23,051 bases of DNA from a virus. The position numbers and the translations under genes are program-made. The notes beneath the pieces are model-generated. The model was not told where the DNA came from and did not search any database. It saw nothing but the letters and a program-made list of their open reading frames with translations. This document shows, in pieces, positions 1-23,051 of the stretch (the stretch's first letter is position 1; the number at the start of each line of letters is the position of its first letter). Location: positions 1-23,051 of the IMG/VR virus record IMGVR_UViG_3300042539_000438, one strand, 5' to 3'.

Positions 1-240
1 CCTCAGTGGCCTTTATAACGCGCGGTTCGTAAGGGAGTGAGTCAAACATACTTTGTTATAGCACTTTTTTTGAATTTTAAAAATTTTATGCCGGCGTGGT
101 TTTTAAAAATTAAAAAATTTCTTGCGGTATCTGCGTATTTTTACAAGGAGATCCCTCGGCCCAGCCCCCCGTCACGCGCGCCTGCCACGCTTACGCACGG
201 TTGCGTGCGCTGCGGCTTGGTCCATGCTTGCTACGTTATA
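1..240. other. Non-coding left end, AT-rich
   Basis: I see no credible gene here. Positions 43-125 are very AT-rich and contain an exact 11-base direct repeat, ttttaaaaatt, at 75-85 and 101-111, separated by a short GC-rich patch. A weak 5-bp hairpin lies at 194-209. An open frame from 37 to 336 exists, but it has no ribosome binding site and its sequence follows base composition and the downstream tandem repeat, so I do not count it. The stretch may be part of a replication origin region or the end of the phage genome; the sequence alone does not decide. Confidence 0.5.
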
Positions 241-260
241 ACATTACAGCAACGCGCCAG

Positions 261-304
261 CGATCGGCGAGCGATCGGCGAGCGATCGGCGAGCGATCGG
301 CGAT
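261..304. repeat. Four tandem 11-bp repeats (cgatcggcgag)
   Basis: Four head-to-tail copies of the 11-base unit cgatcggcgag start at 261, 272, 283 and 294; the last differs only in its final base. Each contains the palindrome cgatcg. Eleven bases is close to one helical turn, so a protein bound to each unit would sit on one face of the DNA, as with plasmid and phage iterons. The array lies in a gene-free region next to inverted repeats and an AT-rich tract, which supports a role as an initiator or regulator binding array. The function is inference. Confidence 0.8.
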
Positions 305-328
305 TGCTTGTGCCTAAATGCCCGACCT

Positions 329-345
329 CTTGGTAGTCTACCAAG
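329..345. repeat. Palindrome cttggta-gtc-taccaag (copy 1)
   Basis: A perfect inverted repeat has 7-base arms (329-335 and 339-345) around a 3-base spacer. A second, slightly weaker copy lies at 411-427. Two copies of the same dyad in a non-coding region suggest a dimeric DNA-binding protein site, either an operator or an origin element. The XRE-type regulator at 2555-2770 is one candidate ligand, but nothing in the sequence proves it. Confidence 0.65.
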
Positions 346-410
346 ACGCCAACACGGCCGCGCTGTAGGTAAGCCTCAAATCGCCTATCAGACGTGGGCG
401 CGGCAATAGA

Positions 411-427
411 TTTGGTAGGTTACCAAG
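411..427. repeat. Palindrome ttggta-ggt-taccaa (copy 2)
   Basis: This is the second copy of the dyad at 329-345, with 6-base perfect arms (412-417 and 421-426) and the same 3-base spacer. The centres are 82 bases apart, close to eight helical turns. Confidence 0.6.
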
Positions 428-459
428 TGCAAAGAATTAACACTTACCCAAAACCTACC

Positions 460-503
460 CGCCTACCAGCGCAAAAGAGGGTGCGGTAGGCGAAAGTAGG
501 CGG
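460..503. repeat. GTAGGCG-motif cluster with 8-bp inverted repeat
   Basis: The octamer cgcctacc at 460-467 is the exact inverse of ggtaggcg at 485-492, and a related agtaggcgg follows at 495-503. Other ctacc/ggtag words occur at 335-342 and 415-420. Together they form a dense cluster of short direct and inverted motifs just upstream of the AT-rich tract. This is a common architecture for phage origins or multi-operator control regions; the exact role is inferred. Confidence 0.5.
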
Positions 504-540
504 TTTATGCGGTTTTAGACCGTCTACGAAAACGCGCCAC

Positions 541-624
541 AGTTTTACTATTATATTAGCATATTCTAATATATTACTTTTCAACCTTTTTTTATTTGTA
601 ATACAGCATATTTAGCATAACGCA
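541..624. other. AT-rich tract, possible DNA unwinding element
   Basis: About 80 bases made almost entirely of A and T, including tattatattagc, attctaatatatta and a run of T at 586-594. It contrasts sharply with the GC-rich surroundings. It follows the repeat cluster (261-503) directly, the order expected for initiator sites followed by a melting region in a replication origin. It could equally be a promoter UP-type region. Confidence 0.45.
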
Positions 625-674
625 TTGATATCCGGGCGCCTCGGTTGTTTCTTCCGCCACCTAACAAACACCTA

Positions 675-703
675 TTGACATTCGCTCTACTTGTGTCTAC
701 ATT
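675..703 (+). promoter_or_regulatory. Sigma70-type promoter for the early operon
   Basis: A perfect -35 hexamer TTGACA at 675-680 is followed after exactly 17 bases by TACATT at 698-703, which matches the -10 consensus at four of six positions. Transcription would start near 710, just ahead of the first ribosome binding site (ggag, 719-722). It is well placed to drive the + strand early operon up to the terminator at 5996-6023 using host RNA polymerase. Confidence 0.75.
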
Positions 704-713
704 ACACAAATCA

Positions 714-790
714 ACAACGGAGACAGTCCAATGCTAACAACCCTCGAAGCTTTGCAAACATTCGCCGCGTGCGGTCTGATCGCCGCTATC
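714..790 (+). repeat. 77-bp direct repeat, copy 1
   Basis: Aligned with 1231-1307, this segment differs at only two positions (751 and 752). It includes the ribosome binding site and the first 20 codons of the micro-gene at 731-796. Both differences are synonymous (gct ttg versus gcc ctg, Ala-Leu in both), which argues that the peptide is translated and under selection. Confidence 0.9.
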
Positions 791-796
791 CCGTAA
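731..796 (+). CDS. 21-residue hydrophobic peptide (copy 1)
   Basis: This tiny gene starts at ATG 731, eight bases after ggag at 719-722, and ends at TAA 794-796. The product begins MLTTLEALQTF and continues into a short hydrophobic stretch, AACGLIAAI, long enough to dip into a membrane but short for a full span. It is the first gene after the early promoter. A second gene at 1248-1331 encodes the same first 20 residues. Function is unknown; small membrane-active early peptides in phages often affect host membrane proteins or superinfection, but that is only an analogy. Coding status rests on the synonymous-only differences between the copies and on the ribosome binding site. Confidence 0.65.
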   Translation: MLTTLEALQTFAACGLIAAIP

Positions 797-822
797 CTTA
801 TCCACACAACGGAGCAAACGAC

Positions 823-909
823 ATGAACGCCTACACCATCCTGGAACTGGTCGCCGCCGCGCTTGTCGCGGCTGTCGTCTTCACGCACGCCATCCCGGCG
901 CTTATCTAA
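823..909 (+). CDS. 28-residue single-span membrane peptide
   Basis: ATG 823 follows the ribosome binding site ggag at 811-814 and the frame ends at TAA 907-909. The product starts MNAYTILELVAAAL and is hydrophobic nearly to its end, with a His-Ala-Ile-Pro segment near the C-terminus. One transmembrane helix is likely. It shares the polar start with a T-x-L-E-like motif seen in the peptides at 731-796 and 1248-1331, so the three may be distant relatives. It lies between those two copies in the same operon. No function can be assigned. Confidence 0.6.
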   Translation: MNAYTILELVAAALVAAVVFTHAIPALI

Positions 910-939
910 TCGTAACCAATCCACAGAAGGAGCAGAACA

Positions 940-1221
940 ATGAAACTAGCAGCCATCAAAGACGTGATTCGCTCGAACGGCTACGCGTGGCCGGGCGGTT
1001 ATCCAATCTATTTCGTGACCAGCGACTGCGACGCATTATCTGTCGCCGGCGCGCGTGCGCATTGGCGCGAGATAGTCGCAGCGCACTTGGCCAATGACAC
1101 GCACAGCGACTGGAATATACGACGCTGGTATATAGTCGGCGCAGACATTAACTGGGAAAACGAAATGCTCTATTGCGCCTACACCGGCGCGCGTATCGAA
1201 TCGGCTTATGGCGAATCGTAA
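940..1221 (+). CDS. Conserved-type phage small protein, unknown function
   Basis: Encodes 93 residues from ATG 940, preceded by a strong ribosome binding site (aaggag, 926-931). The protein is soluble-looking, rich in Trp and Tyr (for example WPGGYPIYFV, HWREIV, RRWYIVGADINWENE) and has no recognisable catalytic motif. The start is clear because the ribosome binding site lies eight bases upstream and the previous gene ends at 909. Similar-looking small proteins occur in early regions of proteobacterial phages and plasmids. I do not recognise a named family. It is probably an early accessory protein. Confidence 0.75.
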   Translation: MKLAAIKDVIRSNGYAWPGGYPIYFVTSDCDALSVAGARAHWREIVAAHLANDTHSDWNIRRWYIVGADINWENEMLYCAYTGARIESAYGES

Positions 1222-1230
1222 CCAATCAAC

Positions 1231-1307
1231 ACAACGGAGACAGTCCAATGCTAACAACCCTCGAAGCCCTGCAAACATTCGCCGCGTGCGGTCTGATCGC
1301 CGCTATC
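1231..1307 (+). repeat. 77-bp direct repeat, copy 2
   Basis: Second copy of 714-790, offset by 517 bases, with two synonymous differences. Immediately after the homology it contains a 12-bp in-frame tandem repeat, gccgctatcgtc, at 1299-1310 and 1311-1322, which lengthens the hydrophobic tail of the encoded peptide. Confidence 0.9.
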
Positions 1308-1331
1308 GTCGCCGCTATCGTCACGCCCTGA
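1248..1331 (+). CDS. 27-residue hydrophobic peptide (copy 2)
   Basis: ATG 1248 follows ggag at 1236-1239; the frame ends at TGA 1329-1331. The first 20 residues are identical to the peptide at 731-796. The tail is longer, carrying a repeated VAAI unit (AAIVAAIVTP) produced by a 12-bp tandem duplication, so the hydrophobic segment approaches a full membrane span. It lies between two clear genes with normal operon spacing. The role is unknown. Duplication inside a compact operon followed by lengthening of the hydrophobic part suggests the peptide matters in dose or in variant form. Confidence 0.65.
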   Translation: MLTTLEALQTFAACGLIAAIVAAIVTP

Positions 1332-1345
1332 CAGGAGTATAACAA

Positions 1346-1687
1346 ATGAACAACCCATACACTGGCACTTGCGCCGACGCCTACGCCCGCGGCTGGAACC
1401 ATGGTCACGGGCTCGCCTGCCATAACGTCCCGACGCTAGGTGAGACGGTCTGGTGCGACGCGCTAGGGCGCGTCACTGTGGACGCGGACAACCTCCGCGA
1501 AGTGCATCAGGCATTCTGTTACGACGCAGAGTCTAACTCGCGCTCTTACTCTCCATTTGAGTTTACGGCGCATGAGTTTAATGAATCCGACGAATCGGAG
1601 GCGTTATGGGAAGCTTTTGACCACGGCGTAAGCGACGCCATCGAAGCGGACCTGGCGACCTACACTGACGAAGATTATGGAGTCTAA
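1346..1687 (+). CDS. Acidic early protein, unknown function
   Basis: Encodes 113 residues starting at ATG 1346 with ribosome binding site aggag at 1332-1336. The N-terminus (NPYTGTCADAYARGWNHGHG) is polar and aromatic. The C-terminal half is strongly acidic with repeated Asp-Glu clusters (ESDESEALWEAF, ATYTDEDYGV). No enzymatic motif or membrane segment is visible. It ends two bases before the next gene. Acidic small phage proteins can act as DNA mimics or bind host proteins, but nothing here establishes that. Function unknown. Confidence 0.75.
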   Translation: MNNPYTGTCADAYARGWNHGHGLACHNVPTLGETVWCDALGRVTVDADNLREVHQAFCYDAESNSRSYSPFEFTAHEFNESDESEALWEAFDHGVSDAIEADLATYTDEDYGV

Positions 1688-1689
1688 CC

Positions 1690-1992
1690 ATGGAACTGGA
1701 ATACATCGTAACGCTACACCGTGAAGGCCAAGCAGTGTGGCGCGCGCGCATCCCTGCTAAACAGTGCGGGCTCGTGGGCGACTACCACAACGGCTTGCCG
1801 TATCAGCCGGACGCGGAGGCGCTTGTGAAGGCGCTCCCGCACTCGCACAAGAAGGCGTTCGAGCGGGCGCTAGGATGGTGGCAGTCTCACTTCCCAGGCT
1901 CACGCCCGGTCCCGCTGAAGTGCGAATTAACGTCCACCAAAGGCTACGGGATAGGCGTGCTGTTCGCCACGCCCGACTGGCCGGTTGTGTAA
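1690..1992 (+). CDS. Hypothetical early protein (100 aa)
   Basis: Starts at ATG 1690, two bases after the previous stop; the ribosome binding site (ggag, 1679-1682) lies within the end of the upstream gene, implying translational coupling. The protein begins MELEYIVTLHREGQAVWRARIPA, resembling a compact beta-rich fold, then has a Pro- and Trp-containing middle (ERALGWWQSHFPGSRPVPLKCELT). It has no known motif, signal peptide or membrane helix. An alternative frame over the same DNA (1764-2036) lacks a ribosome binding site and I regard it as a shadow. Confidence 0.7.
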   Translation: MELEYIVTLHREGQAVWRARIPAKQCGLVGDYHNGLPYQPDAEALVKALPHSHKKAFERALGWWQSHFPGSRPVPLKCELTSTKGYGIGVLFATPDWPVV

Positions 1993-2025
1993 TCTGGGTA
2001 ACAAACACACAAAGGAACGACGACA

Positions 2026-2550
2026 ATGGACGATAGATTGAAAGAAACCGGCCGCAGCGCATATGCGTCCATCTCGCAGATGGTGGCGGCGCTAGAGGTT
2101 GACTATGATCGGCTTATGGAGCTCCGAGAGGAGCGCCAGGCGTTGCTCGACATGATTGCGGACGCTGAATCGCACGAGAAAGCCGACGCGCGCGCCGAAC
2201 TTGCCCAGTGGGACGAAGAGAACAAAGACGAACTGGACGAATTAAGCGCCGACGCCGGCGAGTGTGTAAGCTTGGAAGAGGCGCAAACGCGAATCCAGGA
2301 AGACGCGCTATTAATCGAAGTCCGCAGCGGGTGGTGCGCGCTGGGCGACACGCTAGAGGCGGGGGAATTTAGCATTCTGCTAACCACGGGAGGCCCGGCC
2401 GTGTGGATTCGCGGCGAGCTAGACGACAACCGCGAGCCTTCCCGCGCATGGTTAGAGGTTCAGGACTGGGGGACGCCTTGGACGCGCTACTATGACGCCT
2501 CGCAAGAGGTGCTGCTCGCCTATGCGCGTTGTTTCTATTTCGGAGAGTGA
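2026..2550 (+). CDS. Conserved phage protein, coiled coil plus C-terminal domain
   Basis: Encodes 174 residues from ATG 2026 with ribosome binding site aagga at 2010-2014. Residues about 20-75 form a charged, heptad-like helix (VDYDRLMELREERQALLDMIADAESHEKADARAELAQWDEE). The C-terminal half (about 95-174) is a compact Trp-rich domain containing EVRSGWCALGDTLEAGEFSI and RAWLEVQDWGTPW. I recall similar sequences from proteobacterial phages and prophages annotated as hypothetical, but I cannot name a family. It overlaps nothing and sits directly before the XRE regulator, whose ribosome binding site lies at its 3' end. Confidence 0.8.
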   Translation: MDDRLKETGRSAYASISQMVAALEVDYDRLMELREERQALLDMIADAESHEKADARAELAQWDEENKDELDELSADAGECVSLEEAQTRIQEDALLIEVRSGWCALGDTLEAGEFSILLTTGGPAVWIRGELDDNREPSRAWLEVQDWGTPWTRYYDASQEVLLAYARCFYFGE

Positions 2551-2554
2551 GCTA

Positions 2555-2770
2555 ATGTCAAAATACAAGCCAATGCCGATAGCCGTGGCGCTACGCCAGC
2601 GCCGCAAGCAGCTACGGCTGTCACAAGCCGTAGTCGCAGAGAAGGCCGGTTACAACGCCAACGCCATATGGGCGTGGGAGACAGGATACTGCAAACCGTC
2701 GATCCCGCGCCTAATGGACTGGTGCGGGGCTCTTGGGCTCGAGCTAACAGTAAAGGTGAAAGATGGATAA
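2555..2770 (+). CDS. XRE-family helix-turn-helix regulator
   Basis: Encodes 71 residues with a Cro/CI-type DNA-binding fold: an RQRRKQLRLSQAVVAEKAGYN helix-turn-helix (about residues 14-34), then AIWAWETGYCKPSIPRLMDWCGALG, the usual third-to-fifth helices. It is a minimal XRE protein with no extra domain, so it probably binds DNA as a dimer and represses or modulates transcription. I chose ATG 2555 because ribosome binding site ggag (2542-2545) precedes it and the upstream in-frame start at 2492 lies deep in the preceding gene. Possible targets are the palindromes at 329-345 and 411-427 or the early promoter at 675-703. Its mid-operon position would allow autoregulation. Confidence 0.85.
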   Translation: MSKYKPMPIAVALRQRRKQLRLSQAVVAEKAGYNANAIWAWETGYCKPSIPRLMDWCGALGLELTVKVKDG

Positions 2771-2987
2771 CCCCCGCGAAATATTGAGCGACTCACTAGT
2801 GAAGCAAATCGCCCGCTTGCGGTCAGACCTGGAAGCCGAACGCGCTTGGACGAAGGCGCATGTCATCCTAGCCGAGCAATTGGTCGACATTACGAAAGAG
2901 CTAAAGCTAAAGTATTACGATGCCGAGCGCCGACTGAAGCTCAAAGACGAACTGATTCGCAAGCTAACGAACGAGGCGACGCAATGA
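2763..2987 (+). CDS. Small coiled-coil protein
   Basis: Encodes 74 residues from ATG 2763, overlapping the end of the XRE gene by eight bases, with an aaggtg ribosome binding site at 2753-2758. It is almost wholly predicted helix with heptad spacing of hydrophobics (SLVKQIARLRSDLEAE, LVDITKELKLKYYDAERRLKLKDELIRKL). No enzymatic motif. Close coupling to the regulator suggests co-expression; it may act as an oligomerisation or partner protein. Function unknown. Confidence 0.7.
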   Translation: MDNPREILSDSLVKQIARLRSDLEAERAWTKAHVILAEQLVDITKELKLKYYDAERRLKLKDELIRKLTNEATQ

Positions 2988-3145
2988 TCGACCTGGAAAT
3001 GGACACGCGGGCGCTAGAGGCCCTGCTAGACTACCTGGCGCTACAGCCCCGGCCGGGGCTTGTAGACGAAGCCTATAAGGCCCTACGCGAGGCGCATGAC
3101 AACGCCGCGGAAGATTACTGGGTGGGAGTGTGGAATGGAAACTGA
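2984..3145 (+). CDS. Small protein (53 aa), unknown function
   Basis: ATG 2984 overlaps the previous stop in an ATGA arrangement and is served by gagg at 2973-2976. The product starts MIDLEMDTRALEALLDYLAL and continues with an amphipathic helix (LVDEAYKALREAHDNAAEDYWVG). A longer reading of the same frame from 2846 has no support and would overlap most of the preceding gene. No family recognised. Confidence 0.65.
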   Translation: MIDLEMDTRALEALLDYLALQPRPGLVDEAYKALREAHDNAAEDYWVGVWNGN

Positions 3146-3428
3146 ATATTTCTTCGACGAATTGCAAATCCTGCCCGGCGCATGTCTGTTTGCGTCCGGC
3201 ACGGCAACCGTCGCCTATGAGATAGGCGAGCCCGAGCCCGATGTCGGGATCATGTCGCGCTACGTTGAGGCCATCGAAGTGCTGTCTATCGAACTGGACC
3301 CTTACGAGTTCGACGACAAGGGCGTTGTACTGGCCAAGTCTGATCCGCTCTACGGCTTGATAGAGGCGGCGCTGCACAAGGGCGATAGACTCCGCGAGCA
3401 TTGTATTCAAGACCAGGAGGCATGGTGA
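3135..3428 (+). CDS. Hypothetical early protein (97 aa)
   Basis: ATG 3135, preceded at six bases by gggag (3124-3128), overlaps the end of the previous gene by 11 bases. The product (METEYFFDELQILPGACLF onward) is acidic, with a repeated Glu-Pro-Glu-Pro-Asp patch near residue 32 and no membrane segment or known motif. An earlier in-frame start at 3096 would lengthen the overlap and lacks a good ribosome binding site. Function unknown. Confidence 0.65.
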   Translation: METEYFFDELQILPGACLFASGTATVAYEIGEPEPDVGIMSRYVEAIEVLSIELDPYEFDDKGVVLAKSDPLYGLIEAALHKGDRLREHCIQDQEAW

Positions 3429-3808
3429 TGGATTCTAAAACGCTAACCGCCCTGAAATCCTCGATCGAACACTGGCGAGAGAACGAAGCAGCACTCAGCA
3501 CTGACGATGCGTCAACCAGCTGCAGAAGCTGTGCGCTGTGCCGTATGTTCCACACTGATCGCACGGACACTTGCAAAGGCTGTCCTGTTGCGGAGGCGAC
3601 TGGAAGCATTCTTTGCGAAAGTTCGCCATACGATGACGCGAACGAAGCCTACCAATATTGGTGTGAAGTAGAAGACTGGGGCATGCGGGACTACATACAT
3701 TGGCTGGCCTCCACAAGTCACAAGTTCATTGAGAACTGGCGCGCCCGTGAGAAATTCCTTCTCGCTGCCCGCGACGAACGCCAATTTTTGGAGAGCCTGC
3801 TGCCATGA
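3428..3808 (+). CDS. Cys-rich, zinc-binding-like early protein
   Basis: Encodes 126 residues. ATG 3428 is chosen because aggagg at 3415-3420 is seven bases upstream; ATG 3422 would be only one base away. A Cys cluster near residues 32-62 (SCRSCALCRMFH, then DTCKGCPVAEATG and a later Cys) has paired CxxC spacing typical of a structural zinc site. Early phage proteins with a similar SxxHW...CxxC...CxGCPV layout exist, usually annotated as hypothetical. The rest is helical and Trp-rich (WCEVEDWGMRDYIHWL). It may bind nucleic acid or a host protein; neither is shown. Confidence 0.75.
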   Translation: MDSKTLTALKSSIEHWRENEAALSTDDASTSCRSCALCRMFHTDRTDTCKGCPVAEATGSILCESSPYDDANEAYQYWCEVEDWGMRDYIHWLASTSHKFIENWRAREKFLLAARDERQFLESLLP

Positions 3809-4554
3809 GTGACGACATTGTAGAGCGGCTGCGCGAACTCGCATCCAACTTGTCAGAAGCGTATCCTGACTATGCAGAAGCCGCCGACGAAGTCACCCGA
3901 CTCCGCGCCGACCTCGCCGCAGCGCAGGATCACCGAATTGATACAGACAAGTGGTTGGCAACCGAAAAATCTAGGTCGGGAAAACTCGAAGCCGAGAACG
4001 CCCGTCTCCGCGCCGAACTCGCCGCCGAGCGCGAGCGAGTGGAAGCAGCGACGCATTACGCCACACAGATAACCGTGTGGACAGTCGAGACGTTTTTTGA
4101 GCCTGATAAAACGGGCTGGAAGCCCCTGACTGAATTGCTTGGCGTATTGAGCCAGCTAGACAATGCGCTTGTCGGCGTCAGAGAGAAGCGGGACAAGCTG
4201 CGCGAGGCGCTGGTGAAGGCGCGGGGGCTTGTAAGCGGGGCGTTCGTTAATCGTCGCTTGGATCACGACGTAGCGATATTCCAACATTCGGCAGTTATGG
4301 AAGCCATCGCCGCCATCGCCGCCGCTAATGCGCGAGCAGCCGACGCCGAGCGCGAGTTCCAGCGATACATCAGAGAACTCGACAAATGCACCGAGCGTGC
4401 CGAAGCAGCCGAAGCGCGCGAGCGGGAGGCGGCGGAGTTGCTGAAGGAGGCGCGCGAATATGTGCGCGAGGTTGCGGCTGTCACGCTGGATGAGGAGGAT
4501 TGCGAATGGCTCGCCCGCATCGACGCTTTTCTGAAAGGAGACGGGGATGAGTGA
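3805..4554 (+). CDS. Long coiled-coil early protein (249 aa)
   Basis: ATG 3805 overlaps the previous stop (ATGA). Nearly the whole protein is predicted helix with Ala/Glu/Arg heptads: VTRLRADLAAAQ (about residues 30-41), ENARLRAELAAERERVEAA (about 64-82), then a less regular middle with WTVETFFEPDKTGWKPLTEL (about 91-110), and a C-terminal coiled coil (EREFQRYIRELDKC, REREAAELLKEAREYVREV). The N-terminal MSDDIVERLRELASN and the RLRAELA cassette recur in the next two genes, indicating a family spread by local duplication. It probably dimerises; no catalytic residues are visible. Function unknown. Confidence 0.75.
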   Translation: MSDDIVERLRELASNLSEAYPDYAEAADEVTRLRADLAAAQDHRIDTDKWLATEKSRSGKLEAENARLRAELAAERERVEAATHYATQITVWTVETFFEPDKTGWKPLTELLGVLSQLDNALVGVREKRDKLREALVKARGLVSGAFVNRRLDHDVAIFQHSAVMEAIAAIAAANARAADAEREFQRYIRELDKCTERAEAAEAREREAAELLKEAREYVREVAAVTLDEEDCEWLARIDAFLKGDGDE

Positions 4555-4834
4555 GAACGCCGCAGATATGCTTGAGCGCCTTGGGACAGACGCTGTTCTA
4601 TGGGCGAAGGAATTTCGGAAGACGGCTATTCGTCTCGGCTATTCCGACATGGATGAAGGTTGGCTTATTGGGTGGTTTGCCAACGCCATCGAGCGTTGCG
4701 ATGTCGTGCGCTGCAACCCGCTCCGCGCCGAACTCGCCGAGGCCAAAATTGAAATCGAGAGACAGCGAGCGCGCGTCATCAAGTGGGTAAACGCGGCAAT
4801 GCGTAACGAGGAATATGACGATGACGGACGATAG
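4547..4834 (+). CDS. Small coiled-coil early protein (95 aa)
   Basis: ATG 4547 lies eight bases inside the 3' end of the previous gene; aaaggag at 4534-4540 is the ribosome binding site. The N-terminal half (ERLGTDAVLWAKEFRKTAIR, then LGYSDMDEGWLIGWFANAIE) looks like a compact helical domain that I believe recurs in alphaproteobacterial phages and prophages, generally unnamed. The C-terminal half is the NPLRAELAEAKIEIERQRARV coiled coil, whose DNA (4721-4739) is identical over 19 bases to part of the preceding gene (4006-4024). No function assigned. Confidence 0.75.
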   Translation: MSENAADMLERLGTDAVLWAKEFRKTAIRLGYSDMDEGWLIGWFANAIERCDVVRCNPLRAELAEAKIEIERQRARVIKWVNAAMRNEEYDDDGR

Positions 4835-5084
4835 AATTGTGAGAATGCTGCGCGTCAGCGAGAGCGATCCTGTGCAGCAGGAAGCAGCCGACGAAATCGA
4901 GCGCCTAATCGCCGAACTCGCCACAGAAAAAGAAGTATCTGCGTCTAGGCAGAAGCTAATCTTTGCTGGATTGGCCGAGCGCCTAATCGCCGAACTAGCC
5001 GCCACCCGCGCTGCGCTTCAATACGCCCGCAATTTGATCGGCCCTGACGAGATAATAGACGCCGCACTGAAAGGAAATGAGTGA
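4821..5084 (+). CDS. Coiled-coil early protein with internal repeat (87 aa)
   Basis: I chose ATG 4821 over ATG 4815 because gagg at 4808-4811 gives nine-base spacing to 4821 but only three to 4815. The start (MTDDRIVRMLRVSESDPVQ) resembles the other coiled-coil proteins of this operon. The body contains EIERLIAELA and ERLIAELA, encoded by an exact 20-base direct repeat (4899-4918 and 4977-4996) exactly 26 codons apart. It is probably an oligomerising helix protein. Function unknown. Confidence 0.65.
   Translation: MTDDRIVRMLRVSESDPVQQEAADEIERLIAELATEKEVSASRQKLIFAGLAERLIAELAATRAALQYARNLIGPDEIIDAALKGNE
4899..4996 (+). repeat. In-gene 20-bp direct repeat pair
   Basis: Two identical 20-base copies (4899-4918 and 4977-4996) lie 78 bases apart, in the same reading frame, each encoding ERLIAEL. 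The spacing is a multiple of three, so the repeat looks like an in-frame duplication of a coiled-coil cassette. Confidence 0.8.
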
Positions 5085-5266
5085 TGGGGAAGATGAAAGT
5101 GCTTTGGGAAGAACTATCGAACCTGCGCGAGGTTGTGCGCTTGCTGTCAGACGACGCCTTGCAGCTTATGCTGGACGCCGACTCGGACCCATACCGCGGC
5201 GCAGTCATACAGGCGGAGATACAGCGCCGGGAAGAGGAGAACGCCCGTGTGGAAGGTCACGCCTAG
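5084..5266 (+). CDS. Small acidic helical protein (60 aa)
   Basis: ATG 5084 overlaps the previous stop (TGATG) and follows aagga at 5071-5075 with eight-base spacing; GTG 5081 is a less likely alternative. The product (MGKMKVLWEELSNLREVVRL onward) is helical and charged, with LMLDADSDPYRGAVIQAEIQRREEE in its second half. No family recognised. The next gene starts inside its 3' end at 5247. Confidence 0.65.
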   Translation: MGKMKVLWEELSNLREVVRLLSDDALQLMLDADSDPYRGAVIQAEIQRREEENARVEGHA

Positions 5267-5678
5267 TCAAGTCACTTGGAATGTAGAGAGCCGGTCTATC
5301 ACTATCCACGGCCTTAATGGCAAGCCGTGGGCGCGCATCCACCTGCCCTTGGCCGATGATCGCGCCATCATAACGGCCGGCTATGCCCTAAACTTTGCAA
5401 CGAAAGAGCCCGAAAATGCGAGACGAAACGCCGCCCACCATCCACGCAGAACGGATGGAGCAACAACGCCAGATTCGGAAGATGGTAGAAGAGGCCGCAA
5501 AGGCGCTTCACACGACGCCCGACGCCCTGATCTGTCACGACCGAACGTCGTGGAAAGTGTCAGTGCGAGACGAGATAATGTGGCGCGCCAGGCGGGAGCT
5601 AAAAGCAAGCTATCCGACGATAGCGGGCGTCTTCCGGTACAATCACACGGCGGTCATGGCGGCGGTGAGGCGATATGA
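5247..5678 (+). CDS. Hypothetical protein with dual-coded C-terminal half
   Basis: GTG 5247 has an excellent ribosome binding site (gaggag, 5234-5239, seven bases upstream). The first 56 or so residues (WKVTPSQVTWNVESRSITIH, then GLNGKPWARIHLPLADDRAI) look like a real compact beta-rich domain. From about residue 57 the frame overlaps the DnaA-like gene at 5416-5688 for 263 bases. There the product becomes Arg/Gly/Asp/Ser-rich and disordered-looking, as expected for a frame read across another gene. Either the short domain acquired a long tail when its stop was lost, or only the N-terminal part matters. Function unknown. Confidence 0.5.
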   Translation: MWKVTPSQVTWNVESRSITIHGLNGKPWARIHLPLADDRAIITAGYALNFATKEPENARRNAAHHPRRTDGATTPDSEDGRRGRKGASHDARRPDLSRPNVVESVSARRDNVARQAGAKSKLSDDSGRLPVQSHGGHGGGEAI

Positions 5679-5688
5679 AAGACGTTGA
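5416..5688 (+). CDS. Stand-alone DnaA domain IV-like DNA-binding protein
   Basis: Encodes 90 residues from ATG 5416 (an earlier TTG at 5395 is less likely). Residues about 20-88 resemble the C-terminal DNA-binding domain of bacterial DnaA: a first helix IRKMVEEAAKALHTTPDALI, a basic Arg-rich helix VSVRDEIMWRARRELK, and the helix-turn-helix YPTIAGVFRYNHTAVMAAVRRYE, where HTAV (77-80) matches the DnaA signature region (D-H-T-T-V in DnaA). It lacks the AAA+ domain, so it cannot act as an ATP-driven initiator. It may bind DnaA-box-like sites to steer host initiation, regulate transcription or mark the phage origin. A perfect DnaA box lies at 798-806. Domain match is good; role is inferred. Confidence 0.75.
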   Translation: MRDETPPTIHAERMEQQRQIRKMVEEAAKALHTTPDALICHDRTSWKVSVRDEIMWRARRELKASYPTIAGVFRYNHTAVMAAVRRYERR

Positions 5689-5743
5689 CATCCTGGCCGT
5701 CGCGGTCATCGTAGTCCTGGAATTGATATTCGGGGTGAGATAA
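5675..5743 (+). CDS. 22-residue single-span membrane peptide
   Basis: ATG 5675 lies inside the 3' end of the DnaA-like gene, with ggtgagg at 5664-5670 as a plausible ribosome binding site, and the frame ends at TAA 5741-5743, overlapping the next ATG (TAATG). The product is MKDVD followed by ILAVAVIVVLELIF and GVR: a polar start, one hydrophobic helix and a basic end. That is the layout of a minimal inner-membrane peptide. It fills exactly the gap between two genes with coupled ends, which supports translation. Role unknown. Confidence 0.6.
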   Translation: MKDVDILAVAVIVVLELIFGVR

Positions 5744-5955
5744 TGAGCTACTGGGAAACGCAATTAGATGGCTATGGGGCGCTTGTGCCCGACATGCCTC
5801 GCAACGAGCCCTGCTATGAAGTGAATAAGCCGCTCTGGGCCGTGTTCCGCCGCACCAACCCGCACGCGACAGAACATCCGATCATGACAGAACAGGAAAT
5901 CGTCCGGCGCTTGGACATCCTTTATCGCAGTGACGGGACTTGCAATGTAGGCTGA
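5743..5955 (+). CDS. Hypothetical protein, last gene of early operon (70 aa)
   Basis: ATG 5743 overlaps the stop of the membrane peptide (TAATG) with ggggtgag (5732-5739) just upstream. The product begins MSYWETQLDGYGALVPDMPR and contains EPCYEVNKPLWAVFRRTNPH; it has no membrane helix or enzymatic motif. It ends about 40 bases before the intrinsic terminator at 5996-6023. Function unknown. Confidence 0.65.
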   Translation: MSYWETQLDGYGALVPDMPRNEPCYEVNKPLWAVFRRTNPHATEHPIMTEQEIVRRLDILYRSDGTCNVG

Positions 5956-5995
5956 AGCGCGCTAAAAAGATGGCGTCCATTCCTTCCCCGACTAG

Positions 5996-6023
5996 GGCCG
6001 GCGCAAGCCGGCCTTTTCTTTTT
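5996..6023 (+). terminator. Rho-independent terminator of early operon
   Basis: Perfect 7-bp stem ggccggc (5996-6002) / gccggcc (6007-6013) closed by the stable GNRA tetraloop gcaa, followed at once by ttttcttttt (6014-6023). It ends + strand transcription between the convergent early (+) and replication (-) operons. The - strand lacks an adjacent U-tract, so it should act one way only. Confidence 0.93.
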
Positions 6024-6225
6024 AGGATGGCGTCTCTCCGAACCCGAGCCCCGCCAATAGCTCTTGCGCCGACTCATGCGCCGCGCAGAGGCGTTCTATA
6101 ACCGCCTCCGGGCACTCATCATCGCCTGGCGTCGCCGCCCAGTCTAGATAGTCGTCGACTGACTCGGTTAGCTCTGCCAGCGTCTCTAGGACGTGCCTAT
6201 AAAGATCGATTGATGTTGACGACAT
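6022..6225 (-). CDS. Small acidic protein, last gene of replication operon (67 aa)
   Basis: I chose the ATG at 6225 (MSSTSIDLYRHVLETL) over an in-frame TTG at 6249, since the ggagaggg stretch just upstream can serve as ribosome binding site. The product is acidic and helical (LAELTESVDDYLDWAATPGDDECPEAVIERL). It overlaps the end of the primase-helicase gene by 29 bases, so translation is likely coupled. It has no known domain; it may be a small partner of the replication proteins. Its stop lies beside the early operon terminator. Confidence 0.65.
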   Translation of the reverse strand: MSSTSIDLYRHVLETLAELTESVDDYLDWAATPGDDECPEAVIERLCAAHESAQELLAGLGFGETPS

Positions 6226-8500
6226 TATTTTTCGACGCTCCCTCTCCAATTATCTTAGCCCATTCCCGGCGGATGTCAGAATTAGACCATTCCGCCAGCT
6301 CCGGCCGCACGAAACAATGCCGTTTAGTTGGATAATCTTTGGAGTAGATCAGTCCCTTGTCGATCCAACCAGCTTCTTTGAGCGCATGAAACAGCGCCGG
6401 CGGGAATATGCGCGTATTATTACCGGCGCTTTCGTTCAGTTCTTTAAGAACCTTGTGCCATGGCCCACCAATAATATCTTTGTCGAACGGTGCAATCCGT
6501 TCCTCGATCTCATGGAAAACAAAAGACTCGGCTTGGCTCATGCCAGTGTAGACCAGTTTGCGCTTGTAGTCGGTCATCATCGGCGGCTGTTTCGGGTTGA
6601 ACGCCGATACGTCGCGCGCGTAAAGCCACTGCGCTACGGCCTGGAAGCCTCCGGCCTTATACCAGTCCCACATATTGGCCGCGTCATGCTCGCTCATGCG
6701 GGCGGCGCTTGACCATATGCAGAACCAGCGCCGATCATCCGAATCGAGAGTGATAGGCATGTCTTCGTTTGTGAACGCGACCACAAGCAGCCGATTCGGC
6801 ATTTCGTAAGGATGCAGGCTCTTGCGATTAACAGTCAGCATCTCCGGCGGCGCGGCGATGATGGGCTTCAGTTTGTTCGCCATCGCCCGGCGGTCGCGCG
6901 CCTCGGGCTCTTTCAATTCATTAAGGATGATCACTTCGCTCTGGTAGTGATACCCCCAGTCCGAGACGATCTTATCGCCATCGATGATCTTGACATTCTG
7001 TAAACTGTCGCCCGACACGGCCCAAAAGAACGGAGCCCACATAGTATCTTTGCCGGAGCCGCCGTGGCCGCCGTGCAGCACGGCATGGTTGATCTTGATC
7101 CGCGGATTCTTTAGCTTGAACGCCATAACATTCCAGATGTGTTCAAGCTCTTCCTCGTTAGGAACCAGTTTGCGGCAATGGTCGATCCACCGCTGCGGAT
7201 CGCCGCCGGCGGTTATTGCGGGGCGGAAGTTACGCCAGACATTGCCGTAAACGAGCCCGTCCTTATGCACTTGCCAGTCGTCGCCGGCGGCGTAGGTCAT
7301 ACCGTGCAAGGCGTAGCCGTTGCGTTCCTCGCGGAACATATCGAACCACACGGACGCCTCTAGCCGGCGTTTCTTGCCGTCGCTGTTCTGCGCATAGCAG
7401 TCGACGTGACGATAGAGCGCGTTGAAAGCTTTGCGGCTTAGTTCCGAACACGTCTCGCGGTCGAAATAGGCGTCGTCAGTAGCGACATAAGCGAACCGCG
7501 CGTGCCAGCCGTCGCGTGTCTCGCGTCCGGCCTGCTTGCGCTCTACGGCTGCGATCTGCGGCGTCACGACATCAGGGAATGCCTCCGTCGGTTCGGGCGG
7601 CTGCATCTCGGTCAGCATGTCGGAGAGGATGTCGTCGCGCAGTCCTGGACGGCGACGCGGCCCACCCTGTTCACCCACCCACTCAAGAAAGGCTTCGCTG
7701 GTCAGATGTTCGCAATGGCCGTGAAAACAGAAGAACGCGCGGGACTGCGGCATATACCGCGCCTCGCCTTGACCGTCCGTATGCGCGGCGTGATTCGGGC
7801 ATACAACGCCCATCCAGCCTTCGTGATTTACGCGGGACGTAATAAGGTTGTTCTCATTCAGCCACGCCACGACATCATCTTTGCCGCTGTCCGTAAGCCG
7901 TATGTGATGCGTATTCGTCTCGACAGGCTCCAGCGTGACGCCGAACGCTTCGACGATCTGTGCGACGGTAAACTCGCGGGAAGGATCGAACGTCACTTCG
8001 CGGCACACGAAGTCCTCGCGGCCGGGCTTGCGATTTACCGACCCTGGAAGGCGACAGTTGCGCACGGGGTTGGTAGCGCCAGGATCGGTGTAGCCGGCCT
8101 TAGCGAGCGCGGTCAGAAGTGAACAGTGTTCGTCTACGGTAGGCTGGTCGCTGTAAGCGTACCAGTATTGGAAATTGCCGGGGCTTGTCTCAACGATGGC
8201 GGTAGGTGCGAGCGGTGGCTCTTTGGACTTGGTGCCGATGTCATCCAGCATCAGGAATAGGACATGCGTGCAATGGTTCCTGGATGCAGATGGCTGGCCA
8301 TCCTCAAACCGCTCGCGGATAAAGCTGCCGGTGTTTATATAAAAAGACTCGCCTTCGCGGCGCTTACGCTTCGGATAATACGCCGGCCATGTGTAGCGCG
8401 GCGAGCCGTCCAGATACGTGCGGCCGGTAGCGATTTGCTGCACGATGAGCGCCGTCTCGCCCTCGGGCGCAAGCTTTGTGAAGTATTCAAAGAGTGTCAT
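6197..8500 (-). CDS. Primase-polymerase / SF3-type helicase fusion
   Basis: This 767-residue replication protein combines priming and unwinding. The N-terminal 190 residues resemble archaeo-eukaryotic-type (RepB/PrimPol-like) primases: a DD pair in FLMLDDIGT (86-87), ETSPGNFQYWY (104-114) and RNCRLPGSVNRKPG (147-160). Residues 233-265 hold a Cys/His cluster (VCPNHAAH...CFHGHCEH) likely to bind zinc. The C-terminal part has a Walker A loop GGHGGSGKDT (477-486), a Walker B-like VIILNELKE (523-531) and NRLLVVAFTNED (569-580), as in D5/VapE-type superfamily 3 helicases. ATG 8500 overlaps the previous stop (ATGA). It probably primes and unwinds DNA for the polymerase encoded upstream. Domain assignment is by motif only. 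Confidence 0.85.
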   Translation of the reverse strand: MTLFEYFTKLAPEGETALIVQQIATGRTYLDGSPRYTWPAYYPKRKRREGESFYINTGSFIRERFEDGQPSASRNHCTHVLFLMLDDIGTKSKEPPLAPTAIVETSPGNFQYWYAYSDQPTVDEHCSLLTALAKAGYTDPGATNPVRNCRLPGSVNRKPGREDFVCREVTFDPSREFTVAQIVEAFGVTLEPVETNTHHIRLTDSGKDDVVAWLNENNLITSRVNHEGWMGVVCPNHAAHTDGQGEARYMPQSRAFFCFHGHCEHLTSEAFLEWVGEQGGPRRRPGLRDDILSDMLTEMQPPEPTEAFPDVVTPQIAAVERKQAGRETRDGWHARFAYVATDDAYFDRETCSELSRKAFNALYRHVDCYAQNSDGKKRRLEASVWFDMFREERNGYALHGMTYAAGDDWQVHKDGLVYGNVWRNFRPAITAGGDPQRWIDHCRKLVPNEEELEHIWNVMAFKLKNPRIKINHAVLHGGHGGSGKDTMWAPFFWAVSGDSLQNVKIIDGDKIVSDWGYHYQSEVIILNELKEPEARDRRAMANKLKPIIAAPPEMLTVNRKSLHPYEMPNRLLVVAFTNEDMPITLDSDDRRWFCIWSSAARMSEHDAANMWDWYKAGGFQAVAQWLYARDVSAFNPKQPPMMTDYKRKLVYTGMSQAESFVFHEIEERIAPFDKDIIGGPWHKVLKELNESAGNNTRIFPPALFHALKEAGWIDKGLIYSKDYPTKRHCFVRPELAEWSNSDIRREWAKIIGEGASKNNVVNINRSL

Positions 8501-9222
8501 TTTTCCTCGCAGAATATGCCACAGTCTGTCTGCATGTTCTTAAGCGCGCGCCCTTTAGCGTTTTCTGGTAGCTCATCCAAAAACAACCGCCGCCCTTTAT
8601 ATCGTACCAGCCTAGCACCCAACACACGCGATTGCGCTGCGCGGTCGGCGTAAATCTGCGGGTATTCTTTACGCACTAAATTCCAATAAGTAGGTGATGT
8701 AGCCTTGACGCATCCTATACAGTTGGCGTTAGGAAAACCTTTGCTGTATATGCGCGGCGGCGAAATCCCGGCTGTTAATATAACGTCAAGACAGTCCTGT
8801 TTTGTCAGCCCTGCATCAATCAGCACAGGCAGCACGTTGCTGCGCTCTGACATAATAAATCGATTAAACCGATCGCGCTCATCAACCGTAAAACCTAAAA
8901 CATGCCAGTCTGCTTTATTAGTCTGTTCCCACTCTTGGCGCGCGCGTTTTTTAAGTTCTATGGTGCAGGGAGCGCCTAGCGGCCCTGACATAAATGAGCG
9001 TCGCGTCCATACATCGCGCGCGGAACATGATGGATATTTGCTATTTACCGCGCGCTCAATCTTGACATTGAGCCACGATTCGACATCGCGCAAAAAACGC
9101 ATATTGTCAGCGTCTTCTTCCATAACAGGATTATTAATGACGCGAACATCAGTATATTTTTCAAGTGTTAATTTAGCGGCGACGGCACTGGCAGCGCCAC
9201 AAGAAAACCAGACAGCAATCAT
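8497..9222 (-). CDS. PAPS reductase-like ATP pyrophosphatase
   Basis: Encodes 241 residues. ATG 9222 overlaps the polymerase stop (ATGA) and has gggag eight to twelve bases upstream. The N-terminal MIAVWFSCGAASAVAAKL contains a PP-loop-type motif (SCGAASAV, 7-14), a variant of the SGGxDS loop that binds ATP in the PAPS reductase / DndC family. Conserved-looking GAPCTIELKK follows at 83-92, and Cys pairs occur at 168/171 (NCIGC) and 234/238 (CGIFC), which could hold a metal or Fe-S cluster. Phage members are common but poorly understood. A place between polymerase and primase suggests DNA or nucleotide modification rather than sulfate assimilation; that is inference. Confidence 0.82.
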   Translation of the reverse strand: MIAVWFSCGAASAVAAKLTLEKYTDVRVINNPVMEEDADNMRFLRDVESWLNVKIERAVNSKYPSCSARDVWTRRSFMSGPLGAPCTIELKKRARQEWEQTNKADWHVLGFTVDERDRFNRFIMSERSNVLPVLIDAGLTKQDCLDVILTAGISPPRIYSKGFPNANCIGCVKATSPTYWNLVRKEYPQIYADRAAQSRVLGARLVRYKGRRLFLDELPENAKGRALKNMQTDCGIFCEEK

Positions 9223-11975
9223 TTGCCATATCTCCCCATTATGCTCGCTTCTACGTCGAGCGGTAAACCTTCGGCCCAAGCGGGCGGCGTCGTCATGGCT
9301 TCTATGAGAGCGGCTTTCGCGGCTTCCGGCTGGTCAGTCTCCAGAACAATTTCATCGTGAACATGCAGGACCACACCAGGCAAACGGCGGAGAGCCTCAC
9401 GTAGAAGGTCATGGGCGGTCGCCTGTGTGACGTTCTCGCAAGCCAGCCCACGCCAGAGACGCGCACGAGGCCAAGCCTTAGCGTCCGCCGCAGGCTTCCA
9501 AGCCGCCTTCGCATAGGTAATATCGCCGTTCTCTTCAAATCGCGCGAACGGATAGCAAAGCACACGGCCAGAAGGCAGGCAATACCAGAGATGATTCTTG
9601 TCCGCGACATAGGAAATCCTGCCCGCAGTAAACACGCGGCCCTTATTGCGCAGCGCACGGTTGTAAGCCTCTTCAAGATCACCCCAGAACGGCAGCGCCC
9701 ATGCGTTAGCGCGCCGCCAAGCGTCCACCATGCTCCGCGCCTGCGCCTCGGGCAGATGCACGCCATAGACGCGGCCCATGGCTGCGAACGCGCCGATACC
9801 GCCGCCGAAGCCGCAGTTGTGGACTATCATAGGGCCGGAATTTGTAAGAACCGTAAACCTATTATTCGGCCCCGCTTCCACTATGTCGTAGACGGGCCTC
9901 CAAGTCGTCGATTCGACGCTGTAAGGCGCGGATGGACCGTTTATTGTTGCAATTCTCTCTGCGCGATACGAACCGTAAATTGCCCGGTTCGTAGCCTTTA
10001 TCCACGTCGATGCGGTCCAAATCCAAGTTTGGCTGATCCCACCCATCCAATGTGACGACATAGCGCAAAAAAGCGGCTTTGTCGGTACGCCAAGGTTCAT
10101 ACAACTTAATCCCGCGCCCGCCATAGTTAGCATACCCACGATCTTTTGGGTTGTGGCAGCGGTTCTTACACGCAGATAGTCTATTAAGTAGCCGCCGGCG
10201 ATGCGCGTCGTCAGGACACGCCTCGGCGTATTTGAAGTAATCTTTTCGCCAGAACCCAGCCGCTTTTCTAGCGCATGAATTGCAGCGCGTAGATGCGCCT
10301 TTAAGAAGATTGTATAGTTGGACCATGTGTGGAGGCGCACCGCAGGAGCATTGGACCACAACGCATCGCGTTTTTGCCACGCCGTATTGCGCCATAACGC
10401 TGTCGACCACGGTAAGTTCGCCGAACCTGTCGCCAGGGCTTGGGTCTGGAACGCGCTTGATAAATGTACCGTCTTCGCGGCGATCCACTCGCGTTGCGCC
10501 AGAAATAGATGGTCCTCCGTGGCGTACATTCCGCACACGGAGATAGTCGGCTTTACCCCCCGTTGAATCGGTCCTTTGTGAGTTACCCATGATATTCCGT
10601 CCCATAATTTATGATCTGTAGATACATCCACTATAGCCATCCATCCGGCATCTGTCAAAACTAACGTATCTTCGGATACACAGGCCAATTCCTGCACCTT
10701 GCCAATCTGGCGCTGGTCCTTCGTCACAGCGTCGTAAGTCGTGCGAAACGTCTCGGCGGCGTTGACTTTGTAAACGTCAAGCCCCTCGCGGAACTGTTTA
10801 AGCTTGGCGTCGCCGCGGCCTGAGAGCCACGGGTTGACGCGGCCTTCGATAGCGGACCAGTCAGCCACTACGAACGTCTTACCTTCCGCCGGTATCAAGG
10901 CGGGCCGAAGCATCCCACGCAATACGTCGGTGACTCGCCGCCCGTGGTGAGGCACGATGGCATGGCCATGAACCATTGCACGTCGCACGGCTTCCGGGTG
11001 CTCGGCGCACTTACGTGTGAAGTTGTGGACCTGAGCGCCATAGCTCGACGCTCTGCCCGTAGCTGATCCTCCGGCGAAAACAAAAGCGCCGCGCACACGA
11101 TCATCGACCGCAGCCAGACGAGCCAGACGATCAAACTTAGCGACGCTGGAAGCCCATAGATCATCAGCGCATTGGATAACTTCTTTGACATCGGGGGGCA
11201 CCTCTTCTGGATCGTCAAGCGCAAGCAGGTTGGCGCGCACGGTTTTGTCGGTTGAATACTTGCCGTCGCGCTCCATCAGTTTAAGCGCCTGCGGGCCTAC
11301 GCGCTCCATCACCCACTTGCGCATACGCGGGCTGCGCACGCTAAGGACTTCGCCGTTCGTCACCTCGCGGACGGTCGACTCGATCTCAACGCGCTCATTC
11401 TCGGCGTATTGCACGGCGGCTAGGCATAGGTCGCGGTCGATACGCACGCCGCGGTCGTTAATGCGCTCATTGACGTGGTAGTCGGCCAGCTCTTCGTCGG
11501 TTAGCTCGCGCAGCATCTTGCTGACGGCGCGCATAGTGCGCACGTCCTGCTCGCAATATTCGTAGAGTTCCGGCAACAGGTCTTGCCGGAACGGCGGCGT
11601 GCAGCACTTGCGCACGAGATACGGCCCGCGCGTGTCCTTACGCATGGCCGCGCCGGCGAACCGGCCAACGTCTTCTAGTGATCCTGGCGCACAGTTCGCA
11701 CGCGCCTGCGCGGCCGTGCAGTAGAACTGTTCCAGCGGTATCGGCATCTTCAACACGTGCCAGAAGATCAGCCGCTCGAACGCCGCGTTGTGCGCCCGCA
11801 CTTGGCCTTTGATCTCCGGCATTGGCTGGCCGGGCGTCCAGGTCTGCACGTCGCCATCGTCATAGGCGTAGGACATGCACAGCACTTTAGTCGTGTGATC
11901 CTGCGCGTAGTTGTAAACACCGCGCTCCCGCAAGTCGCACTCGCTTGCGGTTTCCATATCTACCCACGTTATCAT
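9219..11975 (-). CDS. Family A DNA polymerase with embedded intein
   Basis: The precursor is 918 residues; excising the 289-residue intein (432-720) leaves 629. The N-terminal DEDD exonuclease shows WVDMET (D6, E8), AHNAAFERL (about 61-69) and YEYCEQDV (about 138-145). The polymerase domain has motif A VADWSAIEGR (about 370-379), motif B residues QIGKVQELA then CGFGGGIGAF, split by the intein, and motif C LHVHDEIVLE (His873-Asp874). It copies the phage genome, with the exonuclease providing proofreading. I chose ATG 11975 because agagg lies about nine bases upstream and the next in-frame start (12086) is inside the preceding gene. Without splicing, motif B would be interrupted and activity lost. 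Confidence 0.92.
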   Translation of the reverse strand: MITWVDMETASECDLRERGVYNYAQDHTTKVLCMSYAYDDGDVQTWTPGQPMPEIKGQVRAHNAAFERLIFWHVLKMPIPLEQFYCTAAQARANCAPGSLEDVGRFAGAAMRKDTRGPYLVRKCCTPPFRQDLLPELYEYCEQDVRTMRAVSKMLRELTDEELADYHVNERINDRGVRIDRDLCLAAVQYAENERVEIESTVREVTNGEVLSVRSPRMRKWVMERVGPQALKLMERDGKYSTDKTVRANLLALDDPEEVPPDVKEVIQCADDLWASSVAKFDRLARLAAVDDRVRGAFVFAGGSATGRASSYGAQVHNFTRKCAEHPEAVRRAMVHGHAIVPHHGRRVTDVLRGMLRPALIPAEGKTFVVADWSAIEGRVNPWLSGRGDAKLKQFREGLDVYKVNAAETFRTTYDAVTKDQRQIGKVQELACVSEDTLVLTDAGWMAIVDVSTDHKLWDGISWVTHKGPIQRGVKPTISVCGMYATEDHLFLAQREWIAAKTVHLSSAFQTQALATGSANLPWSTALWRNTAWQKRDALWSNAPAVRLHTWSNYTIFLKAHLRAAIHALEKRLGSGEKITSNTPRRVLTTRIAGGYLIDYLRVRTAATTQKIVGMLTMAGAGLSCMNLGVPTKPLFCAMSSHWMGGISQTWIWTASTWIKATNRAIYGSYRAERIATINGPSAPYSVESTTWRPVYDIVEAGPNNRFTVLTNSGPMIVHNCGFGGGIGAFAAMGRVYGVHLPEAQARSMVDAWRRANAWALPFWGDLEEAYNRALRNKGRVFTAGRISYVADKNHLWYCLPSGRVLCYPFARFEENGDITYAKAAWKPAADAKAWPRARLWRGLACENVTQATAHDLLREALRRLPGVVLHVHDEIVLETDQPEAAKAALIEAMTTPPAWAEGLPLDVEASIMGRYGK
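9816..10682 (-). mobile_element. Intein in polymerase motif B
   Basis: The 289-codon insertion starts with Cys (codon 10680-10682) and ends His-Asn (9816-9821), followed by Cys as first residue of the C-extein: a complete class 1 splice junction. Block A is CVSEDTLVLTDAGWMAIVDV (1-20), block B YATEDHLFL with Thr55 and His58, block F PVYDIVEAGPNNRFTV (263-278), block G NSGPMIVHN ending at 289. All are in the polymerase frame, so protein splicing is expected. The region between B and F is not a recognisable in-frame endonuclease; it is the out-of-frame reading of the HNH gene at 9862-10605. Insertion at an essential catalytic motif is typical of inteins, since imprecise loss is lethal to the enzyme. 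Confidence 0.9.
9862..10605 (-). CDS. HNH-type homing endonuclease nested out of frame in the intein
   Basis: An open frame of 247 residues in the -1 frame relative to the intein covers intein codons 26-274. From about residue 54 it reads PSPGDRFGELTVVDSV, then a four-Cys zinc ribbon (Cys86, Cys88, Cys108, Cys111), a KNRCHNPKDRGYANYGGRGI motif (147-166) and LDLDRIDVDKGYEPGNLRFV (194-213) with RRENCNNKR. This layout is that of phage HNH/AP2-type homing endonucleases (LDRID...Y.PGN.R). It would cut intein-less polymerase genes to spread the intein. ATG 10605 or ATG 10590 may start it, but neither has a strong ribosome binding site. It ends with tandem stops (TAA TAG) just inside block F. Family match good; expression unproven. 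Confidence 0.82.
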   Translation of the reverse strand: MGRNIMGNSQRTDSTGGKADYLRVRNVRHGGPSISGATRVDRREDGTFIKRVPDPSPGDRFGELTVVDSVMAQYGVAKTRCVVVQCSCGAPPHMVQLYNLLKGASTRCNSCARKAAGFWRKDYFKYAEACPDDAHRRRLLNRLSACKNRCHNPKDRGYANYGGRGIKLYEPWRTDKAAFLRYVVTLDGWDQPNLDLDRIDVDKGYEPGNLRFVSRRENCNNKRSIRALQRRIDDLEARLRHSGSGAE

Positions 11976-11999
11976 TGAAGCAACCTCTACAGATGAGAA

Positions 12000-12017
12000 C
12001 GGGGGCTTTCGCCCCCG
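12000..12017 (-). promoter_or_regulatory. Intercistronic hairpin before polymerase gene
   Basis: The 7-bp GC stem cgggggc / gcccccg with a four-base loop (gaaa on the - strand, a GNRA tetraloop) lies between the stop of the upstream gene (12025) and the polymerase start (11975). On the - strand it is followed by TTCTCATC, a poor U-tract. It is the only appreciable gap in this otherwise overlapping operon, so it may be an attenuator, an RNase processing site or an mRNA-stabilising structure that tunes polymerase levels. Confidence 0.6.
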
Positions 12018-12024
12018 CTTCATG

Positions 12025-12672
12025 TTACGCCCGCCGACGACGGCCAGTGTCACCCGCAGATGCGGATTCCTCCACCGGTTCGCCATCCATCGTCATCCAG
12101 TCGATGATCTCAAAGACAGGATAGAAGATGCGGCCGTAGGTCTTGTGCTGGTAGGTCGATGATCCCAGCTTGCAGACCGCCACAGTAGCCGGCGACTGCG
12201 TATTGATGCGCTTGCCGACGTTTACGCCCAGCTCGGCGACGGCTCTCTTGCCGCCGGCTGAAGTCGTCGCAAAGCGCGCCTCAATACCTTCGTCGTCGCC
12301 ACTAAGGCACTTCATGCTGAGCCCGAGCTGCTGCTCCCATCCGCGCTTTGCAGCAACGGGCGGAGCGTCGAGCTGGTCAACCGTGCGAGGCGCGGCCTTG
12401 TCATAAGCAGAAAAGATACGCTCTGCGAGGACTTCGCCTTCACCCCATGCAACCCAACCCTTCACGAACGAAGCGGGGTTAACCGCCCAACGTCCATCGG
12501 GGTCAATCAAGGTCTGGTCAGCGCCGTAAACCCAGTGGCCGGTTTTATCCATCTTGATGATGACATTACCGCCCACACCGATTTCGTCGCCAAGGCTCAT
12601 TAGTGCATTGCCAAGGTCAACATCCGCCGGAAGATTAGCGTTACCGAACTTTGTCATGCCAGTCATTGTCAT
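12025..12672 (-). CDS. Replication-associated protein, probable ssDNA-binding type
   Basis: Encodes 215 residues; ATG 12672 overlaps the exonuclease stop (TAATG). The sequence is mixed beta-rich (GNVIIKMDKTGHWVYGADQT, RWAVNPASFVKGWVAWGEGE, then GRIFYPVFEIIDWMTMDGEP) with a disordered acidic/basic end (EESASAGDTGRRRR). I recognise the general gene order exonuclease - this protein - polymerase from phages, where such proteins are conserved but mostly unnamed. A single-stranded DNA-binding or annealing role fits the position and the charged flexible tail, but no diagnostic OB-fold motif can be read by eye. I cannot name a family. Confidence 0.72.
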   Translation of the reverse strand: MTMTGMTKFGNANLPADVDLGNALMSLGDEIGVGGNVIIKMDKTGHWVYGADQTLIDPDGRWAVNPASFVKGWVAWGEGEVLAERIFSAYDKAAPRTVDQLDAPPVAAKRGWEQQLGLSMKCLSGDDEGIEARFATTSAGGKRAVAELGVNVGKRINTQSPATVAVCKLGSSTYQHKTYGRIFYPVFEIIDWMTMDGEPVEESASAGDTGRRRRA

Positions 12673-13742
12673 TACCTTACGTTAGAGAAAGCACGGATAA
12701 GATCGTTTCCGTGTGTAAGCACCTCCGGCCTCGGATCGCTCTCCGGCGCGATGGTGTTACCTGTTGAGATGGCGACCGTCAGGTCTTTAGGAAGCTTGCC
12801 CGCAATCTTTTCGACTTGCGCGGGCGACTTCATCACCATCAAATCCGAATCATCCAATCCCATTTTTGTGAGAGCCGCTCTTGCGGCGTCGGGATCGGCC
12901 CATTGTCTAGTTGCTCTCTTAGGGACAAGCTTCCAGCCCGTGACCGGGGCGTTGCTCTCCAGCATCGTTTGCGCCATTTCACGAACGCTCTTAGCCCATT
13001 CTTCCGCAACCTGCGCAAACGCCAAAGCATGTCCAATCTTCTCCGGGTCAATAGCGGCGATCTTTGTAGACACCGCGCGCTCGAGCTGTCCAGTCACCTC
13101 GGGGCACACGGCCTTGGCCGGGCACCAGCGGCAATGATCGCCCTGCTTCAGCGGCGCGTCGGGCTTAAACGAAGCTTGCACGGCGTCGAACAGCACGCGC
13201 TCGAACGCCTTTACGCGACCGGGCGTCGTAAGCCACCGGCTAACACGCGGCGGCTGCACGATTATCATTTCGATCTCAGTGACGCCTTCAAACGCCCAAC
13301 GTGTTTCGGCGGTGCGCATAGCAGCAGCAGCGTAGAAGAGAAGCTGATCGTTCTCTTCAGCATCCACCGCCACCCCATCACCAAACTTCCAATCGAGTAG
13401 AATTGCACGATTGCCAATACGGCCAAGCAAGTCGCATGATCCGAATACGCCGGCAAGAAACCCTCCAAAATGCACCGTGATCTCGGTTTGAAACTCCATG
13501 CCGCGGTTAGGATCGATCTCATTCAAAGAGTCGAGAGCAAATCTTAACTTTTCGTTGTTGTCAAACGAGTCGATGGTTTCGTCTAGAGACAGGATCGCGT
13601 GCATCGCATTGTGCAACCGCGTGCCTTCCTCGGCGTAACTGCTTGTGGGCTTTGGGGGAACCGTCTCGACAAGCGCCCGTGAGCCGGGGCAGTTGATAAG
13701 ACGCTTGGCGGTCGAACCGCCGACTATTTTGCTGTGTGACAT
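12672..13742 (-). CDS. Cas4-like PD-(D/E)XK exonuclease (DUF2800-like)
   Basis: Encodes 356 residues, first gene of the replication operon, with an agagagg-type ribosome binding site upstream of ATG 13742. It has the RecB/Cas4 nuclease layout: GTRLHNAMHAI with His44, FGSCDLL with Asp104, LLDWKFG with Asp117 and Lys119, and QLLFYAAA (about 133-140). One Cys near the N-terminus (INCPGS, Cys18) and three later (CRWCPAKAVCPE: Cys204, Cys207, Cys213) match the four ligands of the Fe-S cluster in Cas4/AddB-type nucleases. It matches DUF2800-type phage proteins. The likely job is DNA end processing for recombination or replication. Family assignment by motif and gene order is fairly sure. Confidence 0.87.
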   Translation of the reverse strand: MSHSKIVGGSTAKRLINCPGSRALVETVPPKPTSSYAEEGTRLHNAMHAILSLDETIDSFDNNEKLRFALDSLNEIDPNRGMEFQTEITVHFGGFLAGVFGSCDLLGRIGNRAILLDWKFGDGVAVDAEENDQLLFYAAAAMRTAETRWAFEGVTEIEMIIVQPPRVSRWLTTPGRVKAFERVLFDAVQASFKPDAPLKQGDHCRWCPAKAVCPEVTGQLERAVSTKIAAIDPEKIGHALAFAQVAEEWAKSVREMAQTMLESNAPVTGWKLVPKRATRQWADPDAARAALTKMGLDDSDLMVMKSPAQVEKIAGKLPKDLTVAISTGNTIAPESDPRPEVLTHGNDLIRAFSNVR

Positions 13743-13806
13743 TACCGAACCTCTCTGATGATTTGCAGACTAGACAACCGCGCGGCGCTGTGCAACAAAT
13801 ATTTTT
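13743..13806. promoter_or_regulatory. Divergent intergenic region between replication operons
   Basis: Only 64 bases separate the exonuclease start (-) and the VRR-NUC start (+), so both operons must be controlled here or by read-through. It contains the 8-bp palindrome ccgcgcgg (13778-13785), roughly central. On the - strand a weak candidate promoter is TTGCAC (13790-13795), 17 bases, TAGTCT (13767-13772). On the + strand I see no convincing promoter, only an AT-rich run directly before the ATG. The palindrome could be an operator; this is inference. Confidence 0.4.
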
Positions 13807-14124
13807 ATGCTGGAATCAGAAATTGAAGCCTACTTCGTCAAGTCCGTCAAATCACTTGGTGGAATTGCCTACAAGTTCAACAGCTTGTCGAACCGTGGTG
13901 TAAGCGACAGGATTGTGTGCCTGCCGAACGGCGAGACGTGGTTTGTAGAACTGAAACGCGACGGCGGCAAGCTGTCCGCGCTGCAAAAGCTGTTCGCAGA
14001 AGACATGCGGAAGCTGAACCAAAACTATGCTTGTCTGTGGAATAAAGAGAACGTAGACCGATGGACTTACGACCGTATCAACACGAAGCCGCCGACTTCC
14101 TCTTCAGCCGCGACCGCGCCATGA
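13807..14124 (+). CDS. VRR-NUC domain nuclease
   Basis: Encodes 105 residues that match the compact VRR-NUC fold of the PD-(D/E)XK superfamily: EIEAYFVKSVKSLGGIAYKF, NRGVSDRIVCLPNG with Asp34, WFVELKRDGGKLSALQKLF with Glu48, Lys50 and Gln60. Stand-alone phage versions are usually placed next to SNF2-type helicases, as here, and related domains cut branched DNA. The gene has no clear ribosome binding site (aacaaatattttt precedes the ATG), so translation may be leaderless or weak. The last 64 bases overlap the helicase gene, and the Ser/Thr/Pro/Ala-rich tail (TKPPTSSSAATAP) is dictated by that overlap. Confidence 0.9.
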   Translation: MLESEIEAYFVKSVKSLGGIAYKFNSLSNRGVSDRIVCLPNGETWFVELKRDGGKLSALQKLFAEDMRKLNQNYACLWNKENVDRWTYDRINTKPPTSSSAATAP

Positions 14125-15338
14125 TCCTCGCGCCAGTCGGTGCGGGCAAAACGGCGATCACGCTCACAGCCATGGCCGACATGACGCTGCGCGGGCATTG
14201 CGACCGTTGGCTTGTGCTTGCGCCCAAGCGTGTGTGCTTGTCTGTGTGGCCGGTAGAAGTGACGAAATGGGCGTCGCATCTGTCCATCGCCGTCGCCGTT
14301 GGCACGCCCGCGCAACGCAAGAAAGCGTTTGAATCGGACGCCGATGTTGTTGTGACGAACTACGACAATATACCGTCGATCGATCCGAAAGACTTTGACG
14401 GCATTATCTTCGACGAATTGACGCGGCTAAAAAACCCGAGCGGCAAACGGTTTAAGCACCTGATGAAGATACTGGACCAGTTCAAGATCAGATGGGGCTG
14501 CACAGGATCGTTTACGTCGAACGGATTAGAAGACGTATTCGGCCAGTGCAAGGTCATAGATCAGACGTTGCTTGGTCGCTCTAAAGGCGCGTTCCTTCAA
14601 CAGTATTTCTACTGCACGAACCGCGAATATAACGACTGGACGCCGCTCCCGAACGCGCTGCCTAAGGTCATGGACGCCATCAGACCGGCGACTTATGTGC
14701 TGGAGCCTGGCGAGTATAAGGACAAACTGCCTCCGCTCCACGTCGTCGAGATGCGATGCGATCTAGAGGACCGCGCGCCTTACGAGGCGATGAAGAAAGA
14801 CTTCGTGATCGAGGATATTGTGTCTGCGCCGACTGCGGCCGTTGTCACTCAAAAGCTGCAACAGCTCGCGTCCGGGTTTGCCTACGATAGCGTCGGCGCG
14901 CCACACTGGTTTGGTAGCCAAAAGTTCGACGTGCTTGACGACATCCTGACCGAAAACCAGCACGACAACACCATCGTCGTTTACAATTACAAGGAAGAAC
15001 TGGCAGAACTCAAACGGCGCTATAAACTTACCACCATAGACGAAGATGGTGCCGTCGAGAACTGGAACGAAGGGCGAATACAGTTGCTCGCCATTCACCC
15101 CAAGAGCGCCGGTCACGGGCTCAATCTACAGTTTGGCGGCAACAAGATCGTTTTCCTGTCTGTGCCGTGGTCGCTGGAGCTTTACGAGCAGACCGTAGGA
15201 CGGCTGCACCGCAGCGGGCAAAACCGCGATGTGTGGTGCTACGTTATCCTTTGTAACAAAACGATTGACGACCGCATCTTTGCGGCGTTACACGATAAAC
15301 GGACTTTGGCTGAGCTGGCGCTGGAGGAACTGAAGTGA
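14061..15338 (+). CDS. SNF2-type DEAD/DEAH-box helicase
   Basis: Encodes 425 residues. N-terminal LRPYQHEAADFL (Q-motif-like), Walker A LAPVGAGKTAIT (23-34), Walker B GIIFDELTRLKN with Asp118-Glu119, and GCTGSFTSNGLED (motif III-like). C-terminal helicase half has IHPKSAGHGLNLQ (motif V) and QTVGRLHRSGQNRDV (377-391, motif VI with the arginine finger). This is a typical phage SNF2-family ATPase, shorter than cellular chromatin remodellers. It probably translocates on double-stranded DNA and works with the VRR-NUC protein encoded just upstream, with which it overlaps by 64 bases. Substrate is inferred: branched or recombination intermediates. Confidence 0.92.
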   Translation: MDLRPYQHEAADFLFSRDRAMILAPVGAGKTAITLTAMADMTLRGHCDRWLVLAPKRVCLSVWPVEVTKWASHLSIAVAVGTPAQRKKAFESDADVVVTNYDNIPSIDPKDFDGIIFDELTRLKNPSGKRFKHLMKILDQFKIRWGCTGSFTSNGLEDVFGQCKVIDQTLLGRSKGAFLQQYFYCTNREYNDWTPLPNALPKVMDAIRPATYVLEPGEYKDKLPPLHVVEMRCDLEDRAPYEAMKKDFVIEDIVSAPTAAVVTQKLQQLASGFAYDSVGAPHWFGSQKFDVLDDILTENQHDNTIVVYNYKEELAELKRRYKLTTIDEDGAVENWNEGRIQLLAIHPKSAGHGLNLQFGGNKIVFLSVPWSLELYEQTVGRLHRSGQNRDVWCYVILCNKTIDDRIFAALHDKRTLAELALEELK

Positions 15339-15568
15339 ACTGGCCGGAACTTTGCGCGAAGCTTACACGCCTAACGGAACAAGAGGTATCCGACCTCTTG
15401 GAGGACGAGCGCCATAACGCTCGGCGGTCTACGTTCATCATACGCCTGCACCAGCGTTTCACGACGCTGCGCATGTTGCGTGAGCGGGCCGATTTGTTGA
15501 GGGAAATAAATGACACCGCAAGAACTGCTAAAAATGGCCGGCGACATCGTGACGGAACGCGGGGCTAA
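15335..15568 (+). CDS. Small helical protein coupled to helicase (77 aa)
   Basis: GTG 15335 overlaps the helicase stop (GTGA) and has ggagg at 15322-15326. The product begins MNWPELCAKLTRLTEQEVSD and continues LLEDERHNARRSTFIIRLHQRFTTLRMLRERADLL, a helical basic-acidic mix. Small proteins of this kind often follow phage SNF2 genes; their role is unknown. The last 59 bases overlap the next gene, and its Arg/Lys-rich end (TARTAKNGRRHRDGTRG) is probably a consequence of that overlap. Confidence 0.7.
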   Translation: MNWPELCAKLTRLTEQEVSDLLEDERHNARRSTFIIRLHQRFTTLRMLRERADLLREINDTARTAKNGRRHRDGTRG

Positions 15569-15854
15569 TTACGGGGGGATTGAGAACAATTTCCAGTTGA
15601 TCGCCGATCTCGCGTCGCTGCGACTGGGCCGCGACTTTCACCCTTACGAGATTGCTATCATTCTGGCTTGCGTAAAGAACGCCCGTGCGTTCGCGTCGCC
15701 GTCGCATCTGGACAGCCACGTTGACGCTGTGAATTACGAGCTGTTCGCCGCGACGTTTGCCGAAGATTACATGGCATCAAAGAACGGCACGGAATATATC
15801 GAGTATCAGAAAAAGGCGAATCGTAGGGCCGCCAAGGCGACGAAGCCTGAGTAA
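15510..15854 (+). CDS. DUF6378-like phage protein (114 aa)
   Basis: ATG 15510 follows gaggg at 15499-15503. The protein carries the pattern I associate with DUF6378: ITERGANYGG-type start (TERGANYGGIENNFQLIADL), an internal helix HPYEIAIILACVKNARAF, then HLDSHVDAVNYELFA. Helical, no catalytic residues known. Widespread in tailed phages, function not established; a link to nucleotide metabolism through an all-alpha MazG-like fold is possible but unproven. It ends the + strand replication cluster, next to a hairpin at 15862-15884. Confidence 0.8.
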   Translation: MTPQELLKMAGDIVTERGANYGGIENNFQLIADLASLRLGRDFHPYEIAIILACVKNARAFASPSHLDSHVDAVNYELFAATFAEDYMASKNGTEYIEYQKKANRRAAKATKPE

Positions 15855-15861
15855 CCTAAAG

Positions 15862-15884
15862 CGCCCTCGCTAACTGCGGGGGCG
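15862..15884. terminator. Weak hairpin between convergent operons
   Basis: Stem cgccctcgc (15862-15870) / gcgggggcg (15876-15884) with one G-T wobble and loop taact, followed by tttgtct on the + strand and cttta on the - strand. It lies between the convergent ends of the DUF6378-like gene and the last lysis gene, overlapping the stop of the latter (15870-15872). It is probably a bidirectional but weak terminator. Confidence 0.6.
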
Positions 15885-16160
15885 TTTGTCTAGCGCCTGG
15901 CGAAGTTCTTTGATCTCGTCGCGCAGCGCCTCTATCTCTTCTGTCAGGTCTTTTACGCGGCTCTCATAGCCGTCGATCAGTGCTTGAAAGTGCCGGGTTA
16001 TGCCGTCCAGCTTGGCGGTTTCTGCGCCGATTTCCAGCGCGACTGCTTTCGCCGCGGCCTCGCGCCGGCCAAATAGGAAACCCAAGACGCCTACGGGCGC
16101 AGACATAAGCGCACCGTATTCCTTCAATGCTTCTAGGAACCGTTGGGCCTCTTCGCTCAC
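15870..16160 (-). CDS. Small membrane/coiled-coil protein at end of lysis cassette (96 aa)
   Basis: GTG 16160 overlaps the Rz1-like stop (GTGA) and has agggga upstream, so I prefer it to a TTG at 16181. The protein starts SEEAQRFLEALKEYGALMSA, has a short hydrophobic patch PVGVLGFLFG (about 22-31), and ends in a strongly heptadic coiled coil (RVKDLTEEIEALRDEIKEL). It could be a membrane-anchored helper in the lysis cassette. Family not recognised. Confidence 0.65.
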   Translation of the reverse strand: MSEEAQRFLEALKEYGALMSAPVGVLGFLFGRREAAAKAVALEIGAETAKLDGITRHFQALIDGYESRVKDLTEEIEALRDEIKELRQALDKRPRS

Positions 16161-16378
16161 GATCCATCCCCTATCCGGCAAGCGGCGCGCATCTTCCCGT
16201 AATCTACCACAAGCTTGGCAACCTGACTATCTTTTGGCAACGCGCGCAGTTCTTTAGCCGCAAGCCGCTGCGTCTCCGCGCTGTAGGTCACAAGCGGGGG
16301 GCAGCCGCCGCCGGATGTCGTCTGGCACGCCGACAGGCTAAAAGCGGCCGCTATCCAGATCGCGTGCTGTGTCTTCAA
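16157..16378 (-). CDS. Rz1-like outer-membrane spanin lipoprotein
   Basis: Encodes 73 residues with a lipoprotein signal: MKTQHAIWIAAAFSLSAC, lipobox LSAC, Cys18 for lipid attachment, then CPPLVTYSAETQRLAAKEL and LVVDYGKMRAACR. This matches the o-spanin group found downstream of inner-membrane spanins in many proteobacterial phages. It is anchored in the outer membrane and joins with the i-spanin to disrupt it at lysis. The start lies 41 bases inside the i-spanin gene, the classical overlapping Rz/Rz1 layout. It shows that the host has an outer membrane. Confidence 0.85.
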   Translation of the reverse strand: MKTQHAIWIAAAFSLSACQTTSGGGCPPLVTYSAETQRLAAKELRALPKDSQVAKLVVDYGKMRAACRIGDGS

Positions 16379-16544
16379 CGGTCTTTTCCTTCAGCATCTC
16401 TTCAGCACGCTTTGCGGCTACTTCGGCGTCCTTTCCCATCTGGTCAAGTTTGGCTTGAAGCTCGCCGTCGCGTTTGATGGTTTCGATCAGCCAACGCACG
16501 ACGACAAGCGCCGCGACAACGACGCCAATATAAAGAACGGTCAT
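16338..16544 (-). CDS. Rz-like inner-membrane spanin
   Basis: Encodes 68 residues: an N-terminal membrane anchor (MTVLYIGVVVAALVVVRWLI, residues 1-20) followed by a periplasmic coiled coil (ELQAKLDQMGKDAEVAAKRA, then EEMLKEKTVEDT). This is the architecture of an i-spanin, although short. ATG 16544 overlaps the stop of the 39-residue gene before it (ATGA). The Rz1-like gene begins within its 3' end in another frame. Together they span the periplasm and complete lysis after holin and endolysin. Assigned by architecture and context, not by sequence identity. Confidence 0.78.
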   Translation of the reverse strand: MTVLYIGVVVAALVVVRWLIETIKRDGELQAKLDQMGKDAEVAAKRAEEMLKEKTVEDTARDLDSGRF

Positions 16545-16660
16545 GGGGATGCCAAATGCCAGAGATGGAGGCCAGTCTTGGCCATACGCTCCCCGATCAC
16601 GGCGGTCAGGCCGGCCAAGATCATGATACGGATCATGTCAAAGTGATCGGGGTGCATCAT
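16541..16660 (-). CDS. 39-residue hydrophobic-core peptide
   Basis: ATG 16660 overlaps the stop of the preceding gene (TAATG) and the frame ends overlapping the i-spanin start (ATGA), so it is locked into the coupled chain of lysis genes. The product is MMHPDHFDMIRIMILAGLTA then VIGERMAKTGLHLWHLASP, with one possible short transmembrane segment (about 10-22). Role unknown; it might be an antiholin or holin helper. Confidence 0.55.
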   Translation of the reverse strand: MMHPDHFDMIRIMILAGLTAVIGERMAKTGLHLWHLASP

Positions 16661-16833
16661 TACTGCGACTTGTCACCGCCGGTGACATTCCAGTCTTTGG
16701 CGGCGATCAGGCCGACGGCGACAAGCGCGCCCTGCAAGTCTTCCCAGTTGATGTGCTTGGTCTGCCAAGCGTTCCAAAGAACGGTCATAAGCGCCAGAAC
16801 GCCGGGAACAGTCGTCATCCAGTTCTTCATCAT
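16660..16833 (-). CDS. 57-residue phage protein beside holin
   Basis: ATG 16833 has aggag seven bases upstream. The product begins MMKNWMTTVPGVLALMTVLW, continues HINWEDLQGALVAVGLIAAK and ends DWNVTGGDKSQ. The pattern (hydrophobic N-terminal helix, a second weakly hydrophobic helix, and a conserved-looking AKDxNVTGGxK end) is one I recognise from small proteins adjacent to holins in proteobacterial phages. It may be a membrane protein of the lysis cassette; function is not established. Confidence 0.75.
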   Translation of the reverse strand: MMKNWMTTVPGVLALMTVLWNAWQTKHINWEDLQGALVAVGLIAAKDWNVTGGDKSQ

Positions 16834-16843
16834 GGTAAATCTC

Positions 16844-17080
16844 CTATCTGCACAATCCGTCTTTACATGCGTGGTATAGGCTTGCGCAGCCGGTAAGTGT
16901 CAGGATCGCCGCTGCGCAGAGCGCCAGCGCGACAAGGGACCACAACGCTGATAGTGCGGCGTCCTGACGTTCTTTAGGGTCCGTAGCGCCCAGCGACATG
17001 GAGCTGGCGACACAGAAGACAGCCGAAGCGAGCGCCAGAGCGCCAGCCGTAAGAACCCCGAGTGCGCCGCCTAGTGTCAT
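16844..17080 (-). CDS. Putative holin, two membrane segments (78 aa)
   Basis: I chose ATG 17080, since gaggg lies seven bases upstream and the in-frame upstream codons overlap the endolysin gene. The protein has two hydrophobic helices, ALGVLTAGALALASAVFCVA (about 6-25) and ALWSLVALALCAAAILTLTG (about 45-64), joined by a charged loop (GATDPKERQDA), and a short Cys-rich end (CASLYHACKDGLCR). Size, topology and position immediately after the endolysin fit a class II-like holin, which would form the hole releasing the peptidase. No sequence family can be named. Confidence 0.65.
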   Translation of the reverse strand: MTLGGALGVLTAGALALASAVFCVASSMSLGATDPKERQDAALSALWSLVALALCAAAILTLTGCASLYHACKDGLCR

Positions 17081-17081
17081 G

Positions 17082-17450
17082 TCAGCCCTCAATCTGAAAG
17101 TGGACTCCATCCACAATGGACTTCCACGAACCGCCCCAAGTGACCGTAACGCCGGCGGTTTTGGCCGCTTTCTGCACCGCGGTGTTTATCTTACGATAGT
17201 CAGCCAGATTCCACGACACTTTGCCGCCGGGCATAGCCACCACGTCCACGGCCTTACCGCGCAGATGGTAGCTGTTCATGGTGCGGCTCTTGCCCGTGCG
17301 GACAAGATACCGTTGACGCTCGCGGTCGCGCAAGCCCTCCGTAATCTCGAACGGGATCGGACTGGCCGCCCGCGCCGCCTTCATGACAGCCACAAGGCGG
17401 GGGTCCACGCCGCTCATGCGGCGGATGCTGGTTGCGTTGAACTTGGTCAT
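17082..17450 (-). CDS. M15-family peptidase endolysin
   Basis: Encodes 122 residues, first of the lysis genes; ATG 17450 overlaps the stop of the ejection protein gene (ATGA). Zinc-ligand motifs of M15/VanY-type peptidases are present: SYHLRGKAVDVV with His62 and Asp69, and DGVHFQIEG with His117, preceded by the catalytic-type acidic residue Asp114 and WGGSW (105-109). It would cleave peptide cross-links of peptidoglycan (D-Ala-D-Ala or L-Ala-D-Glu bonds). No signal peptide is visible, so it needs the holin for release. Length is normal for a one-domain phage endolysin. Confidence 0.88.
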   Translation of the reverse strand: MTKFNATSIRRMSGVDPRLVAVMKAARAASPIPFEITEGLRDRERQRYLVRTGKSRTMNSYHLRGKAVDVVAMPGGKVSWNLADYRKINTAVQKAAKTAGVTVTWGGSWKSIVDGVHFQIEG

Positions 17451-19378
17451 CGGGCCATCGCGTTCTTTTTCTCGCCGCCAGCAAGCGCATTTTGAACAGT
17501 CACGGCGGCGGTAATTTCGGGGGAATATTTACGGATGTCTTTTCTAAACTCGCGGCCTTTTTCGCGTATTTTTGCGCCGGTCGCTTTGCTCTTTTCCGCG
17601 TAGGCAACCGCATCCTCAATTACCTGCGCCGCCTGTTGCGGGTCAAGCATTTCGGTTGCAATCTGAATGGCAAGCCGGCGGTCGATCTTACGCTCCAGCG
17701 AGCCGATGACCTTATTCGCCACGTTGAAAACGCGGTCCATAAGGTTAGCGCGGGGGAGCTGCACAGTGCGTCCGGCTTCTGGACCGGCCTGCGATGCAGC
17801 GCGGGCCATGCGGTTGGCCTCTGCCTCTCGCGCTAGATCAGCGCGGATGGCTTCAACCTTGCGGACTTCGCTCGGCGTCAGCACGTCAGACAACTTTTCG
17901 AACCGCGGCGCGCCCGCAAGAGCACGTTTGATTGTGAGAGGAGCCTGCTCTACGGCCGTCGCAAAAACGCCTGCGCGCTGCGGGGCCTCTTGCGCGAGCG
18001 GCGACAACAGTTTGGATTCAAGATATTGACCGATTTCCATGCGGTTAATCGGGCCGGAACGCTCGGCAAACTCGGCGCGTGCGGCTTCATACAACGGCGA
18101 TTTCTGTTTTAGAAACCCGAGAAATTCACCGCGGGTCTTGGCGATAGCCGCGGCTTCAGACGCGCCGATCCCGTAGCGAGTTTTAACCGCCGGATCATTT
18201 ATAAGGTCATCCATCGCCAGTTTAAGATTATGCAGGCTGGTGATAGGATATTTTGCTTGCGTAGCCGGAATAGTCGTTGTCAACGGTTCGCCCGACGGCC
18301 CAAAAATAGGCGACGCGACAGTCTGTTCGGGCGCGGTCTTGCCGATCTGGAACGTCTGCCCGCGCTCGGCGGACAATTCCGCCGCACGCGATAGCGCCTT
18401 GTCCATAGACGGCCGCGATAACAATTCCGTAAATTCCGGCGTCTCAGTCACCGGAGCGCCGGCTTCGGCCGCCTTGTAAAGCTTACCAGCTTCACTTGAA
18501 CGGGCGGCTTTCGCGGCCTCGATATTAGCCTCTGTGCCGCTGACTGTGCGCAACGACGCTAAGCGCGCCGCGCTTTGCGCTTTAGCCCGCTCCATAAACT
18601 CAGTAGGCAGCACTTCAGCCGCGCTCGCGCCAAGCTGCGAGAACCGCGCGGACCCAACCGGCGCGGCAGCCTGCGCAGCCGTCGGCGCAGAGCCGGGCAC
18701 AAACTCAGCGGCCGGGTTGCGGAGCGCCTGCACAATCTCAGGCCCGCGGCCCTCTACCGCTTCAAGATAGGTAGCATAGCGCGGGGCCATGACGTTGCGG
18801 CCAAACTCATACGCCGGCGCAGCCACCGCAAACGGAGCTTGAACCGCAGCGGCCAGCACATTAGCGGGCGACGAGGCCTGCGAAAGCTGACGCAGCCCCG
18901 GTCGGCGAAGGGCCGCGCCTGCGCCGCCCGCGAGGGTGGAAATGTCAGCAAGCAAACCAACCGGATCTGTGCGCAGCGTTTCTAACGCCGCCGTCGGAGA
19001 GCCGTAACGCTCAACAGCGTATTGGGCCACCGACTTGGCGGTCTGCACTGGGCTAAGCGCCGCCGCGCCAAGAGCTTCGACAGTCTGAACAGGATGCGCA
19101 GCCGTCTCGTAAATTCTCTGCGCAAACTTCATCCCGCTTTCAGGGATGTTTTCCAGCATAGAACCGACAAACCCCGCTGCCTGTTCCGGCAACGACTCAA
19201 CCGCGCGGGGGCCGGGCATACCTTCCTCAGATGGCGCAAGGCCAAAATGCGCTGCAATCTCAGCATCCGAATAGCCGGCCTCTTTTGCCTTCGCCGCTGC
19301 GGGCTGCGAAAGCAAAAATTTACGAATTTCTTCGTCCGAATACCCAGCTTTGCGAGCGGTTTCGATCTTGGCTTTCAT
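17447..19378 (-). CDS. Large internal virion / ejection-type protein (643 aa)
   Basis: ATG 19378 overlaps the preceding stop (TAATG). The N-terminus carries two similar helical motifs, ARKAGYSDEEIRKFLLSQ (about 8-25) and AKEAGYSDAEIAAHFGL (about 31-47). The middle is Ala/Gly/Pro-rich with hydrophobic patches (PVGLLADISTLAGGAGAALR, ANVLAAAVQAPFAVAA), then long amphipathic helices. The C-terminus is basic and helical (FRKDIRKYSPEITAAVTVQN). No transglycosylase motif is evident. The position after two other large Ala/Gln-rich proteins and the tail fibre parallels the ejection protein trio of podoviruses, delivered into the cell envelope with the genome. The role is inferred from context and composition. 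Confidence 0.7.
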   Translation of the reverse strand: MKAKIETARKAGYSDEEIRKFLLSQPAAAKAKEAGYSDAEIAAHFGLAPSEEGMPGPRAVESLPEQAAGFVGSMLENIPESGMKFAQRIYETAAHPVQTVEALGAAALSPVQTAKSVAQYAVERYGSPTAALETLRTDPVGLLADISTLAGGAGAALRRPGLRQLSQASSPANVLAAAVQAPFAVAAPAYEFGRNVMAPRYATYLEAVEGRGPEIVQALRNPAAEFVPGSAPTAAQAAAPVGSARFSQLGASAAEVLPTEFMERAKAQSAARLASLRTVSGTEANIEAAKAARSSEAGKLYKAAEAGAPVTETPEFTELLSRPSMDKALSRAAELSAERGQTFQIGKTAPEQTVASPIFGPSGEPLTTTIPATQAKYPITSLHNLKLAMDDLINDPAVKTRYGIGASEAAAIAKTRGEFLGFLKQKSPLYEAARAEFAERSGPINRMEIGQYLESKLLSPLAQEAPQRAGVFATAVEQAPLTIKRALAGAPRFEKLSDVLTPSEVRKVEAIRADLAREAEANRMARAASQAGPEAGRTVQLPRANLMDRVFNVANKVIGSLERKIDRRLAIQIATEMLDPQQAAQVIEDAVAYAEKSKATGAKIREKGREFRKDIRKYSPEITAAVTVQNALAGGEKKNAMAR

Positions 19379-20913
19379 TATTTGAATATCTCATCAAGAG
19401 AAGGTCGATTAGCAGGTGCATCACTAGGAGCCGTTGCGGGTTGCCCGGTGTTTGCGTATTTTACCATCAGACCTTTAATCTGATTCCAAGCCGCAAGACG
19501 CTGATTAGCCGGGATGTTTGGGTTAGCGATGTCGCCAGTCAATTTTTCAATAAACTGACGGTCGCCTTCCGAAATGCCTGCACCAAGCTTGCCGCCCAAT
19601 TTTTTAAGAACGACATCGTTCTTAATGGTTTCAAGCTTAGCAATATTCTCCATGCCTGGCGACGCGCCGCCAAGAAATCCGCGGATGCCCGCAATACCAG
19701 ATTGCATACCGCCGCTGGTGGAGCCACGGATAAGCTCGCTGACTTCATCCTTGCCGGTTCCGGCGTTGAAGCCCGCAGCATCAAGAACTTCGGTGGCAAA
19801 TCGTTTGTTATTATACGCCGCGCTGCCGAGGGGCGCTTCAGCCGTCGGGCGGATTTCAGCAGGGATTAGACGGCCCCGCGCGGGCGCGGCGGCCGGTGCC
19901 GGTGCCGGAGCCGCTTGCGACGGTGCGACCATTGCGTTAGCCGGTGCGGCGGGCGCGGCCATAGCGTTAGGCTGGTCTGGCGTAGTGACGCGCGAGCTGC
20001 CGGTGGCAGGATCAAAAACAATTACAGTGCCGGTATCCGGCGGCCCCGGCATAGCAGTAAGATTTCGCGCCTTTACACCCTCTGAACCAGGCACAGCAAT
20101 AGCGCCCTGTTGCGGCGCATTTTCTGGGATAGCAACAACGCGAGTATTCCCGGCTGCGTCCGTAACTTGCTGGTAGTTAAATTTTGGCTTCGCCAGTTCA
20201 GCTTGTTTTTCCGGCGAAATGAGCTGCGACGCTTTCCATTCCGGCGTAAATTTCACATCGCGGAACGCCGAGCCGCCCGCGGGAAAATCTTTGTCCTGAT
20301 CCATAAGATCGACAAGGCGATCCAGCGTTGTCTGATTGGTTACAAAATCCTTGAAGTAATTCTTATAATATCCAGCCTTCTTAGCCAAAAACTCTTGCTC
20401 GCTAATTTTCTGTTCGCTACGCGCTTTTTCAAGATCGGAGAATGCTTTTGGCATCTCTATCTCTTCAAACTTACGAATATCCTGCCGTAGTTTGTTGCCG
20501 CGCAGTCCAGCTTCTTCTCTTTCAAGACCAGCTTTAGGCAATTCAATTTCTGTGAACCTGCGCTCCGACTGCGCCGCCCGACGACGTGTCTCATCCGCCG
20601 CGGCGGCGGCCTGTTCAGCCATGCGGCGCTCGCGTTCGCCCGCTAACTGGCTGCCGTATAGCTGCCGAGCAAAGTCCGGGTCATACCGGAATACTTGTTC
20701 AGCAAATCGCGGGTCTTGAAAATTAGGCGACAGCCCGCGAACCGCCTGCTCAGCCTGCAATTTGCGCTGGTATTCCTGCATCTGCATCTGCGCGAGCGCG
20801 TTCTGTTGCTGGCGGTAGCTCATCGCCTGCATCGTGGCAAAAGCGTTCAGAGGATCAAAACCACCAGCGGTGGCTTGCGGAACCTGAGCGGCAATATCAT
20901 AGCGAACGGGCAT
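19378..20913 (-). CDS. Internal virion / ejection-type protein (511 aa)
   Basis: Begins MPVRYDIAAQVPQATAGGFD at ATG 20913, with gagggataac as ribosome binding site. Residues about 30-190 form long charged helices rich in Gln, Glu and Arg (MQMQEYQRKLQAEQAVRGL, GERERRMAEQAAAAADETRR). A Pro/Ala linker (about 318-346, PAAPANAMVAPSQAAPAPAP) precedes a more conserved C-terminal part (GGKLGAGISEGDRQFIEKL; ANQRLAAWNQIKGLMVKYAN). That C-terminal signature occurs in structural proteins of many podoviruses. It probably sits inside the capsid and is ejected with DNA. No enzymatic motif. Confidence 0.72.
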   Translation of the reverse strand: MPVRYDIAAQVPQATAGGFDPLNAFATMQAMSYRQQQNALAQMQMQEYQRKLQAEQAVRGLSPNFQDPRFAEQVFRYDPDFARQLYGSQLAGERERRMAEQAAAAADETRRRAAQSERRFTEIELPKAGLEREEAGLRGNKLRQDIRKFEEIEMPKAFSDLEKARSEQKISEQEFLAKKAGYYKNYFKDFVTNQTTLDRLVDLMDQDKDFPAGGSAFRDVKFTPEWKASQLISPEKQAELAKPKFNYQQVTDAAGNTRVVAIPENAPQQGAIAVPGSEGVKARNLTAMPGPPDTGTVIVFDPATGSSRVTTPDQPNAMAAPAAPANAMVAPSQAAPAPAPAAAPARGRLIPAEIRPTAEAPLGSAAYNNKRFATEVLDAAGFNAGTGKDEVSELIRGSTSGGMQSGIAGIRGFLGGASPGMENIAKLETIKNDVVLKKLGGKLGAGISEGDRQFIEKLTGDIANPNIPANQRLAAWNQIKGLMVKYANTGQPATAPSDAPANRPSLDEIFK

Positions 20914-20923
20914 TAGTTATCCC

Positions 20924-21772
20924 TCAGTAAGCAGTCGGCGCGCCCATGTAGCCGGGGCGAAATCCTGCGGCCATAGTCGGTGCGCCATACATGTAGCCCG
21001 CACCGCCAGCCGCGCTCTGCGGCGCAAAACGGTTCATGATGCTATACAGCATCGCGTTCTGACCGATACCGCCGAGCGCGCCCTGTAGCGCCGACGCGCC
21101 GCCCATGTAGCTGGACGCCCTAGCCTGACCGGCCTGTTCGATGCCCTGCCCCATAGCCTGACCGGCACCGATCATGGTGTTAGCGATGTTCTGGCCGGTC
21201 TGCGTGCCGAGCTGCGCGGTCTGCGAAGCCATCGAAGCGCCAGGCGACGCAAGGCCCTGGAGCGACCGCATCTGAAGCTCGCGCTGCTGTAGGAACCGAT
21301 TATAGGCGTTGCCATACTCTTGGCTGCCCATCTCCTGCCCGAAGCGCGCCGCGGCCTTCAGCGCCGAGCCTGACTGAAGCCCGGCCTGCGCCGCTGCCGA
21401 ACGGTCAATAGCCTGCTGGCCCTGCTGCACGCGGAAGGCGTAACCCGGATCGGCCTGATAGTCGGCCATGCTAAACGGCTGCGCGTAAGAGCCATAGCCC
21501 TCCGCGGTCGGCTGGCCGCCGATGCCATACAGCTCCAGCATTCGGTTGGTCGCTGCGACGCCGCCCTGCCGGAACGGCTCCATGCGCTCGACGCCTTCAC
21601 GATACATTCGCTCCTGCGCGGCCTGCGCGGCGGCGGCCTGCTGCGCCTGAAGCATCGCGGACATCATCGACGCCTGCGATTGAGATTGCGCCGCCTTCTG
21701 TGATGCGTTTGCGCCGAAGAGGCCGCCTATGAGGCTGGTTCCGCCCATCAGGGCTGCGGTAAACGGGTCCAT
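20924..21772 (-). CDS. DNA-transfer (ejection) protein, P22 gp7 / T7 gp14-like
   Basis: Encodes 282 residues, Gln/Ala/Gly-rich. It starts with a hydrophobic Gly-rich stretch (MDPFTAALMGGTSLIGGLFG) able to enter a membrane, then a helical QSQASMMSAMLQAQQAAAAQ region. It contains the core pattern FSMADYQADPGYAFRVQQGQ, AIDRSAAAQAGLQSGSALKA, and EYGNAYNRFLQQRELQMRSL, which I recognise from podoviral DNA-ejection proteins. The C-terminus is Gly/Ala/Met-rich. Proteins of this type help form the channel across the envelope. Gene order (tail fibre, small protein, this gene, two large proteins) agrees. Confidence 0.82.
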   Translation of the reverse strand: MDPFTAALMGGTSLIGGLFGANASQKAAQSQSQASMMSAMLQAQQAAAAQAAQERMYREGVERMEPFRQGGVAATNRMLELYGIGGQPTAEGYGSYAQPFSMADYQADPGYAFRVQQGQQAIDRSAAAQAGLQSGSALKAAARFGQEMGSQEYGNAYNRFLQQRELQMRSLQGLASPGASMASQTAQLGTQTGQNIANTMIGAGQAMGQGIEQAGQARASSYMGGASALQGALGGIGQNAMLYSIMNRFAPQSAAGGAGYMYGAPTMAAGFRPGYMGAPTAY

Positions 21773-21774
21773 TA

Positions 21775-22038
21775 TTACCTCACTAAGCGCATGTGTTGGG
21801 CGGGTTGGCTGAGCGATACAACCTCGTTCCTAAACGATTCCGTTGCCGCTGCGCCCTGCCGCACCTCTTTAGCTACCTCGATCTGAAGCATAGGAAGCGC
21901 GCTCACCGCGCACATCCATTCATCGACTTCTTTGCCTGTATTGGGGTTTGTGCCCCGCAACAACGTAAACCACGCGCATTTCAGTTGCACGCAATCCTTC
22001 TTTATGAGCGGGCAGAAAGAGCCGTTTTTCAGTTCCAT
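21775..22038 (-). CDS. Conserved small podoviral protein (87 aa)
   Basis: ATG 22038 overlaps the tail fibre stop (TGATG). The product MELKNGSFCPLIKKDCVQLK is followed by CAWFTLLRG, then NPNTGKEVDEWMCAVSALPM. The spaced Cys residues (FCPL...DC...KC...MC; residues 9, 16, 21, 43) are consistent with a metal site. The same type of short Cys-containing protein occurs beside tail fibre and ejection genes in other podoviruses. Function unknown; possibly a virion-assembly factor. Confidence 0.8.
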   Translation of the reverse strand: MELKNGSFCPLIKKDCVQLKCAWFTLLRGTNPNTGKEVDEWMCAVSALPMLQIEVAKEVRQGAAATESFRNEVVSLSQPAQHMRLVR

Positions 22039-22937
22039 CAGTCTTTCACCGCAATGATGACATCGACATACTGGACATCTAGATTAATGGCCGTCCCAGT
22101 AAACGTATGCGTGTGAGGATCGCCGTTACCCGTGCTGCCTGTTGCGGTCAAAGTTGTTTGGTACCCCGCGCCCGCCGCAATGACACCGCCGCCGGCAACA
22201 GTAGCATAGTCATGAGTATGCGCCGGCATCTGCGCGATAGTCAGCGACGTTCCGCCAACTGTGCCGCTTACAGCTTGCGAAGTAAACGCGGACGTGAACG
22301 CCACGGAACCGCCAGACCCCGCCGCGCCTGACACCACGCGGAGCGCCTTGTTGTCGTGCGTAGTCGATTTAGTCCAGCCAATCGGAGCGGCGGTCTGCGC
22401 GAACAGCATGGCCGTGCCCGCCGGAAGATAAGCCCACGCGCCGGTGAAGACGCCGGGCGCAGCAATTTCAAGGGCGCTAGACGGGCTGGCGGTCCCTATA
22501 CCTACGTTTCCGTTAGCGTCAATCGCAAAAGGCGTCACGTCAGGGTCGGTGGCGTCTTGGACGCGGAGCGCCAAGCCAAACCCGGTCTGCGTGATTTTGA
22601 GCGCCGGGTTGGATGAATCAGAGTTAATTTCGACGTTACCCGAAAGCGCGGGGGAGACGCCAGAGATAGGCGCGGCGATATAGTCAGCGGTCCAAATCTC
22701 AACGTCGTTGGCGTCGGTCAATTTGAACTTATAGATACTTGCGCCCAGCCAGATAGATGCTTCGCCGCGGGCGTTAAGAATGATTGGGTTTGGGTTAGCC
22801 GACGCTCCGGTGTTGTCAGTATAGGTGACGAGTGGCGTAGTGGTGCCCGCCTGATACGTATAAACCTTTCCGCCCACCAACGGTTCGCCGTTAATGTCGA
22901 AGAATTGCATCTTGGGGGCTGGGCTAAGGACCGCCAT
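22038..22937 (-). CDS. Tail fibre protein
   Basis: Encodes 299 residues from ATG 22937, with aggtga upstream. The N-terminus (MQFFDINGEPLVGGKVYTYQ, then AGTTTPLVTYTDNTGASANP) is the conserved attachment domain found in many podoviral fibres. A middle beta-rich repeat region (SALSGNVEINSDSSNPALKI, GNVGIGTASPSSALEIA) is followed by a collar-like segment TAMLFAQTAAPIGWTKSTTH. Near the end are two His-X-His motifs (240-242 in MPAHTHDY and 275-277 in GDPHTHTF), which in T4-type fibres bind a metal ion within a trimer. It recognises the host surface; the receptor is unknown. Confidence 0.87.
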   Translation of the reverse strand: MAVLSPAPKMQFFDINGEPLVGGKVYTYQAGTTTPLVTYTDNTGASANPNPIILNARGEASIWLGASIYKFKLTDANDVEIWTADYIAAPISGVSPALSGNVEINSDSSNPALKITQTGFGLALRVQDATDPDVTPFAIDANGNVGIGTASPSSALEIAAPGVFTGAWAYLPAGTAMLFAQTAAPIGWTKSTTHDNKALRVVSGAAGSGGSVAFTSAFTSQAVSGTVGGTSLTIAQMPAHTHDYATVAGGGVIAAGAGYQTTLTATGSTGNGDPHTHTFTGTAINLDVQYVDVIIAVKD

Positions 22938-23051
22938 TATTCACCTATATTGCACGATACGGTCAAGATGACCGATGGAATGGCAGGGCAGAAAGCGGTC
23001 GCCGGGTCGGCTAGAATCTGCACTCCAGTGTTAGTGGTCGCCCACATAAGC
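22937..23051 (-). CDS. C-terminal end of upstream late gene (partial)
   Basis: The - strand is open from the window edge to TAA 22937-22939, overlapping the tail fibre start (TAATG). The 37 visible residues read LMWATTNTGVQILADPATAF then CPAIPSVILTVSCNIGE and stop. The rest of the gene lies outside the window, so neither start nor function can be given. Coupling to the fibre gene makes a tail or structural protein likely. Confidence 0.65.
   Translation of the reverse strand, partial: LMWATTNTGVQILADPATAFCPAIPSVILTVSCNIGE

Follow-up and report, generated by a model that had tools for sequence, protein, structure and literature searches.

The DNA analyzed here, called the window below, is a 23,051-base virus fragment from IMG/VR. 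On its minus strand an ORF for a family-A DNA polymerase runs without interruption through an intein, from C1 (10682) to N289 (9816), and a gene for an HNH endonuclease lies within the intein in the -1 frame. The features are the following.

9219..12086, minus strand: family-A DNA polymerase ORF with the intein inside (PF00476, E = 1.5e-16; phrog_17, E = 1.6e-81)
9816..10682, minus strand: intein in the polymerase frame, 289 aa, C1...HN289, with the extein residue Cys+1 at 9815-9813
10458..10682, minus strand: N-terminal splicing region, blocks A and B, residues 1-75 (pLDDT > 90; dNN/dSN 0.12 ahead of the HNH start and 0.33 in the overlap)
9816..9911, minus strand: C-terminal splicing region, blocks F and G, residues 258-289 (pLDDT > 90; dNN/dSN 0.17)
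9930..10448, minus strand: in-frame linker from block B to block F, mostly disordered and stop-free; the same DNA encodes the HNH core
9862..10590, minus strand: HNH endonuclease gene in the -1 frame inside the intein, 242 aa plus stop (phrog_374; selection; relatives)
10588..10590, minus strand: probable HNH start codon (ATG, GTG or TTG in 104 of 109 distinct +2 inteins)
10273..10350, minus strand: zinc-ribbon-like CxC...CxxC, HNH residues 81-106 (C81, C83, C103 and C106 invariant)
9937..10017, minus strand: HNH core DRID...GY.P.N.RF......N..N.R, residues 192-218 (invariant residues)

The polymerase probably starts at ATG 11975 (MITWVD...) and not at the first ATG (12086), by analogy with its intein-free relative MW202483 (L219). 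Its 3' end is overlapped by a gene at 8500-9240 on the minus strand (MIAVWFSCGAASAVAAKL...), which had 0 matches in a Pfam search and which we presume to be like the PAPS-reductase-like phage proteins. Other replication genes lie nearby, namely those for a RepB-type primase/DUF5906 protein (6200-8500) and a DUF2800/PD-(D/E)XK protein (12675-13742), all on the minus strand. The DUF2800 gene is two genes upstream of polA, which is reminiscent of the gene order in SETP3.

As the first-pass annotation had proposed, the intein occupies 289 open codons of the polymerase frame with its splicing motifs in place: block A CVSEDTLVLT, block B ATEDHLFL, block F VYDIVEAGPNNRF and block G VHN, followed by Cys+1. 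C1, T55, H58, V264, D266, H288 and N289 are invariant in an alignment of 19 inteins, and the +1 residue is C or S in all 121 distinct inteins, for which the parser demanded C, S or T. AlphaFold2 models a Hint fold with pLDDT > 90 at residues 1-90 and 258-289, and the top PDB matches of this model in Foldseek are mini-inteins, the best being the DnaX mini-intein 7cfv (E = 5e-4). The Pfam intein profile PF14890 gave 0 matches to the intein though it matched control genomes; the profile is functional but falls short of reaching the polA intein group. What lies in frame between blocks B and F had been described as no known endonuclease. This description holds, since a Pfam search gave no match and residues 105-257 have pLDDT < 50 in the AlphaFold2 model, most of the linker being at about 30, as for disorder. 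Mini-inteins of 135-158 aa without HNH are found in polymerase genes (L258, L259, L303, L311, L243, L249, L271, L273 and L274). Because they do without most of the linker, this in-frame stretch looks less like a designed linker than like something tolerated as a by-product of the HNH gene.

The presence of an HNH endonuclease in the -1 frame, also claimed earlier, is confirmed by an ORF of 247 codons (10605-9862), which reaches back to ATG 10605 and ends with the stop at 9862. Its product matches two PHROG HNH endonuclease families, phrog_374 (E = 2.4e-34) and phrog_3377 (E = 2.3e-22). The core reads DRID...GYEPGNLRF at this locus, and D192, R193, Y200, P202, N204, R206, F207, N213, N216 and R218 are invariant. 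The AlphaFold2 model of the HNH protein has a mean pLDDT of 70, which is moderate. PDB searches with the HNH protein gave nothing significant by fold (best E = 0.24) or by sequence, and a Pfam search gave nothing meaningful; the nuclease call therefore rests on the PHROG profiles, the motif and homology. The motif DR.D...GY.P.N suggests an R.PacI-like active site. This idea was unsupported by the PDB sequence and fold searches and is kept as a lead only.

The offset between the two frames is shared by the relatives. Among 218 loci classed after profile scans, the HNH frame is at +2 in 202, at +1 in 13 and in frame in 0; the intein was unrecognized at 3, of which two lie at contig edges and one (L131) is a free-standing HNH gene. 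Loci are shared between scans, and the distinct inteins number 121 (109 at +2 and 12 at +1). Since HNH-based scans could bias the frame counts, a second scan used the N-terminal splicing block alone, and it yielded 62 at +2, 9 at +1 and 9 mini-inteins (135-158 aa) without HNH. Scans of genome contigs gave 0 loci with the P0002 query and 18 loci with the profile. The +2 offset is found in the IMG/VR matches L003-L029 and in the following isolate or named phages: Sodalis SO-1, the Salmonella phages Ent1, SETP3 and templet, Pseudomonas MR14, Shigella EP23, Vibrio 97.13 and EBPR siphovirus 2. An identical stretch lies on a second IMG/VR contig (L001), which may come from the same sample and so does not count as independent support.

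These counts bear on the reading that the HNH domain is truly fused in frame and was shifted by two indels in sequencing or assembly. The sign of such an error would be relatives with HNH in the intein frame, and none was found in either scan, neither among the 218 loci nor with the splicing domain only. The identical offset is present in the isolates SETP3, Ent1, SO-1, MR14, EP23 and Vibrio 97.13, and about a hundred distinct sequences share it. Because the offset is conserved, the artefact is refuted, and we give it practically no probability. On the same counts, the out-of-frame HNH arrangement is a conserved family and not a single locus.

Where translation of the HNH protein would begin can be judged from the relatives. 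Several of them have an HNH-frame stop between 10605 and 10590, so with moderate confidence ATG 10590 (HNH residue 6) is the more likely start than ATG 10605. At this position the 109 distinct +2 inteins have ATG in 78, GTG in 21, TTG in 5, CTG in 3 and GTT in 2. We downgraded this conservation from strong to only moderate evidence, because a conserved Trp codon TGG alone forces NTG. ATG 10590 is preceded by GGGACGGAATATC, which is weakly Shine-Dalgarno-like, and the Shine-Dalgarno matches overall are weak. In two relatives (L073 and L128) the HNH frame closes 3-4 codons past the usual start while the downstream HNH domain is intact, so these two must start further downstream.

Programmed ribosomal frameshifting from the polymerase frame would instead produce an extein-HNH fusion and no free HNH protein. 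The offset of -1 agrees with this, as do 16 of the 109 inteins in which the HNH frame has no stop from the intein start to the HNH start. However, in the other 93 a stop closes the HNH frame inside the intein upstream of the start, in 30 of them 1-2 codons ahead of it. The +1 class would require the opposite shift, and the start region, inspected by eye, has no conserved slippery site. Frameshifting is thus quite improbable, and the upstream stops in 93 of 109 inteins favor internal initiation over it.

An alternative frame open by chance had been judged unlikely from a uniform-codon estimate (7 in a million) and untenable in view of the domain match. Shuffling of synonymous HNH codons is a better null, and it upholds that judgment: at this locus it gives a mean of 6.6 intein-frame stops, and the fraction of the 1000 trials with zero stops was printed as 0.000. 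In the 121 distinct inteins the linker has 0 stops in the intein frame, against means of 2.9 (+2, n = 109) and 8.4 (+1) expected from the same kind of shuffling. In five free-standing HNH relatives, the corresponding frame is interrupted by 1-25 stops.

Linker changes in pairs of related loci were also sorted by their effect in each frame, by a simple method in which pairs are non-independent and silent HNH sites are near saturation in distant pairs. In the HNH frame the median dNN/dNS of the linker is 0.09 (14 pairs), with strong constraint in every pair. In the intein frame dNN/dSN is 0.62, a ratio that scatters widely among pairs. A pseudo-frame of the extein in the same register served as a control for measurement bias behind this contrast between frames, which we rejected, and gave dNN/dSN of 0.81-0.89. 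Next to the 0.81-0.89 of the pseudo-frames, 0.62 implies at most weak amino-acid constraint on the in-frame linker. In the splicing blocks the intein-frame dNN/dSN is 0.12 before the HNH start and 0.17 in blocks F and G, and the overlap in blocks A-B is constrained in both frames, at 0.33 (intein-frame dNN/dSN) and 0.36. Judged by these ratios and the stop counts, selection is acting on both layers, the HNH frame and the intein frame. The proposal that one DNA segment codes for both a splicing linker and a nuclease is borne out by the offset, which stays constant across about a hundred distinct relatives, by the purifying selection on HNH, by the stop-free intein frame and by the lack of any relative with HNH in the intein frame.

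Several annotated phages already contain the arrangement. In Sodalis phage SO-1 (+2 class; gp38/gp39) the nested HNH is annotated and labelled a 'type I self-splicing intron', which would make the element a group I intron with an HNH gene. A search of 9600-10900 against Rfam gave 0 matches even at E <= 5, and no intron family was found by Rfam in L030, L031, L032, L036, L038 or L003. The Hint blocks are conserved and the polymerase frame is open, which also speaks against an intron, and we regard it as extremely unlikely. In Ent1 (+2 class) polA is annotated as an 'intein encoding splicing domains' with the endonuclease omitted, and the helicase of the same phage (L031) is annotated with a LAGLIDADG intein. 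In APSE-1 (+1 class) P45 is annotated with a nested ORF, P46. A dual-coding intein is named in none of the Ent1, SO-1 and APSE-1 annotations.

We now turn to mobility. HNH and extein identities correlate overall (Spearman 0.54), so much of the inheritance is vertical. Some pairs are strongly incongruent: L072 and L076 have an HNH identity of 0.76 versus 0.31 for the extein, and L101 and L109 are the reverse case with 0.46 versus 0.65. An empty site is seen in the polymerase of MW202483, which has no intein, is 69.6% identical across the junction and reads EQRQVGKVQELACGFGGG. Two of the mini-inteins, L258 and L311, retain a linker stub. That of L258, ILSQALEIAVKALPLQA, is similar to the beginning of the overprinted linker in L175 (ILSQALGIGAANLPLQA), as would be expected of deletion derivatives. 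In the +2 class the intein immediately precedes either of two polymerase positions, which are close together (mostly four residues apart) and carry the required Cys or Ser. The disagreement between HNH and polymerase histories, together with the intein-free allele, suggests mobility. Of the earlier claim of a dual-coding mobile element, the mobile part is thus upheld by inference only, from this incongruence, the empty site and the derivatives without HNH.

The HNH protein could be translated and selected without serving for homing here; it would then be a nuclease or DNA-binding protein that has become domesticated, for instance to compete with co-infecting phages. It is widespread and fairly stable in the polymerases of Jerseyvirus, which is consistent with such a role, as is the correlation of HNH and extein identities. 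However, the strong HNH/extein incongruence in several pairs is against it, and the empty and HNH-deleted alleles as well as the location within an intein fit homing. We therefore consider domestication unlikely.

In a quick tree of HNH proteins, in which some supports are low, the +2 proteins form one clade (SH-aLRT 99) and the Firmicutes/Streptococcus +1 type forms a separate clade (SH-aLRT 99). The APSE/Caulobacter/Shewanella +1 type (site B2) is placed among free-standing HNH genes. Two frames and differing insertion positions call for either a frame switch or two or more independent origins. It is reasonably probable that these elements represent a widespread, previously unrecognized class of inteins with an overprinted endonuclease, having at least two origins, two frames (+2, and +1 in the APSE/Caulobacter/Shewanella and Firmicutes/Streptococcus types), several polA positions and a cycle of their own in which invasion is followed by deletion of HNH and a mini-intein stage.

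For the locus itself, the element is very likely a mobile intein of phage polA with a homing-type HNH endonuclease overprinted in the -1 frame. From the open frames, their offset, selection, the splicing residues and the empty and deleted alleles, all of which are read from sequence, we infer splicing, internal initiation, cutting and homing. A ribosome in the polymerase frame would make the full precursor, from which the Hint domain (blocks A, B, F and G) would excise itself, joining the polymerase halves before Cys+1. The linker derived from HNH DNA would be a disordered loop, on which the sole demand would be the absence of stops. A second ribosome would start within the intein, probably at ATG 10590, and yield the 242-aa HNH protein. 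This protein may cut intein-free polA at or near the conserved ...GKVQELA|CGFGGG, and repair would then copy the element. The arrangement may have arisen by insertion of a free HNH gene, out of frame, into the Hint loop, after which synonymous changes in HNH purged the stops from the polymerase frame.

Inteins are usually described with the endonuclease as a fused in-frame domain. Those with an in-frame LAGLIDADG or HNH endonuclease likewise have a splicing domain with the endonuclease in the B-F loop. In them, however, the spliced protein includes the endonuclease, whereas the polA element encodes it in a different frame, from which a separate protein would be made. Dassa and coworkers are said to have described, in 2009, fractured genes in which split inteins have a free-standing endonuclease gene between the halves. 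There too the endonuclease is made apart from the splicing domain. A fractured gene has the host gene in two ORFs, whereas the polymerase ORF is continuous, at this locus and in its relatives, and is overlapped by the endonuclease. Mobile group I introns with an HNH gene likewise nest a homing nuclease gene in a splicing element, but the polA element has a protein splicing domain, not a ribozyme, and no Rfam match.

Other HNH genes lie in or beside phage polymerase genes. In Escherichia phage U1G (L221, 750-4169) the annotation splits DNA polymerase I into two genes, between which lies an HNH gene of the same broad family; we considered a split intein there and rejected it, as no intein blocks were seen by eye. 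In Salmonella phage SAP012 the DNA polymerase gene has no intein, and an unannotated free-standing HNH gene (L222, ~2501-3046) overlaps its 3' end. SO-1 (L030, 4349-4951) and SETP3 (L041, 4462-4959) have a second, annotated free-standing HNH gene just downstream of the intein-bearing polymerase.

The closest precedent in the literature is the 'ShiLan' insertion of 2025, an out-of-frame HNH in mycobacteriophage methylases, in which the authors could not identify an intein (PMC11855218). They propose that the insert stays in the methylase, and they found no intein or intron splicing domain in it (PMC11855218). In both cases HNH is in another frame, the host frame is open, the start is internal (in polA probably so) and the sporadic distribution is read as homing. 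Unlike ShiLan, the polA element has a complete Hint domain around HNH and is found in many phage groups. A 2025 preprint cited in the same paper deals with actinobacteriophage inteins of 'non-canonical architecture' (PMC11855218) and may include similar cases. What appears to be new here is an intein with an overprinted homing-type endonuclease; the near precedent has no intein.

In conclusion, the nuclease and the splicing domain of this element would be separate proteins from one DNA, each of which could be produced apart from the other, and each substitution in HNH must leave the polymerase frame open. This accounts for the long inteins annotated without an endonuclease in SETP3-like phages, which are common in laboratories. 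The element is a natural long same-strand gene overlap in which selection is detectable in both frames, and it offers a way to test how an intein comes to be invaded by a homing gene.
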